A stretch of DNA of 64,000 nucleotides, taken from contig NZ_LR131273.1 in assembly GCF_900631615.1 (NCBI RefSeq), forward strand, positions 3,876,850-3,940,849. The letters run 5' to 3'. Below, piece after piece: positions 1 to 64,000 of this stretch. Positions within the stretch are counted from its first letter, which is position 1; the number at the start of each line of letters is the position of its first letter. The stretch is from Tsukamurella paurometabola (GTDB lineage Bacteria > Actinomycetota > Actinomycetes > Mycobacteriales > Mycobacteriaceae). The position numbers were made by a program, and so were the translations under genes. The notes beneath the pieces are model-generated. The model saw nothing but the letters and a program-made list of their open reading frames with translations, had not been told where the DNA came from and ran no database searches.

Positions 1-125
1 ACCAACGGGTGGTTGATCGTCACGTCGGATTCGAGCGTGCGCCCGAAGGTCACCGTCTTACCGGGGGCGAAGGTCAGCGTCTGCCCGTCCACAGTGACGG
101 TGAGAACCGCGGTATCCGTACTCAT
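1..125 (-). CDS. FHA-domain protein, N-terminal fragment
   Basis: Only the first 41 codons are in the window; the gene runs off the left edge. The visible residues begin MSTDTAVLTVTVDG and continue through VTFGRTLESDVTINHPLV, which fits the first strands of an FHA phosphothreonine-binding domain, with GR followed by the SD and NHPLV signature. FHA domains at the extreme N-terminus followed by an ABC transporter occur in mycobacterial Rv1747-like proteins, but the rest of the protein is not visible here, so that is only a possibility. The gene lies 69 bases downstream of mpa on the same strand and has its own promoter-like hexamer. Confidence 0.7.
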   Translation of the reverse strand, partial: MSTDTAVLTVTVDGQTLTFAPGKTVTFGRTLESDVTINHPL

Positions 126-133
126 CACGGAGC

Positions 134-139
134 ATTCTA
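134..139 (-). promoter_or_regulatory. Candidate -10 element of the FHA gene
   Basis: TAGAAT read on the minus strand ends 8 bases before the ATG at 125 (5 bases before an in-frame GTG at 128), consistent with leaderless or near-leaderless transcription. Confidence 0.4.
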
Positions 140-194
140 TTCAGACGCCGCTTGCCCTGGGCTTATGCCGCGCTTGTTGTGCGAGCCCGGTGGG

Positions 195-1922
195 TCACAG
201 GTACTGCCCGGTGTTGTTCTCCGTGTCGATCGCGCGGGAGGCGCTCGAGTTCTTGCCGGTCACCAGGGTGCGGATGTAGACGATGCGCTCGCCCTTCTTC
301 CCCGAGATCCGCGCCCAGTCGTCCGGGTTCGTGGTGTTCGGCAGGTCCTCGTTCTCGGCGAACTCCTCGACGATGGACTCCAGCAGGTGGGTGATGCGCA
401 ATCCCGGCTGGCCGGTCTCGAGGAAGCCCTTGATGGCGTGCTTCTTCGCGCGGTCCACGACGTTCTGGATCATCGCACCCGAGTTGAAGTCCTTGAAGTA
501 CATGACCTCCTTGTCGCCGTTGGCGTAGGTCACCTCCAGGAACCGGTTGTCGTCGGTCTCCGCGTACATCCGCTCGACGACCCGCTCGATCATGGCCTTG
601 ACACAGGCCTCGCGATCGCCGCCGAACTCGGCGAGGTCCTCCTCGTGGATCGGCAGCGCCGCCGTGAGGTACTTCGAGAAGATGTCGATCGCGCCCTCGG
701 CGTCGGGGCGCTCGATCTTGATCTTCACGTCCAGGCGGCCGGGCCGCAGGATCGCGGGGTCGATCATGTCCTCGCGGTTCGACGCACCGATCACGATGAC
801 GTTCTCCAGGCCCTCGACACCGTCGATCTCCGACAGCAGCTGCGGCACGACCGTGGTCTCGACGTCGGAGCTGACGCCCGACCCGCGGGTGCGGAAGATC
901 GAGTCCATCTCGTCGAAGAAGACGATGACGGGCGTGCCCTCCGACGCCTTCTCCCGCGCTCGCTGGAAGATCAGGCGGATGTGCCGCTCGGTCTCGCCGA
1001 CGAACTTGTTGAGCAGCTCGGGGCCCTTGATGTTGAGGAAGTACGACTTGACCTCGCGCGAGTCGTCGCCCCGGACCTCGGCGATCTTCTTCGCGAGCGA
1101 GTTCGCGACGGCCTTCGCGATGAGCGTCTTGCCGTTGCCGGGCGGGCCGTACAGCAGCACGCCCTTCGGCGGCCGCAACGAGTAGTCCTTGAACAGGTCC
1201 TTGTGCAGGAAGGGCAGCTCGACGGCGTCACGGATCAGTTCGATCTGCCGGCCCAGGCCGCCGATGTCGGAGTAATCGACGTCCGGCACCTCCTCCAGCA
1301 CCAGGTCCTCGACCTCGGCCTTGGGGATCCGCTCGAACGCGTAACCCGCCTTGGTGTCGACGAGCAGGGAATCGCCCACGCGGAGTTTGCGGCGCGGCAG
1401 GCCGAACTCGTCCACGCCGGGATCGTCGGAGGCCTGCAGGGCCAGCGGGGCTGCGAGGCGCACCACGCGCTCCTCGTCGGCGTGGCCCACGACCAGGGCA
1501 CGGGCACCGTTGTCGAGGATCTCGCGGAGGGTGGAGATCTCCCCGACCGTCTCGAACTCGGTGGCCTCGACCACGGTCAGCGCCTCGTTGAGGCGCACCG
1601 TCTGGCCCGTGCGGAAGGACGCGACGTCCAGGTTCGGGGAGCACGTCAGCCGCATCTTGCGCCCGGAGGTGAAGACGTCCACGGTGTCGTCCTCGTAGGT
1701 GCCCAGCAGCACGCCGTAGCCCGACGGGGGCTGGCCGAGCCGCTCGACCTCCTCGCGGAGCGTGAGCAGCTGATTGCGGGCGTCGCGCAGCGTCTCGAGC
1801 AGCTTCGCGTTGCGGGTGGTGAGCGCATCGACGCGCTCGCGCAGCGCGGCCGCGGACGTGGCCTGCGGGGCGGACGAGTCCGCCGGCGCGGCCGAGGAAC
1901 GAGTCGGATCCGGTTCCGTCAC
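195..1922 (-). CDS. mpa: Proteasome-associated AAA+ ATPase Mpa/ARC
   Basis: 575-residue hexameric ATPase that recognises Pup-tagged proteins, unfolds them and feeds them to the 20S proteasome in the cytoplasm. Visible features are an N-terminal coiled coil at about 25-63 (Pup binding in the family), OB-type inter-domains, Walker A GPPGNGKT at 259-266, Walker B IVFFDE at about 333-338, and the C-terminal GQYL tail whose penultimate Tyr docks into the proteasome alpha ring. Length is near the usual 600. The start is GTG at 1922, about 10 bases after an AAGGGAG ribosome-binding site. It follows trmI on the same strand, as in mycobacteria. The next gene downstream is an FHA protein rather than the dop/pup/prcBA genes often found there. 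Confidence 0.97.
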
Positions 1923-1955
1923 GAGTGAACTCCCTTTCCGTGGGGACTTCTCACG

Positions 1956-2828
<873 letters not shown>

Positions 2829-2847
2829 CTATCGGTAGGACTGGTAC

Positions 2848-3717
2848 ATGGCCGATAACGCGTTCTTCCACCCCGCCGGAACCGTCGACGCGGACGGGTT
2901 CGAATACGAGGTCTTCGACCCCACGCCGTCGACCGCGAGCGTGTGGGCCGACACCATGCAGCACGGTGCGCCGCCCGCGGCGATCATGGTGCGCGCCATG
3001 GAGAAGCTGGTCGGGGCGGGGCGCCGGGAGCGCAGCGAGCGGGCCCAGTCGGCGCCGTCGCTCGCCATCTCCCGGGTGACGATCGACCTGCTCGGCGTCG
3101 TGCCGATCACCCGGACCCGGGTGCGGGCGTGGGTCGCGCGGCCCGGTCGGACGATCTCGCTGATCGCCGCGGAGATGGACTGTGTCGACGCCGCCGGGGA
3201 GTACCGCACCGTTGCGCGGGCGCAGGCCTGGGCGCTCGCCGCGTCGGACACCTCGGCCATCGCTCGCGACCTCTCCCCCGCGCTGCCGCCCGCGGGCGCG
3301 GAGCAGGGCGTCATGCCCGGCTTCTTCCAGCACCTCAAGGACCAGGGATTCCTGGCCGCCTGCGAATGGAAGTTCGTCGACGGGCCCGACGGCCCCGACG
3401 GCGTCAAGCAGTGCTGGGTCCGGGCGCGGATGCCGCTCGTCGCCGGCGAGGAGCCGTCGCCGCTGGTGCAGGTGTTCTCGGTGGTGGACGCCGCGAACGG
3501 CATCTCCGCCTACCTCGATCCCACCGCGGTGACCTGGATGAACATGGACATGACGGTGCATTTCCACCGGTCGCCGCGGCCCGTGGACGGCTGGGTGGGA
3601 CTGATCGGCGACCAGTTGGTCGGCGGCGAGGGCATCGGCACGACCGTCTCGCGCCTGTACGACGGAGCCGGGGCATTCGCCGTCGGCGCGCAGACGCTGC
3701 TCGTCGCCGCGCGCTGA
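2848..3717 (+). CDS. Thioesterase family protein (TesB-like double hotdog)
   Basis: 289 residues, divergent from trmI with 64 bases between the starts. The sequence has two hotdog-like halves (about 20-130 and 180-287), with a HGAPPAAIMVRAME segment resembling the hotdog helix and a C-terminal WMNMDMTVHFHR strand followed by DGAGAFAVGAQTLL, as in TesB-like acyl-CoA thioesterases. The likely reaction is hydrolysis of an acyl-CoA; the physiological substrate cannot be read from the sequence. No signal peptide is seen, so it is probably cytoplasmic. It converges with hisG, and only 34 bases separate the stop codons. Confidence 0.8.
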   Translation: MADNAFFHPAGTVDADGFEYEVFDPTPSTASVWADTMQHGAPPAAIMVRAMEKLVGAGRRERSERAQSAPSLAISRVTIDLLGVVPITRTRVRAWVARPGRTISLIAAEMDCVDAAGEYRTVARAQAWALAASDTSAIARDLSPALPPAGAEQGVMPGFFQHLKDQGFLAACEWKFVDGPDGPDGVKQCWVRARMPLVAGEEPSPLVQVFSVVDAANGISAYLDPTAVTWMNMDMTVHFHRSPRPVDGWVGLIGDQLVGGEGIGTTVSRLYDGAGAFAVGAQTLLVAAR

Positions 3718-3751
3718 CGGCGCGCGGCTCGGCGGATCCCGACGGCGGCGG

Positions 3752-4597
3752 TCAGAAGCGGCAGCTGCGGATGTCCGTCATGAGGATCGCCTTGGCGCCG
3801 AGCTCCGCGAGATCGTCCATCACGCCGTTGGCGTCCTTGCGGAGCACCATCGCGCGGACGGCGACCCAATCGTCGTCGGCCATGGGCGCCACGGTCGGCG
3901 ACTCCAGGCCGGGCGTGACGGCGACCGCGCGGTCCAGCAGCGTGCGCGGGCAGTCGTAGTCCAGCATCACGTACTGACGGCCGAAGACGACGCCCTTGAG
4001 TCGCGCGGTGAGCTGGTCGCGGGCGCGATCGGACTCGACGCCCACCCGCTCGATGAGCACTCCCTCGGAGTCGCAGAGCGAGTCGCCGAAGGCCACGAGG
4101 TTGTTCTGCCGCAGCGAACGGCCCGATTCCACGACATCGGCGATGAGATCGGCGACGCCGAGCTGGATGGAGATCTCCACGGCACCGTCGAGACGGATCA
4201 CCTCGGCGTCGAGGCCCCGCGCGGCGAGGTCGCGGCGCACCAGGTTGGGGTACGAGGTGGCGACGCGCTTGCCCGCGAGGTCGGCGACGGTCCAGTCGGT
4301 TCCGGCCGGACCGGCGTAGCGGAACGTGGAGCGGCCGAAGCCCAGCGCGAGGCGCTCGGTGAACTCCGCGCCGGAGTCCAGCGCGAGATCGCGACCGGTG
4401 ATGCCCATGTCGAGCTCGCCCGAGCCGACGTACAGGGCGATGTCCTTGGGGCGGAGGAAGAAGAACTCCACCTCGTTGGCGTTGTCGAGGACTGTGAGGT
4501 CCTTCGCGTCGGAGCGGCGGCGGTATCCCGCCTCGCTGAGGATGGCGGCGGCGGCCTCGGAGAGCGCGCCCTTGTTCGGTACGGCGACCCGCAACAT
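3752..4597 (-). CDS. hisG: ATP phosphoribosyltransferase, long form
   Basis: 281 residues, the size of the long (HisG-L) form with a C-terminal ACT-like regulatory domain. It catalyses the first step of histidine synthesis, joining ATP and PRPP, and the family is feedback-inhibited by histidine through the C-terminal domain. Recognisable segments are the N-terminal [20 protein letters not shown]-like [14 protein letters not shown] in the middle, [18 protein letters not shown], and the C-terminal MTDIRSCRF. It is encoded 34 bases downstream of hisE on the same strand, giving a two-gene his operon. Confidence 0.96.
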
Positions 4598-4631
4598 GTC
4601 TGTCAGATCCTTCGGGAAAGAGTGTGCCGGG

Positions 4632-4904
4632 CTACAGGTAGGAGTAGACGTCGTCGAGCGTCAGGCCGCGCTTGACCAGCAGCACCTGCAGCCAGTACAG
4701 CAGCTGCGACGCCTCCTCGGCGAGGTCCTCGTCGCTCTGATGCTCGGCGGCGATCCACACCTCACCCGCCTCCTCGAGCACCTTCTTGCCCAGGAAATGG
4801 ATACCGCGGTCCAGCGCCTCGACGGTCCCGCTCCCGGCGGGCCGCTCCTCGGCCTTGGTGGCCAACTCCGCGAACAGCGTCTCCATGGTCTTCACGAAGG
4901 TCAT
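4632..4904 (-). CDS. hisE: Phosphoribosyl-ATP pyrophosphatase
   Basis: 90 residues, matching the usual size of a stand-alone HisE. It hydrolyses phosphoribosyl-ATP to phosphoribosyl-AMP, the second step of histidine synthesis. The MazG-like helical core is visible, with [14 protein letters not shown] (acidic metal-binding helix) and [14 protein letters not shown]. The start at 4904 gives [14 protein letters not shown], which fits the family; a longer upstream reading frame is a shadow of the divergent hydrolase gene. Only 27 bases separate it from the divergent gene start, so both promoters are packed into each other's 5' regions. Confidence 0.95.
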
Positions 4905-4918
4905 TGTCCCACGCGAAC

Positions 4919-4924
4919 TAGAGT
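4919..4924 (+). promoter_or_regulatory. Candidate -10 element, leaderless hydrolase gene
   Basis: TAGAGT followed by 7 bases and then GTG at 4932. This spacing suggests transcription starts at the initiation codon and supports the 4932 start. Confidence 0.55.
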
Positions 4925-4931
4925 GGTCCGT

Positions 4932-6830
4932 GTGGAGGGCAGTGCGACCGAGGCGACGGCACCGTCGGCCCCGGATACGGACGGGCCCGGCACCCCGCCC
5001 GCGAAGGGCGCCACGCAGTACCGGTACGCCCGGGCCCTGATCCGGGCGCGACTGCGGTTCGTGCGCGCCGCGCGGGATCCCGACCGGTTCCTGCGCGAGA
5101 ACTACGAGGACTTCGCGGCGCGGCATCCGTTGCTCGCGTGGGCCTGGAGCCTGCTGCATCTCGACTTCGCGGGGCTGTTCGTGGGCGGCCTGTTCCTCAT
5201 GAGCAGCCTCACCGTGTCGCTGCTCCCGCGGTCCTGGTTCTTCCAGGGCATCGTCTCGGGGATCAACGCGGTGATCGGCTACGCGATCGGCGTCCTGCTC
5301 AAGTGGGTGGTCGTCGACCTGCTGGTGCGTGCGCACCCGATCCGCGACGACCCGCGGCGCGCGCGGTTCGTACCGGTCTGGCGGGCGCTGATCGTGCTCG
5401 GCGTCCTCGTGGGCGGCCTGGCGATGATGGTGGCCGCGAAGCGCTGGCAGGACGATATCCGGGCCCTCATGGGCATGCCTCCCGGTTCGAACCTCTGGTA
5501 CGTGCTCACGCCGATCGCGGCCTTCCTCGTGGCCGCGGCGTTGATCTCCACCTTCCGCGTGCTCCGCGATCTGGGACTGTTCCTGGCGCGGCGCGCCAAC
5601 AGGTACCTGCGGGTGCCGCAGCCCGCCGCGAAGGTACTGGGCTTCGGCCTCGTGGTCCTGCTGGTGGCGTTCACCGTCAACGATGTGGGCTTCCGTGCCT
5701 TCACCGCGACCGCCAACACCCTCGCCTCGGCGACCAACGACCAGGAGCTGCCCGAGTTCCCGCAGCCCGCGGAGAGCTGGCGCTCGGGCTCGGAGGCGTC
5801 GGCCGCGCGGTGGTCCGGGCTCGGCAACGAGGGCCGCAAGTTCGTCTCGGGCGGATTGCGCGCCGCCGAGATCGCGCGGTTCACCACGCGCCCCGTGACC
5901 GAACCGGTCCGGGTGTACGTGGGTCTCGAGAACGCGGAAACCCCCGAGGATCGAGTGGCCCTGCTCCATCGGGAGCTGGCCCGCACCGGCGCCCTCGACC
6001 GGGGGCACGTGGTGGTCGTGCCGACCACCGGTTCCGGCTGGGTGAACCCGACGGCCGCCCGGGCGGTGGAACTGATGTACGACGGTGACGTCGCCCTGGT
6101 CGCCATGCAGTACTCGTACCTGCCCAGCTGGATCTCCTTCGTCACCGACGGCGAGGCGTCCCTCGCCTCCGGCAAACGGCTCATCGACGCCGTCGTGGCG
6201 GACGTCCGCGCGCGCCCCGTCGGTTCGCGCCCGAAACTCCTGGTCATGGGTGAGAGTCTCGGCACCCGCGCCGGCGAGGGCGCGTTCGCCGGGCTGCCCG
6301 ACATCCGGGACAAGGTCGACGGTGTCGTCTGGCTCGGCCCGCCGCGCGCCAACCCGATCCACTCCGCGATCACCGACCGGCGCGACCTGGGCACCCCCGA
6401 GGTGTTGCCGACCTACACCGACGGGCTGATCGTCCGCTTCACCGACGGTCGGCGGCCGCTGACGGGCGAGGGCGGCAGCGGCGGTCCGGAATGGCTGGCG
6501 CCGCACATCGTCTACGTCCAGCACCCGTCGGATCCGGTGGTCTGGTGGTCGCCCGAACTCATGCTGCGGCAGCCCGACTGGCTGCGGGAGCCGCCCGGGC
6601 GCGACCGTAGCCCGGCGATGGCGTGGTACCCGTTCGTCACGTTCTGGCAGGTCACCGCCGACCTCGCCAACGCCGCCGGCGTCCCGGACGGGCACGGCCA
6701 CAACTACGGCACCGCCGTGGTCGACGCCTTCGCCGCCGTGCTCCCGCCCGCGGACTGGACGCCGGCCGATACGGAGCGAGTCCGGATGGCCGTGATGGCC
6801 AGCGCCGCGATCGACGGCGCGGAGAAGTAG
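4932..6830 (+). CDS. Membrane-bound alpha/beta-hydrolase family protein
   Basis: 632 residues. The N-terminal half has about five hydrophobic segments (for example [68 protein letters not shown]). The C-terminal half is a hydrolase domain with the nucleophile elbow GESLG in [14 protein letters not shown] and a late His in GHGHNYG. This layout matches the actinobacterial Abhydrolase_9 family with its own N-terminal membrane domain; its substrate is unknown to me. The GTG start is chosen from the leaderless promoter spacing. The ORF is open much further upstream, but that part overlaps hisE and hisG and is a shadow. Confidence 0.85.
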
Positions 6831-6936
6831 CGCGCGAGCGCCGCCCGCGCCTGCGTGGCGGGGCTCTCTCCGCACGAACACCGTGATGCCCAGCACTTTC
6901 GGCTGGTCTGAGCGAGCGCGACCGCGCCGTCGCCGC

Positions 6937-6942
6937 TAGTTT
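6937..6942 (+). promoter_or_regulatory. Candidate -10 element, leaderless lipoprotein gene
   Basis: TAGTTT followed by 7 bases and ATG at 6950. Confidence 0.5.
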
Positions 6943-6949
6943 CCAGAAA

Positions 6950-7351
6950 ATGAACCGACGGTGGTCAGCGATGTGTGCCCTGCTTCTGCTCGCGGCGTCC
7001 GGATGCGCGGCGCAGAAGGACGATTCGGCGGCGAGCTCGGTCAGCTTCTCCGCGATCGCGGGAACCTCCGGTGCGCCGTCGGCGCAGCCCACCGACGGCG
7101 TCGAACTCGCCTCCGCCGACACCGTGTGCGGCACCGTCGCCACGGTCCAGGACGAGGCGCCCGTCGTGATCCGCAGCGGCTCCGCGAACTGCGTCCGGGT
7201 GCTCCGGGCGGCGCGAGCCTACGCGGCGGCGGTCTCCCACGCCGACGGTCAGCCGGTCACCCTCGAGACGGGAGGCTGGCGGTGCACCGCGGCCGAGGGG
7301 CGCGGGCCCGCCACCTGCCGGTCGGGGGACGCCGCGTTCAGCGTCGGCTGA
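6950..7351 (+). CDS. Small putative lipoprotein
   Basis: 133 residues beginning MNRRWSAMCALLLLAASGCAAQ: a positively charged start, a hydrophobic core and a lipobox (LAASGC) with Cys19 as the predicted lipidated residue. The mature part contains four further Cys (in TVCGT, ANCVR, WRCTA and ATCRS), which could form two disulfides outside the membrane. I do not recognise a named domain. The 3' end overlaps the convergent HAD phosphatase gene by 14 bases. The leaderless promoter supports this start. Confidence 0.75.
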   Translation: MNRRWSAMCALLLLAASGCAAQKDDSAASSVSFSAIAGTSGAPSAQPTDGVELASADTVCGTVATVQDEAPVVIRSGSANCVRVLRAARAYAAAVSHADGQPVTLETGGWRCTAAEGRGPATCRSGDAAFSVG

Positions 7352-8000
7352 GCGGCGCGAAGTCCACCAGCGCCGCGCCCGTCAGCGTGCCGAGGTGACG
7401 CGCACCGTCGAGCACCGGTTCGGGACCGACGGTGAGGACCGTGCAACCCGCGGCGAGCGCGGAGCGCGAGCCCGTCGGCGAGTCCTCGACGGCGACGCAG
7501 TCGGCCGCCGGGAAGCCCACCAGTGCCGCGCCGCGCAGGTACGGGTCCGGCGCGGGCTTGGGGCTGGGCACCTCGTCACCGCAGACGGTGGCCACGAATC
7601 GGTCGCGCCCGAGGGTACCGAGTGCGTGCTCGGTGACCTCGCGGATCGTGTTGGTGACCAGGACCAGCGGGACATCGGCCGCGGCCAGGAGGTCCAGGGT
7701 CTCACGTGCGCCGGGCTGCCACGGGATCCCGCCGTCGAACAGTTCCACGACCCGGTTCGAGACCCACCGCTCCGCCCCGGCGTAGTCGCGGTCCGCCTCC
7801 GGGACCTGCGCGAAGTCGAAGAGCTTGCGCAGCGCGTCCGCGGTGGCGTTGCCCAGCGTCGACTCGCGCGCCTCCGGGGTGATCTCCATGCCCAGGTCGC
7901 GGGTGAACTCGGCGACGGCGATGTCCCAGAGCTTCTCGGAGTCGAGGAGGGTGCCGTCCATGTCGAAGAGGACCGCGGCGGGCAGTGACGGGGAGGTCAT
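7338..8000 (-). CDS. HAD-superfamily phosphatase (beta-phosphoglucomutase-like)
   Basis: 220 residues. HAD motif I is FDMDGTLLDSE near the N-terminus, motif II is VLVTNT, motif III is the Lys in SPKPAPDPYL, and motif IV is AVEDSPTGSRSA. A cap domain sits after motif I (subfamily IA type). Such proteins hydrolyse small phosphorylated metabolites; the specific substrate cannot be told. I start at ATG 8000 rather than 8009 because a TAGGGT hexamer lies exactly 7 bases before 8000 and would lie inside the longer version. Divergent from the 5'-nucleotidase gene. Confidence 0.9.
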   Translation of the reverse strand: MTSPSLPAAVLFDMDGTLLDSEKLWDIAVAEFTRDLGMEITPEARESTLGNATADALRKLFDFAQVPEADRDYAGAERWVSNRVVELFDGGIPWQPGARETLDLLAAADVPLVLVTNTIREVTEHALGTLGRDRFVATVCGDEVPSPKPAPDPYLRGAALVGFPAADCVAVEDSPTGSRSALAAGCTVLTVGPEPVLDGARHLGTLTGAALVDFAPLSRR

Positions 8001-8007
8001 GCCGAAC

Positions 8008-8013
8008 ACCCTA
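8008..8013 (-). promoter_or_regulatory. Candidate -10 element, leaderless HAD gene
   Basis: TAGGGT on the minus strand, 7 bases from the ATG at 8000; decides between two in-frame starts. Confidence 0.55.
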
Positions 8014-8084
8014 AGTCGGCGCGCGCACGGGGTGTTAATTCATTCGTCATCCGAACGATGGCTGCCTGTGTTCGAATTCGTGCC

Positions 8085-9797
8085 ATGCGCAATCGTCGTC
8101 TGTCCGCCGCCCTGGCCCTCACCGCGACCGCGGCGCTCCTCGCGAGCTGCGGCACCTCCGGGAACGAGGCGGGGCCGTCGTCCTCCGGCGCGGCGTCGTC
8201 GACCTCGAAGGCGAGCTTCACGGTGCCCGGCGTCGACGACCTGCCGGCCGCGAACCCGGACCAGGTGCACCTGCTGGCGTTCAACGACTTCCACGGCAAC
8301 CTGCAGCCGCCCACCGGCTCCACGGGCAAGATCGGCGGCCAGGAGGCCGGCGGCGCGGCCTACTTCGCCACCGCCCTGCAGCGGCTCAAGAAGCAGTACC
8401 CGAACAACCTCACCGTCGCAGCGGGCGATCTCGTGAGCGCGAGCCCCCTGGTCTCCGCGCTCTTCCGCGACGAACCGACGGTCAAGTTCCTCAACTCCGT
8501 GGGCCTGCAGGCGAGCTCGGTGGGCAATCACGAATTCGATCACGGCACCATCGAGCTGGAGCGGCTGCAGAAGGGCGGCTGCGCGCCGCAGGGGTGCGAG
8601 CCGGGCGAGCCCTTCACCGGCGCCGCGTACCAGTACCTCGCCGCGAACGTGACCAACGAGCAGGGCCAGCTCCCGCCCGGCACCGTGCCGTGGAAGATGT
8701 TCGAGGTCGGCGGGAAGAAGATCGCCGTCATCGGCACCGTCACGCCCGAGACCGCGACCATCGTCGCGCCGGAGGGCGTGCGCGGCTACAGTTTCGGCGA
8801 CGAGGCCGAGGCGATCAACAAGTACGTCCCCGAGATCAAGGCCGCCGGCGCACAGGCGATCGTCGCGACCATGCACGACGGCGGGGCGCAGAAGGGATCG
8901 GGCGAGGCCGACCCGAACGCGTGCAACGACGTCTCCGCGCCGGTGCCGGACCTGGCGAAGCGGATCGACCCGGCCGTCACCTCGCTCGTCACTGCGCATT
9001 CCCACCAGGCCTACACCTGCACCATCGACGGCCGCACCGTCACGCAGGCCGCCTCCTACGGCCGCCTCATCACCGACATCACCCTCGACTTCAGCGGTCC
9101 CGCGGCGAAGGCGACGGCGGTGAACCGCGTGGTGCGTCGTGACCTCCCCGCCGACGCCGCCACCCAGCGACTCGTCGAGTTCTACGAGAAGGAGGCCAAG
9201 CCCCGTGCCGACCGGGTGATCGGGAGGATCCCCACGGATCTCAAGCGGGAGCCCTTCCCCGGCGGCGACTCCCCGCTCGGCGACGTCATCGCCGATGCGA
9301 TGCTGTTCACCACTCGCCCGCCCAACGAGGCCGCGGGGCAGATCGCCCTCATGAACCCGGGCGGCGTCCGCGCCGACCTCAAGGGCGGCGACGTCACGTA
9401 CGGCGCCGCGTACACGGTGCAGCCCTTCGGCAATCAGGTCGTCACCGTCTCGCTCACCGGCCAGGAGATCATCGACCTCCTCGAGCAGCAGTGGCAGAAC
9501 CCCGCCAAGACGACGATCCTGGCACCGTCGGGAATCACGTACAGCTACGACCCGAACGGCGCCCCGAACCGGAAGGTGGTGCGCGAGAGCGTCAAGGTCG
9601 GCGACCAGCCACTGAACCCGGTCGCGAAGTACCGGGTGACCACGAACAACTTCCTCGCCGCGGGCGGCGACGGCTTCAGCGTCTTCACCCGGTCCACCGA
9701 CCTCACGGTCGGCGGCATCGACCTCGATGCCCTGGAGAAGTACCTGCAGGCCACTCCGGAGCTGAAGGTGCCCACCAGCCGGATCACGAAGCTGTAG
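8085..9797 (+). CDS. Lipoprotein 5'-nucleotidase / metallophosphatase
   Basis: 570 residues with an N-terminal lipoprotein signal ending LLASCG, so it is predicted to be lipid-anchored outside the membrane. The metallophosphoesterase domain shows LLAFNDFHGNL (Asp and His ligands), AGDLVSASPLVS, GNHEFDHG and TAHSHQAY. The C-terminal 5'-nucleotidase domain has MNPGGVRADL and AGGDGFSVF. The family (UshA/YfkN type) hydrolyses extracellular nucleotides or UDP-sugars, helping scavenge nucleosides and phosphate. I start at the ATG directly before the signal peptide; an in-frame ATG 27 bases upstream would add 9 residues that do not fit a signal peptide. Confidence 0.93.
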   Translation: MRNRRLSAALALTATAALLASCGTSGNEAGPSSSGAASSTSKASFTVPGVDDLPAANPDQVHLLAFNDFHGNLQPPTGSTGKIGGQEAGGAAYFATALQRLKKQYPNNLTVAAGDLVSASPLVSALFRDEPTVKFLNSVGLQASSVGNHEFDHGTIELERLQKGGCAPQGCEPGEPFTGAAYQYLAANVTNEQGQLPPGTVPWKMFEVGGKKIAVIGTVTPETATIVAPEGVRGYSFGDEAEAINKYVPEIKAAGAQAIVATMHDGGAQKGSGEADPNACNDVSAPVPDLAKRIDPAVTSLVTAHSHQAYTCTIDGRTVTQAASYGRLITDITLDFSGPAAKATAVNRVVRRDLPADAATQRLVEFYEKEAKPRADRVIGRIPTDLKREPFPGGDSPLGDVIADAMLFTTRPPNEAAGQIALMNPGGVRADLKGGDVTYGAAYTVQPFGNQVVTVSLTGQEIIDLLEQQWQNPAKTTILAPSGITYSYDPNGAPNRKVVRESVKVGDQPLNPVAKYRVTTNNFLAAGGDGFSVFTRSTDLTVGGIDLDALEKYLQATPELKVPTSRITKL

Positions 9798-9937
9798 CGA
9801 TGATCTCGCCGGAGTCGGCGCGCACGGTGGACTGCGCGTACGAGGGGCCGACGATGACGGGGCGCACCGTGGTCGACGGTGCACACCCTCTCGTGGTCGA
9901 CCTGGCCGCACTGCGCTGACGCCGATCGGCCCCGCGC

Positions 9938-10114
9938 TCAGCCGTCGTCGAGGCCCAGGTCCGCGGACACCCGCTTCACGGCGTCGAGGGCGTCCGCGAG
10001 CGACGCGGCCCATGACGCGGCGATCTGCAGGCCGGCGGCGTCGTCGAGACGCCAGAACCAGGCGCCCTCCTCGCCCGGCTCGCCGGCCTGCAGGTGCAGC
10101 CTGTAGTCGTCCAC
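9938..10114 (-). CDS. Small protein coupled to metH
   Basis: 58 residues starting VDDYRLHLQAGEPGEEGAWFWRLDDAAG and ending VKRVSADLGLDDG. The GTG start overlaps the metH stop by one base (TAGTG), a classic translational-coupling junction, which is the main evidence that it is real. No domain is recognised; it is acidic and probably has a short beta strand followed by a helix. Its position suggests a role linked to MetH, but that is inference only. Confidence 0.55.
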   Translation of the reverse strand: MDDYRLHLQAGEPGEEGAWFWRLDDAAGLQIAASWAASLADALDAVKRVSADLGLDDG

Positions 10115-13100
10115 TAGGTGTTGAAGTACTTCGCCTCGGGGTGGGTGAGGACGAAGGCGTCGGTGGACTGCTCCGGGTGCAGCTGGAGCTCCTCCGACAG
10201 CACGACACCGATCCGCTCGGGCTGCAACAGGTCGACCATCTTCGCGCGGTCCTCGAGATCGGGGCAGGCGCCGTAGCCGAAGCTGTAGCGCGCGCCGAGG
10301 TACTTGAGGTCGAAGAAGTCGGTGACCGCCGCCGGATCCGTGTCGGCGACCGTGCGGCCGCCGGGCAGGATCAGCTCCTGCCGCACCCGCTGGTGCCAAC
10401 GCTCCGCGAGGGCCTCGGTGAGCTGGACGCCGATGCCGTGCAGCTCGAGGTAGTCGCGGTAGCTGTTCGCCGCGAACAGCTCGTTGGCGGCGTCGGCGAT
10501 CGGCTGCCCCATGGTGACCAACTGGAAGGGCAGGACGTCGACCTGGCCCCGCGCGACGGCCGTGTCGCGGTCGCGGATGAAGTCCGAGATCGCCAGGAAC
10601 CGTCCGCGCTGCTGCCGCGGGAACTCGAACGAGTAGCGCACGGGCGCATCGGGTTCCGGTGACTCCAGCACGTCGATGACGTTCCCGTGGCTCACCGCCG
10701 GGAAGTAGCCGTAGACCACGGCGGCGTGGTCGAGGATCTTCTCGGCCTTGAGCTTGTCGAGCCAGTACCGCAGCCGGGGCCGTCCCTCGGTCTCGACCAG
10801 TTCCTCGTACGACGGTCCCTCCCCCTTGCGGGCGCCGCGCAGGCCCCACTGGCCGAAGAACAGGGCGCGCTCATCGAGCAGCGACGCGTACTCGCCGATC
10901 GCGATGCCCTTGACCACACGGGTGCCCCAGAACGGCGGGGTGGCGACCTCGAAGTCCTGCGCCACATCGGAGCGTTCGGGCACCACGACGGGCGCGGCCT
11001 CGGCCCTGCGCTTCTCGGCGATGCGGCGGCTGCGGGCGTGCCGCTCCTTGCGCTCGCGGGCCTTCTCCGCCGCGGCGATAGCCTCGGGGCTGTCCGGGTC
11101 CGGGCCCTCGCCGCGCTTGAGCGCCATGATGTCGTCCATGAGCCGCAGGCCCTCGAACGCGTCGCGGGCGTAGCTGACCTCGCCCGCGTACACCTCGGCG
11201 AGGTCGTTCTCGACGTAGGCGCGGGTCAGTGCGGCGCCGCCCAGCAGCACCGGGTACTTCTCCCCCAGACCGCGGGTGTTGAGCTCCTCGAGGTTCTCCT
11301 TCATCACGACGGTGGACTTCACCAGCAGCCCGGACATGCCGATGACGTCGGCGTGCTTGTCCTCCGCGGCCTCCACGATGGCGGCGATCGGCTGCTTGAT
11401 GCCGATGTTGACGACCTCGTAGCCGTTGTTGGAGAGGATGATGTCGACGAGGTTCTTACCGATGTCGTGGACGTCGCCCTTGACCGTCGCGAGCACGATC
11501 CGGCCCTTGCCCGCGTCGTCGTCGGACTTCTCCATGTGCGGCTCGAGGTAGGCGACCGCCGCCTTCATCACCTCGGCGGACTGCAGCACGAAGGGCAGCT
11601 GCATCTGGCCCGAACCGAACAGCTCACCGACCGTCTTCATACCGCTGAGCAGCGTGTCGTTGATGATCGACAGCGCCGGCTTCTCCTCGAGCGCCGCGTC
11701 CAGGTCGGCGTCCAGTCCCTCGCGCTCACCGTCGACGATGCGGCGCTCGAGGCGCTCGAACAGCGGCAACTTCGCGAGCTCCTGTGCGCGCGACTCGCGC
11801 GCCGACGCCGCCGAGACGCCCTCGAACAGGGCCATGAGCTTGGCCAGGGGGTTGTAGTCGGGGTCGCCGCCGGACCGCAGGCCGTCGAGGCCGCGGCGGT
11901 CGTAGACCAGGTCCAGTGCCGTCTCCCGCTGCTCGTCGGGGATCTTGCTCATCGGCAGGATCTTCGAGGCGTGCAGGATCGCCGAATCCAGCCCGGCCTC
12001 GGTGAGCTCGTGCAGGAACACCGAGTTCAGGACCTGCCGCGCGGCCGGGTTGAGGCCGAAGCTCACGTTCGACAGGCCGACGGTGAAGTGCAGGCTCGGG
12101 TACTTCTCGTGCAGGATCCGGACGGCCTCGATGGTCTCGAGGGCGTCCCGTCGGACCTCCTCCTGGCCCGTGGAGATGGGGAAGACCAGCGGGTCGATGA
12201 TGATGTCGTCGAGCGACAGCCCCCAGTTGCCCGTCAGATCCGCGATGAGCCGCTCGGCGATCCGGACCTTCCACTCGGCGGTGCGGGCCTGGCCCTCCTC
12301 ATCGATGGTCAGCGCCACCACGGCGGCGCCGTGCGCGACGACCTGCTCCATGATCTTGGTGAAGCGCGACTCGGGCCCGTCGCCGTCCTCGTAGTTCACC
12401 GAGTTGACGGCGCAGCGGCCGCCGAGGTGCTCCAGGCCCGCCGTGATGACCGCGGGCTCGGTGGAGTCGATCATGATCGGCAGGGTGGACGCGGTCGCGA
12501 GCCGGGCGGCGAGCGCGGCCATGTCGGCGGCGCCGTCGCGGCCCACGTAGTCGACGTTGAGGTCGAGCATGTGCGCGCCGTCGCGGATCTGGTCCTTGGC
12601 GATGTCGACGCACTTGTCGTGGTCACCGGCGAGCATCGCCTCGCGGAAGGCCTTGGAGCCGTTCGAGTTCGTCCGCTCCGCGATCATGAGGATCGACGAG
12701 TCCTGGGCGAACGGCACCGACGTGTAGAGCGAACTGATCGCGCTCTCGGTCTGCGGCGCGCGCCCGGCACGCTCGACCGTGCGCACGGCCTCGGCGACCT
12801 GACGGATGTGCTCGGGGGTGGTGCCGCAGCAGCCGCCCACGAAGCTCAGGCCGAACTCGCCGACGAAACCCGAGAGGGCCTCCGCCAGTTCCTCCGGGGT
12901 GAGCGGGTACTCCGCGCCGTTCTTGCCCAGCACGGGCAGGCCGGCGTTCGGCATGACCGACACCGGGATCGTCGAATGCCGCGACAGGTGCCGCAGGTGC
13001 TCGCTCATCTCGGCGGGGCCGGTCGCGCAGTTCAGGCCGATCATGTCGATCCCCAGGGGCTCCAGCGCGGTGAGCGCGGCACCGATCTCGGAGCCGAGCA

Positions 13101-13719
13101 GCATGGTGCCCGTGGTCTCGACCGTCACGTGGACGATGACGGGGATGCGCCGGCCCAGTTCCTCCATCGCCACCTGGCAGCCGAGCACGGCGGCCTTCGA
13201 CTGCAGGATGTCCTGGCACGTCTCGATGAGGAAGGCGTCGGCACCGCCGTCGAGCATGCCGCGCGCGGCCTCCGCGTACGCGTCCCGGATCACGGCGAAG
13301 GACGTGTGTCCCAGCGTGGGCAACTTCGTACCGGGGCCGATGGAGCCCAGCACGAACCGCGGCGTGCCGTCCGCGGCGAACTCGTCCGCCACCCTCCGCG
13401 CGATCGCCGTACCCTTCTCGGACAGCTCGCGGATCCGGTCGGCGATGTCGTAGTCCCCGAGGTTCGACAGGTTGCACCCGAAGGTGTTGGTCTCCACCGC
13501 GTCCGCTCCCGCCGCGAAATACGCGCGGTGGATCTCCTCCAAGACGTCCGGACGGGTGTCGTTGAGGATCTCGTTGCAGCCCTCCAGCCCCAGGAAATCG
13601 TCCAGGGACAGGTCCGCTGCCTGCAACATCGTGCCCATCGCACCGTCGCCTATGAGAACACGGCTCGAGGCCGCCTCCAGGAAACTCGACTGCAGCGGCT
13701 GCTGATGCGTACGGGTCAT
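10114..13719 (-). CDS. metH: Cobalamin-dependent methionine synthase
   Basis: About 1201 residues, the full four-module length. It transfers a methyl group from 5-methyl-tetrahydrofolate via B12 to homocysteine. In order: the homocysteine domain with GDGAMGTMLQ and the zinc Cys pair in GGCCGTTPEH; the pterin domain starting IAERTNSNGSKAF; the cap and B12 domain with DVHDIGKNL (cobalt-binding His) ; and the C-terminal reactivation domain with the RFSFGYGACPDLEDR-like stretch YSFGYGACPDLEDR. The start is ATG 13719: a TACCCT hexamer sits 6 bases before it, and the 13 extra residues of the longer frame are unlikely. The gap to the divergent PAC2 gene is 62 bases, too small for a B12 riboswitch. 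Confidence 0.97.
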   Translation of the reverse strand: MTRTHQQPLQSSFLEAASSRVLIGDGAMGTMLQAADLSLDDFLGLEGCNEILNDTRPDVLEEIHRAYFAAGADAVETNTFGCNLSNLGDYDIADRIRELSEKGTAIARRVADEFAADGTPRFVLGSIGPGTKLPTLGHTSFAVIRDAYAEAARGMLDGGADAFLIETCQDILQSKAAVLGCQVAMEELGRRIPVIVHVTVETTGTMLLGSEIGAALTALEPLGIDMIGLNCATGPAEMSEHLRHLSRHSTIPVSVMPNAGLPVLGKNGAEYPLTPEELAEALSGFVGEFGLSFVGGCCGTTPEHIRQVAEAVRTVERAGRAPQTESAISSLYTSVPFAQDSSILMIAERTNSNGSKAFREAMLAGDHDKCVDIAKDQIRDGAHMLDLNVDYVGRDGAADMAALAARLATASTLPIMIDSTEPAVITAGLEHLGGRCAVNSVNYEDGDGPESRFTKIMEQVVAHGAAVVALTIDEEGQARTAEWKVRIAERLIADLTGNWGLSLDDIIIDPLVFPISTGQEEVRRDALETIEAVRILHEKYPSLHFTVGLSNVSFGLNPAARQVLNSVFLHELTEAGLDSAILHASKILPMSKIPDEQRETALDLVYDRRGLDGLRSGGDPDYNPLAKLMALFEGVSAASARESRAQELAKLPLFERLERRIVDGEREGLDADLDAALEEKPALSIINDTLLSGMKTVGELFGSGQMQLPFVLQSAEVMKAAVAYLEPHMEKSDDDAGKGRIVLATVKGDVHDIGKNLVDIILSNNGYEVVNIGIKQPIAAIVEAAEDKHADVIGMSGLLVKSTVVMKENLEELNTRGLGEKYPVLLGGAALTRAYVENDLAEVYAGEVSYARDAFEGLRLMDDIMALKRGEGPDPDSPEAIAAAEKARERKERHARSRRIAEKRRAEAAPVVVPERSDVAQDFEVATPPFWGTRVVKGIAIGEYASLLDERALFFGQWGLRGARKGEGPSYEELVETEGRPRLRYWLDKLKAEKILDHAAVVYGYFPAVSHGNVIDVLESPEPDAPVRYSFEFPRQQRGRFLAISDFIRDRDTAVARGQVDVLPFQLVTMGQPIADAANELFAANSYRDYLELHGIGVQLTEALAERWHQRVRQELILPGGRTVADTDPAAVTDFFDLKYLGARYSFGYGACPDLEDRAKMVDLLQPERIGVVLSEELQLHPEQSTDAFVLTHPEAKYFNT

Positions 13720-13725
13720 AGTCCC

Positions 13726-13731
13726 AGGGTA
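13726..13731 (-). promoter_or_regulatory. Candidate -10 element, leaderless metH
   Basis: TACCCT on the minus strand ends 6 bases before ATG 13719; it fixes the metH start. Confidence 0.5.
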
Positions 13732-13768
13732 GTGGGTGCGGGCAAATCGAATCCTCACGACCGGCGCG

Positions 13769-13774
13769 TACTCT
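13769..13774 (+). promoter_or_regulatory. Candidate -10 element, leaderless PAC2 gene
   Basis: TACTCT followed by 7 bases and GTG at 13782. Confidence 0.5.
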
Positions 13775-13781
13775 GATCGAA

Positions 13782-14636
13782 GTGACGTCCTTCCCGAAGC
13801 TCGACCGCCCGGTCCTCATCGCGGCGTTCGAGGGCTGGAACGATGCGGGTGACGCCGCGTCGGGCGCCGTCGAGCACCTCGAACTGACCTGGGACGCGCA
13901 GCTCATCACCGAGGTCGACTCCGACGACTTCTACGACTTCCAGGTCAACCGGCCCATCATCAAGCAGGTCGACGGTGTGACGCGCGCCGTCGAGTGGCCG
14001 TCGACCACCCTCTCGGTGTGCCGGCCGCCCAAGGCGGACCGCGACGTGGTGCTGCTGCGCGGTACCGAGCCGAACTTTCGCTGGCGGGCCTTCTGCGACC
14101 AGCTGCTCGCGATCTTCTCCGAGCTGCACATCGACAGCGTCGTCATCCTCGGTTCCCTCCTCGCGGACACGCCGCACACCCGTCCGGTACCCGTGACCGG
14201 CGCGGGCTACGACGCGGAGTCCGCGAAGCGCTTCGGGCTCGAACAGAACCGTTACGAGGGCCCGACGGGGATCACCGGCGTCCTCCAGGACGCCTGCGTG
14301 CGTGCCGGCTTCCCCGCGGTCTCGTTCTGGGCCGCGGTGCCGCACTACGTGTCCCAGCCCCCGAACCCGAAGGCGACCGTCGCACTGCTGCAGCGCGTGG
14401 AGCAGGTGCTCGACCTCGCTGTTCCGCTCAGTGATCTCCCGACGCGCGCCGAGGCGTGGGAGGCCTCGGTGACCGAGATGACCGAGGACGACGAGGACGT
14501 CGCCGACTACGTCCGGGGACTCGAGGAGCGTGGCGACGCGGAGGCCCAGGACGTCGAGCAGCACATCGACGCCGACGCCATCGCGGAGGAGTTCGAGAAG
14601 TACCTGCGGCGGCGGGATCCGGGTACCGGCCCGTAA
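13782..14636 (+). CDS. PAC2-family protein (Rv2125-like)
   Basis: 284 residues with the PAC2 fold signatures RPVLIAAFEGWNDAGDAASGAVEHL at the N-terminus, a central VVILGSLLADTPHTRPVPV stretch, and GPTGITGVLQDACVRAGFPAVSFWAAVPHYV. PAC2 proteins are named after a eukaryotic proteasome-assembly chaperone; the actinobacterial members are not functionally defined as far as I know. The C-terminal 50 residues are very acidic. A GTG start is chosen from the promoter spacing. It sits next to metH as in mycobacteria and converges with a small gene. Confidence 0.9.
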   Translation: MTSFPKLDRPVLIAAFEGWNDAGDAASGAVEHLELTWDAQLITEVDSDDFYDFQVNRPIIKQVDGVTRAVEWPSTTLSVCRPPKADRDVVLLRGTEPNFRWRAFCDQLLAIFSELHIDSVVILGSLLADTPHTRPVPVTGAGYDAESAKRFGLEQNRYEGPTGITGVLQDACVRAGFPAVSFWAAVPHYVSQPPNPKATVALLQRVEQVLDLAVPLSDLPTRAEAWEASVTEMTEDDEDVADYVRGLEERGDAEAQDVEQHIDADAIAEEFEKYLRRRDPGTGP

Positions 14637-14641
14637 GGGTG

Positions 14642-14953
14642 CTAGCCGATCCGCTCGATCGACACGACCGGCGTGGTGATGCGCCAGGTGCGCACGTCCG
14701 GATCATCCGCGGCACGGACCCAGAACTGCGCCGACTCGCCGACCCGGCAGCTCTTGATCCCGAGCAGCGGGATGTCCTCCGAATCGCGGCGCAGCGAGCT
14801 GATGCTCCACTGCTCGTCCTCGGCATCGCCGCCGATGCCGGGCGCGCGCATCAGGGTCATCTCCCCCAGATCGACCACGTAAGTGGACGTGCGGGTCTGA
14901 ACGGTCCACACGCCCTCGGTCAGATCCGGGGCCAGCTCGCTGACGGTCCTCAC
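14642..14953 (-). CDS. Conserved-looking hypothetical protein, 103 aa
   Basis: Starts at GTG 14953 (VRTVSELAPDLTEGVWTV) and appears to be a small all-beta protein with segments STYVVDLGEMTLMRAPG and SAQFWVRAADDPDVRTWRITTPVV. No family is recognised. It lies on the mshC strand, 25 bases downstream of the mshC stop, so it may be the last gene of the mshC transcript. Upstream alternative starts extend into mshC and are less likely. Confidence 0.6.
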   Translation of the reverse strand: MRTVSELAPDLTEGVWTVQTRTSTYVVDLGEMTLMRAPGIGGDAEDEQWSISSLRRDSEDIPLLGIKSCRVGESAQFWVRAADDPDVRTWRITTPVVSIERIG

Positions 14954-14978
14954 AGGCGCAATATATCGTGTCGCGCTG

Positions 14979-16223
14979 TCAGGCCGTGGCAGGTACGCCG
15001 AGCAGCGCGTCGACCGCGGTCGCCACGGCGGCCGGCGCACCCGCGTCGGGTCCGCCCACGGTGACGGCCTTCTCGGCCCAGGCGTCGATCGCCGCGAGGG
15101 CGTGCGGCGTGTCCAGATCGTCGGCGAGGTAGCGGCGGACGCGGCCGATCAGTTCGTCCCCGTCGGGAGCCGATGAAGCCCGGAACGCGCGACGCCACAG
15201 GTCGAGCCGGGAGAGCGCACGCTGGAGCACCTCGTCGGACCACGGGCGGTCCTGCCGGTAGTGGCCCTCGAACAGGCCCAGGCGGATCGCGGCGGGGTCG
15301 ACGCCCGAGCGGCGCAGCTTCGAGACGAAGACGAGGTTGCCGCGGCTCTTGGACATCTTCTCGCCGTCGAGGCCGATCATGGCCGCGTGCACGTAGTGCC
15401 GGGCGAAGCGCCGCTCGCCGGTCGCGGCCTCCACGTGCGCCGCCGAGTACTCGTGGTGCGGGAAGATCAGGTCGCTACCGCCGCCCTGGATGTCGAACGT
15501 CGCGCCCAGCCGGTTCGCGGCGATCGCGGCGCACTCGATGTGCCAGCCGGGGCGGCCGGGCCCCTGCGGCGAGGGCCACGACGGTTCGCCGGGCCGCTCG
15601 GCGCGCCAGAGGATCGGGTCGATGCTGTCGCGCTTGCCGGGCCGGTCGGGGTCGCCGCCCCGCTCGGCGAAGAACGTCTCCATCGTCGCCCGGTCGTAAC
15701 CCGACTCGTAGCCGAACTGCTCGGTGGCGTCCGAGCGGTAGTACACGTCCGGGTACTCGGCATCGTCGACGATGTACGCCGAGCCGGTCGCCAGGAGCCG
15801 CCCGACGTACTCGACGACCTCGTCCACCGACTCGACCGCGCCGATGTAGTCCCGCGGCGGGATCACCCGGAGCGCCTCCATGTCCTCCCGGAACAGGTCC
15901 GTCTCCCGGGCGCCGAGATCGCGCCAGTCGATGCCGTCGCGGTCGGCCCGCTCGAACAGCGGATCGTCGACGTCGGTCACGTTCTGCACGTAGTGCACAT
16001 CGTGACCGTTGTCCCGCAGCACCCGGTTGACCAGGTCGAACGCGAGGTACGTCGCGGCGTGCCCGAGGTGCGTGGCGTCGTACGGGGTGATGCCGCAGAC
16101 GTACATCCCGGCGACCGCGCCGGGGTTGACCGGACGCACCGCGGCGTCGGACGTGTCGTAGAGACGCAGCGGGACCGACGGTCCGGGCACGGTGGGAACG
16201 GTGGGGGTCGGCCAGGAACGCAT
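14979..16223 (-). CDS. mshC: Mycothiol ligase MshC
   Basis: 414 residues, a cysteinyl-tRNA-synthetase-like enzyme that joins cysteine to glucosaminyl-inositol using ATP in mycothiol synthesis. The HIGH-like motif is THLGHAATY, zinc-binding residues are in YVCGITPYD and GWHIECAAI with HHEYS, and the KMSKS motif is [10 protein letters not shown]. Length agrees with MshC and it lacks the tRNA-anticodon domain of CysS. The start has a TAGGGT hexamer 6 bases upstream. In mycobacteria cysQ precedes mshC; here the space upstream is taken by the TIGR04222/DUF692 operon. Confidence 0.96.
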
Positions 16224-16229
16224 GCCCCC

Positions 16230-16235
16230 ACCCTA
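16230..16235 (-). promoter_or_regulatory. Candidate -10 element, leaderless mshC
   Basis: TAGGGT on the minus strand, 6 bases before the mshC ATG at 16223. Confidence 0.5.
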
Positions 16236-16387
16236 TGCGCCCGCATCCGGGCGTGGATTCCGGGCCGGACCGAGGCCGAGGGCCGCGATCGTCGGCGGTG
16301 AACCCGCCCCGCGGTCATCGCCGACACCTCGGACACCGCCTCCGACATGGGGCGATCCTGTGCCGCAAGGATTCTCAGGAAACTCTT

Positions 16388-16410
16388 GCTCCCCGCGACT
16401 AGCGGGGAGC
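16388..16410 (+). promoter_or_regulatory. Perfect inverted repeat upstream of the Cys-tail operon
   Basis: 9-base arms GCTCCCCGC (16388-16396) and GCGGGGAGC (16402-16410) flank a 5-base loop, 61 bases before the first ATG of the operon. No T-run follows, so it does not look like a terminator. It may be a regulator operator or a hairpin in the 5' leader; the sequence does not decide between these. Confidence 0.5.
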
Positions 16411-16471
16411 GCGATCCGCCGCCATGCTTTACCCAACCTTGAACGACCGGTCGCCCCAGGAGGTGAATCGC

Positions 16472-17392
16472 ATGTCCCGCAATACATTCGAGAACGCTCT
16501 CGATGGCCTGTTCCCCGCCGAGTCCCGATGGTTCCTCTACTGCCTGCTCGCCACGATCGCGTTCGGCGTGACCTGGCGTTTTCTCACCGCCGTCCGCCGG
16601 CCGGTGATCGAGCAGCCACCGCTCACCGTGCCCGAGATCGCCTGCCTGCGGTCGTGGCAGGCGCCGCTCCTCGCGGCGATGGGCCTGCTCAGGGCGGGTG
16701 AGCACCTCGACGCCGAGGGGCGTGCCGATCCCGCCCGCCCGCTGCCCTCGACCACCGACGATTTCACCCGCCGCATGCTGCATCGTCTCGACGGCTCGCA
16801 GTTCTCCGTCGACCTGCTCCTGCACGACCAGCTGCGCCCCCTGCGCGAGCTGGAGAAGGGCCTCGAGCAGCGCGGCTACCTGCGCACCAGCGCCGAGCGC
16901 TGGCGGAGCCGGTTCAGCGCCGCCCCGGTGGCCGCCGTCGCCGTCGCGGGGATCGTGGGCACGCCCGTGTTCATCGTCGCGCGGCATGCACCGGCCGATG
17001 CGGTTCTCCCCTGCGTGCTCGTGCCGTCGCTGGTCACCGCGGTGTTCGTCCTTCCGGTGCTGCTCACGGTCCCCCGCACCACGCCTGCCGGTCGACGCCT
17101 CCTGGCCGCAGAGCGCGCCCGAGCGAATTACCTGCGGCCGGTCCTCCGGCCCGCTTTCGCCACCTACGGCGCCGCGGCCGTGGGCCTGTCCGTCGCCCTG
17201 TTCGGCACCGCCGCCCTCTGGCAGATCGACCCCCGCTACGCCGCGGCGATGGCCGTGGCGGGCGGAACCGGCAGCGGCGGCTCCGGTTCGTCCTGCGGCA
17301 GCGCGTTCACGTGCGGTGGATCCTCCTGCGGCGGCGGATCGTCGTGTGGCGGAGGTAGCGGCTGCGGTGGGGGCGGCGGCTGCGGCGGCTGA
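16472..17392 (+). CDS. TIGR04222-type membrane protein with Gly/Cys tail (copy A)
   Basis: 306 residues. TM1 is at about 20-38, a soluble middle region carries VPEIACLR and RGYLRT, a second hydrophobic pair covers about 150-205, and LFGTAALWQIDP lies near 250-261. The last 40 residues are almost only Gly, Ser and Cys, with six Cys in the tail (CGSAFTCGG, SSCGGG, SGCGG types). This architecture matches what I recall of TIGR04222 membrane proteins. The ATG is chosen because AGGAGGTGA lies 4 bases upstream; the longer frame would skip it. It is the first of a four-gene operon with a DUF692 oxidase, so the Cys tail is a candidate substrate for modification (inference). Confidence 0.85.
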   Translation: MSRNTFENALDGLFPAESRWFLYCLLATIAFGVTWRFLTAVRRPVIEQPPLTVPEIACLRSWQAPLLAAMGLLRAGEHLDAEGRADPARPLPSTTDDFTRRMLHRLDGSQFSVDLLLHDQLRPLRELEKGLEQRGYLRTSAERWRSRFSAAPVAAVAVAGIVGTPVFIVARHAPADAVLPCVLVPSLVTAVFVLPVLLTVPRTTPAGRRLLAAERARANYLRPVLRPAFATYGAAAVGLSVALFGTAALWQIDPRYAAAMAVAGGTGSGGSGSSCGSAFTCGGSSCGGGSSCGGGSGCGGGGGCGG

Positions 17393-17491
17393 GCCGCCGG
17401 CCGCCTCCGACGTCACGAACCCGCTTCACCGGGCCTTCAGCAGCGAGGGTGCCGGGATCCCGTCGAACCCATTCACCAGGAGGTGAACGTC

Positions 17492-18406
17492 ATGTCCCGC
17501 ACCACCCTCGAGACGGTCCTCGAAGCGCTGCTCCCCACCACGACCCGGTGGTACCTCTTCCTGCTGCTCGGTGGCATCGCGCTCGCCCTGGTCTGGCGGC
17601 TCGCGGCGGCGCCGTGGCGGCGCACCGTCGTCGATCCGCCGCTCAGCGCGGTCGAGCTGGCGTGCGTCCGGAACCGTCGGGCGCCGGTCGTCGTCGCGCT
17701 CGCCGAGCTGCGCGCCGATGGGTGCGTGCCCGCGGCCGGGAACACGACGCGGCCGCCGTTGCCGGCCGGTGCCGATCCGTTCGTCCGGGCCGTCCATGCG
17801 TACTGCGACGGCCGCTCGGCGTACACGGTGAACGAGATCGGCGTCGCGCTCGCGGACGAGCTCGACGCATTGGAGGAGCGCGTCGCCGCCCGGGGCTACC
17901 TGCGTTCGGCGACGGACCGGTGGAGGATGCGACTGGGTGCGGCCCCGGTGACGGCGGCCGCCGTCGGAGGTGCCGCCACCGCGTTCATCCGGATGGTGCT
18001 CGCCGACTCGGCGGCCGACATCCGCATCCTTCCCGGCGTCCTCGTCCCGTCCGTGATCGTCCTGGTCGTCGTCTGTCCGCAGCTGTGGTCGGTCGAACGT
18101 GCGACGCGCGCCGGGCGGCGACTCCTCGCAGCCGAGAAGGATCGCCTCGCGTACCTCGCTCCCTCCCGCAAGCCCGCCTGGGCGACGTACGGTCCTGCGG
18201 CCGTGGGGCTGTCGGTGGCCGTCTTCGGGACGGCCGCGCTCTGGCAGTTCGACGAGGCCTTCGCGGGCGGCGTCGAACTCGCCGGGAGTGCCGAGGCGTC
18301 GGGCGACGGTGGCGGTTCCTGCGGCGGAGCGTCGAGCGGCGGGGACGGCGGTGGAGGGTGCGGCGGCTGCGGGGGTTGTGGTGGCTGCGGCGGGTGCGGA
18401 GGATGA
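17492..18406 (+). CDS. TIGR04222-type membrane protein with (CGG)n tail (copy B)
   Basis: 304-residue paralog of copy A, with the same order of TM1 (about 21-40), VELACVR, RGYLRSATDRW, a hydrophobic pair and LFGTAALWQ-like VFGTAALWQFDE. The tail again has six Cys, but the last five are spaced exactly every third residue as Cys-Gly-Gly repeats ending at the stop. The same AGGAGGTGA ribosome-binding site lies 4 bases before the ATG; a GTG inside it is rejected as start. Its stop overlaps the next start (ATGA), so translation of the DUF692 enzyme is tied to translation through the Cys tail. Confidence 0.85.
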   Translation: MSRTTLETVLEALLPTTTRWYLFLLLGGIALALVWRLAAAPWRRTVVDPPLSAVELACVRNRRAPVVVALAELRADGCVPAAGNTTRPPLPAGADPFVRAVHAYCDGRSAYTVNEIGVALADELDALEERVAARGYLRSATDRWRMRLGAAPVTAAAVGGAATAFIRMVLADSAADIRILPGVLVPSVIVLVVVCPQLWSVERATRAGRRLLAAEKDRLAYLAPSRKPAWATYGPAAVGLSVAVFGTAALWQFDEAFAGGVELAGSAEASGDGGGSCGGASSGGDGGGGCGGCGGCGGCGGCGG

Positions 18407-19269
18407 GCACCGTGACCCGCACCGTTCTCGCCCTCGGACCGCTCGGGCTCGGCTGGCGGCGCGAGATCGCGGGCGTCATCGCCGATCTCCGGCCGGGCTT
18501 CTGCGAGGTGATCGCCGAATCCGTCCGTCTGCGCCGAGGCCGCGCCGAGCCCGACCCGCTGCTCGTCGACCTGCGTGATCGCGGCGTGCCGCTGGTGCCG
18601 CACGGCGTCGCCCTCTCGCTCGGCGGTGCCGACGACGTGGAGCCGGAACGCGTCCGCCGCCTGGCGGCGTGCGCCGAGGCGTTTCGCGCGCCACTCGTCA
18701 GCGAGCACATCGCCTTCGTGCGCGCGGGCGGGATCGAGGCCGGTCATCTGCTTCCCGTGCCCCGCACCCGGGAAGCGCTCGACGTACTGGTCCGCAACAT
18801 CACCAGGGCGCAGGACGGGCTGCCTGTGCCGCTGGCGGTGGAGAACATCGCGGCGTTCCTGCGCTGGCCGGAGGACGAGTACTCGGAGGCGCAGTTCCTG
18901 ACCGAGTTGCTGGATCGCACGGGCGCCCTGCTCGTGCTCGACGTGGCGAACGTGTACGCGAACGCCCGCAATCGCGGCCTCGACCCGCAGGAGGAGCTGG
19001 CCCGGCTGCCCGTCGACCGGATCGCCTACAGTCACGTCGCGGGCGGTTCCGAGGCCGGCGGCCACTACCACGACACGCACACCGACCCGGTGAACGACGA
19101 CGTACTCGAGCTGGTCACGGCGCTCCGGGAGCGCGTCGACGTGCCGCTCATGCTCGAGCGCGACGGCCGCTATCCGCCGGCTCGCGAGCTCTTCGACGAG
19201 CTCGACGCCATCGCCGCGGCGGGCGGGTGTGCACCGATCACCGACCGCGCGCGACAGGAGTGGTCATGA
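18403..19269 (+). CDS. DUF692 / MNIO-type multinuclear iron oxidase
   Basis: 288 residues with a TIM-barrel pattern and the residues expected of the DUF692 (MbnB/TglH/bufferin) family: His67 in LVPHGVALSLGG, His102 in SEHIAF, Glu147 in VENIAAF, Asp180 in VLDVANVYANARNRG, His211 in SHVAGG, the HYHDTHTDPV cluster at 221-230, and Glu252 in LERDG. Characterised members bind two or three iron ions and oxidatively remodel Cys residues of peptide precursors. Here the only Cys-rich candidates are the tails of the two upstream membrane proteins. Start overlaps copy B by 4 bases and its stop overlaps the next gene by 4 bases. The open frame upstream is a shadow. Confidence 0.9.
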   Translation: MSTVTRTVLALGPLGLGWRREIAGVIADLRPGFCEVIAESVRLRRGRAEPDPLLVDLRDRGVPLVPHGVALSLGGADDVEPERVRRLAACAEAFRAPLVSEHIAFVRAGGIEAGHLLPVPRTREALDVLVRNITRAQDGLPVPLAVENIAAFLRWPEDEYSEAQFLTELLDRTGALLVLDVANVYANARNRGLDPQEELARLPVDRIAYSHVAGGSEAGGHYHDTHTDPVNDDVLELVTALRERVDVPLMLERDGRYPPARELFDELDAIAAAGGCAPITDRARQEWS

Positions 19270-19448
19270 GCCTGCGAGAACGCCAGGAGGCCCTGGTCCG
19301 GGCGCTCGTCGCCGACGGCCCGGTGCCCGAGGGTTTCGACCCGCACGAGGTCGCCGCCGCGGGCGCGGTGTGCCGGCACAAGCGGGACGCGCACGCGGGG
19401 CACGCCGAGGACGCCCGCCGCCGGCGATGGTGGCGACGGCGCGGGTGA
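19266..19448 (+). CDS. 60-residue partner of the DUF692 enzyme (SCO6045-like)
   Basis: Begins [18 protein letters not shown], then PVPEGFDPHEVAAAGAV, then a basic tail ending RRRRWWRRRG. The pattern of a helix followed by GPVPEGFDP is what I recall of the SCO6045-like C-terminal domain found next to DUF692 genes, and it resembles the N-terminus of DUF2063-type partner proteins that deliver substrates to MNIO enzymes. The ATGA overlap with the DUF692 gene supports a real, coupled gene. The family assignment is from memory and moderate; the basic end could bind membrane or nucleic acid. The operon ends here, facing the SCO1664 gene 22 bases away. Confidence 0.65.
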   Translation: MSLRERQEALVRALVADGPVPEGFDPHEVAAAGAVCRHKRDAHAGHAEDARRRRWWRRRG

Positions 19449-19470
19449 GGCCCCGTCGGACGGAGGAGCG

Positions 19471-20247
19471 TCAGAACGGCGGCCAGGGAATCGGCCGGCT
19501 CGGCGTCGGCAAGGGCATCGCACCCAGTTCGAGGAGCACGTCGGCCCGCCCCACCAGGGCTGCCTGCTCCTCGTCGGTGATGAGGCCGGCCAGGTCGGGC
19601 GGAGCGCTCCGGAAGGCCTCGATGTCGGCGAGCAGGTCGTCGCCCACCGGGCGCCCGGCCCAGCCCCACAGCACGGTTCGGAGCTTCGGCGCGGCGTGCA
19701 GGCAGATGCCGTGGTCCACGCCCTGCACACGACCGTCGGGACCGGTGAGGACGTGACCGCCCTTGCGGTCGGCGTTGTTGATGAGCACGTCGAGCACGGC
19801 GAGGCGGCGCAGGCGGGCGTCGTCGGCGTGTGCGAGCGCGACCTCGTCGAGGCCGTCCGGTGCGTCGGCGTCCTCGACGTACCCGGTCACCACCGTCAGG
19901 TAGCCCTCGGGCACCCCGTCGAGGGGGAAGATGTCCACCAGGTCGGGGCAGTCGTCCGGCTCCTCGACCCAGCGCTGCACCATTCCGGGCCCGAGCGGAC
20001 CGTCACGCAGGACGGTCTCGGGGATGAGGCCCCAGCCGAGCGCCTCGGAGACGCGGTAGGACGCGACCTCCCGCCCGGCGAGCGTGCCGTCCGGGAAGTC
20101 CCACAGCGGTACCTCGCCCCGGACCGGCTTGTAGACCGCGCGCTCGCCCGTGTCGCCGAGGTCGCAGAGCAGGGTGGCGTTGGAGGCACTGGTGATCCGG
20201 CCGAGGATCGACAGATCGGCGCTCTCGAGGTCCACCGTCAGGTCCAC
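19471..20247 (-). CDS. SCO1664-family protein
   Basis: 258 residues of the SCO1664 family, which has a PI3/4-kinase-like fold: the N-terminus has SNATLLCD and ERAVYKPVRGEVPLWDFPDGTLAGREVA, and the core has DVLINNADRKGGH and GVDHGICLH, resembling kinase catalytic and metal-binding loops (Lys, Asn/Asp). An ATP-dependent activity is plausible but has not been shown, as far as I know. The GTG start follows the DUF3090 stop directly. It is the third gene of the phosphatase, DUF3090, SCO1664 operon that is conserved in actinobacteria. Confidence 0.9.
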   Translation of the reverse strand: MDLTVDLESADLSILGRITSASNATLLCDLGDTGERAVYKPVRGEVPLWDFPDGTLAGREVASYRVSEALGWGLIPETVLRDGPLGPGMVQRWVEEPDDCPDLVDIFPLDGVPEGYLTVVTGYVEDADAPDGLDEVALAHADDARLRRLAVLDVLINNADRKGGHVLTGPDGRVQGVDHGICLHAAPKLRTVLWGWAGRPVGDDLLADIEAFRSAPPDLAGLITDEEQAALVGRADVLLELGAMPLPTPSRPIPWPPF

Positions 20248-20829
20248 CTACTCCTCCTCGGCGCCGAACGCGGCGCCGCGACGGTAACCGTTGAGGCGCA
20301 CGCACATGTGCCCGTCGGCGTCGAGCGGCTCGCCGCAGAGGGGGCACGCGGGCCGGCCGGCGCCGAGCACCTTCTCGGAGCGGTTCGCGAACTCCCGCGC
20401 CGCGGCGGGGGTCAGGAACACGCGGACCGCGTCGGGCCCCTCCTCGGCGTCGTCCGCCAGCACCACGGATTCGTCGAGCTCCTGCTCGGTGATCGCCAGC
20501 AGCTCGATCACCACCGCCTTCTCCTCCGAATCCCAGCCCAGGCCCATGGTCCCCACCCGGAACTCCGCGTCCACGGGCATCACGAGCGGCTGCAGGTCGG
20601 TGATCGGTGCGTCGGCGGCCGGCATCGCGGTGCCGAAGCGGCGCGCCACCTCGTCGAGGAGTGCGGCGATGCGCTCGGCGAGCACCTGCACCTGCTGCTT
20701 CTCCAGCAGCACCGAGACGATGCGGGACTCGTGCACGGCCTGCAGGTAGAACGCGCGGTCACCCGGCTGTCCGACGGTACCCACGACGAACCTGTCGGGG
20801 GTGCGGAAAACGTGGACGGAGCGGCTCAT
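20248..20829 (-). CDS. DUF3090 family protein
   Basis: 193 residues. It starts MSRSVHVFRTPDRFVVGTVGQPGDRAFYLQAV, the typical DUF3090 opening, and has a C-terminal zinc-ribbon-like CPLCGEPLDADGHMC. Function is unknown. Its start overlaps the upstream phosphatase gene by 4 bases, and its stop abuts the SCO1664 GTG, so the three proteins are translated as a unit. The constant company of a kinase-fold protein and a histidine phosphatase suggests one pathway, perhaps phosphate transfer on an unknown substrate (inference). Confidence 0.92.
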   Translation of the reverse strand: MSRSVHVFRTPDRFVVGTVGQPGDRAFYLQAVHESRIVSVLLEKQQVQVLAERIAALLDEVARRFGTAMPAADAPITDLQPLVMPVDAEFRVGTMGLGWDSEEKAVVIELLAITEQELDESVVLADDAEEGPDAVRVFLTPAAAREFANRSEKVLGAGRPACPLCGEPLDADGHMCVRLNGYRRGAAFGAEEE

Positions 20830-21485
20830 GCCTCGCCTCCCACCGTGGCCTCCTTGGCTGGACGTTTGGGCAGCGTGACGCTACCGGACGAATTGACGCA
20901 CTGCACGAGCGGGCGCGCCGGGCCGTACGTCACGACCGACACCGACGCGGGCGCGACGAACAACCGCTGGAACTGGTCGAGATGCGTGCCGAGCGCGTCG
21001 GCGACGACGGCCTTGATGACGTCGCCGTGACTGCAGGCCACCCACACCGCACCGGGACCGTGCTCCGCGACGAACCGCCGGTCCGCGTCGCGGATCGCGG
21101 CGACGGCCCGCGCCTGGACGTCGGCGAGCCCCTCCCCGTCGGGGAAGACGGCAGCGGAGGGCTGCTCCTGCACGACCTTCCACAGCGGCTCCTGCAGGAG
21201 GTCCTTGATCGCCCGGCCGGTCCAGGCGCCGTAGTCGACCTCGACGAGCCGGTCGTCGACCTCGGGGGTGAGGCCGTGGGCGGCGGCCAGCGGTGCGAGG
21301 GTCTGCTCGCACCGCAGCAGCGGGGAACGCACGGCGGCCACCAGCTCGACGTCGGCGAGGCGGCCGACGAGGTCGGCCGCCTGGGCGCGGCCGGCGTCGT
21401 CGAGCGCGACGCCCTCCGCCCGTCCCGCGAGCACCCCGGACGTGTTCGCGGTCGAGCGGCCGTGGCGCAGCAGGATCACGGTCAT
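20826..21485 (-). CDS. Histidine phosphatase, MSMEG_4193 family
   Basis: 219 residues. The RHG motif LLRHGRSTAN at the N-terminus carries the phospho-accepting His, with later catalytic residues in SPLLRCEQT, EVDYGAWTG and CSHGDVIK. This is the phosphoglycerate-mutase-like phosphatase type. It is the first gene of the three-gene operon, with a leaderless promoter. The natural substrate is not known. Confidence 0.92.
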   Translation of the reverse strand: MTVILLRHGRSTANTSGVLAGRAEGVALDDAGRAQAADLVGRLADVELVAAVRSPLLRCEQTLAPLAAAHGLTPEVDDRLVEVDYGAWTGRAIKDLLQEPLWKVVQEQPSAAVFPDGEGLADVQARAVAAIRDADRRFVAEHGPGAVWVACSHGDVIKAVVADALGTHLDQFQRLFVAPASVSVVTYGPARPLVQCVNSSGSVTLPKRPAKEATVGGEA

Positions 21486-21492
21486 ACCCCCG

Positions 21493-21498
21493 AGTCTA
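21493..21498 (-). promoter_or_regulatory. Candidate -10 element of the phosphatase/DUF3090/SCO1664 operon
   Basis: TAGACT on the minus strand, 7 bases before ATG 21485. Confidence 0.5.
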
Positions 21499-21556
21499 GG
21501 CGTGCGGGGTGCCCGGACCGGGGCCGTGATCGCTCAGGGCATAACCGCCCGGGCGC

Positions 21557-22453
21557 TCACGCGGCCACCGCGGACCGGAGGAGGGCCGTCGCCGCGGTGA
21601 CGGCACCGACGGACGCGGGCAGCAGCGGCAGGCGCACGGCGGGGGTGGCGATGCGGCCCTGGGAAGCCAGGACGCCCTTGATGACCGTCGGGTTGGGCTC
21701 GGCGAACAGCGCCGCGGCGAGGCCCGCGAGTGCCCCACCGATGACGCGCGCCTCCTCGAGCCGGTGCTCGCGCCAGGCCGCCACGAGCGCGGCGAACTCC
21801 CCCGCGGCGACGTTGGCGCAGGCGGAGATCGCACCGTGCCCGCCGAGGGCCAGCAGCGCGCCGACGAACGGGTCGTCGCCGGCGAGGACCGAGACGGCGC
21901 CGGGCGTGGCGGTGTTGATCGCCGCGAGCAGCCGGACCGTCGTCTCCGTCACGCCGCCCGCGGCGTGCTTGAACCCGCCCACCCCGTCGATGGCCGCGAG
22001 GGCGAGGAGCGTGTCGAGCGAGAGGGTGCGGCCGGTGCGCTGCGGCACGTCGTAGACGATCACCGGCACCGGGCTCGCGGCGGCGACGCGGCGGTAGTGC
22101 TCGATCACGCCCGCCTCGGAGGGACGGGTGTAATAGGGCACCACGACGAGCGCGAAGCCGGCCCGACCGTCGATCCGGCGGAGAGCCGCGGCGGTGTCGT
22201 CGGTCGCGTTCGTGCCGACGCCGACGGTGAACACGGCGCGATGCTCGGCGCACACCCCGCCGATCCGGTCGATCACGGCAGCCCGCTCCGCCGGGGTCAG
22301 GGTCGCGGGCTCGCCGGTGGTGCCGAGCGCGAGCAGGCCGTCGGCGCCGGCGGCGAGGGTCTCGTGCGCAAGGCGTTCGAGCGAGCCGAGGTCGACGGTG
22401 CCGTCCGCGGCGAAGGGCGTGACGAGCGGGACGTGGAGGCCGGTGAGCTGCAT
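21557..22453 (-). CDS. Dihydrodipicolinate synthase family aldolase
   Basis: 298 residues of the DapA/NAL TIM-barrel family. Seen are LHVPLVTPF, the GTTGEPATLT loop, the catalytic Tyr in VYDVPQRTGR and the Schiff-base Lys in GGFKHAAGG. It could be DapA (lysine and peptidoglycan precursor synthesis) or a paralog for another 2-oxo acid; the YDVPQRTG and FKHAAG variants and the adjacent divergent LysR regulator favour a regulated paralog over the housekeeping enzyme. The start at 22453 gives MQLTGLHVPLV; an in-frame extension would run into the LysR gene. Confidence 0.85.
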   Translation of the reverse strand: MQLTGLHVPLVTPFAADGTVDLGSLERLAHETLAAGADGLLALGTTGEPATLTPAERAAVIDRIGGVCAEHRAVFTVGVGTNATDDTAAALRRIDGRAGFALVVVPYYTRPSEAGVIEHYRRVAAASPVPVIVYDVPQRTGRTLSLDTLLALAAIDGVGGFKHAAGGVTETTVRLLAAINTATPGAVSVLAGDDPFVGALLALGGHGAISACANVAAGEFAALVAAWREHRLEEARVIGGALAGLAAALFAEPNPTVIKGVLASQGRIATPAVRLPLLPASVGAVTAATALLRSAVAA

Positions 22454-22511
22454 GATCTCAGCGTCCGCCACGACGAGCGCAAGGTCCAGCGCGAGATTGC
22501 GATGTCGAGCG

Positions 22512-22517
22512 TAAGCT
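22512..22517 (+). promoter_or_regulatory. Candidate -10 element, leaderless lysR gene
   Basis: TAAGCT followed by 6 bases and ATG at 22524, inside the 70-base divergent region shared with the aldolase gene. Confidence 0.45.
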
Positions 22518-22523
22518 GAACTG

Positions 22524-23387
22524 ATGCTCGACGTGCACCGCCTGCGACTTCTCCGCGAACTCTCGTTCCGCGGCACGATCGCGGCCGTCGCGCAGGCGCT
22601 GGACTACACGCCGTCGGCCGTCTCCCAGCAGCTCGCGACCCTGGAGCGGGAGGCCGGGCGCCCCCTGCTCGAGCGGACGGGACGCAGCGTCCGGCTCACC
22701 GAGGCGGGGCGGGTCCTCGTCGGGCACGCCGATGCGGTGCTCGCGCGACTGGAACAGGCCCGCGCGGACCTCGACGGCCTCGGCGGGGAGGTGGCCGGCG
22801 AACTGCGGATCGGCACCTTCAGCTCGGCGATGCGCACCGTCGTGACCCCGGCGCTGCTGCGGCTCTCGCGCGACCATCCACTGCTGCGCGTGCGCGTCAC
22901 CGAGATCGATCCGGCGACGGCACCGGAGGAACTGCGCTCGCGGCGGCTCGACGTCGCGCTGATCCAGCGCTACGACTGCCTCCCCGTCCGCGACGAACCC
23001 GCCCTCGACACCGAGCCGCTGTTCGACGAGGCCGTGCACCTCGCCACCCGGCGCGACCGGCCCCGCGCCCTGGGCGACTGCGCCGAGGAGCGCTGGATCT
23101 CCGGCACGGTCGGCACGATGTGCGACGACGCCACGGTGCGCACCTGCGAGAACGCCGGGTTCACGCCCCGCGTACGCCACCGCACCGACGACTTCGCCGC
23201 GGTTCTCGCGCTGGTCGAGGCCGGGCAGGGGGTCGCCGTGATCCCGGACCTGGCCGCCGTCGACGTCCCGGAGGACGTCCTCCTCACCCCGCTCGACGTG
23301 GTCCGGCACACCGCCCTCGCGTACCGGCGCGGCGCCGGCGCGGATCCGCTCATCGGCGCGGCGCGGGCGACGCTCAGGTCGCGCTGA
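22524..23387 (+). CDS. LysR-family transcriptional regulator
   Basis: 287 residues. The N-terminal winged helix is clear ([37 protein letters not shown]), followed by the linker helix and a two-lobed periplasmic-binding-type effector domain from about 90. It is divergent from the dapA-like gene, the usual LysR arrangement, and so is likely its regulator; the effector could be the aldolase's substrate. The 3' end overlaps uppP by 14 bases, tail to tail. Confidence 0.92.
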
Positions 23388-24225
23388 TGACCCCGCCCCA
23401 GAGCAGGCCGAGGACCAGGAAGCCGACGACGATCCGGTAGCCGACGAACCAGTTCAGCGAGTGCTTCGCCACGAAGTTCAGCAGCCAGGCGATCGCCGCG
23501 TAGCCCACGACGAAGGCGATCACCGTCGCGACCAGCAGTTGCGGCCCGGACGCGTGGAGGCCCTCGCCGGCCGGGGCGAAGGCATCCGGCAGGCTGAACA
23601 GGCCGGACGCGGTCACGGCGGGGATCGCCAGCAGGAACGACAGGCGCACCGCGGCCTCGCGGGTGAGACCGAGGAAGAGGCCCGCGCTCGACGTGGCGCC
23701 CGACCGGGAGACGCCGGGGATCAGCGCGAGGCACTGCGCGAGGCCCATGAGGATGCCGTCGCGGGCCGTGACCTGCTCGAGCGGACGCTGCCGGTTCGCG
23801 TACACCTTGGAGCTGACGTACTCCGCGGCGAAGATGACGATCGAGAAGACGATGAGCATGGTCGCCACGAGGTACAGGTTCCGCGCCGCCGTGCGGATCT
23901 CGTCCTTGAACAGGTAGCCCAGCACGCCGATCGGGATGGTGCCGATGATCACGTACCAGCCGATCCGGTAGTCCACCCCCCGCTCCGCCTGGTCGAACAG
24001 CCCGCGGAACCACGCGACCACGATGCGGTAGATGTCCCGCGCGAAGTAGATCAGGACGGCCAGCTCGGTGCCCAGCTGGGTGACCGCGGTGAACGACGCG
24101 CCGGCGTCGTCGCCGAACCAGAGCTCCGAGACGATCCGCAGGTGCCCCGAGGACGAGACGGGGAGGAACTCCGTCAAACCCTGCACCAGTCCGAGCACGA
24201 TCGCCTGCAACCACGTCATGTCCAC
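23374..24225 (-). CDS. uppP: Undecaprenyl-diphosphatase UppP/BacA
   Basis: 283 residues, a polytopic membrane phosphatase that recycles undecaprenyl (decaprenyl) diphosphate to the monophosphate lipid carrier for wall synthesis and confers bacitracin tolerance. Signature motifs are [16 protein letters not shown] near the N-terminus and [12 protein letters not shown] in the middle, with about eight hydrophobic segments. I choose GTG 24225 (two codons before an ATG) because TAGCCT lies exactly 6 bases upstream. In mycobacteria it also follows the phosphatase operon. Confidence 0.95.
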
Positions 24226-24231
24226 CCGGGC

Positions 24232-24237
24232 AGGCTA
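24232..24237 (-). promoter_or_regulatory. Candidate -10 element, leaderless uppP
   Basis: TAGCCT on the minus strand, 6 bases before GTG 24225; it favours the GTG over the ATG at 24219. Confidence 0.45.
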
Positions 24238-24282
24238 CCGGCCGGAGCCGGGCGGGGTCCGGGGCGGTAGTTTCGAGGGATC

Positions 24283-25329
24283 ATGACCCGCACATTCGCG
24301 CCCCTACCCCGGCCCGCTCGCTCCGCTCCCGGCGCCCTTCGGCTCGCGGCTCTGGCGCTCGTGGCCGCGGTCGGCATCGCCGGCTGCTCCACGACGCCCG
24401 CCCGTGAGGACCGTCCGACGATCGTTCCCGCGCAGCCCGCCCTCGCCCCGGAACCGGCCACCGCGCCCGCCGGAACGGTGCTGCCCGCCGCCGCCGGTGA
24501 GGGGCTGGCCTTCGACCCCGTCGGCCGGCGCCTCGCGGCGATCGAGGGGAACGAGGTGGTGCTGTACACGGTCGACGGTGGGCTGAAGGAAGTCACGCGG
24601 ATCAGCACGGACGGCCGCGCGAACCAGGTGGTTCCGAAGGGTCGTCGAGGCGCGGGCTTCCTCGTGGCGACGACGAACGCGGTCGTGCAGATCGACGGCG
24701 ACAAGGCGGGCTTCACGCAGCGCCTCAGCGGCGATGTGCTGTCCGTGGCGGCCTACGACGAGGCGAACGACGACGCGGTGTGGGCGGTCGCCGGTACCGC
24801 ATCGGGCGACGTCGTCGCGCTGCGGACGGCGAAGGAACCGACCAGCATCCCCGGCCCCGTGGAGGCGAGCAGAATCCTGGTGCACGGGCGCGACGTGGCC
24901 GTGGTCGACCGGTTGCAGGCGTCGCTCACCGAGGTCGACGTCGCGGGCCGGACAATGGGCAAGGGCCTGCGGGTGGGCCGCGGCATCACGAACGCGTCGA
25001 TCACGCCGGACGGCCGGGTGTTCGCGGTGGACACCGGGAAGAACCAGGTGATCGGGTACACCGTCCAACCGCTCATGGAGAAGTTCCTGTACCCGGAGAA
25101 GAGCGCGCCCTGGGCGGTCGACTACGACGAGACCGACAAGCTGATGTGGCTCACCCGGACCGCGACCAACGAGGTCGTCGGCTACGCCCTGAACACCGGC
25201 ATTCCGGAGCAGCGCAAGCTCTTCCCCACGGTCCGCCAGCCGAACGCGATCGCCGTGGACGCGAAGACGGGCACCCTGTACGTGCAGTCGGCGTCGGGCG
25301 CCGGCATCCAGGCGATCCCCACCCGCTAG
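24283..25329 (+). CDS. LppL-like lipoprotein with beta-propeller
   Basis: 348 residues. The lipoprotein signal ends VGIAGCS, predicting lipidation at Cys33 or nearby. The rest has repeated short blades (LAFDPVGRRLAAIEG, VDYDETDKLMWLTR, IAVDAKTGTLYVQS) typical of an NHL/YVTN-like beta-propeller outside the membrane. The neighbours match mycobacterial lppL, between uppP and pyrD. No catalytic residues are evident, so a binding or scaffold role is likely. A TAGTTT hexamer lies 9 bases before the ATG. Confidence 0.85.
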   Translation: MTRTFAPLPRPARSAPGALRLAALALVAAVGIAGCSTTPAREDRPTIVPAQPALAPEPATAPAGTVLPAAAGEGLAFDPVGRRLAAIEGNEVVLYTVDGGLKEVTRISTDGRANQVVPKGRRGAGFLVATTNAVVQIDGDKAGFTQRLSGDVLSVAAYDEANDDAVWAVAGTASGDVVALRTAKEPTSIPGPVEASRILVHGRDVAVVDRLQASLTEVDVAGRTMGKGLRVGRGITNASITPDGRVFAVDTGKNQVIGYTVQPLMEKFLYPEKSAPWAVDYDETDKLMWLTRTATNEVVGYALNTGIPEQRKLFPTVRQPNAIAVDAKTGTLYVQSASGAGIQAIPTR

Positions 25330-25337
25330 GAGCCGGT

Positions 25338-25589
25338 ATGACGATGAGCGCCGACGCACGGGAGAGCGGCGGTTTCAGCGACGAGGAGTACGATTTCCTG
25401 CCGCTGAGGTTGCCGCGCGAGGTATCGCGTGTGACCGCGGCGATGCGACTCGCCATCGAGGCCGAGTTCGGCGGGTGGGAGCTGTCCCGCGTGCGGCTGT
25501 ACACCGACGGTTCACGCCGGGTCCTGCTGCGCCGTAAACGCACGAAAACGTCCGGCATGCTGCCGCCGGACGCCACGAAGGGGTTGTGA
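25338..25589 (+). CDS. DUF5703-like small protein
   Basis: 83 residues with the core [49 protein letters not shown] and a short tail. This compact pattern is what I recall of the DUF5703 family. Function unknown. Preceded by GGAG 5 bases before the ATG and overlapping pyrD by 4 bases if pyrD starts at its GTG, so lppL, this gene and pyrD form one transcript. Confidence 0.75.
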
Positions 25590-26692
25590 GCACCATGTCG
25601 GCGATGTCCCAGGCGATCTACCGGTCGCTCCTGACCGTGCTGTTCCTCGTCTCGCCCGAGCGGATCCACCACTGGGTGTTCGGCCTGATCCGCGGCACGA
25701 CCGCGGTGCCGCCGGTCCGGGCCGGGATTCGACGGGGTCTGGCGCACCGCGATCCGATCCTCGAGCAGACCGTCTTCGGCGTCCGCTTCCCCGCGCCCGT
25801 CGGGCTGGCCGCCGGATTCGACAAGAACGCCCGCGCGGTCAACGGCTGGGGCGCGCTCGGCTTCGGCTTCGCTGAGATCGGTACGGTGACCGCGCACGCC
25901 CAGCCCGGCAACCCGGCGCCGCGGCTCTTCCGGCTCCCCGCCGACCACGCGCTCATCAACCGCATGGGCTTCAACAACTACGGCGCCGGTGCCGCGGCGA
26001 ACGAGCTGCGCAAGCGCGACGCCGGGCCCTCCGCGGTGCCGATCGGCGCCAACATCGGCAAGACCAAGGTCACGCCGCTCGAGGGTGCGGCCGACGACTA
26101 CCGGGTCAGTGCCATGCTGCTCGGCCCGCTGGCCGATTTCATCGTGGTCAACGTCTCCTCCCCCAACACCCCCGGTCTGCGCGACCTGCAGGCCACCGAG
26201 TCCCTGCGCCCGCTGCTGCAGGCAGTGCTCGACACGGTCACCGTTCCGGTGCTGGTGAAGATCGCACCGGATCTCGCGGACGAGGATGTCGACGCCGTCG
26301 CGGACCTGGCGAAGGACCTGGGTCTCGCCGGCATCGTCGCCACCAATACCACGATCGGCCGTGCCGGCCTGACCACGCCGGACGCCGAGGTCGAGGCCAT
26401 CGGCGCGGGCGGCCTCTCGGGGCGTCCGGTCAAGGCGCGGTCGCTCGAGGTCTTGCGCCGCCTGGCCACCCGCGTCGGCGATGATCTGGTGCTCATCTCC
26501 GTGGGCGGTATCGAGACGGTCGACGACGTCTACGAGCGGATCCGGGCGGGTGCCTCGCTGGTGCAGGTGTACACGCAGTTCATCTACGGCGGGCCGACGT
26601 GGACGCGGTCGGTGCACAAGGAACTGGCCGCGCGGCTGCGCGCCGACGGCTTCGCGTCGATCTCGGAGGCCGTCGGCGTGGACCGCCGCTGA
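25586..26692 (+). CDS. pyrD: Dihydroorotate dehydrogenase, class 2 (quinone)
   Basis: 368 residues. The FMN enzyme oxidises dihydroorotate to orotate in pyrimidine synthesis, passing electrons to the quinone pool. The N-terminal hydrophobic extension (about 1-40), with [12 protein letters not shown]-like sequence, marks the membrane-associated class 2. Core motifs are [34 protein letters not shown], the catalytic Ser region [20 protein letters not shown], and ISVGGIET. Start is GTG 25586, overlapping the previous stop; ATG 25595 is an alternative. A strong bidirectional terminator follows. Confidence 0.95.
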
Positions 26693-26717
26693 GGCGTCCC
26701 CCACGATCGCAGGACGA

Positions 26718-26758
26718 CGAAGGCCGCGCCCCTGGGGCTTCCCGGGGCGCGGCCTTCG
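26718..26758. terminator. Bidirectional terminator between pyrD and the PEBP gene
   Basis: Perfect 15-base inverted repeat, arms 26718-26732 and 26744-26758 with an 11-base loop, lying between two convergent genes. There is no long T-run on either side, as is common in high-GC actinobacteria. Confidence 0.75.
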
Positions 26759-26764
26759 TGGTGA

Positions 26765-27301
26765 TCACACCTGCGCGTAGGTGGCGGTGATGGAGCCGCG
26801 GGCGATCGCGGCGCCGAACAGGTTGAAGCCGAGGTACGCGGGTGTCGCCGTGGCCGGAAGATCCAGCTTCTCCACGTTCAGCGCATGGACCACGAAGATG
26901 TACCGGTGCGGACCGTGCCCGGCGGGCGGCGCCGCGCCGACGTACCGCGGCAGGCTCGCGTCGTTGTTGAGCGTCACCGCGCCCTCGGGCAGCGAGCCGG
27001 GCGCACCGTCGCCCGCGCCCTCGGCGAGGGAGGTGACGGAGGCGGGGATGTTCGCGACCGCCCAGTGCCAGAATCCGGAGGCCGTGGGCGCGTCGGGGTC
27101 GTAGCAGGTGACGGCGTAGGACTTGGTCTCGGCGGGCGCGCCGCTCCAGGACAGCTGGGGCGAGACGTCCTCGCCGCCCGCGCCCATGATGCCGCTGCGG
27201 TGCGCGACGGGCAGCTCGGCGCCGTCGGTGATGCTCTCGGAGGTGACGGTGAGCGCCGGCAGCGCCGGCAGCCCCGCGTACGGATCGAACGGAACGGTCA
27301 T
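26765..27301 (-). CDS. YbhB/YbcL-type PEBP protein
   Basis: 178 residues, phosphatidylethanolamine-binding-protein fold (the family that includes the Raf kinase inhibitor and mycobacterial Rv2140c). Motifs are [38 protein letters not shown] and [12 protein letters not shown], which form the conserved ligand pocket with Asp, His and Pro. No signal peptide, so cytoplasmic. Physiological ligand unknown. It is 36 bases downstream of the peptidase gene on the same strand. Confidence 0.93.
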
Positions 27302-27337
27302 CTCGGATCCTCTCGTGTTGCGCGGTTCTCGGGTGGT

Positions 27338-28678
27338 CTAGGAATGCAGGAGGAAGTGCTCGAAGACCTGCGTGCCGAACGTCAGCGCGTCGACGGGCAC
27401 CCGCTCGTCGACGCCGTGGAACAGGGCCGCGAAGTCCAGCTCCTCGGGGAGCCGCAGGGGCGCGAAGCCGAAGCAGCGGATCCCGAGCTTGGCGAAGGCC
27501 TTGGCGTCGGTCCCGCCCGACAGCATGTACGGGACGGTCCGCCCCTCGGGGTCGAACGCCAGGATCGCCTCGTTCATGGCGTCCACGAGGTCACCGTCGA
27601 ACTGCGTCTCGTACGAGTCGAGCTTGGTGATCCATTCGCGCTCGATGTCCGGGCCCAGGATCTCGTCGAGCTCCCTCTCGAACGCGGCCTGCCGCCCGGG
27701 CAGGACGCGGCAGTCCACGACGGCCTCCGCGGTCTGCGGGATGACGTTCGCCTTGTATCCCGCTCGCAGCATCGTGGGGTTCGCGGTGTCGCGCAGCGTG
27801 GCCCCGACGATCCGGGCGAGGCCGCCGATCTTCGCGAGCTGCCCCTCGAGGTCGGGGCCGTCGACGTCGATGTCGATCGTCGATTCGCGATCGAGGGCGC
27901 GGAGGAAGGCGATCACCGTGTCCGTGAGGACCAGGGGGAACGTGTGGCGTCCCAGCCGCGCGACCGCCTCCGAGAGGAGGGTGACCGCGTTGTCCTCGTG
28001 CACGAACGAGCCGTGCCCGGCGCGCGCCTTGGCGGTCAGGCGCATCCAGCACATGCTCTTCTCCGCGGATTCGACGAGGTAGAGCCGCTTCTTGTCGCCC
28101 GACGGGGTGTCGACGGTCAGGGAGAAGCCGCCGACCTCGCCGACGGCCTCGGTGACGCCCGTGAAGAGCTCCGGCCGGTGCTGCACCAGCCAGTGCGATC
28201 CCCAGGTGCCGCCGGCCTCCTCGTCGGCCAGGAAGGCGAACATGATGTCGCGGGGCGGGACGGTGCCGGTGGACTTCAGCTGGCGCGCGAGCGCCAGCAT
28301 CATGCCGCACATGTCCTTCATGTCGACCGCACCGCGGCCCCAGATGTAGCCGTCCTCCACGGCGCCCGAGAACGGGTGCACGCTCCAGTCCGCGGGCTCG
28401 GCCGGCACCACGTCGAGATGGCCGTGCACGAGGAGCGTGCCGCGCCGGGGATCGGCGCCCTTGAGCGTTGCGAAGACGTTTCCCCTTCCGGGCTGCCCGG
28501 ACTCGACGTACACCGTCTCGTAGCCCACCTCCTCGAGGCGGGCCTGGACCCAGCGGGCGCACTCGGCCTCGCCCTTCGTGGTCTCGAGCTCGCCCGTGTT
28601 GGTGGTGTCGAATCGGATCAGGGTGCTCACGGTCTCGACGACCTCGTCGAGTGCGTTCACTGCAGTAGCCACACCCAT
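27338..28678 (-). CDS. M20-family metallopeptidase (DapE2-like)
   Basis: 446 residues. A two-zinc aminoacylase/peptidase of the M20 family: VHGHLDVVPA (zinc His and Asp), WGRGAVDMKD, LADEEAGGTWGSHWL (general base and ligand Glu), a dimerisation lid in the middle and a late His in CFGFAPL/ALFHGVDE. Mycobacterial Rv2141c in the same position is annotated as a dapE2-type protein; the substrate is uncertain, and a role in lysine synthesis is not shown. Start at ATG 28678 gives MGVATAVNALDE; the 13 upstream residues of the longer frame are rejected. Confidence 0.9.
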   Translation of the reverse strand: MGVATAVNALDEVVETVSTLIRFDTTNTGELETTKGEAECARWVQARLEEVGYETVYVESGQPGRGNVFATLKGADPRRGTLLVHGHLDVVPAEPADWSVHPFSGAVEDGYIWGRGAVDMKDMCGMMLALARQLKSTGTVPPRDIMFAFLADEEAGGTWGSHWLVQHRPELFTGVTEAVGEVGGFSLTVDTPSGDKKRLYLVESAEKSMCWMRLTAKARAGHGSFVHEDNAVTLLSEAVARLGRHTFPLVLTDTVIAFLRALDRESTIDIDVDGPDLEGQLAKIGGLARIVGATLRDTANPTMLRAGYKANVIPQTAEAVVDCRVLPGRQAAFERELDEILGPDIEREWITKLDSYETQFDGDLVDAMNEAILAFDPEGRTVPYMLSGGTDAKAFAKLGIRCFGFAPLRLPEELDFAALFHGVDERVPVDALTFGTQVFEHFLLHS

Positions 28679-28737
28679 ATGAGTACCACGGACCGGCACC
28701 CGTCCGAGCGGGCCCACGGGTGCCCCGACGTGCCGAT

Positions 28738-28767
28738 TTGGTTTCGCGGGCGCGTGTGGATTACTGT
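28738..28767 (+). promoter_or_regulatory. Promoter of tRNA-Leu
   Basis: A -35-like TTGGTT (28738-28743) and a -10-like TACTGT (28762-28767) are 18 bases apart; the tRNA begins 15 bases after the -10. Confidence 0.5.
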
Positions 28768-28781
28768 GAACGAGCTTCCCA

Positions 28782-28867
28782 GCGCGGGTGGCGGAATGGC
28801 AGACGCGCTAGCTTGAGGTGCTAGTGTCCTATTAACGGACGTGGGGGTTCAAGTCCCCCTCCGCGCA
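28782..28867 (+). tRNA. tRNA-Leu (anticodon GAG)
   Basis: 86 bases. The acceptor stem GCGCGGG pairs with TCCGCGC before an A discriminator. The D arm contains GCGGAATGGCAGACGC, the anticodon stem CTAGC/GCTAG encloses the loop TTGAGGT with GAG at 28815-28817, a long variable arm follows as in leucine tRNAs, and the T arm has GGGGGTTCAAGTCCCCC. CCA is not encoded. It reads CUC codons, common in this GC-rich genome. Confidence 0.97.
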
Positions 28868-28872
28868 CAGAA

Positions 28873-28908
28873 CGAGAACCCCGGCTCCGGCCGGGGTTCT
28901 CGTCTTTC
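28873..28908 (+). terminator. Intrinsic terminator of tRNA-Leu
   Basis: 13-base perfect stem (28873-28885 with 28890-28902), a 4-base TCCG loop and a TCTTTCT tail. It also ends transcription arriving from the opposite gene, whose stop codon lies in this tail. Confidence 0.85.
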
Positions 28909-29153
28909 TACTGGACGGGCTGGGGCGCGAGCTCGATGCGGTGCGTCGGCTCCCAGGGCACGTCGTCGTGGAGCGACAGGAAGCTGTACTCGACCTTCTC
29001 GGTGCCGCTCGATTCATCGAGCCGCAATCCCGAGAGGCGCCCCGCGGCCAGGAGCCGGCCCTCCGCGTCGAAGATCCGCGCATCGCGATCGGTGATGGCG
29101 TCGTAGTCCGCGTGGAAGGCCTCGTACAGTTCGCGTCCCGTGAACGTGTCCAT
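28908..29153 (-). CDS. Hypothetical protein, 81 aa
   Basis: Starts MDTFTGRELYEAFHADYDAITDRDARIFDAEGRLLAAGRL, then EKVEYSFLSLHDDVPWEPTHRIEL. It looks like a small alpha/beta protein with no known domain. A CACGAT hexamer 6 bases before the ATG is a variant of the leaderless promoter pattern. It ends at the tRNA terminator and is divergent from the DUF4185 gene. Confidence 0.6.
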   Translation of the reverse strand: MDTFTGRELYEAFHADYDAITDRDARIFDAEGRLLAAGRLSGLRLDESSGTEKVEYSFLSLHDDVPWEPTHRIELAPQPVQ

Positions 29154-29248
29154 GCCCCCATCGTGCTCCCGGCGCGGCGCACGCACAGCCGATCGCCGCG
29201 ATCCGCATCCGCGGCGCGGGCGGCCGCGTCGTCTGGCAGTCTGACGAC

Positions 29249-30238
29249 GTGCCCCAGTCGACCGAGCCCGCCCGGCTCCGCAAGCTCCGTGACATCACGC
29301 CCGTCACCCGGTTCGGGGTCGGCGGCACCGACCTCGGCATCCCGTGCCGGGTGGGTGACGAGGTGCTCTACGTCTTCGGGGACACCTTCGAGGGGTTGAG
29401 CATCGGCGCCGGGGAGTGGCGGTCCCCCGTCGGCCTGTTCGGCGACCGCAACGGCGTCATGAGCCGGCCCGCCGGGCCTGATCCGGAGCGCGCGCGGCAG
29501 TTGCTCGACTACTCGCACGACACCGGGCACTTCACCACGATCCTGCCCACGACCTGCGTCCGCGCCGACGGTGCCCTCTACCTGCATACGATGACCATGC
29601 AGAGCCTCGACACCGTGGTGCAGACGGGCCTGTGGCGCAGTGACGACGGTGCCGCCACCTGGCGGGAGGTCGCGCAGTACAACGCGGGCCACGCGGACGG
29701 CGCATGGTGCATGTGGGCGATGTGCCCGGCGCCCGACGGTCACACGTACACCGTGTCCACGGGCGGTCTCACCCGGGACAAGGGGCTGCGGCTGCATCGG
29801 ATGCGGACCGAGACCCTCGGCACTCTCCGCAAGGGCGTCAACGTCGAGTGGGAGTCCTGGGGCTGGCGGCCGGAGACGGGATGGGCCTGGGGCAACCCGC
29901 CGACGGACCTGGCGCTGGGGCAGGGGTACGGCGAGCTGTGCCTGTCGATCGTGGAGGGGACCTGGGTGCTGACCTACTTCGACGCCGCGGGGTACCGGAT
30001 CGCGGCGCGCTTCGCCGACCGGATCGACGGGCTCTGGTCCGATCCGGTGACGCTGCTGCAGGGCAGCTCGTGGCAGGACGAGGATCATGCTGCGGGCCGG
30101 GTGGCGCAACTCTACGGCGGCTATCTCGTCCCGGGATCGACGATGGACTCGGCGCGGCTGGTGGTCTCGCAGTGGAACACCGCGGTGGGGCATCCGTACA
30201 AGTCGATGATGTTCACCGGCGCGCTGCGCCGCCCCTGA
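29249..30238 (+). CDS. DUF4185 domain protein (GH183-like)
   Basis: 329 residues across one DUF4185 domain, a five-bladed propeller type sequence: TRFGVGGTDLGIP and LYVFGDTFEG at the start, then MSRPAG, TILPTTCVRADGALYLHTMTM, LWRSDDGAATW and DHAAGRVAQLYGGYLVPGS. Some DUF4185 proteins have been reported as endo-D-arabinanases (family GH183) that cut arabinogalactan or lipoarabinomannan; an equivalent role here is inference. No signal peptide or lipobox is visible, which is unusual for a wall-acting enzyme. GTG start with CAGTCT 6 bases upstream. Confidence 0.8.
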   Translation: MPQSTEPARLRKLRDITPVTRFGVGGTDLGIPCRVGDEVLYVFGDTFEGLSIGAGEWRSPVGLFGDRNGVMSRPAGPDPERARQLLDYSHDTGHFTTILPTTCVRADGALYLHTMTMQSLDTVVQTGLWRSDDGAATWREVAQYNAGHADGAWCMWAMCPAPDGHTYTVSTGGLTRDKGLRLHRMRTETLGTLRKGVNVEWESWGWRPETGWAWGNPPTDLALGQGYGELCLSIVEGTWVLTYFDAAGYRIAARFADRIDGLWSDPVTLLQGSSWQDEDHAAGRVAQLYGGYLVPGSTMDSARLVVSQWNTAVGHPYKSMMFTGALRRP

Positions 30239-30241
30239 GGT

Positions 30242-30856
30242 TCACCCGTCCTCGGCCAGGCGCTCCTCGATGAACCGGACCGTCTGTTCGATCAGCGGCC
30301 GCAGGTACCGCTGCACCTCGTCGTCGGACAGCGGCCGGCCGAGGATGACGGCCCCCAGCTGGGGAATCATGAACGGTGCGGCCTGCAGGCCTATCGCGGC
30401 GTACAGGGCGATCGCGGCGCGCAGGTCGTCGGTGCCGCCGGTCACCGCGCGCAGCCGCTCCACCTTACGGCGGTAGAACGCGCGGCGGCCGTCGCTGAAG
30501 GGCGGCGTCTCCCCCGCGTCCGCGTCGTAGTGCAGCGATTCCCACATGAGCAGCCGGACCAGCTCGGGGTCGCGGCGGTGATGATCGTAGGCGGCCATGA
30601 CGTGGTCGGTGAGCGTCTGTCCCTCGAGGAAGGGGCTGTGCTCGACGTGCTCGGTGAGCGCCTTCGCCATGACGACCTCGAAGAGCCCCTCCTTGCTGCC
30701 GAAGTAGCCGTAGATGCGTTCCTTGTTGACGCCGGCCTCGGCGGCGATCCGCGCGACGCGCGCTCCGTCGAACCCCCGCCGCGTGAACTCCGCGCGGGCG
30801 GCGGCGATGAGCGCCTCGCTGGTGGGCGTCGATTCGTATCCGGCGGTGTCGGTCAC
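30242..30856 (-). CDS. TetR-family regulator
   Basis: 204 residues. The N-terminal helix-turn-helix is SEALIAAARAEFTRRGFDGARVARIAAEAGVNKERIYGYFGSKEGLFE, and the C-terminal ligand domain is all helical. Probably represses the divergent MFS gene and itself. I start at GTG 30856 rather than 30880: TAGCCT lies 7 bases before 30856, and the longer version would place the start codon inside the operator palindrome. Confidence 0.9.
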   Translation of the reverse strand: MTDTAGYESTPTSEALIAAARAEFTRRGFDGARVARIAAEAGVNKERIYGYFGSKEGLFEVVMAKALTEHVEHSPFLEGQTLTDHVMAAYDHHRRDPELVRLLMWESLHYDADAGETPPFSDGRRAFYRRKVERLRAVTGGTDDLRAAIALYAAIGLQAAPFMIPQLGAVILGRPLSDDEVQRYLRPLIEQTVRFIEERLAEDG

Positions 30857-30863
30857 GATCGAC

Positions 30864-30869
30864 AGGCTA
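30864..30869 (-). promoter_or_regulatory. Candidate -10 element, leaderless tetR
   Basis: TAGCCT on the minus strand, 7 bases before GTG 30856. Confidence 0.5.
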
Positions 30870-30873
30870 CCGC

Positions 30874-30907
30874 CAACCATTCGGTTGACGCGCCAACCGT
30901 ACGGTTG
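30874..30907. promoter_or_regulatory. Twin palindromic operators of the TetR/MFS pair
   Basis: Site 1 (30874-30887) is CAACC-ATTC-GGTTG; site 2 (30894-30907) is the perfect palindrome CAACCGTACGGTTG. Centres are 20 bases apart, so two regulator dimers would lie on nearly the same face of DNA. Both lie between the two divergent -10 elements, over the -35 positions. Confidence 0.8.
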
Positions 30908-30908
30908 C

Positions 30909-30914
30909 TACGTT
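30909..30914 (+). promoter_or_regulatory. Candidate -10 element, leaderless MFS gene
   Basis: TACGTT followed by 6 bases and ATG at 30921. Confidence 0.5.
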
Positions 30915-30920
30915 CGCGGC

Positions 30921-32087
30921 ATGACGACGCCCACCCGCTCCGGGACCGCCGCCCGCCCCGCCCTCCTCCGCACCGGCACGATCGCTGCTCTGGGGGCGCT
31001 CCCGATCGTCGGAGAGCTCTACGTCGTCCTGCCCCTGGGCGCCGAGATCGGGGCCCTGCCCGGGGCGTCGGCATCGACGGCGGCCCTGGCCAGCACCGTC
31101 TTCGCCCTGGCGTACGCCGTGGGCATCCTCGCGCTCGGACCGCTCGCCGACAGCGTGGGAGCGCGCCGGCTCATGGTCGCGAGCGCCGGCGCGACCGCGG
31201 CGGTCACCGTCCTCACCGCGTTCGCGCCGTCGGCCACGTGGTTCCTCCTCGGCCGCGCCGCCCAAGGGCTCGCCGCCGCGGCGTTCACGCCCGCCACCCT
31301 CGCGTACATCGCCCGGACGGCGCCGGCGTCGGCGCGCGTCGCCCTCAACACGGCCGCGATCGGCGCGGGGCTCGGTTCCGCAGTGGTGAGTCAGGTAGCG
31401 GCGCAGCTGATCGCGACCTCGGCCGGGATCGCCGGCGTCCTCGTGGTCTTCGCCGTCGCGGCAGCGGTCGCCGCGGTGGCCGCTGCGGTGCTCCTCCCGG
31501 GCGACGTCGCTCCGGCCGGTGAGCGGCCCTCGCCCACGGCCGTGTACCGCGCTGTGCCCGGCCTGCTCACGCGGCCGCGGCTCGTGCTGCTCTACTGCAC
31601 CGGGCTGACCTTCCTCAGCGTGCTCGTCGCGCTGTACACCGCGCTCGCCGCCGACGGGCGCTGGTCGCCGGCGACGCTCCTGATCCTGCGCGCGAGCTCG
31701 CTGCCTGCCGTGATCCTCGCCGCCGTGCTGACGCTGCGCTTCGGCGCCGTCGCGGCGCGCACCCGGATACTGTCCGCCGTCGCCCTGGCGGTGACGGGCG
31801 CACTGGTCTGCGCCGCCGGTGCGACTGTCGCGGTGGGCGCCGGCCTGTTCCTCCTCGTCGGGGCGATCGCGCTCGCCGCGCCGTCCGTGGTCGCGGAGGT
31901 CACCCGGCTCGGCGCCCCGGCGATCGGCGCCGCCGCGTCGCTCTACACCGTCACGATCTTCGGTGGGGCTGGTCTCGGTGCGCCGCTGGACGCCCTTCTC
32001 GGCGGCGGGCTCACCGCTGTCGCCCTCGGAGCCGCGGTCGTCCTCGCGCTCGGGGGCCTGACCGCTGCGTTCGCCACCCGGGACTGA
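30921..32087 (+). CDS. MFS transporter
   Basis: 388 residues with about 12 hydrophobic segments and the MFS loop motif LADSVGARRLMV (GxxxDxxGRR-like) after TM2, followed by GRAAQGLAAAAFTPATLAYI, typical of drug/metabolite efflux carriers. It sits divergent from a TetR gene with paired operators between them, the classic layout of an inducible efflux pump. Substrate unknown; probably exported compounds that also bind the TetR protein. Confidence 0.9.
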   Translation: MTTPTRSGTAARPALLRTGTIAALGALPIVGELYVVLPLGAEIGALPGASASTAALASTVFALAYAVGILALGPLADSVGARRLMVASAGATAAVTVLTAFAPSATWFLLGRAAQGLAAAAFTPATLAYIARTAPASARVALNTAAIGAGLGSAVVSQVAAQLIATSAGIAGVLVVFAVAAAVAAVAAAVLLPGDVAPAGERPSPTAVYRAVPGLLTRPRLVLLYCTGLTFLSVLVALYTALAADGRWSPATLLILRASSLPAVILAAVLTLRFGAVAARTRILSAVALAVTGALVCAAGATVAVGAGLFLLVGAIALAAPSVVAEVTRLGAPAIGAAASLYTVTIFGGAGLGAPLDALLGGGLTAVALGAAVVLALGGLTAAFATRD

Positions 32088-32088
32088 C

Positions 32089-32102
32089 CGGAACGTGTTC
32101 TA
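32089..32102. promoter_or_regulatory. KstR-like operator before the OYE gene
   Basis: CGGAACGTGTTCTA contains AAC-GT-GTT and matches 13 of 14 positions of the site CAGAACGTGTTCTA upstream of the acyl-CoA synthetase gene. It fits the KstR half-site consensus TnnAACnnGTTnnA except for the first base. It overlaps a TCTAAT -10-like hexamer (32099-32104) 6 bases before ATG 32111. Confidence 0.55.
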
Positions 32103-32110
32103 ATCCGGGG

Positions 32111-33277
32111 ATGGAGGACGCCTTCGCCCCCGCCGCACTCGGCCCCATCGGCCTGCGCAACCGCATCCTCAAGGCGGCGACGTTCGAAGGTCGTACGCCC
32201 GACGCCCTGGTGACCGACGACCTGATCGAGTTCCATGCGCAGTTCGCGCGCGGCGGCGTCGGCATGACGACGGTGGCCTACTGCGCCGTCGCGCCGGAGG
32301 GCCGAACCGAGCGTCGGCAACTGTGGATGCGGGCCGAAGCGGTGCCCGGCCTGCGCCGACTGACCGCGGCCGTCCATGCCGAGGGAGCCGCGGTCGCCGC
32401 GCAATTGGGACACGCCGGACCGGTCGCCGACGGGGCCCAGCACCGTCGGCCGGTGACGCCCAGCCGGATGATCAGCCCGCTCGCGCTGCGCCCCACGCTG
32501 CGTCCGGACACCGCGGACATCCGGAACCTGGTCCGAGCGCACGCCGATGCCGCACTCCTCGCCGAGGACGCCGGATTCGACGCCGTGGAGCTGCACTTCG
32601 GGCACAACTACTTCATCAGTGCCTTCCTCAGCCCCCTGCTCAATCGTCGCCGCGACGCCTACGGGGGCGATCTCGCGGGCCGCGCACGCCTCGCCCGCGA
32701 AGTCGCGGAGGCGGTGCGCGGCGCGGTCGGCGGGCGCCTGGCCGTGACCGCCAAGCTCAACATGACCGACGGCGTACCCGGTGGGCTGAGCCCCGACGAC
32801 GCCCTCCGTACCGCCCGCTGGCTCGAGTCCGACGGCACGCTCGACGCGCTCGAGCTCACCGCCGGCAGCTCGCTGCTGAACCCGATGTACCTGTTCCACG
32901 GCACGCCGCCGCGGCGCGAGTTCGCCGCCGCGTTCCCCAGCCCCGCGCTCCGGGTCGGGCTGCGCGCCGCCGGCCCCGTCTTCCTGCGGGAGTACCCGTA
33001 CCGGCCCGCCTACCTGCTCGGACTCGCGCGGCGCTTCCGGGCCGCACTGACGATGCCGCTGGTCCTGCTCGGCGGGATCGCCGAGCGCGCTGCGGTGGAC
33101 CGGGCCATGGCCGAGGGCTTCGAGTTCGTGGCGATGGGCCGCGGCCTGCTCCGCACGCCCGATCTGGTGCGACGCATGCAGGAGAACCCCGTCGAGCCGG
33201 ACCGCTGCACCCACTGCAACCTGTGCATGCCCACCATCTACACCCGCACCCACTGCCCCGTCGCCGAGGCGGGTTGA
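32111..33277 (+). CDS. OYE-type NADH:flavin oxidoreductase with Cys cluster
   Basis: 388 residues. An FMN TIM barrel of the Old Yellow Enzyme / 2,4-dienoyl-CoA reductase group: LRNRILKAATFEGR, the active-site HFGHNYFISAFLSPLLNRRRDAYGG, and LLGGIAE with FVAMGRGLLRTPDLV for phosphate binding. The end carries CTHCNLCMP and a final THC (C-x2-C-x2-C-x9-C), like the 4Fe-4S motif of dienoyl-CoA reductases, yet the usual FAD/NAD domains after it are missing. It likely reduces an enone or enoyl-CoA and may need a separate electron donor. The KstR-like site upstream hints at lipid or steroid metabolism. Confidence 0.85.
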   Translation: MEDAFAPAALGPIGLRNRILKAATFEGRTPDALVTDDLIEFHAQFARGGVGMTTVAYCAVAPEGRTERRQLWMRAEAVPGLRRLTAAVHAEGAAVAAQLGHAGPVADGAQHRRPVTPSRMISPLALRPTLRPDTADIRNLVRAHADAALLAEDAGFDAVELHFGHNYFISAFLSPLLNRRRDAYGGDLAGRARLAREVAEAVRGAVGGRLAVTAKLNMTDGVPGGLSPDDALRTARWLESDGTLDALELTAGSSLLNPMYLFHGTPPRREFAAAFPSPALRVGLRAAGPVFLREYPYRPAYLLGLARRFRAALTMPLVLLGGIAERAAVDRAMAEGFEFVAMGRGLLRTPDLVRRMQENPVEPDRCTHCNLCMPTIYTRTHCPVAEAG

Positions 33278-33280
33278 CGG

Positions 33281-33805
33281 TCAGGCGATCCCCGGGACCT
33301 CCGTCGCCGCGAAGTCGGCGAGCGCCTCCGTGACGATCTGCGGGACGTCGCCGGAGACGTTGACGGTGACGCCGAACTCGTCGGGCTCGAGCGGCTCGAG
33401 AATGCTCAGCTGCGACTCGAGCATCCCGGCCTTCATGAAGTGGCCGGCCCGGCTCTCCATCCGCTGCTGCAGGAGCTCCTCGTTGCCGGTGAGGAACACG
33501 AAGTAGACGCTGGCGCCCGCGGCGCGGATCCGGTCCCGGTACACCCGCTTGAGCGCCGAACAGGCGACCACGGTGGGGCGCCCGGCGATCATCTCGTCGC
33601 GCAGGTACGCGCCGATCGTCGCGAGCCACGGCCACCGGTCCTCGTCGGTCAGCGGCTGTCCCGCGCTCATCTTCGCGCGGTTGGCCTCACTGTGGAAGTC
33701 GTCGCCGTCGGCGAAGCCGCGGCCCAGGCGGGCGGCCAGTTCGGCACCCACCGTCGACTTCCCCGAGCCCGATACTCCCATCACGCAGATCTGGATAGTG
33801 GACAC
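33281..33805 (-). CDS. gntK: Gluconokinase
   Basis: 174 residues, P-loop kinase with Walker A MGVSGSGKST, GADFADGDDFH-like FADGDDFHSEANRAKMSAGQPLTDEDRWPWL and CSALKRVYRD, all standard for GntK. It phosphorylates gluconate to 6-phosphogluconate for the pentose phosphate pathway. GTG start at 33805. It converges with the OYE gene (3 bases between stops). No gluconate transporter is adjacent. Confidence 0.93.
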   Translation of the reverse strand: MSTIQICVMGVSGSGKSTVGAELAARLGRGFADGDDFHSEANRAKMSAGQPLTDEDRWPWLATIGAYLRDEMIAGRPTVVACSALKRVYRDRIRAAGASVYFVFLTGNEELLQQRMESRAGHFMKAGMLESQLSILEPLEPDEFGVTVNVSGDVPQIVTEALADFAATEVPGIA

Positions 33806-33874
33806 TCGTCGAGTACATCACGAGCCGCGGGACGCCCGCGCGCGAAACCGGGCAGACGATGGGGGTGGGGTCCG

Positions 33875-34585
33875 ATGTGGGTCGCCGTCGCCGTGCTCGT
33901 GGTGCTGTGCACCGCGATCTGCGCGGCCGAACTCCTCGCCCGAGCCGCACTGCGCGCCGGACTGGCCCGGCGCTGCGCTCCGGTCCTCGGTGCGGCCCCG
34001 GCGGTGGTCCTCTCCCGCCGCCCCGTCCTGCTCCAGCTCGCGGTGCGTCGTCTCGCCGCCGTCGCCGTGGACTCTCGGACGGTCGGCGCCGGCCCGCACG
34101 CAATCCTGCTCGACGGACGTGCGCGCGGGGTCTCCCCCGTACCCGGCGGCCTGCACCTGGAGGCGCTGGCCGCCACCGCGACGCTGCGGCTGAGCTGGAT
34201 CCGGCACGTCGCGGACCGGGCGCAGGCCGGCGACGCCGGTGTGACCGTGCGGTCCGTCGCGCTGCTGCCGCGCAGGCGGGCGCTGGCCATGACCGTGGGC
34301 CTGCCCGTGGCGTTCGGCCTGGGCGTCGACCTTCGGGTCGTGGTCGCGGTCCGCGTCCGCCACGGGCGGCTGGTGTTCCGGGCGACCGACCTGTCCATGC
34401 CGGTCAGCATCGTCCCGGTGCCCATTCCCGTGGCGTGGGCGATCGACTCGTGGGTCAAGGAGATCCGCCCGCGGGTGGTGCCGCCCGCGCTCGACGCCCT
34501 CACCATCGCGGATGTGCGGTGGGAGCGGGATGCGGTCACGCTGGAGCTCACCGCGGACGAGGCGACGGTACCGCTCGGGCGATGA
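33875..34585 (+). CDS. LmeA-like (DUF2993) phospholipid-binding protein
   Basis: 236 residues beginning with a hydrophobic segment MWVAVAVLVVLCTAICAAELLARAALR that could anchor it or be a signal sequence. The rest fits the DUF2993 pattern (VPVPIPVAWAIDSWVKEIRPRVVPPALDALTIADVRWERDAVTLELTADEATVPL). Mycobacterial LmeA binds phosphoinositides and helps mannan elongation of lipoarabinomannan; by analogy this is a cell-envelope protein, but that function is inference. A G-rich ribosome-binding stretch precedes the ATG. The stop overlaps the next possible start (ATGA). Confidence 0.75.
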   Translation: MWVAVAVLVVLCTAICAAELLARAALRAGLARRCAPVLGAAPAVVLSRRPVLLQLAVRRLAAVAVDSRTVGAGPHAILLDGRARGVSPVPGGLHLEALAATATLRLSWIRHVADRAQAGDAGVTVRSVALLPRRRALAMTVGLPVAFGLGVDLRVVVAVRVRHGRLVFRATDLSMPVSIVPVPIPVAWAIDSWVKEIRPRVVPPALDALTIADVRWERDAVTLELTADEATVPLGR

Positions 34586-34599
34586 GGGACAATCTCCCC

Positions 34600-36066
34600 A
34601 TGCCCGAAACCCCCGCCCCGATCTCCCCGGACGACCTCGCCGCCTTCCACCGCGTGCTCGAGGCCGCCGCGTTGCTCGACGACGGCGATCCGCAGTCCGT
34701 CGAGGTGCAGCGCGCCGTCGGGCACATGTTCAAGCTGCTCAAGCGCGAGCGCCGCAAGGCGGCCCGTGCGAAGGTCAAGGCCGCAGACCGCGACGTCCTC
34801 GAACGCACCGCCACCGGCAACGCCGAGCGGATCGACGACGAGACGGCGGGGATCCTCCTGACCACGCCCACCGTCGGCGACAGCGCGGGCGAGCTGCTGC
34901 GGCCCCAGAGCTGCTACATCTGCAAGCAGCCGTACACCCGGATCGACGCCTTCTACCACCAGCTCTGCCCCGAGTGCGCGGCGTTCAGCCACGCGAAACG
35001 GGACGCCACCACCGACCTCACCGGCCGGCGCGCGCTCCTGACCGGCGGACGGGCGAAGATCGGCATGTACATCGCCCTGCGCCTGCTGCGCGACGGTGCC
35101 GATCTCACCATCACCACACGCTTCCCCACCGACGCCGCCCGCCGCTTCGCCGCGCTCGCCGACAGCGCCGACTGGCTCGACCGCCTCCACATCGTGGGCA
35201 TCGACCTGCGCGACCCGTCGCAGGTGAGTGCGATGGCCGACGCCGTCGCCGCCCGCGGCCCGCTGGACATCATCATCAACAACGCCGCGCAGACGGTGCG
35301 TCGCTCCCCCGGCGCCTACTCGGCGCTGGTCGACGCCGAATCCGGCGACGTCCCACCCGAGCTCGAGAACCGGATCATCCGGTTCGGCCGCGCCAGTTCC
35401 GCCCACCCCGCCGCCCTCACGGAGGCCCTCGACGGGCACACCGGCGGCGTCACGGGCGACCTCGCGGCCCTCGACCCGGCGGCGCTGACCGCACTGGCTC
35501 TGCGCGGCGGTTCGTCGTCCGCCGCGCGCATCGAGGCCGGCACCGCGATCGACGCCGGCGGCCTCCTCCCCGACCTCGTGCACACCAACTCCTGGGTGCA
35601 GACCGTCGAGGAGGTCGAGCCGCTGGAGCTGCTCGAGGTGCAGCTGTGCAACTCGGTGGCGCCGTTCATCCTCATCTCGAAGCTGCGCCCCGCGCTGGCG
35701 GCCTCGCCCGCGCGCCGCACGTACGTCGTGAACGTCTCCGCGATGGAGGGCCAGTTCGGCCGCGGATACAAGGGCCCCGGGCACCCGCACACGAACATGG
35801 CCAAGGCTGCGCTGAACATGCTCACCCGCACGTCCAGCGCGGAGATGTTCGAGCAGGACGGGATCCTCATGACCGCCGTCGACACCGGCTGGATCACCGA
35901 CGAGCGCCCGCACCACACCAAGATGCGCCTCGCCGACGAGGGCTTCCGGGCGCCGCTCGACCTGGTCGACGGTGCCGCCCGCGTCTACGACCCGATCGTC
36001 CAGGGCGAGAACGGTGTCGACCTCTACGGGTGCTTCCTCAAGGACTACAAGCCCTCGCCGTGGTGA
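34600..36066 (+). CDS. SDR-like oxidoreductase with N-terminal zinc ribbon
   Basis: 488 residues. An N-terminal helical part (1-75) is followed by a zinc ribbon CYICKQ (Cys105, 108) and CPECAA (Cys123, 126), then a Rossmann domain with TGGRAKIG at 148-155, NNAA at 227-230, the active-site Ser380 in NVSAMEG, and Lys402. The position four before the Lys, normally the catalytic Tyr, is Thr398 (HTNMAK). It thus belongs to the SDR fold but with an altered active site; cofactor binding is probable, catalysis uncertain. An insert of about 80 residues lies between 240 and 330. Start is ATG 34600, after AGGGA; ATG 34582, overlapping the LmeA stop, is an alternative. Confidence 0.8.
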   Translation: MPETPAPISPDDLAAFHRVLEAAALLDDGDPQSVEVQRAVGHMFKLLKRERRKAARAKVKAADRDVLERTATGNAERIDDETAGILLTTPTVGDSAGELLRPQSCYICKQPYTRIDAFYHQLCPECAAFSHAKRDATTDLTGRRALLTGGRAKIGMYIALRLLRDGADLTITTRFPTDAARRFAALADSADWLDRLHIVGIDLRDPSQVSAMADAVAARGPLDIIINNAAQTVRRSPGAYSALVDAESGDVPPELENRIIRFGRASSAHPAALTEALDGHTGGVTGDLAALDPAALTALALRGGSSSAARIEAGTAIDAGGLLPDLVHTNSWVQTVEEVEPLELLEVQLCNSVAPFILISKLRPALAASPARRTYVVNVSAMEGQFGRGYKGPGHPHTNMAKAALNMLTRTSSAEMFEQDGILMTAVDTGWITDERPHHTKMRLADEGFRAPLDLVDGAARVYDPIVQGENGVDLYGCFLKDYKPSPW

Positions 36067-36097
36067 CGGGCGTACCACCGCCGCGGTGACGGGCGGA

Positions 36098-36103
36098 TAG
36101 GGT
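36098..36103 (+). promoter_or_regulatory. Candidate -10 element, leaderless nucleoside hydrolase gene
   Basis: TAGGGT followed by 7 bases and GTG at 36111. Confidence 0.5.
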
Positions 36104-36110
36104 TGTCCTC

Positions 36111-37148
36111 GTGGCGGAAACGAAGGTCCTGTTCGACTGCGACACCGGCGTCGACGACTCCCTGGCCCTGCTGTACCTGCTGAGCAGACCCGGTGTGGAC
36201 CTGCTCGGCATCGTCTCGACCGCCGGCAACGTGCCGGCGCCGCAGGTCGTGGAGAACAACCTCGGCTGGCTGGAGTTGCTGGGCCGCACCGACATCCCCG
36301 TCCACCCCGGTTCGGACGCACCGCTGTCCACCCCGCTGATGACCACCGAGGAGACGCACGGACCGTTCGGCGTCGGCTACGCCGAGCTGCCGGCGCCCGG
36401 CCGCGGACCGTCGGAGATCACGGGGCCGCAGGCGTGGTCGGATCTGACCCGCGCCCACCCCGGTGAGGTCGTCGCCCTCGTGACCGGACCCTGCACGAAC
36501 CTCGCGCTCGCCCTGCGCGACGATCCGGGGATCCTCACCCGCCTCCGCCGGCTCGTCATCATGGGCGGTGTCTTCTGGCACCCCGGCAACACCACGCCGA
36601 CATCGGAGTGGAACGTCGCCGTCGATCCCGAATCGCTCTGGGAGGTGCTGCGCGCGTACGGCGAGCTGGACGGCACCGGCACCCCGCTGCCGATCCTGTG
36701 CCCGCTCGACCTCACGGAGACCATCGAGCTCACGCCGGACCACGTGCTGCGGCTCGCCGACGCCGCCGGCAGCAGCCCGGCCGAGTGCCTGGACCCCGAG
36801 GACGCCGACGGTACGCGGTCCGCTGCGAGCAATCCCGTGGTCCGGGCCGTCTCGGACGCCGTGCGGTTCTACTTCGAGTTCCACCGCGACCACGACCTCG
36901 GCTACATCGCGCACATGCACGACCCGTTCGCCGCGGCGGTCGCACTCGATCCGACGATCGTGGAGACGCGGGCCTACCCTGTGGATGTGGAACTCACCGG
37001 ATCGCTCACCCGCGGAACGACGATCGCCGACGTGCACGGCGCCTGGAACCGGCCCGACACGGCGCAGGTCGCTGTCGCCACCGATCAGGTGGCGTTCTTC
37101 GACGACCTCCTCGACGCGATCGCAGGACTGGCCCGTGGCCGCGGCTGA
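36111..37148 (+). CDS. Nucleoside hydrolase
   Basis: 345 residues of the inosine-uridine nucleoside N-ribohydrolase family. The calcium-binding N-terminal motif is LFDCDTGVDDSLAL, and later motifs are VTGPCTNLALAL, MGGVFWHPGNTTPTSEWNVAVDPES and HMHDPFAAAVALDP (catalytic His/Asp). It splits nucleosides into base and ribose for salvage. The GTG start is supported by the promoter spacing. The 3' end overlaps the DinB gene by 14 bases, suggesting one transcript. Confidence 0.93.
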   Translation: MAETKVLFDCDTGVDDSLALLYLLSRPGVDLLGIVSTAGNVPAPQVVENNLGWLELLGRTDIPVHPGSDAPLSTPLMTTEETHGPFGVGYAELPAPGRGPSEITGPQAWSDLTRAHPGEVVALVTGPCTNLALALRDDPGILTRLRRLVIMGGVFWHPGNTTPTSEWNVAVDPESLWEVLRAYGELDGTGTPLPILCPLDLTETIELTPDHVLRLADAAGSSPAECLDPEDADGTRSAASNPVVRAVSDAVRFYFEFHRDHDLGYIAHMHDPFAAAVALDPTIVETRAYPVDVELTGSLTRGTTIADVHGAWNRPDTAQVAVATDQVAFFDDLLDAIAGLARGRG

Positions 37149-37608
37149 GGGCCAGATCGCGGCGTTCCTCGACGTCGCCGCGGAGACGCTGGACACGATC
37201 GACCGCGTGCTCGACGACCTGGACGACACGGCCGTCAACGCCGTTCCCCCGGTCCCCGGGGTGAACTCGGTGTTCGCGCTCGTCACCCACGTCGGCGGGG
37301 CGCTGGGCTACTGGGGCGGCTCGTTGATGGCCGGCGAGGACATCCCCCGCGACCGGTCCGCGGAGTTCCATGCGACCGGCACGGTCGATGAGGCGCGAGC
37401 GATCGTGGCGCGCCTGCGGACCGACCTGCCGCGGTGGGCAGCGGTGGCGGCCACCGGGATCCGAAATCCGGAAGCGACGGGGACCACCCGGCGGAACGCC
37501 GCCACGGCGACCCCGGAGTGGGTGCTCACCCACATGCTGCGCGAGCTCACCCAGCACACCGGGCACATGGAGATCTGCCGCGACGTCGTGGCGGAGCGCG
37601 CAGACTGA
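37135..37608 (+). CDS. DinB-like metal-binding protein
   Basis: 157 residues. A four-helix bundle pattern of the DinB/DUF664 type, with likely metal ligands His in VTHVGGALGYW and the two His in LTQHTGHMEICRD. Relatives include mycothiol- and bacillithiol-dependent transferases, so a thiol-transfer role fits a mycothiol producer, but nothing specific is shown. GTG start inside the previous gene. Confidence 0.75.
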   Translation: MAAAEGQIAAFLDVAAETLDTIDRVLDDLDDTAVNAVPPVPGVNSVFALVTHVGGALGYWGGSLMAGEDIPRDRSAEFHATGTVDEARAIVARLRTDLPRWAAVAATGIRNPEATGTTRRNAATATPEWVLTHMLRELTQHTGHMEICRDVVAERAD

Positions 37609-37612
37609 TGCC

Positions 37613-38230
37613 ATGCTCATTCCGAAGGCGATCGCCGAGGGCGTCCGCGACGGCCGTGTGACCACGCAGTACCGGCGGTGGGACACGCCGCGGGTGAAGG
37701 TCGGCGGCACCCAGCTCACACCCGCCGGGCTGCTGCGCTTCACCCGCGTCACCCGCGTCCCCGACGTCGAGAGGATCACTGACCGCGCCGCCCGCGCGGC
37801 CGGCGTCAAGGACGCCGCGGCACTGCGCCGACTGCTCGCGCCCCGCGATCCCGGCGCGCCCCGGCGGGAGCGCTCGGCCCGCGGCGGCGAGCACGTGTAC
37901 CGCATCCACCTCGAGTGGGCGGGCGAGGATCCGCGCCTCGCCCTGCGGGAACAACTGCCCGACGACGCCGAGCTCGAGGCCATCGCGAAGCGCCTGGCCC
38001 GGCTCGACGCGCGGGAGAGCGGTCCGTGGACGAGTGAGATCCTGGCATGGATCCGCGATCACCCGCACGTCGTCTCCAAGGAGCTGGCCGCCGAGCGCGG
38101 CGTCGACCTGCTGCCGATGAAGGCCGACATCCGCAAGCTCAAGGGCATGGGTCTGACGATCAGCCACGAGGTCGGCTACGAGCTGTCGCCCCGCGGCGCC
38201 GCCTACCTGGCCTGGGTGCGATCGCGGTGA
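37613..38230 (+). CDS. Putative PUA/ASCH-like and winged-helix protein
   Basis: 205 residues. The first 50 (IPKAIAEGVRDGRVTTQYRRWDTPRVKVGGTQLTP) look like an ASCH/PUA-type RNA-binding start, and the last 60 (ILAWIRDHPHVVSKELAAERGVDLLPMKADIRKLKGMGLTI) look like a winged helix. The assignment is by pattern only. Such a combination suggests RNA or DNA binding, but no function is claimed. It lies 4 bases after the DinB stop, in the same possible operon. Confidence 0.6.
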   Translation: MLIPKAIAEGVRDGRVTTQYRRWDTPRVKVGGTQLTPAGLLRFTRVTRVPDVERITDRAARAAGVKDAAALRRLLAPRDPGAPRRERSARGGEHVYRIHLEWAGEDPRLALREQLPDDAELEAIAKRLARLDARESGPWTSEILAWIRDHPHVVSKELAAERGVDLLPMKADIRKLKGMGLTISHEVGYELSPRGAAYLAWVRSR

Positions 38231-38248
38231 TCCGGGTGCGCAGGGCGC

Positions 38249-39889
38249 CTACGCGGGTTGGCCCTCCGCCGCCTCCTGCGCGGCGTCCTCGGCCGTGGAC
38301 TTCGCCCAGCGGTAGTCGGCCTTGCCGGCCGGGGTGCGCTTGACCTGGTCGACGAAGACGATGGTGCGCGGCACCTTGTACCCGGCGAGCTCGCCTCGGG
38401 CGAAGGTCTGCACATCCTCGATGCTCGGGCGTTCGTGGCCCTCCGCGACCGAGATGACGGCCGCGACCCGCTGCCCGTAACGGGCGTCGGGCACGGGCAC
38501 CACGAGCGCGTCCGAGATCGCGGGGTGCCCGTGCAGGGTCGCCTCGACCTCCTCGGCGTAGACCTTCTCGCCGCCGGTGTTGATGCACTGACTGCCGCGC
38601 CCCAGGAAGACGATGCCGCCGTCCTCCGCCGGGTAGCCCATGTCGCCGAGGACCGAGATCCGGCGACCGTCGGGCAGCGTCGGAAAGGTGCGTGCGGACT
38701 TCTCGGGGTCGTTGTAGTAGCCGAGCGGGACGTTGCCGACGCGCGCGATGTAGCCCACTTCGCCGGGGGTCGTGATCTGCTGGAAGGACTCGTCGACCAC
38801 CATCATCTTGTCGGTGGGCGGAGCGTGCAGGTTGCCGTTCTCGTCGAGTTGCATCACGCCGTCGTTGCCGGACTCGGAGGCACCGAAGTTGTCGCGCAGG
38901 ATCAGCTCGGGCTTGATCGCGGCCATGCGGTCGCGCACGTGCTTGGACCAGATCGCGCCGCCCGAGGTGATGGAGAAGAGCGACGAGAAGTCCGCGGTGT
39001 CCTTCTGCTTCTCCATCTCCTCGACCAGGGGGATCCCCATGGCGTCGCCCACGATGAGGATGGTCTGCGTCTGATCGCGCTTGATGTTGCGCACGATCTC
39101 GGCGGCCTTGAAGTCGCGCTCGAGGATCACCCTCGAACCGAGCACGAAGAACGTGAACAGCGAGTACGCCGCCGCGCCGTGCATGAGCGGGGCCGCGATG
39201 AGGAAGGCCAACGGCGGGAAGTCCTTGGCGCCCTGCCCGACCTCCTCCAGCGTGGTGCGGGGCTCGCCGCCGTAGGGCACGCCGGCGGAGAGCGGCTTGC
39301 GGAAGAAGTCGTCGTGCTGCCAGACCACGCCCTTGGGGTAGCCCGTGGTGCCGCCGGTGTAGATGATGTAGTGCTCCTCGCCGGTGCGCTCCTCGAAATC
39401 GCGCTCCTCGGACTGAGATCCGGCGTCCGCGAACGGCACCAGCGAGACGCCGGGAGCATCGTCGACGGCGGCGGCGAGCTCGGGGGTGACGTCGCCGACG
39501 ACGAACACTGTGCGCAGCTCCGGCAGCGTGCCGATGAGCCCGGCGAGCGTGCGCTGGTGTTCGGCCATCTCGACGACGATGCCGCGGGAGTCGGAGTTGG
39601 TGAAGATGTACTCCAGCTCCGGCCCGGTGTAGCGGTAGTTCACGTTGACCGGGACCGCGCGGATCTTGATCAGCGCGAGGAGCGACTGCACGTGCTCGAC
39701 GCTGTTCTTGAGGAACAGCGCGACGTGGTCGAAGGCGCCGATCCCGTGCGCGGCGAACAGGTGGGCCACCTGATTGGCCTGCCCGTCCATCTCCGCGTAC
39801 GAGGTCTGATCGCCCTCGTAGCTCAAGACGATCCGTTCGGGCACCGCGTCGACGACCGCCTCGAAGACATCGGCGAGGTTGAACTTCAT
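38249..39889 (-). CDS. Acyl-CoA synthetase (FadD19-like)
   Basis: 546 residues, AMP-forming. Motifs are YIIYTGGTTGYPKGVVWQHDD (ATP P-loop), FGASESGNDG, YPAEDGGIVFLGRGSQCINTGGEKVYAEEVEA and the catalytic-Lys end RTPAGKADYRWAK. The N-terminus and the ending recall steroid-side-chain CoA ligases such as FadD19 of mycobacteria, though this is from memory. It activates a carboxylic acid to an acyl-CoA. ATG 39889 is chosen because AGGAG lies 5 bases upstream; GTG 39895 overlaps that site. Two KstR-like operators lie upstream. Confidence 0.88.
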   Translation of the reverse strand: MKFNLADVFEAVVDAVPERIVLSYEGDQTSYAEMDGQANQVAHLFAAHGIGAFDHVALFLKNSVEHVQSLLALIKIRAVPVNVNYRYTGPELEYIFTNSDSRGIVVEMAEHQRTLAGLIGTLPELRTVFVVGDVTPELAAAVDDAPGVSLVPFADAGSQSEERDFEERTGEEHYIIYTGGTTGYPKGVVWQHDDFFRKPLSAGVPYGGEPRTTLEEVGQGAKDFPPLAFLIAAPLMHGAAAYSLFTFFVLGSRVILERDFKAAEIVRNIKRDQTQTILIVGDAMGIPLVEEMEKQKDTADFSSLFSITSGGAIWSKHVRDRMAAIKPELILRDNFGASESGNDGVMQLDENGNLHAPPTDKMMVVDESFQQITTPGEVGYIARVGNVPLGYYNDPEKSARTFPTLPDGRRISVLGDMGYPAEDGGIVFLGRGSQCINTGGEKVYAEEVEATLHGHPAISDALVVPVPDARYGQRVAAVISVAEGHERPSIEDVQTFARGELAGYKVPRTIVFVDQVKRTPAGKADYRWAKSTAEDAAQEAAEGQPA

Positions 39890-39929
39890 GCGCACTCCTG
39901 TTCCTGACCTGCGAACCCGTTCAGCTCGG

Positions 39930-39959
39930 CAGAACGTGTTCTAGTTGTAACAGGTTCTA
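39930..39959. promoter_or_regulatory. Two KstR-like operators upstream of the acyl-CoA synthetase
   Basis: Site 1, TGTAACAGGTTCTA (39946-39959), matches TnnAACnnGTTnnA completely. Site 2, CAGAACGTGTTCTA (39930-39943), matches all but the first base. They lie 41 to 70 bases before ATG 39889, where a repressor would block the promoter. The consensus is that of KstR, the TetR-type repressor of cholesterol catabolism in mycobacteria and rhodococci. Confidence 0.65.
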
Positions 39960-40005
39960 GTGTCGCGCGGGGCGGAATCGACCGCGAAACGTGCGGAGAT
40001 CCCGC

Positions 40006-41259
40006 TCAGCCGCGTTCCCCGCGGGCCGCCACCGCCACCACGGACCGCGCCTGGGCGACGATCGCCGCCAGATTCGCCCGGTACTGGGCCGACTCGAGGA
40101 CACCCCGGTCCGCGGGCAGCCCGTCGAGCACGGGGGTGTGCAGATGACCGCCCGGAACGGGGGCGGCGAGCCGGTCGCGCACCAGCGTCACGCGGTAACC
40201 GATCTCGTTGGACAGGTAGTCGCCACCCGCGCCCTGCCGCGCGAGCGCCCCGGCCGGCGGCTCGCCGGTCGTCGTGGTCGCCGCCGTCGGGGGCTGATCG
40301 CACACCGTCGAGACCGCCGGATTCGTCCCCGTGGCGTAGGCGATCTCGGAATTGCGCACCACCGGGTAGCGGCCCGCGGCTGCGGCGATGACGGCGGCCA
40401 TCGGCAGCGTGCTGCGGGTCCACTGCGGCGCGACTCCGGCGACCGGTGCCTCCCCGCGGAAGCAGGCGCCCTCGTTGTCCACCGCGCCACCCCGCCAGAC
40501 GCCGTTGATCGCCTCCAGGTCGAACCTGCCCGGCCTGCCCTGGCTCACCGTCGTGAAGCCCACCGCACGCGACGGTCCGGGCCGCAGGAACGGCGTCACG
40601 GCACGCTCCACCATGCCCGCACCGAAGTCGCGCCACCGCACCGGGAACAGCATCGCGACCACGGTCACGGGCCCGCTCGGCGTGTCGATCCGCGTGCCGT
40701 CGAGGGCGAGCGCGATCGCCCCGGACGGATTGCCCTGGCGGATGTCGCGGGTGAGACGGAAGGGGTCGAATCCGGTCACGAGCACCGTCCGCCCCGAGGG
40801 CGCGCGCCGTTGGCCGCGCGAGACCTCGTCGACGGTCGTCACGATCGCGGCGCGGCGGGCATCGGACACGGCGAACGCCGGACGCCAGTCACGCACGGAG
40901 CGGATCATGGCGAGCCGCGCCCAGTAGAGGGGCCGGTCGTCGGCGGTGAAGCCCTCCGCGCCGCTCTGCGCGCGCCGGACCGCCGCGCGCCACACGTCCC
41001 GGGAGGCCCGCTCCGCGGCGCGTTCCGCCTCGTCGGCCGAGCGCGCCGCGGCCAGCGCCCGGCCGAGGTCGTGCGGGTACCGATCGAACCCTGCGGAGGC
41101 GACGAGGCGGCCGGGCACCTCCCCGGCGCCGTACAGCCGTTCCTCGGCGGTCGGTGTCGTCGCCGGGCCGTCCGCGGCGGCCGGCGGCGCGATCAGTGCG
41201 CCGGCGACCACGGCGCCGACGGTGGAGAGGGAAACGGCGTGAACGAGACGACGGAACAT
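40006..41259 (-). CDS. Secreted pyroglutamyl-peptidase-like protein, Cys replaced
   Basis: 417 residues. A signal peptide (1-29, ending PPAAADG) predicts export. The core matches peptidase family C15: VLVTGFDPF at 160-167, Glu249 in FDLEAING, and His374 in GGHLHTP. The place of the catalytic Cys in the family motif (GxYxCN) reads GGDYLSN, so Ser350 replaces Cys. An N-terminal 120-residue helical region is extra compared with the usual 210-residue C15 enzymes. It may use Ser, or it may be a non-peptidase binding protein. A leaderless -10 precedes the ATG. Confidence 0.75.
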   Translation of the reverse strand: MFRRLVHAVSLSTVGAVVAGALIAPPAAADGPATTPTAEERLYGAGEVPGRLVASAGFDRYPHDLGRALAAARSADEAERAAERASRDVWRAAVRRAQSGAEGFTADDRPLYWARLAMIRSVRDWRPAFAVSDARRAAIVTTVDEVSRGQRRAPSGRTVLVTGFDPFRLTRDIRQGNPSGAIALALDGTRIDTPSGPVTVVAMLFPVRWRDFGAGMVERAVTPFLRPGPSRAVGFTTVSQGRPGRFDLEAINGVWRGGAVDNEGACFRGEAPVAGVAPQWTRSTLPMAAVIAAAAGRYPVVRNSEIAYATGTNPAVSTVCDQPPTAATTTTGEPPAGALARQGAGGDYLSNEIGYRVTLVRDRLAAPVPGGHLHTPVLDGLPADRGVLESAQYRANLAAIVAQARSVVAVAARGERG

Positions 41260-41265
41260 CCATCG

Positions 41266-41271
41266 AACCTA
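41266..41271 (-). promoter_or_regulatory. Candidate -10 element, leaderless C15-like gene
   Basis: TAGGTT on the minus strand, 6 bases before ATG 41259. Confidence 0.5.
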
Positions 41272-41360
41272 GGCCACCGCGGCGCTCGCCTCAGCCGGAA
41301 TACGTTCACGGCGCGGCGAACCCTCGTCAGCAGATCGTTCGCGGACCACAGTTGTCCGCC

Positions 41361-42584
41361 ATGACCACCTCGCTCTCCGCACCCACGTCCGACGCCGAAC
41401 TCGATGCCGCGTTCGGCCCCGTCTACGCCCGGATCGCCGAGGGCGCCGTCGCCCGCGAGCGGGAGCGGGAGCTCGTGCACGAGCCCATCGCGCAGCTCAG
41501 GGAGGCCGGCTTCACCGCCCTCCGGGTGCCGCGCGAGCTCGGTGGCGGCGGGGTGACGTTGCGCCAGTTCTTCCGGCAGCTCATCAACCTGGCGGCGGCC
41601 GATTCCAACATTCCCCAGGCGCTGCGCGTCCACGTCAACTTCGTCGAGGACCAGCGGCTCGCGAACACCGCCGAGGGGGATGCGTGGCTCCGGGCGGTCG
41701 TCGACGGCACCGTCGTCGGCAATGCGATCACGGAACCGGGGGCGGGTTCCGTGGGCGGGTACGCCACGACCCTGACGAAGCAGGACGACGGGACGTACCG
41801 GCTGACCGGGACCAAGTTCTACTCCACCGGCACCCTGTACGCGGACCGGATCCTGGTCGCGGCCGACCTCGACGGCGAGCGGGTGGGCGTCCTCGTCGAC
41901 GCGGACGCCGAGGGCGTCGAACGGGTCGACGACTGGAACGGCTTCGGGCAGCGCCTCACCGCGAGCGGCACCACCGTGTTCACCGACGTCGCCGTTCCCG
42001 CCGACCGGATCCTCGGTCCCGGATACGGCGCCCCGGGCGCCACGTACGCCACGTCGTACCTGCAGCTCGTCCAGCTCGCGGGCCTCGCCGGTATCGCCCA
42101 GCGCGCCACCGACGACACCGTGGCCTGGGTGCGCGCCCGCACCCGCACCTTCTCCCACGCGGCCGCCGACCTGCAGCGCGACGACCCGCTCGTCCAGCAG
42201 GTGATCGGCCGGCTCTCCAGCGCGGCCTGGACGGCGAAGCAGTCCGTGCTCGCCGTCGCCGACGTGCTGGACGCGACCCTCGCGGACCGTCGCGTTCACG
42301 AGGACCTCGTGCCGGAGGCCGAGCTGGCGGCCGCGCACGCGCAGCTCGCGGTCATCGACACGGTGCTCAAAGCCACCACCGACCTGTTCGAGGTCGGCGG
42401 CGCGTCGATCGTCGACGCGGACCTGCGGCTCGACCGGCACTGGCGCAACGCCCGCACCCTCGCCGTGCACAACCCGGCGATCCAGAAGGCCCGAGCGATC
42501 GGTGACCTGCTGCTCAACGGCGCCGACCTCCCCTACGCCTGGAACGCCGGCGCCCGCACCACGACCCCCGCCCCCTCCGCGTAG
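41361..42584 (+). CDS. Acyl-CoA dehydrogenase-like flavoprotein (DszC/SfnB type)
   Basis: 407 residues of the acyl-CoA dehydrogenase fold: an N-terminal helical domain with LRVPRELGGGGVTLRQFF, a beta domain with AITEPGAGSVGGYATTLTK and LTGTKFYSTGTLYADRILV, and a C-terminal helical domain with EVGGASIVDADLRLDRHWRNARTLAVHNP. The last segment resembles DszC/SfnB-type monooxygenases rather than true dehydrogenases, so it may oxygenate a sulfur or nitrogen compound with reduced flavin. It precedes a frameshifted flavin monooxygenase gene by 37 bases. Confidence 0.8.
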   Translation: MTTSLSAPTSDAELDAAFGPVYARIAEGAVARERERELVHEPIAQLREAGFTALRVPRELGGGGVTLRQFFRQLINLAAADSNIPQALRVHVNFVEDQRLANTAEGDAWLRAVVDGTVVGNAITEPGAGSVGGYATTLTKQDDGTYRLTGTKFYSTGTLYADRILVAADLDGERVGVLVDADAEGVERVDDWNGFGQRLTASGTTVFTDVAVPADRILGPGYGAPGATYATSYLQLVQLAGLAGIAQRATDDTVAWVRARTRTFSHAAADLQRDDPLVQQVIGRLSSAAWTAKQSVLAVADVLDATLADRRVHEDLVPEAELAAAHAQLAVIDTVLKATTDLFEVGGASIVDADLRLDRHWRNARTLAVHNPAIQKARAIGDLLLNGADLPYAWNAGARTTTPAPSA

Positions 42585-42621
42585 TAGCCCCCGAGAAGAC
42601 CGACCACCGAAAGGCACGACC

Positions 42622-43925
42622 ATGACCCAGGCACGCATCGCCATCATCGGCGCCGGAGTGGTGGGAGCCACCGCCGCGCTCGTCCTCGCCCGCGCCGGCC
42701 ACCCCGTCGACCTCTACAGCGACCGCACCGCGGAGCAGCTCCGCGACGACGTCCCCGCCACCGGAACCGCCGTCCTCTTCGGGCATTCGCGGGACGTCGA
42801 CCACACGCTGGTCGAGGAGCTCTACCCCGACGCGCCGTTGTCCACCGGGATGAACACCCGCCTGAACACCGGCGAACCGGGAGCGCTCGAGCAGGTGCTC
42901 GCCTTCGACCCGGACTTCACCTACACGGCCGCGGGTATCGACGTGCGGCTGCGCGCGTACGACCGGATCCGCCTGTTCGAGCAGGCGGGCGGCACCGTCC
43001 ACGTCGAGACCGTCACCCCGAGGAACTCGACGCCATCGCCGCCGCGCACGACCTGACACTGGTCTCCACCGGCAAGGGCGGACTGTCGAGCCTGTTCCCG
43101 GTCGACGAGGCGCGCACCGTCTACCGCAGCCCGCAGCGGCACCTGCTCGCCGCGGCGTTCACCGGCCTCGGGCACGGCGACGACGTCTTCACCGCGCGCG
43201 GGCACGGCGCCGGGGCGCACAACGTCTTCAACCTGCACACCGACCACGGCGAGATCTGGATCGGGCCCTACTGGCACAAGGACGCCGGCGCCACCTGGAG
43301 CGTCCTCGGCTTCGCCAAGCCCGAGGGCGACTGGGTGCAGCGCTGGGGCGAGGTCACCGACGCGCAGAGCGCCCTCGAGGTGGTCGTGAGCATCTACCGC
43401 GACTACTTCCCCGACGACCTGCCCGACATCGAGAAGCTCCGGGTCATCGAGAAGGACCGCCACTCGTGGCTGCGCGGCGCCGTCACCCCGACGGTGCGCC
43501 AGGGCGTGGGGTACACCCGCAGCGGACGCCCCGTCCTCGCGCTCGGCGACTCCGCGATCGCCTTCGACCCGATCGCCGGACAGGGCGCCCAGACCGGCCT
43601 GATCCAGGTCGCCGCGCTGGCCAAGGCCATCGAGGCCCGGGGCTCGGACTTCACCGCCGAGTGGATCACCGACCAGTTCGACCGGCACTGGGAGGAGCGC
43701 GGCCACGCGGCCGCGGAGGTCACCCGCCTGTTCCTCGGCGACCCGGATTACGCCTTCGCCGCCGGCCTGCTGTTCGCCGGAGCGGTGGCCGACGACACCG
43801 TGGGCGCCGCGCTGTTCGGCCTGCTCTCGGAGCCGGCCCCGATCCTGGACTTCCGGACCGAGGCCGACGTCGAGCGCTTCATCGACGACGCGAAGAAGTC
43901 TGCGGAGGCGTACGAACGGGTGTAG
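42622..43925 (+). pseudogene. Styrene-monooxygenase-like FAD monooxygenase, frameshifted
   Basis: Reading frame 1 (from ATG 42622) gives ARIAIIGAGVVGATAALVLARAGH, the FAD-binding start, up to VETVTP and stops at 43056. From 43020 another frame continues EELDAIAAAHDL, STGKGGLSSLFPVD and later VLALGDSAIAFDPIAGQGAQ, to the stop at 43925. Adding one base to the CCCC run at 43016-43019 restores a 434-residue protein similar to StyA/indole monooxygenases. StyA needs a flavin reductase; none is adjacent. Either a recent mutation, a phase-variable tract, or a sequencing error at a homopolymer. Confidence 0.85.
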
Positions 43926-43936
43926 CGTCCCGCGGA

Positions 43937-45400
43937 ATGGACATCCTGCGGACGAAACCCCTCGCCAGGATCAAGGCCGACGGTGCCGCGGAGGGCGGCC
44001 TGCGGCGCGATCTGCGGCTGTTCGACCTGATCGGCTTCGGCGTCGGCATCGTGATCGGGACCGGCATCTTCACCCTGACCGGCGTACAGGCCAAGGTGAA
44101 CGCCGGTCCCGGCATCGCGATCTCCTTCATCGTCGCGGGCGTGGTCAGCCTGTTCGCGGCGCTCTGCTACGCCGAGCTGGCCTCCGCCGTCCCCACCGCG
44201 GGCAGCGCCTACACCTACGCATACGCCACGATCGGCGAGGTCTTCGCGTGGATCATCGGCTGGGACCTGCTCCTCGAATTCGGGCTCGGCGCCGCCGTCG
44301 TCTCCCGCAGCTGGTCCGGCTACCTCGCGGACCTGTTCGGACTGCCACCGCACCTGTTCACGGAGGAGGCGCCCGTCAACGTCGGTGCGATCCTCGTGAT
44401 CGTCGTGCTCGGCGTGATCGCCACCGTCGGCATCCGGGAGTCCGCCCGCGTGACGAACCTGCTGGTGCTGGTGAAGGTCGCGATCTCCGTGTTCGTGGTG
44501 ATCGTGGGCGCCTTCTTCATCACCCGCTCCAACCTGGTGCCGTTCGTCCCGGAGTCGGTGCCGGCGGAGTCCACGGGCAACACCATGGACCGGCCGCTGA
44601 TCGAGACGATCCTCGGCGGCGCGCCGTCGCACTTCGGCGTCGCGGGCATCCTCACCGCCGCGGCGGTCGTCTTCTTCGCCTATACCGGCTTCGAGGCGGT
44701 GGCGAACCTCGGCGAGGAGGCCCGGCGGCCCGAGCGCGACATGCCGCGCGCCCTGATCGGCACGCTCCTCGCCTGCACGCTGCTGTACGTGCTGGTCTCG
44801 GTGGTCCTCACCGGCATGGTCAAGTACACCGACATCGATTCCAGCGCCCCGTTGTCGAAGGCGTTCGACGTGGTCGGGGCGTCCTGGGCGGGCGACCTCG
44901 TCGCCATCGCCGCGGTCGCGGGCCTGACGTCGGTGATCTTGGTCGAACTGGTGACGATGGGTCGGATCGGCTACGCGATGGGCCGCGACGGCCTGATCCC
45001 GCCGTCCGTGGCCAAGGTGTCGCCGAAGTTCGGCACGCCGACTCGGCTCACGGTGATCATCGTCGTGGTGTGCGCCCTCATGGGCGGGTTCATCCCCATC
45101 GAGGCGCTCTCGGAGATGGTGAGCATCGGCGCGCTCTTCGCCTTCCTCCTCGTCTCCCTCGCGGTGCCGATCCTGCGGCGCACCAAGCCGGACCTGAAGC
45201 GCCCGTTCAAGGTTCCCTTCTCCCCCGTCATCCCGGTCCTCTCGGGCCTGGCCTGCATCTACCTCATGCTGAACCTCGCCGTGGCGACGTGGCTGCGCTT
45301 CCTTGTGTGGTTCGCGCTCGGCGTCGCGATCTATCTCCTCTACGGTCGGCGCCACTCGGTGTTGGGGAAGGAGGCGGGCGTGGCAGACTCTGGCGAGTGA
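43937..45400 (+). CDS. APC-family amino acid permease
   Basis: 487 residues with about 12 transmembrane segments. The conserved APC motif after TM1 is FGVGIVIGTGIFTLTG, with GPGIAISFIVAGVVSLFAALCYAELAS, and FFAYTGFEAVANLGEEARRPERDMPRALIG in the middle. It is closest to the cationic amino acid transporter (CAT) type. It probably imports amino acids by proton symport; specificity is unknown. TAGCGT lies 8 bases before the ATG and overlaps the previous stop. Its end overlaps the next gene by 4 bases. Confidence 0.9.
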   Translation: MDILRTKPLARIKADGAAEGGLRRDLRLFDLIGFGVGIVIGTGIFTLTGVQAKVNAGPGIAISFIVAGVVSLFAALCYAELASAVPTAGSAYTYAYATIGEVFAWIIGWDLLLEFGLGAAVVSRSWSGYLADLFGLPPHLFTEEAPVNVGAILVIVVLGVIATVGIRESARVTNLLVLVKVAISVFVVIVGAFFITRSNLVPFVPESVPAESTGNTMDRPLIETILGGAPSHFGVAGILTAAAVVFFAYTGFEAVANLGEEARRPERDMPRALIGTLLACTLLYVLVSVVLTGMVKYTDIDSSAPLSKAFDVVGASWAGDLVAIAAVAGLTSVILVELVTMGRIGYAMGRDGLIPPSVAKVSPKFGTPTRLTVIIVVVCALMGGFIPIEALSEMVSIGALFAFLLVSLAVPILRRTKPDLKRPFKVPFSPVIPVLSGLACIYLMLNLAVATWLRFLVWFALGVAIYLLYGRRHSVLGKEAGVADSGE

Positions 45401-46275
45401 CGGTGCGCATCGGTCTGGTCGGAGCGGGTCCCTGGGCGCGGGAGACCCACGCCCCGGCACTGGCCGCGCATCCGGCCGTCGACTTCGTGGGCGGATGGGC
45501 CCGTGACCCCGCGGCAGCGGCCGAGGTCTTCCCCAGGGCGTTCCCCTCCCCGGCGGAGCTGTTCGACGCCGTCGACGCCGTCGCCTTCGCCGTGCCACCG
45601 GACGTGCAGGCGCAGCTGGCCGTGCAGGCGGCCCGGGCCGGGAGGCACCTCGTCCTCGACAAGCCGATCGCCCTGGACCTCGATGGCGCCGTCGCCCTCG
45701 CCGACGCGGTCGAGGCCGCCGGCGTCCGTTCGATCGTCGCGTTCACCCGCCGCTTCGCGCCCGAGACCCGGGACTTCCTCGCCCGCACCGCGGAGCTCGG
45801 GCCCGTCGCCGCGGAGGCGCAGTGGCTCTCCGGCGCGGCACTGTCCGGCAGGTTCGCGGCGTCCACGTGGCGCCACGAACAGGGCGCGCTGTTCGATGTG
45901 GGGCCGCACGTCCTGGACCTCCTCGACGCCGCCGCCGGACCGATCACCGGCGTGGACGCCGCCCGGTACGACGCGACGAGCGACACCTGGACCGCCCAGC
46001 TCGGTCACGAGGGCGGCGGTGCCTCGTCCCTCTCGCTGTCACTGCGGACCCCCGTCCTCCCGACGGTCATGCGCGTGTCCGCCCATTCCGCGCACGGGCT
46101 GGCGGTGCTGGAGAGCCGTGAGACCCCGTCGATCGCGTGCTTCCGCGTGCTGCTCGACGAATTCCTCGCGTCCGTCGCCGCCGGCACGGACCATCCGCTG
46201 AACGTGCGCCACGGGCTCGACCTGCAGCGCGTGATCGCGCAGATCCGGGCCGCCGCCGGTCCGGCGGCCCGGTGA
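45397..46275 (+). CDS. Gfo/Idh/MocA-family oxidoreductase
   Basis: 292 residues. An N-terminal Rossmann domain VRIGLVGAGPWARETHAPAL and the active-site Lys in LVLDKPIALD, with HVLDLLDAAAG (His/Asp) in the C-terminal domain, are typical. It oxidises or reduces a sugar or cyclitol-type hydroxyl with NAD(P). Somewhat shorter than the family average (about 330). GTG start overlapping the permease stop, and its own stop overlapping the next start (GTGA), form a three-gene chain. Confidence 0.85.
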   Translation: MTVRIGLVGAGPWARETHAPALAAHPAVDFVGGWARDPAAAAEVFPRAFPSPAELFDAVDAVAFAVPPDVQAQLAVQAARAGRHLVLDKPIALDLDGAVALADAVEAAGVRSIVAFTRRFAPETRDFLARTAELGPVAAEAQWLSGAALSGRFAASTWRHEQGALFDVGPHVLDLLDAAAGPITGVDAARYDATSDTWTAQLGHEGGGASSLSLSLRTPVLPTVMRVSAHSAHGLAVLESRETPSIACFRVLLDEFLASVAAGTDHPLNVRHGLDLQRVIAQIRAAAGPAAR

Positions 46276-48797
46276 GCGCGGGGTCGCGCGGCGCGGGCGG
46301 CCCCGCGTCGCCGGGGCCCGAGGTCGCCCGGGCCTTCATCGAGCGGTCGCTCGACGGCTTCTTCGTCCACGACGAGGACGGCCGGCTGGTCGCCGTCAAC
46401 GCCGCCGCGTGCACGAGCACCGGCTACACGCGCGCGGAGCTGCTCCGCATGAACGCGCTCGACGTGGTGCAGGTCAGCGCCGACGAGGCGCGCCTCAACT
46501 GGGACCTCGCGATGGCCGGCACGATGCGCGTGATCCCCGCGATGCATCGCCGGAAGGACGGCAGCACCTTCCCCATCGAGGCGCACCTGTTCTGCCACGA
46601 GATCGACGGGCGCCGTTACATCGCGGGACTGACCCGCGACATCTCCGAACGGGTGGCCTCCGTGCGCGCGATGAGCGACGCGCAGCGCCGCCTCGAGGAG
46701 CGCGTGGCCGAATCGGCGCATCACTCGGAGCGGGTCGCGAGCCTGCTCCAGGCCGTGATCGACGCCGCACCCGACCTGGTGTACATCAAGGACCGGGCGG
46801 GCCGGTACCAGTACATCAATTCGGCGGTCGCGGAGCTGGCCGGGATCTCCCCGGCGCTCGCGATCGGTTCCGACGACACCGTCGTCTTCCCCGCCATCGC
46901 CGAGACCCTCATGGCGACGGACCGGGAGATCATGGACTCCGGGATCGGCAACGAGGTCGAGGAGTACCCGGAGGTCGACGGCGAGCTGCGGACCTACCTG
47001 TCGAACAAGGCCCCCTACTGGGGCGCCGACGGCGAGGTCGTGGGCCTCATCGGCATCTCCCGCGACATCACGGCCGCGCGCCGCGATCAGGACCTGCTCC
47101 AGCACGCCGAGGCGCGCTGGCAGTTCGCGATCGACGGCGCGGGCGACGGCATCTGGGACTGGGACGTCCCGTCGGGATCGGTGTTCCGATCGCAGCAGTG
47201 GCGGGCACTGCTCGGCTACGCCGCCGAGGACCTGGGCGAGACCCTCGACGACTGGGCGAGCCGCGTGCACCCGGACGACTACGCCCGGTCGTGGAGGATC
47301 ATCCAGGCGGTCGTGCGGGGCGAGATCGCCGAGTTCTCGGTCGAGCACCGCATGCGGACCAAGGACGGCAGCTGGCGGTGGGTCCACGATCGCGGTCGTG
47401 CGATGGAGGTCGGCCCCGACGGCGTCCCCACCCGGTTGATCGGCACCCTGACGGACATCACGGAGCGGCGCCGGGCCGAGTCCGAGATCCGCGAGCTCAA
47501 CCGCAGGCTGCGGTGGCGCGCCGATCACGACGACCTCACCGGGCTCCTGGGCCGGGCCGGGTTCATCGAGCGCGCCACGGACGTCGTCGAGCAGCGCCGG
47601 GCCGACGGGGACGCGCTCGCCGTGCTGTGGATCGACCTCGACTCGTTCAAGCGGATCAACGACTCGCTCGGGCACAAGATCGGAGACCAGGTACTGCAGG
47701 TGGTGGCCCGGCGACTGCAATCGGCGAGCCTGCCCACCGACCTGGTCGCGCGGCTGGGCGGCGACGAGTTCGTCGTGCTGCGCCCGCGCGTGGACGCGGC
47801 GCGGCGCACCGCCGACTGGGCGGAGCGCGTCCGGGGCGCGATGGCCCGGCCGGTGGAGGTCGACGGGGTGCACCTGACCGTCACCTGTTCGATCGGTCTC
47901 GTCGAATCGGGCGCGGCGGACGACGGCATCACCCAGCTCCTCATCGACGGCGACCTGGCGCTCCTGCAGGCCAAGCGCGACGGGCGCAACCGGATCGTGC
48001 AGCACTCGGCCGGCCTGCACGCCCCGCAGCAGGAACGCGTGGCCCTCGCGACCCACATCCGGTCCGTGATCGCGCGCGGCGAGGTCGTGGTGCGCTACCA
48101 GCCGGTCGTCGACCTCGCGACGGGTGCGATGGTGGGCGCCGAGGCACTCGCCCGCATGCCCGGCCCCGACGGCGAGGAGCTCAGCCCGGCGGGCTTCCTC
48201 CCCCACCTCGAGGCGTTGGGGATGCTCCCCGACCTGGCGCGCATCGTCCTGGACCGCGCCTGTACCGATTTCGCCGCGGCCCCCGAGCTCGGCTGGGTGT
48301 CGGTGAACCTCGCCTCCGAGGACCTCGCCGACCCGCAACTGCCGCACGTGGTGGAGGACGCGCTGGCGCGGAGCGGGCTGGAACCCGCCCGGCTCATCCT
48401 CGAGATCAACGAGCGCGTGGTGCCCGAGCGGCACGTCCTGGCGGCGACGCACCGCCTGATCGAGCTCGGCATCCGGATCGCGCTGGACGACTTCGGCACC
48501 GGCTGGTCGAGTCTCGCGCAACTGCGCGACCTCAACCTGGCCCTGGTCAAGATCGACCGCTCCGTGGTCACGGCGTCGACGGGGCACGACGACCCGCAAC
48601 TCGAGGCGATGCTCGACGCCGCGGTCGCCATGGCCCGGGCCCTCGACCTCGACGTCATCGCCGAGGGGATCGAATGCCCGGCCGAGTCCGCCGCGCTCGC
48701 CGCGGCCGGCGCCCACTACGCGCAGGGCTTCCTCTGGTCCCGCCCCGTCGACATCGACCGCCTGCCGCGGTGGGCGGACCCGGCCGCGGCGCAGTGA
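46272..48797 (+). CDS. PAS-PAS-PAS-GGDEF-EAL cyclic-di-GMP protein
   Basis: 841 residues. Three PAS domains cover about 20-130, 155-270 and 280-400, then a GGDEF domain with LGGDEFVVL and a C-terminal EAL domain with GAEALARM, LEINERVV, LDDFGTGWSSL and KIDRSVV. Both catalytic motifs look intact, so it could make and break cyclic-di-GMP. No transmembrane segment is seen; the PAS domains probably sense a cytosolic signal. GTG start overlaps the oxidoreductase stop by 4 bases. Confidence 0.92.
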   Translation: MSAGSRGAGGPASPGPEVARAFIERSLDGFFVHDEDGRLVAVNAAACTSTGYTRAELLRMNALDVVQVSADEARLNWDLAMAGTMRVIPAMHRRKDGSTFPIEAHLFCHEIDGRRYIAGLTRDISERVASVRAMSDAQRRLEERVAESAHHSERVASLLQAVIDAAPDLVYIKDRAGRYQYINSAVAELAGISPALAIGSDDTVVFPAIAETLMATDREIMDSGIGNEVEEYPEVDGELRTYLSNKAPYWGADGEVVGLIGISRDITAARRDQDLLQHAEARWQFAIDGAGDGIWDWDVPSGSVFRSQQWRALLGYAAEDLGETLDDWASRVHPDDYARSWRIIQAVVRGEIAEFSVEHRMRTKDGSWRWVHDRGRAMEVGPDGVPTRLIGTLTDITERRRAESEIRELNRRLRWRADHDDLTGLLGRAGFIERATDVVEQRRADGDALAVLWIDLDSFKRINDSLGHKIGDQVLQVVARRLQSASLPTDLVARLGGDEFVVLRPRVDAARRTADWAERVRGAMARPVEVDGVHLTVTCSIGLVESGAADDGITQLLIDGDLALLQAKRDGRNRIVQHSAGLHAPQQERVALATHIRSVIARGEVVVRYQPVVDLATGAMVGAEALARMPGPDGEELSPAGFLPHLEALGMLPDLARIVLDRACTDFAAAPELGWVSVNLASEDLADPQLPHVVEDALARSGLEPARLILEINERVVPERHVLAATHRLIELGIRIALDDFGTGWSSLAQLRDLNLALVKIDRSVVTASTGHDDPQLEAMLDAAVAMARALDLDVIAEGIECPAESAALAAAGAHYAQGFLWSRPVDIDRLPRWADPAAAQ

Positions 48798-48840
48798 CGA
48801 CGGCCGCCGTCGGCGCGGCCGGAAGTCCGCCGTCCGGCGC

Positions 48841-48846
48841 TACCCT
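48841..48846 (+). promoter_or_regulatory. Candidate -10 element, leaderless small gene
   Basis: TACCCT followed by 6 bases and ATG at 48853. Confidence 0.45.
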
Positions 48847-48852
48847 GGGGAC

Positions 48853-49224
48853 ATGACGCACCCCGGCGACCCCGCGCAGCCTCCGCCCTCCCGGCCCGTA
48901 CCCCCGGAGCCGGCCGCGGCGGCGCCCGAGCCGATCGACGCGGAGATCGTCGACCCGCCGCCGAGCGGGCCCGTGGCGCCGTCCTACGAGGAGGTCACCG
49001 GTTACACGGCGGCGGGCGTCCCCACCTTCGACCACGTCCGGGACAAGATCGAGCGACGCACCACCACGGCGCTGGGCGCCGAGGAACTGGCGCACGGCAC
49101 GGCCGCCGCGCAGGACGCGGAACGGGCCTTCGCCGAGCGCGAGAAGGCGGCGAAGGCCAGGCTCGAGGAGATCCGGCGATCGCTGGGCTCGCCGACGCCG
49201 CCCCCGGACGCGCCGGAGGCGTAG
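48853..49224 (+). CDS. Proline/alanine-rich hypothetical protein, 123 aa
   Basis: An N-terminal 45 residues rich in Pro, Glu and Ala, then YEEVTGYTAAGVPTFDHVRDKIERRTTTALGAEELAHGT and a charged helix AERAFAEREKAAKARLEEIRRSLG that could form a coiled coil. No signal peptide or domain is recognised. The leaderless promoter and a well-behaved composition suggest a real gene. It converges with trpB2. Confidence 0.65.
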   Translation: MTHPGDPAQPPPSRPVPPEPAAAAPEPIDAEIVDPPPSGPVAPSYEEVTGYTAAGVPTFDHVRDKIERRTTTALGAEELAHGTAAAQDAERAFAEREKAAKARLEEIRRSLGSPTPPPDAPEA

Positions 49225-49234
49225 CGGCGCACCG

Positions 49235-50533
49235 TCAGGCCAGGCCTCCCGACAGGTACTCCGCGTAGGCGGGCAGGTCGAGCTGGCCGTGACCGGACAG
49301 GCCGATGACGAGCACCTCGTCCGCGTGTTCCCGGGCGTAGTCCGCGGCCGCCGCGATGGCGTGCGTCGCCTCCGGGGCCGGCACGATGCCCTGCGACCGC
49401 GCGAACAGCACACCCGCGGCGAACGCATCGTTCTGCTCGATCGCGACGCCCTCGACCAGGCCCAGTTCCACGGTGTGGCTCAGCGCCGGCGACATGCCGT
49501 GGTAGCGCAGGCCGCCCGCGTGGATGGGGTCCGGGACGAAGTCCATCCCGAGGGTGTGCATCTTCAGCAGCGGGGTCGAGCCCGCCACGTCGCCGTGGTC
49601 GTAGCGGTACTCGCCCTTCGTGATCGACGGGCACGCCGCCGGCTCGGCCGCGACGATGCGCGGGTCCTGCCGGCCGTGGATCTTCTCGCGCAGGAAGGGG
49701 AAGGCGAGGCCCGCGAGGTTGGAACCACCGCCCGCGCAGCCGAAGACGACATCGGCGCCCTTCTCGTGCAGGTTCAGCTGCTCGACGGCCTCGAGGCCGA
49801 TCACCGATTGGTGGAGCACCACGTGGTTGAGGACACTGCCCAGGGCGTAGCGCGCCTCGGGGTCCTGCGCCGCGACCTCGACGGCCTCCGACACGGCCAT
49901 GCCGAGGCTGCCGGTGGTGTCCGGGTCCTTCGCCAGCATCGCGCGACCGGCCTCGGTCAGGTCCGACGGGCTGGGGTGCACGGTGCCGCCGTAGGTGCGC
50001 ATGAGGTGGCCGCGGTAGGGCTTGGAGTCGAAGGAGGCGCGTACCTGCCAGACCTCGACGTCGATGCCGAACTGGGCGCCCGCGAAGGAGAGAGCGCTGC
50101 CCCACTGGCCCGCGCCGGTCTCCGTGGTCAGCTTCCGCACACCGTCGATCGCGTTGTAGTACGCCTGGGCGACGGCCGAGTTCGTCTTGTGCGAACCGAC
50201 GGGGCTGACGCCCTCGTACTTGACGTAGATGCGGCAGGTGGTACCGAGCGCCTGCTCGAACTTGCGGGCGCGGATCAGCGGCGACGGGCGCCACATGGCC
50301 AGGATCTCGCGGACCGGCTCGGGGATCTCGTGGTACGCCTCGGTCGACGCCTCCTGAGCGATGAGCCCGGACGCGAAGAGCGGGGCCAGGTCCTCCGGCT
50401 GCACCGGCTCCCGGGTGCCCGGGTGCAGGTGCGGCGGGATCGGGGTGTCGAGTTCCGCGGCCAGGTTGTACCAGTGCGTGGGTACCTCCACGGTGGTGAT
50501 GTCCTGGTGCGGGGCGGCGTCCGAGAGTGTCAT
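49235..50533 (-). CDS. TrpB2-type tryptophan synthase beta-like protein
   Basis: 432 residues, PLP enzyme. The Lys of GSHKTNSA binds PLP, the glycine-rich CAGGGSN binds phosphate, and [13 protein letters not shown] is the substrate loop. The length and the N-terminal extension assign it to the TrpB2 group, which does not need TrpA and is often found alone, as here with no trpA or trpC nearby. It likely makes tryptophan from indole and serine, or salvages indole. A TACCCT hexamer 7 bases before the ATG suggests leaderless expression. Confidence 0.9.
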
Positions 50534-50540
50534 GGATCAC

Positions 50541-50546
50541 AGGGTA
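50541..50546 (-). promoter_or_regulatory. Candidate -10 element, leaderless trpB2
   Basis: TACCCT on the minus strand, 7 bases before ATG 50533. Confidence 0.5.
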
Positions 50547-50597
50547 GAACGACGGGTCTCCGCCGGTTCCCCACAGGTCCGTCTTATCGAAGCCTCC

Positions 50598-50603
50598 TAT
50601 CCT
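50598..50603 (+). promoter_or_regulatory. Candidate -10 element of the esterase gene / upstream ORF
   Basis: TATCCT is followed by 6 bases and a GTG at 50610, not by the esterase start at 50633; a leaderless short ORF may begin there. Confidence 0.4.
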
Positions 50604-50609
50604 GAGCGC

Positions 50610-50636
50610 GTGCGAGGACAGGAGGGTGACCGGTGA
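50610..50636 (+). other. Possible 8-codon leaderless upstream ORF
   Basis: GTG at 50610 encodes VRGQEGDR and stops with TGA at 50634-50636, overlapping the esterase GTG (50633). The ribosome-binding site of the esterase lies inside it. Translation of this short ORF could deliver ribosomes to the main gene; it may also be chance. Confidence 0.35.
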
Positions 50637-51877
50637 GCCCGCTGCGGAATCTGCAGCTCACGGCGGGTCCGGTGCCCCTGTTGTTGCTGATGGCCGGCGC
50701 TGCGGCGCTCGCCGGGCTGCTCAGCGTCACCCGGCGCACGGGCTCGGCCCGGGCGGTGTTCGCGTGCGTGGGTGCCGCCCTCGCGCTCACCGCGGTCGTC
50801 GACTACCTCGTCGAGTTCGTGTGGAAGCCCTTCCCCGACCGCCTCGACCCGCTGGTGCTGCTGTGGATCGCCCTCGGGGTCCTGGCCCTGCTGTTGGCGG
50901 GGGTGAGCATCGCCCGGTCCCGGTCGTGGCGGTCCGCAGCGCTCAGCGCCCCCGCGGTCGGCCTCGTGATCCTCATGGGTGCGGGCCAGGTGAACTCGCT
51001 GTACTCGGCGTACCCCTCGGTGGAGGACCTGCTGCCGGTGGATTATCCGGCGACGGTGCCGCGCCCCTCCCCCGGCACGAACGCCGAGCGCGGCGTCGTC
51101 GTCCGGGCGACGGTACCGCCCACCCGCTCCCGGTTCGCCGCCCGGCGGACTCTGGTCTACCTGCCGCCGGCCTACCTGTCCGGTGCCCGCGAGCGGCTTC
51201 CGGTGCTCGTGCTGCTGCACGGGCAGCCCGGCTCGCCGCGCGACTGGTTCGCGGGCGGGCGGCTCGCACGGACGATGGACGCCTACGCGCAGCGGCGCGG
51301 CGGCGCCGCCCCGATCGTGGTGGTGCCGGACGCGACGGGCGGGCAGTTCGAGAATCCGCTGTGCGCCGACTCGCGACGCACCCGCGCCGCCACCTACCTC
51401 GCGGAGGACGTGCCCGCGTGGGTGCGGCAGAACCTCGCCGTCGAGACCGCGCCGCGGGCCTGGGCCGTGGGCGGGTACTCCTACGGCGGCACCTGCGCGC
51501 TCCAGTTGGCCACGCGGTTCCCCGACGTCTTCCGCACCTTCCTCGCGCTCTCCCCCGAGGCCGAGCCCGATCTCGGCGGCGGGCGCGAGGCCACGATCCG
51601 CGAAGCCTTCGCCGGCGACCGCGCAGCGTACGCCCTCGCCGACCCGATGACGCAACTATCGCTGCGCCGCTACCCGGACTCCGCGGGGGTGCTCGTCGCA
51701 GGCACCGGCGACGCCGCGTCCTCCGCGGCCGCCGGACGGTTCGCCGCGGCCGCCGGCCCGGCCGGCATGGATGCGCGCGTCCTGCGCCTCCGCGGCGGGC
51801 ACGACTTCTCGGTGTGGTCGGGCGGGCTCACCGCCGAACTCGACTGGCTGGGCCGCCGGCTCGGCCTGCCCGGCTAG
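50633..51877 (+). CDS. Membrane-anchored esterase (alpha/beta hydrolase)
   Basis: 414 residues. Four hydrophobic segments (about 10-30, 40-60, 73-95, 105-125) precede an outward-facing hydrolase domain: LVLLHGQPGSPRDWF, the nucleophile elbow GGYSYGGTCA, and a late His in RGGHDFSVW. This matches the Ag85/esterase D type, and such membrane-anchored members exist in mycolate bacteria, where they may act on envelope lipids; that is inference. GTG start with GGAGGGTGA just upstream. Confidence 0.82.
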   Translation: MSPLRNLQLTAGPVPLLLLMAGAAALAGLLSVTRRTGSARAVFACVGAALALTAVVDYLVEFVWKPFPDRLDPLVLLWIALGVLALLLAGVSIARSRSWRSAALSAPAVGLVILMGAGQVNSLYSAYPSVEDLLPVDYPATVPRPSPGTNAERGVVVRATVPPTRSRFAARRTLVYLPPAYLSGARERLPVLVLLHGQPGSPRDWFAGGRLARTMDAYAQRRGGAAPIVVVPDATGGQFENPLCADSRRTRAATYLAEDVPAWVRQNLAVETAPRAWAVGGYSYGGTCALQLATRFPDVFRTFLALSPEAEPDLGGGREATIREAFAGDRAAYALADPMTQLSLRRYPDSAGVLVAGTGDAASSAAAGRFAAAAGPAGMDARVLRLRGGHDFSVWSGGLTAELDWLGRRLGLPG

Positions 51878-51886
51878 GCGCTCCGC

Positions 51887-52912
51887 CTACGTGCGCAGGA
51901 GGGCCCCGGCGGCGAAGTCGCCCGCGTGCGCGAATGCGGCCAGCACGACGTCCTCGCCGGCGCCGATCCGTCCGTCGGCGCGGGCGGTCGCGAAGGTGTG
52001 CGGGACGCCCACGGCGAACAGGTTGCCGCACTCGTCGAAGGTATCGGGGTGCCGCTCGGGCGGGAGCTCGAGCGCCTCGCGCCAGTTCCGCAGGAAGGTG
52101 CGGTTGGGCTGGTTGGTGACGAGGTGCCCGACGTCCTGTCCGCGCAACCCGCCCGCGGCGGCCGCGGCGAGCGCGACCTCCGGGACGAGCCGGTTGCCGC
52201 GGGCCAACACCTTCGCGATCTTGGCCTCCGTGAAGCCGACGTGCAGTTGGCCCTCGCCGGCCTCCCAGTACTTGCGTGGCGGCTCCACGGCGGCGGTCAT
52301 GTCGCCGGCGTACTCGCTGTGCTGCGCGCACACCACCTCCCGGACCTCGAGCCCTCCCGCCTGCGGGTCGGCGACGACGAGCGCGGCCGCGGCGCCGTCA
52401 CCCGGGATCGCGGCCTGCGGCAGCGTTCGCACCCGGTCCTGGGTGAAGACGTTGCCGGCGGCGTTGGTCGCGGTGAGCAGCAACGCCGACCGCGCGGTGC
52501 CGGCGGTGAACATGGTGCGCGCCAGGTGCAGCATGAGCAGGAAGGCAGCGCAGCCGCCGTTGTGGATGTCCAGCACCAGCGACGGCCGGGTGCCGAGCCG
52601 CCGCACCACGTCACCGCCGCAGCCCACGACCGGCAGGTCCGGCAGCTGCGAGTGGCTCAGGACCACGTCGGCCTGCAGGGCCTCGTCGCCGACCTGCTCG
52701 CGGAGCCGGTCGATCGCCGCGCACATGAGGTCGACGTTCGACTCCCCCGCGGCCGCGTGGTGCCGGTACGCGGGCGGCGCGAACATCGGATTCGATGTCA
52801 GCGTGCGGCTGTCGGCGTCGGCGTACTCGCGGAAGTAGTCCGCGGGGACGCGGTTCTCGGGAAGGTACGAGGCGAGGCCGACGATGCGCGGGTTCAGCGC
52901 CGGGGCGGTCAT
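51887..52912 (-). CDS. KAS III-like ketosynthase, His replaced
   Basis: 341 residues of the 3-oxoacyl-ACP synthase III fold. The nucleophile is Cys121 in DIHNGGCAAFL, and the late Asn297 is in ECGNLFA. The His of the family motif (HQAN) is Asn267 (TNQPN), so the usual decarboxylative condensation is unlikely; acyl-transfer or C-O/C-N bond formation is possible, as seen in some KAS III-like acyltransferases. Last gene of a three-gene operon with a ThDP enzyme and an SRPBCC protein; it overlaps the SRPBCC gene by 4 bases. The open frame upstream of 52912 is a shadow. Confidence 0.85.
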   Translation of the reverse strand: MTAPALNPRIVGLASYLPENRVPADYFREYADADSRTLTSNPMFAPPAYRHHAAAGESNVDLMCAAIDRLREQVGDEALQADVVLSHSQLPDLPVVGCGGDVVRRLGTRPSLVLDIHNGGCAAFLLMLHLARTMFTAGTARSALLLTATNAAGNVFTQDRVRTLPQAAIPGDGAAAALVVADPQAGGLEVREVVCAQHSEYAGDMTAAVEPPRKYWEAGEGQLHVGFTEAKIAKVLARGNRLVPEVALAAAAAGGLRGQDVGHLVTNQPNRTFLRNWREALELPPERHPDTFDECGNLFAVGVPHTFATARADGRIGAGEDVVLAAFAHAGDFAAGALLRT

Positions 52913-53541
52913 GACGCCATCCAGGCGGGCTTGACCGGCTCTCCCTGCGCGTGCCGGTGCTCGGCGATGGCCTTGAGGTTCTCCAACTCCATCTGGTGAC
53001 CGGCGGAGAACGTGTCCCACAGGTCGCCGACCCACACGGGCCGTCCGGGCGGCGCCGTCTCCGGATAGGGGTTGTCGTCGTAGAACGGGTGGTGGCAGTT
53101 GACCCACAGCACCACGGAGCCGGGCCGGTTCAGGACCGGCTGCGCGTCGACGATCCGCATCAGGTAGATCATCCAGAGGTGTTTCCCCTGATCCCAGGCG
53201 CAGTGGTAGTCGACGGTCCGCGCGTCCGGGTGCGCGACGGTGCGGGTGTAGATCTCGGTGTCGGCGCCGAGCATGTCGCGCGCGACCCACAGGCCCGGCT
53301 CGTCGGTCTCCCGGAAGCCGCGCAGGCTGTAGGTCCACTCCTCCAGCGACCTGGTGTCGGACAGCCAGTCGTACAGCTCGTCGGGCGGCGCGTCCACGTA
53401 GGACTGCACCGGGCAGAAGTCGCCGTAGATCTGCTGGTGCGGGTACACCGACCGGAGTCGGTCGACGAGGATCGGCTGCGCGACGGGGCGCGGGTGACTC
53501 TCGATCCGGATGGTTCCCTCGATGTCGATCGCCGGGATCAT
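52909..53541 (-). CDS. SRPBCC (START-like) family protein
   Basis: 210 residues. A START/polyketide-cyclase-type hydrophobic-cavity fold is suggested by CPVQSYVDAPPDELYDWLSDTRSLEEWTYSLRGFRE, followed by beta strands (TEIYTRTVAHPDARTVDYHCAWD) and a C-terminal helix GHQMELENLKAIAEHRHA. Its place between a ThDP enzyme and a ketosynthase-like enzyme suggests that it folds, cyclises or carries their hydrophobic product. It overlaps both neighbours by 4 bases. Confidence 0.78.
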   Translation of the reverse strand: MIPAIDIEGTIRIESHPRPVAQPILVDRLRSVYPHQQIYGDFCPVQSYVDAPPDELYDWLSDTRSLEEWTYSLRGFRETDEPGLWVARDMLGADTEIYTRTVAHPDARTVDYHCAWDQGKHLWMIYLMRIVDAQPVLNRPGSVVLWVNCHHPFYDDNPYPETAPPGRPVWVGDLWDTFSAGHQMELENLKAIAEHRHAQGEPVKPAWMAS

Positions 53542-55184
53542 GAACGCTCCTTCGCGGTGTCGGGCAGCAGCGCTGTGAACGGCGGGATCTCCGTGGGGTC
53601 GGTCGCGATCTCCAGGCACGACGGTCCGCGGCCGGGGCCGGACAGGAGCGCGGCGGCGGCGGACCGAGCACCGTCGGGCGTGGTGACCGAGCGGACGGGC
53701 AGGGTCGGGAACATGGCGGCGAGGCCGTCGGCGATCCGGCTCGGCCGGAACCGGTTGATACTGGTCAGGTCGGGGAAGAACTTCTCCTCGCGGGCCACGC
53801 ACATGGCGTGGGCGTCGTTGTTGAGCACGACGAGCAGGACCGGCGCATCCGCCTCGATCGCGGTGTGGATCTCCATGCCGTGCATGAAGAACGCGCCGTC
53901 GCCTGCGAGGATCACGGTGGGGCGGCCGGTGGCGATCGCGGCGCCGATGCCGGCCGCGATGCCGAACCCCATGCCGCCCATGCCGAGTGCCACCAGGAAG
54001 CGCGTCCCGGTGCCGAGCGGAAGGCGATGGACCGCCGCGGCGCCGGCGTTACCGGCGTCGGCGAACACCAGGGCGTCGCCCGGGATCGCGGCGGCCAGCG
54101 CGTCGACGGCGTCCGCGCAGGTCATCAGCCCCGAGTCGTTCCGGGGCACCGTGATCGGTACGGGGGCGGTGTCGGTCCACGGGGTCCGCCGGCGAGCGCC
54201 CGCGGCACCGGCGAGCGCTCGGGTGTACGCGGTCAGGTCGCGGGCCGACTCGTGGATCGTGACCTCCCGCAGCGGCGGCTCGGCGGCGACGTGCACCGCG
54301 CAGGTGACGTCCAGCGCGGCGTCGAGTCCGCTGCGGTCCATGAGGTCGAGGTCGGTGCCCAGCGTGAGGATCAGGTCGGCCTCCGCGGCGACGCGGGGCA
54401 CCGACGGATGGCCCATGACGCCCGCGACGCCCACGACGCCGGTCCGCGGCGCGGCGTCCCGGCCGTTGGGTCCGACGGCGACGACCGCGCCCGTGGCGGC
54501 GGCGAGCTCGGCGACCGGGCCGGCGAGCCCCGCCCGGGACGCCGCCTCACCGAGCAGGATCAGGGGCCTGCGTGATGCGCGCACGAGCCGGATCACCTCG
54601 TCCGACGGAGCCTCCGGGCCGGGAGGGGCGGGGGCACGGTTCACCGATCCGGAGTGCTCCGCGAGTTGGACGTCCTTGGGCAGCAGGAGCGCTGCGGGCA
54701 GCCCCTGCTCGAGGGCCGCGAGTGCCCCGTCGAGCGCGGGAGCCAGGTCCTCCGGGACGGAGACCTTGGCGGCGAAGCCCGTGACTCCGCGCAGCACGGC
54801 GAGCGCGTCGACGGTGCGCGGGGCGGCGCACATGTCCTGGAAGGCACCGCGCCCCTCCGCAGCGGTCGGGGGGCTGCCGATCAGCGCGAGGACCGGCGAT
54901 CGGGATTGATGCGCCTCTGCCAGGGCCGGAACGCAGTTCATGGCCGCCCCGCCGGAGGTCGCGATCAGGCAACCGGGACGGCCGGTCATGCGGGCCGAGC
55001 CGTCGGCCATGGCCCCCGCGCCGAACTCGTGCTTGGCGATCGTCACCGTCAGGCGACGGCCGGCGGGCGCGCGGAGGAGGGCGGCGAAGAGGTCCTCGGA
55101 GTTGGCGCCGTGAATGCCGTACGCGTGACGAAAACCGTACGCATACAAAGCATTTGCAATCACGTCCGCGACCTTCTGCGTCAC
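53538..55184 (-). CDS. Thiamine-diphosphate-dependent enzyme (acetolactate-synthase-like)
   Basis: 548 residues. Glu53 in IAKHEFGAGAMADG activates ThDP, and the cofactor/Mg motif is GDG at 428 to NN at 456. The middle domain is FAD/CoA-like. It resembles acetolactate synthase and benzoylformate decarboxylase types and could decarboxylate a 2-oxo acid and transfer the acyl unit. It heads the operon. GTG 55184 is chosen since TACTGT lies 7 bases upstream; the 12 longer residues contain no start-like region. The co-occurring KAS III-like and SRPBCC genes point to a small-molecule pathway and not to branched-chain amino acid synthesis. Confidence 0.85.
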   Translation of the reverse strand: MTQKVADVIANALYAYGFRHAYGIHGANSEDLFAALLRAPAGRRLTVTIAKHEFGAGAMADGSARMTGRPGCLIATSGGAAMNCVPALAEAHQSRSPVLALIGSPPTAAEGRGAFQDMCAAPRTVDALAVLRGVTGFAAKVSVPEDLAPALDGALAALEQGLPAALLLPKDVQLAEHSGSVNRAPAPPGPEAPSDEVIRLVRASRRPLILLGEAASRAGLAGPVAELAAATGAVVAVGPNGRDAAPRTGVVGVAGVMGHPSVPRVAAEADLILTLGTDLDLMDRSGLDAALDVTCAVHVAAEPPLREVTIHESARDLTAYTRALAGAAGARRRTPWTDTAPVPITVPRNDSGLMTCADAVDALAAAIPGDALVFADAGNAGAAAVHRLPLGTGTRFLVALGMGGMGFGIAAGIGAAIATGRPTVILAGDGAFFMHGMEIHTAIEADAPVLLVVLNNDAHAMCVAREEKFFPDLTSINRFRPSRIADGLAAMFPTLPVRSVTTPDGARSAAAALLSGPGRGPSCLEIATDPTEIPPFTALLPDTAKERS

Positions 55185-55191
55185 GGATCCC

Positions 55192-55197
55192 ACAGTA
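55192..55197 (-). promoter_or_regulatory. Candidate -10 element, leaderless ThDP operon
   Basis: TACTGT on the minus strand, 7 bases before GTG 55184. Confidence 0.5.
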
Positions 55198-55243
55198 GGC
55201 CGGTGTGATGCGCACCACAACCGAGCAGGCGAACGCCGTCCGC

Positions 55244-55711
55244 TTAAGGCTGCGATCGCGCCAGTCGCCGGCCGAAGCCCTCCGCGGCGGCGAGATCCAC
55301 GGCGCTGGGACGTCCCTTGTTCATGCCCCCGACCAGGGCGAACGGGCCCATCGTGTCCAAGCCGCGGCAGTGGAACACCTCGGGGGCGACGTGGAAGCCC
55401 ACCGTGGTGAGTTCGTCCGCGAGAGCGCGGGTGTACCGACGCAGCGGCGTCTCCGGCAGACCGCTGGTGGCGTAGACGAAAGCGGTGCCACGGGGCCTCG
55501 CCGTGAGCCCACGAACCAGACGGACGAGCTCGGGGTCGAAGGCCATCCAGTAGACGCCCGAGCCGAATCCGACCAGGTCAGCGATGTCGATCTGCTCCTC
55601 AGTCACCTCGGCGGGCGCCAGCACCGGCGCGGCCAGCACCCCGGCGATCCGATCGGCCACCTTCCGGGTGTTGCCGTGGTGGGAGGACGCGCAGATCACC
55701 AGTGCCGACAT
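55244..55711 (-). CDS. Flavodoxin-family protein
   Basis: 155 residues. SALVICASSHHGNTRKVADRIA is the FMN phosphate-binding loop, and VGFGSGVYWMAFD and YATSGLPET are later FMN-contacting loops. A small electron carrier or flavin reductase of the flavodoxin type. It has no clear partner; the frameshifted monooxygenase is 12 kb away. The start is ATG 55711, where a CACGAT hexamer lies 6 bases upstream; the longer frame has no family-like sequence. Confidence 0.85.
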   Translation of the reverse strand: MSALVICASSHHGNTRKVADRIAGVLAAPVLAPAEVTEEQIDIADLVGFGSGVYWMAFDPELVRLVRGLTARPRGTAFVYATSGLPETPLRRYTRALADELTTVGFHVAPEVFHCRGLDTMGPFALVGGMNKGRPSAVDLAAAEGFGRRLARSQP

Positions 55712-55871
55712 GGCCCCATCGTGACACGGACCGGCGGCCCCCGCCCCGCAGCCGGTCCCGGCCGCGCACCGTACGACTTCCGGGCGACGGCCGGTATCGG
55801 GCATTCGTCCGATACCACCGCGGTGGCGCCCTGCCTAGCGTTCGACACGGACCAGAGAAGAAGGAGCCACT

Positions 55872-57308
55872 ATGACCACCTCCGATGCCGTCGATCTCAC
55901 CTGGATCAGTGCCACCGATCTCGCGGCCCGGGTCGCCGAGGGCAGCGTCTCCGTGCGCTCGGTCGCCGAGGCCGTGATCGACCGCGTCGAGCGGATCAAC
56001 CCCGCTCTCAACGCGATCGTTCACTTCGACGCCGAGCAGGTCCGCGCCGACGCGGCGGAGCTCGACCGGCGCCGCGAGGCGGGTGATGACCTCGGTCCGC
56101 TCGGCGGCGTGCCGTACACGATCAAGGACCTCACCGCGCAGAAGGGACGCCCACTCACGTTCGGGATGCTGCCCTTGAAGGATCAGGTCGCCGATGCGGA
56201 CGCGCCGATCGTGGAGCGGCTCGCCGCCGCGGGCGGACTCTTCCTGGGCCGCACCAACACCCCCGAATCGGGCTATTACGGCGGAACGGACAATCATCTG
56301 TTCGGCCCGACCCAGAACCCGTGGCGCGCGGGGTACACGCCCGGTGGCTCGTCCGGCGGCGCGGCCGCGGCCGTGGCCGCAGGACTCGGGCCACTCGCCG
56401 AGGGGAGCGACGGCGGGGGTTCGGTGCGGGTGCCCGCGGCACTGTGCGGGGTCGTCGGCTTCAAACCGAGCAGGGGCCTCGTGCCGCAGACCATCATGCC
56501 CGGCCGGTTCTACGAGTGGGCCCATCACGGCCCGATCACGCGGACCGTCGCCGACGCCGCCCTCATGCTCGACGTCGTGTCCGGGGCCGACAGTCGCGAT
56601 CCGATGTCGTTCCCGCGGACGGGCTCCTCGTTCGGATCCGCCGTGCGCGCAGCGACCGCCGAAGGCCTGCGCGTCGCCTACTCCCCCGACCTGGGTTTCG
56701 GCCACGTCGACCCGGAGGTGGCGGGGATCTGCGCGGCCGCCGTCGAGCGACTCGCGACGGCCGGCGCCACCGTGACCGAGGCGACGCCCGCCTGGGGCGA
56801 TCCGGAGGAGGCGATGTGGAACGGCGTCTGGCTTCCCGCCTTCGCCTCCGAGCACGACCTGCTCGACTGGCGGGCTTCACGGGGCACGGTCGACGACGAA
56901 CTGATCGACGTGATCCTCGCCGGCGAGCACCTCACCGCCGTCGACATCGGTCGCGCCGACGTCTTCCAGGGTGCGATGTGGGACACGTACGCCGCGTTCA
57001 TGCACGACTACGACGTGCTGATCTCCCCGACGCTGGCGACGGCGGCGTTCCCGAACGACCGGTTCGCCCCGGAGTGGCTCGACGGTGAACCGCTCCGTCG
57101 CCGTCTCCTCGGTTGGCTGCTGACCTACCCGTACAACATGCTCACCGCGCCGGCACTGTCCGTCCCGGCGGGCTTCACGGCCGGCGGGCTGCCGGTGGGA
57201 CTGCAGATCGCGGGCGGGCACCACGCCGACGCCGTGGTGCTCGCCGTGGGAGCGGTGCTGGAGCAGGTGAACCCGTGGCTCGATTCGACTCCGGCGCTGG
57301 CGGAGTGA
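55872..57308 (+). CDS. Amidase signature-family enzyme
   Basis: 478 residues. The Ser-cisSer-Lys triad is visible: the Lys in YTIKDLTAQ, the cis-Ser in GGSSGGAAA, and the nucleophilic Ser in GSDGGGSVRVPA. It hydrolyses a carboxamide; the substrate is unknown. The GatA subunit is excluded because no gatB or gatC is next to it and the sequence has the AS-family catabolic pattern. AAGGAG lies about 7 bases before the ATG. A LuxR-type regulator follows 15 bases downstream. Confidence 0.92.
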   Translation: MTTSDAVDLTWISATDLAARVAEGSVSVRSVAEAVIDRVERINPALNAIVHFDAEQVRADAAELDRRREAGDDLGPLGGVPYTIKDLTAQKGRPLTFGMLPLKDQVADADAPIVERLAAAGGLFLGRTNTPESGYYGGTDNHLFGPTQNPWRAGYTPGGSSGGAAAAVAAGLGPLAEGSDGGGSVRVPAALCGVVGFKPSRGLVPQTIMPGRFYEWAHHGPITRTVADAALMLDVVSGADSRDPMSFPRTGSSFGSAVRAATAEGLRVAYSPDLGFGHVDPEVAGICAAAVERLATAGATVTEATPAWGDPEEAMWNGVWLPAFASEHDLLDWRASRGTVDDELIDVILAGEHLTAVDIGRADVFQGAMWDTYAAFMHDYDVLISPTLATAAFPNDRFAPEWLDGEPLRRRLLGWLLTYPYNMLTAPALSVPAGFTAGGLPVGLQIAGGHHADAVVLAVGAVLEQVNPWLDSTPALAE

Positions 57309-57323
57309 CGACACAATGACGGC

Positions 57324-57974
57324 ATGACGACGTCCCCGCCGGTGGCCGACGCGCAGTGGCTGGTCGAACTCACGCGCGCGGCGCTCCCCGCCGCCGCGGG
57401 GGCGCTCTGCTTCCGGGAGTCCTCGAGGGCGGTGATGCGACCACACATCACGTGGGGCTACCGCGAGCCGGTCCGGCGGTACCTCGCGGGCTCGATAGAG
57501 GCCGAGCCCGCGTTCACGGCGGTCGTCGCCGATCCGGGGCGCCCCCTGTTCTGGGAGGACCTCCCCGGATTCCGGAACGGTCCCACCGCCCGATCGCTGC
57601 TCGCGCCCGCGGGGTTCCGCGAGGGCACGTCGATGGCCCTCACCGACGGCACCGAGCTGATCGGGGCGATGCATCTCAGCTTCGACAGTCCCGACGTCCC
57701 GCCGCATGCCCGTGGATTCCTGGTGTGGCTGTGCCCACAGCTGGTCGCCCTGGCGCGGAACGCGACGGCACCGTCGGGCACGGTGCTGACGGCCCGGGAA
57801 CTTGACGTGCTGCGCCTCCTGGCCGACGGTGCGACCAACCGCCGAATAGCCGGGGCACTCGGGATCGCGCTCTCGACCGTCGGGTCGCACGTCGAGCACA
57901 TCTACGCCAAGTTGGGCGTGTCCAGTCGCGCGGCCGCGGTGGCGCGCGCGGCCCGCGATCGCCTGCTGCCCTGA
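57324..57974 (+). CDS. LuxR-family regulator
   Basis: 216 residues. The first 145 look like a GAF-type sensor (AGALCFRESSRAVMRPHI, PLFWEDLPGF), and the C-terminal 65 are a LuxR/FixJ helix-turn-helix: LTARELDVLRLLADGATNRRIAGALGIALSTVGSHVEHIYAKLGVSSRAAAV. It probably controls the amidase gene just upstream. CACAAT lies 6 bases before the ATG, a variant leaderless promoter. Confidence 0.88.
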   Translation: MTTSPPVADAQWLVELTRAALPAAAGALCFRESSRAVMRPHITWGYREPVRRYLAGSIEAEPAFTAVVADPGRPLFWEDLPGFRNGPTARSLLAPAGFREGTSMALTDGTELIGAMHLSFDSPDVPPHARGFLVWLCPQLVALARNATAPSGTVLTARELDVLRLLADGATNRRIAGALGIALSTVGSHVEHIYAKLGVSSRAAAVARAARDRLLP

Positions 57975-57981
57975 CGTGGGC

Positions 57982-58440
57982 TCACGCCCCGGACCAACGG
58001 TCCACGTCGGCCTGGGTGATCTCCACGGGGCCCTGCTTCGGCTGGGTGATCCGGATCTGGTTGCCGAACGGATCCCGCAGAGCGCAGTCGATGCCGTAGG
58101 GCTGCTCCTGCGGCTCCTCGGTGAACTCGACGCCCTGGGCGCTGAGCTTCGCGTAGGCGGCGCGACAGTCGTCGGTCGTGAGGATGCAGGCCACGCCGAG
58201 CGCACCCCTGGTGAGCAGATCCCGCTGCGCGGCGGTCGTCTCCGGGCTACCGCCGGCCACTCCCGGGACCTCCAGGAGGAGTTGGCGCTGCGGCTCGGAC
58301 GGCAGTGCGACGGTCAGCCAGCGCATGAACCCCATGTCGACGTCGTCGTGGACCTCGAAGCCCAGCTTGCCGACGTAGAAGTCGAGGGCCTCGTTCTGGT
58401 CGAGGACGAACACGGACGTGATGGCGATGGAGGTGAACAT
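57982..58440 (-). CDS. VOC-family (glyoxalase-like) protein
   Basis: 152 residues with two beta-alpha-beta-beta-beta modules (FVLDQNEALDFYVGKLGFEVHDDVD, then CILTTDDCRAAYAKLSAQGVEFTEEP). Metal ligands near the His and Glu of the family are less obvious, so it may be a binding or resistance protein or an isomerase/dioxygenase. It follows the AraC regulator gene on the same strand but has its own -10. It converges with the LuxR gene, 7 bases between stops. Confidence 0.85.
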   Translation of the reverse strand: MFTSIAITSVFVLDQNEALDFYVGKLGFEVHDDVDMGFMRWLTVALPSEPQRQLLLEVPGVAGGSPETTAAQRDLLTRGALGVACILTTDDCRAAYAKLSAQGVEFTEEPQEQPYGIDCALRDPFGNQIRITQPKQGPVEITQADVDRWSGA

Positions 58441-58447
58441 GGCACTG

Positions 58448-58453
58448 AGCCTA
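58448..58453 (-). promoter_or_regulatory. Candidate -10 element, leaderless VOC gene
   Basis: TAGGCT on the minus strand, 7 bases before ATG 58440. Confidence 0.45.
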
Positions 58454-58488
58454 CGAAGCCCGCGTGGGCTCCGCTTATCCGAAACTGC

Positions 58489-58887
58489 TCAATCCGACGG
58501 CCGCGTCCACGCCCGGATGACGCACCCCGGGGCGCGCACCGGGGCGACCTCGCGGCGGTACAGGGACGGCGAGCGCCCCACGATCTTGCGGAAGGTCCGG
58601 CTGAACGTGCCGGACGAGCCGAAGCCCACGTCGAACGCGATGTCGGTGATCGCCAGGTCGGTGTCGCGCAACCTCGCCATCGCGCGTTCGATCCGGCGGC
58701 GCTGCAGGTACTTGTGCGGCGTCTCGCCGAAGACCGCGGCGAACTCCCGGGAGAAGTGGGCGGCCGACATGTGCGCGATCCGCGCCACCGCCGGGACATC
58801 GAGGGGCTCCGCGTAGTGCCGGTCCATCGCGTCCCGTGCCCGGAGCAGGCGCCGGTTGACGTCCTCCCGGGGCGACAGCTCAGGCAC
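58489..58887 (-). CDS. Short AraC-family regulator
   Basis: 132 residues, just the AraC/XylS DNA-binding domain with two helix-turn-helix motifs (VPAVARIAHMSAAHFSREFAAVFGETPHKYLQRRRIERAMARL and ITDIAFDVGFGSSGTFSRTFRKIVGRSPSLYRRE). It lacks a sensing domain, so another protein or DNA context may provide it. Start at GTG 58887 gives VPELSPREDVNRRLL; the upstream frame overlaps meaB. Likely regulates the VOC gene downstream. Confidence 0.85.
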   Translation of the reverse strand: MPELSPREDVNRRLLRARDAMDRHYAEPLDVPAVARIAHMSAAHFSREFAAVFGETPHKYLQRRRIERAMARLRDTDLAITDIAFDVGFGSSGTFSRTFRKIVGRSPSLYRREVAPVRAPGCVIRAWTRPSD

Positions 58888-58907
58888 GGGTGCGCAGATC
58901 CCGCGCG

Positions 58908-59887
58908 TCAGCGTCCGTCGAAGGCGTCGAGGATCCGCTGCGCCGCGAGGGCGGGGGTCAGCGAGCCGTCCTGGACCGCGGCCTCGACCTCGGACCGCAC
59001 CGAACGGACCCCGTCGGAGTGCTCGACGCGGCCGAGGATCGCGTCCCGGACCATCGTCCAGGTCCAGTCGACCTGCTGTTGCCGGCGGCGGCGGTCGAAC
59101 TCCCCCGCCTCCTGCAGGGTGGTGCGGTGCCGCAGAATCGCGTCCCAGAACTCGGGGATGCCGGTGCCCTCGACGGCGCTCTGCGTGAGCACGGGCGGGC
59201 GCCACAGGGAACCGCGCGGGTGGATCAGGCGCAGCGCGCTCGACAGCTCGCGGGCCGCGACGCGCGCCTCCACGACGTGATCGCCGTCGGCCTTGTTGAC
59301 CGCCACCACGTCCGCGAGCTCGAGCACGCCCTTCTTGATGCCCTGCAGCTGGTCGCCGGTACGCGCCAGGGTGAGGAAGGCGAACGTGTCCACCATGTTC
59401 GCGACGGTGACCTCGGACTGCCCGACGCCGACGGTCTCGACCAGGATCACGTCGAAGCCGGCGGCCTCCATGAGCACCATCGTCTCGCGCGTGGCCTTCG
59501 CGACGCCGCCGAGCGTCCCCGAGGTGGGCGACGGCCGGATGTACGCGCGCGGGTTCACGGCGAGGGTGCCCATGCGCGTCTTGTCGCCCAGGATGGATCC
59601 GCCGCTGCGGGTGGACGACGGGTCCACGGCGAGGACGGCGACCTTGTGCCCCAGCGAGATCAGGTGGTTGCCCAGCGCCTCGATGGTGGTCGACTTCCCC
59701 ACCCCGGGCACGCCGGTGATGCCCACCCGGGTGGCGATCGGCGCGTCGGGACCCGGGGTCACCGCGAGCAGGAGTTCCTGCGCGAGGGCCTGATGGTCGG
59801 GGCGCCGCGATTCCACGAGGGTGATCGCGCGCGCCAGCACGGCGCGCTTGTCGGCCCGGACCCCTTCCGCGAGCTCGGCGACGGTCA

Positions 59888-59888
<1 letters not shown>
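58908..59888 (-). CDS. meaB: Methylmalonyl-CoA mutase GTPase chaperone MeaB
   Basis: 326 residues. Walker A GITGVPGVGKST, the Asp of LAVDPSS, the switch ETVGVGQSE and VVNKADG-like VAVNKADGD are standard for G3E GTPases of the MeaB type. It gates delivery of adenosylcobalamin to the mutase and removes damaged cofactor. The ATG overlaps the mutB stop (TGATG); GTG 59891 is an alternative. Third gene of the mutA-mutB-meaB operon. Confidence 0.95.
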
Positions 59889-62122
<2,234 letters not shown>

Positions 62123-62123
62123 C

Positions 62124-63917
62124 TCATGCCCCCAGCCGGGTCAGCAGATCGTCCAGCGCCGTGGCGGCGTCGATCTTCGCGTGCAGATAGATGTCGATGA
62201 GGCCGTCGTCGACGGTGCCCGGCGCACCGGCCAGGAGCACCAGCCAGCCCTCGTCGCGCAGAGCGCGGGCCAGCGCCTCGCCCTCCTCGACGTACCCGGC
62301 GTCGGATCCGGCCAGCGCGGCGATCTTCGCGCCCGGCGTGCCGTCGAGGGTGGCCGCGCCGGCGGCCTGCTCGGCCGCGTCGAGGACCGTCTCGATGCCG
62401 CCGGAGGCGAGGAGGTTGGTCAGGAACGTCGAGCGGCCGTTGTGCTGCGCGACGGTACCGATCGTCACCATCCGGACCCGCGGACGCACGCCGTGCTCGC
62501 GCAGGAAGGCGTCCGAACGGGTGCGCAGGGCCTCGAACGGCGCGGCGTGGGCCCGAACGACGGGGCCGTTGGTCGCGGCCGACGGTGCCACCGGCGGCTC
62601 GGCCAGGTTCGGGAACTCGTTCACCCCCGTCAGCTTCTTCGCGCGCCGGGCCACGGCGGCGTCGCGGCGGTCGGCGGACTCTCCGAGCTGCGTCGCGATG
62701 GTCTCTTCGGCCGCACCGCGGGCGAACCCGCCCGCGGCCTCGACGGACTGGAGAACGGCCCAGGCCGCGCGGGCGAGGTCGTCGGTGAGCGACTCGACGT
62801 GCCACGAGCCGGCGCCGGGGTCGACGACGCGGCCGAGGTTCGACTCCTCGAGCAGCAACAGCTGGGTGTTGCGCGCGATCCGTCGCGCGAAGGCGGCGGA
62901 GTACCCGTCGACGCCGCCGGGCAGTGCCTCGTCGTAGTCGAGGGTGGTGACGTAGTCGGCGCCGCCCAGGCCCGCGCCGAAGGCGGCGACGGTGGTGCGG
63001 AGCATGTTGACCCAGGGATCCCGCTGGGTGGTCGCGGCGAGCGAGGTGACGGCGTGCACGGGGGCGTTGCCGGCCTCCGCTGCGCCGAGCTGCCGCGCGA
63101 CCCGCGCCCAGACCGTGCGCCAGGCGCGGATCTTGGCGAGGGTGAGGAACTGGTCGTCGGTGGCCGCGAGCCGCACGGTCAGCTGGCGCAGCGCGGCGGC
63201 CACGGGGAGGCCCGCGGCGACGAGAGCGCGCACCTGGTCGAGCGCTGCGGCGGCGGTCAGGCCCAGCTCCTGCGCCGCGGTCGCGCCGGCGTTGTGCAGG
63301 TCGGCACCGTCGGCGACGAGCGCGCGGACGTCCTCGGCGCGAGCATCGGCGGCACCGGCCAGTTCGACCGCCTCGTCGAGGGTGACGTCGGAACGACCGA
63401 CCACCTGCGAGGTGAGCGGTGCGGCACCGAGGCTGACACGCACCAGGTCGGCGCGGTAGGCGTCGGACTGCGCCGCCCTGTCGAGGGCCGCGTACACCTG
63501 CGCGGCGGCGTCGGCCGCGCGGCCGCCGGCGGTGAGCAGGATCGGCGCCATGTCCGGGTAGACGCCCTCGAGCAGCGGGGCGGGATCGGGACGGGTCAAC
63601 CAGAGCGCGCTCGAACCGGACTCCAGCGCGCCGAGCACGTCCGCCGAGTCCGTCGTGCCGTCGAAGCGCTCGGCGACCTTCCAGCCCAGGCGCACGTCCG
63701 GGGTCGGGTTCCCGCCGCGGACGAAGGGAAACGCGCCGGGCAGGGGCGCCTCGGGCAACTCGTCCCGCTGCGAGTAGAGCGGCGCGATCTGCACCCCGTC
63801 GTCCTCGGTGGGGGTGGTCAACGCGGCGATCGGGTCCTCGGGCGGCGTCCCGCCGCGCGACTTCGCGAGCACGGCGCCGACGGACTCACGCCACGCCTCA
63901 AAGGGACTGTCCACCAC
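62124..63917 (-). CDS. mutA: Methylmalonyl-CoA mutase small subunit
   Basis: 597 residues, a degenerate homolog of MutB. It keeps the barrel fold ([35 protein letters not shown]) but its B12-like domain reads [13 protein letters not shown] in place of the DxHxxG ligand motif, as usual for the structural subunit. First gene of the mutAB-meaB operon. Two adjacent GTG codons (63917, 63914) follow GAGGAGG; I take the first, 5 bases from it. Confidence 0.95.
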
Positions 63918-64000
63918 GTGGGCCTCCTCACCTGTGGCCGCGCACACGCACGGCCGCGCACGCGCCGTCGCGTCACAACGGCGTCCGAGAACCCACGTTA

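Follow-up and report, generated by a model that had tools for sequence, protein, structure and literature searches.

Four genes of Tsukamurella paurometabola probably form a maturation cassette of the MNIO kind, in which, judging from sequence, a DUF692 oxidase would oxidise Cys-Gly sites in the tail of a membrane protein to yield a metal-binding tail displayed on the membrane. They lie in a stretch of 64,000 nucleotides (the window, to which all positions refer) of a 4.7 Mb genome, and are arranged as follows.

16472-17392, + strand: TIGR04222 membrane protein A (gene 1), 306 aa, with a Gly/Ser/Cys tail and the end CGG
17492-18406, + strand: TIGR04222 membrane protein B (gene 2), 304 aa, with the tail ...GCGGCGGCGGCGGCGG
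18403-19269, + strand: MNIO (DUF692) oxidase (gene 3), 288 aa, PF05114
19266-19448, + strand: mini-partner (gene 4), 60 aa, related to the MNIO partner domain over that domain's N-terminal half, with an Arg/Trp-rich end

A first-pass annotation had described two paralogous Cys-tailed membrane proteins, an MNIO enzyme and a coupled small partner, with the last three genes joined by ATGA overlaps, and each of these elements is present at these coordinates on the plus strand. The gene 2/3 junction reads GGATGA and the gene 3/4 junction TCATGA, and AGGAGGTGA ribosome sites stand ahead of genes 1 and 2. Proteins A and B score 83.2 and 96.5 bits against TIGR04222 (cut-off 43), are 47% identical, and both end in a low-complexity tail that is seen directly. 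The gene 3 product reaches 263 bits against PF05114 (cut-off 25) and thus matches the MNIO superfamily profile, while gene 4 overlaps the MNIO gene and its product aligns to the partner domain over its N-terminal half. The families named for checking were TIGR04222 and DUF692, both of which were matched, and an SCO6045-like model, whereas no model of that last kind was matched by the 60-aa protein. The substrate candidates are multi-span membrane proteins of 304-306 aa and not the small precursor peptides of a RiPP system.

The pairing itself had also been proposed as new, but it was already predicted by Antoine et al. 2025 (PMC12452194). That paper collects more than 3,500 TIGR04222 proteins, notes that their C-terminal segments are rich in Cys and that an MNIO is often encoded next to them in Actinomycetota, and proposes a subset of the proteins as putative MNIO substrates; MNIO action on true membrane proteins is therefore a prediction in print, and we found no experimental study of the TIGR04222-MNIO system in the open-access literature. 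The loci described here resemble theirs in that a membrane protein with a Cys-rich C-terminal tail stands beside an MNIO in Actinomycetota, some of theirs with PME-type 2 partners. In their paper such partners accompany at least 10% of the TIGR04222 loci, many loci being described as lacking a partner gene, whereas a dedicated profile detects a partner at nearly all of the named loci surveyed below; their adjamnio-V small proteins may include the 60-aa protein. Bufferins, oxazolin and fontiphorin (captophorins) likewise combine an MNIO and a partner with an extracytoplasmic product, which in our case is predicted, and Cys-Gly sites are common to oxazolin, fontiphorin and the TIGR04222 tails. 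Captophorin precursors, however, carry Sec signal peptides and are paired with full DUF2063-RRE partners (PMC12452194, PMC13419390), whereas here the candidate substrate is a multi-span membrane protein and the partner is half-size. New here are the inheritance of the genes as a block, the half-domain partner, its two or more truncations, the constraint on the tail and its CGG end, and the topology derived from charge.

The cassette's MNIO type was found in 11 of the 16 genus genomes, its own included, at 82-100% identity, the nearest named match seen being that of T. tyrosinosolvens (87%). Among the 15 genomes covered by both family surveys, TIGR04222 is present in 10/10 that carry this MNIO type and in 0/5 that do not. 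In T. tyrosinosolvens the cassette genes sit between the mshC and SCO1664/DUF3090 genes; in four of the five cassette-free genomes the intervals between the mshC and SCO1664 matches are 22, 68, 81 and 129 bases, as against ~3.2 kb with the cassette in the window, while the assembly of the fifth is too fragmented to judge. By this pattern the cassette genes are gained or lost as one block, and in several species of the genus one TIGR04222 gene suffices. A wider survey of co-occurrence, proposed in the first-pass annotation, bore out the association: among the best 80 of 575 named relatives of the MNIO, the partner gene follows the MNIO gene in 79/80, and a gene with a Gly/Ser/Cys tail lies directly upstream in 71 of the 76 loci with enough upstream DNA (four more lie too near a contig end; L283, L294, L300, L301 and L344 are tail-less upstream). 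Within this same set, the 4-base-overlap start codon is kept in 76/79 cases into the partner gene, including 11/11 short forms, and in 41/71 into the MNIO gene, while 63/71 upstream tails have the exact CGG end. No metal-related gene was seen among the conserved neighbours of the loci. The partner was detected in 88 genomes, all within the 94 of 394 that hold an MNIO; all counts refer to sampled genomes. A perfect 9-base palindrome, GCTCCCCGC-N5-GCGGGGAGC, lies at 16389-16411, to within a few bases, in the interval from mshC to gene 1, and occurs only in the window's genome among the 11 compared.

To examine the oxidase, we aligned it to 3bww, which we take to be the HvfB homologue of PMC13419390, as well as to 8hci (identical in sequence to 8hi7) and MbnB 7tcr. 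Residues N183, D224 and H226 are invariant in the 16 aligned rows, and by our reading of the alignment to 3bww they correspond to N175, D242 and H244 of HvfB, which are essential in that enzyme (PMC13419390). The best NCBIfam model is BufB (NF050167), at 189.4 bits against an equivalog cut-off of 310, and HvfB (NF003818) scores 159 against 360; the enzyme lies below every equivalog cut-off among the models matched. The related FonBC requires Cys; Ala is accepted in the preceding position, whereas Phe and Glu are not, and the following residue must in most cases be small and cannot be Pro, although one Cys-Tyr site was still modified; Gly directly before Cys is absent from the variants described in the available part of that paper (PMC12668002). 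The preference for a small next residue is matched here: each Cys of the protein B tail is preceded by Gly or Ser and followed by Gly. The tail of protein A contains 6 Cys. Taken together, the BufB and HvfB scores, the preferences of FonBC and the context of the tail cysteines make 5-thiooxazole the likeliest product, at about an even chance; the most likely function would be to bind metal outside the membrane. Modification of the tail by other chemistry, either a methanobactin-like oxazolone-thioamide or the carbon excision near the C-terminus that TglH performs, is unlikely. The sub-cut-off scores of the MNIO, the resemblance of the partner model to MbnC and the common CGG end, which hints at C-terminal recognition, would fit it, as does the chemical diversity of MNIOs (PMC12452194); against it, the top-scoring models are BufB and HvfB, and the Cys-Gly context suits enzymes that form 5-thiooxazoles.

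The tails are conserved as protein sequence. Across 8 B-type genus genes the tail has a pN of 0.091 versus a pS of 0.559 and is, by this measure, under purifying selection, and codon choice varies at every one of its 21 conserved Gly columns, which argues that the Gly/Cys repeats are maintained as protein and not through DNA slippage. The AlphaFold model of protein B has a mean pLDDT of 85.6, with the tail disordered. Scoring a Cys tail as at least two [GS]C[GS] motifs in the last 50 residues, we found one in 72/82 MNIO-linked TIGR04222 copies, in 13/29 hand-picked unlinked copies of MNIO genomes (some Cys-tailed copies lie far from any MNIO gene), and in 1/31 copies of genomes with no detected MNIO, a set comprising at least one gene from each of the 28 MNIO-less class-sample genomes passing the cut-off and one family genome. 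The single copy in the last group (L189) lies ~140 bases from a contig end, so an adjacent MNIO could have been missed. When Gly/Ser-rich tails are considered alone, the contrast is 71/71 linked versus 1/9. The association is not significant once relatedness is counted, as only 2-5 independent pairs fall on supported branches, and the contrast is thus mainly one between subfamilies. Nor is the pairing of tail and MNIO universal: 10/82 linked copies have no Cys tail, seven of them in the genus g52 (probably Streptomyces), where fusion of the MNIO to the partner domain is frequent, and the seven wider regions searched around these copies yielded no Cys-Gly tail frame.

The Cys-tailed copies away from MNIO genes would fit an alternative in which the Gly/Cys tail needs no modification to serve as a thiol metal binder or disulfide switch, and the MNIO acts on something else. 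TIGR04222 proteins with Cys-less Gly tails also occur where no MNIO was found, which implies a role of the tail that does not require the enzyme. This alternative nevertheless has little probability, since the reading frames overlap, the genes are jointly present or absent, and at most of the named loci (71/76) the tail gene lies immediately upstream. We regard the tail cysteines as the likely substrate of the MNIO. The single TIGR04222 gene of L092 has a tail that begins A-like and finishes B-like, and is likely a recombinant of the tandem pair; copy A of L091 is interrupted ahead of its tail; and at the copy A position of T. tyrosinosolvens (L263:3073-5004) one 643-aa TIGR04222 protein is annotated, a length that is also the upper value given by Antoine et al. 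(PMC12452194).

If the MNIO modifies the tail, the orientation of the membrane protein constrains when it could do so. Of 61 TIGR04222 relatives examined with a simple hydropathy scan, 42 have four predicted membrane segments, 12 have three (P0002 included) and 7 have five. In the 42 four-segment relatives, the mean Lys+Arg/Asp+Glu counts are 0.5/1.8 at the N end, 16.5/12.7 in the 115-aa domain, 0.9/0.6 and then 7.1/2.6 in two further stretches, and 0.7/3.7 in the tail; applied to these counts, the positive-inside rule places the N end and tail outside and the soluble 115-aa domain inside. The predicted position of the tail agrees with the topology of Antoine et al. (PMC12452194), whereas their large domains are outside. 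With the tail outside and the oxidase cytoplasmic, modification would need to precede passage of the tail across the membrane. In the proposed mechanism, the mini-partner would activate the MNIO, which would bind the newly made tail on the cytoplasmic side and oxidise its Cys-Gly sites; the result would most likely be 5-thiooxazole, which HvfB and FonB also form, and the last membrane helix would then carry the modified tail outside. Recruitment of the enzyme, elsewhere the task of a leader peptide and RRE, may fall to the cytoplasmic TIGR04222 domain. The mature tail would be displayed on the outer face of the cytoplasmic membrane and would bind copper or another soft metal, a role that we consider plausible at somewhat less than even chances.

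The 60-aa protein has no NCBIfam or Pfam match at E 0.1 and no PADLOC match at 0.01; its T. tyrosinosolvens counterpart is annotated as a hypothetical protein. Residues 1 to ~47 align to positions 1-47 of the 89-position partner profile (E 5e-15), and by this alignment the protein represents the leading half of a partner domain that is helical. For the domain family we found neither a Pfam nor an NCBIfam model, nor any sequence-level match among PDB chains (best E 0.82), and an AlphaFold model of a full-length partner matches MbnC, which like NGO1945 and TglI has the DUF2063-like fold of PME-type 2 partners, at modest Z. The family is confined to MNIO genomes in this sample (88/88 of 394) and would fill an annotation gap. 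In contrast to partners of the MbnC and TglI type, the window's form retains the first half only. This short form (60-67 aa) is found in 11/11 genus members with the cassette and in 9/9 named Mycolicibacterium/Mycobacterium loci (among the best 80 of 575 named relatives), all of which fall into one supported clade of 23 rows on a 107-row MNIO tree. The Rhodococcus-like row L125 is a separate short-form event on the same tree, so at least two truncations of the partner are forced.

With half of the domain missing, the 60-aa protein might be read as a functionless remnant in decay, and its basic C-terminal end does drift (pN 0.297, pS 0.550 in 11 genus rows). The core (aligned columns 1-46), however, has a pN of 0.048 and a pS of 0.405 in the same rows and is, on these values, under strong purifying selection, the end much less so. 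Its retention in all of the cassette-bearing genus genomes and named loci just listed, the second, independent truncation, and the 4-base overlap at 11/11 short named loci (in T. tyrosinosolvens, by contrast, 2 bases separate the genes) also oppose decay, which we judge very improbable. As to what the functional half would do, PMC13419390 shows that the active Fe(II)/Fe(III) state of the enzyme depends on HvfC and infers that HvfC binds the substrate. A half-size partner has no room for an RRE and could hardly bind substrate, which leaves the active iron state as its inferred role. We tentatively propose that a helical hairpin of ~45 residues without an RRE is a minimal activator of the iron centre of an MNIO that matures a membrane-protein tail, recognition having moved into the cytoplasmic domain of the substrate. 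If true, this reading would separate substrate binding from iron-state activation, which are fused in known partners, and a natural half-size partner that evolved at least twice allows the iron-activating part to be tested directly.

Other arrangements of MNIO and partner were also observed. The window's own genome has a second MNIO locus (C1:308214-311948; L002, L099), also seen at L264, where the MNIO is followed by a 90-aa protein with one membrane span and a His/Cys/Gly/Ser tail, and then by a full-length partner; in T. tyrosinosolvens it adjoins ferredoxin and dapC genes. By charge, the tail of this 90-aa protein would face the cytoplasm, unlike that of TIGR04222. Loci of this type were seen repeatedly, both within the genus and outside it, and some contain two tail genes (L100, L102, L134, L141). 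At L124, L317 and L321 the partner reading frame extends for more than 500 residues; the MNIOs of L321 and L124 are identical, and the L124 extension contains a molybdopterin oxidoreductase domain (80 bits, cut-off 24), with cytochrome b561 below its cut-off. Finally, a single open frame encodes both MNIO and partner domain at 28/102 loci (repeats of a genome included), many of them in g52. These include L243-L251, and L243 has two long proteins, presumably DUF4142-like, and no Cys tail.
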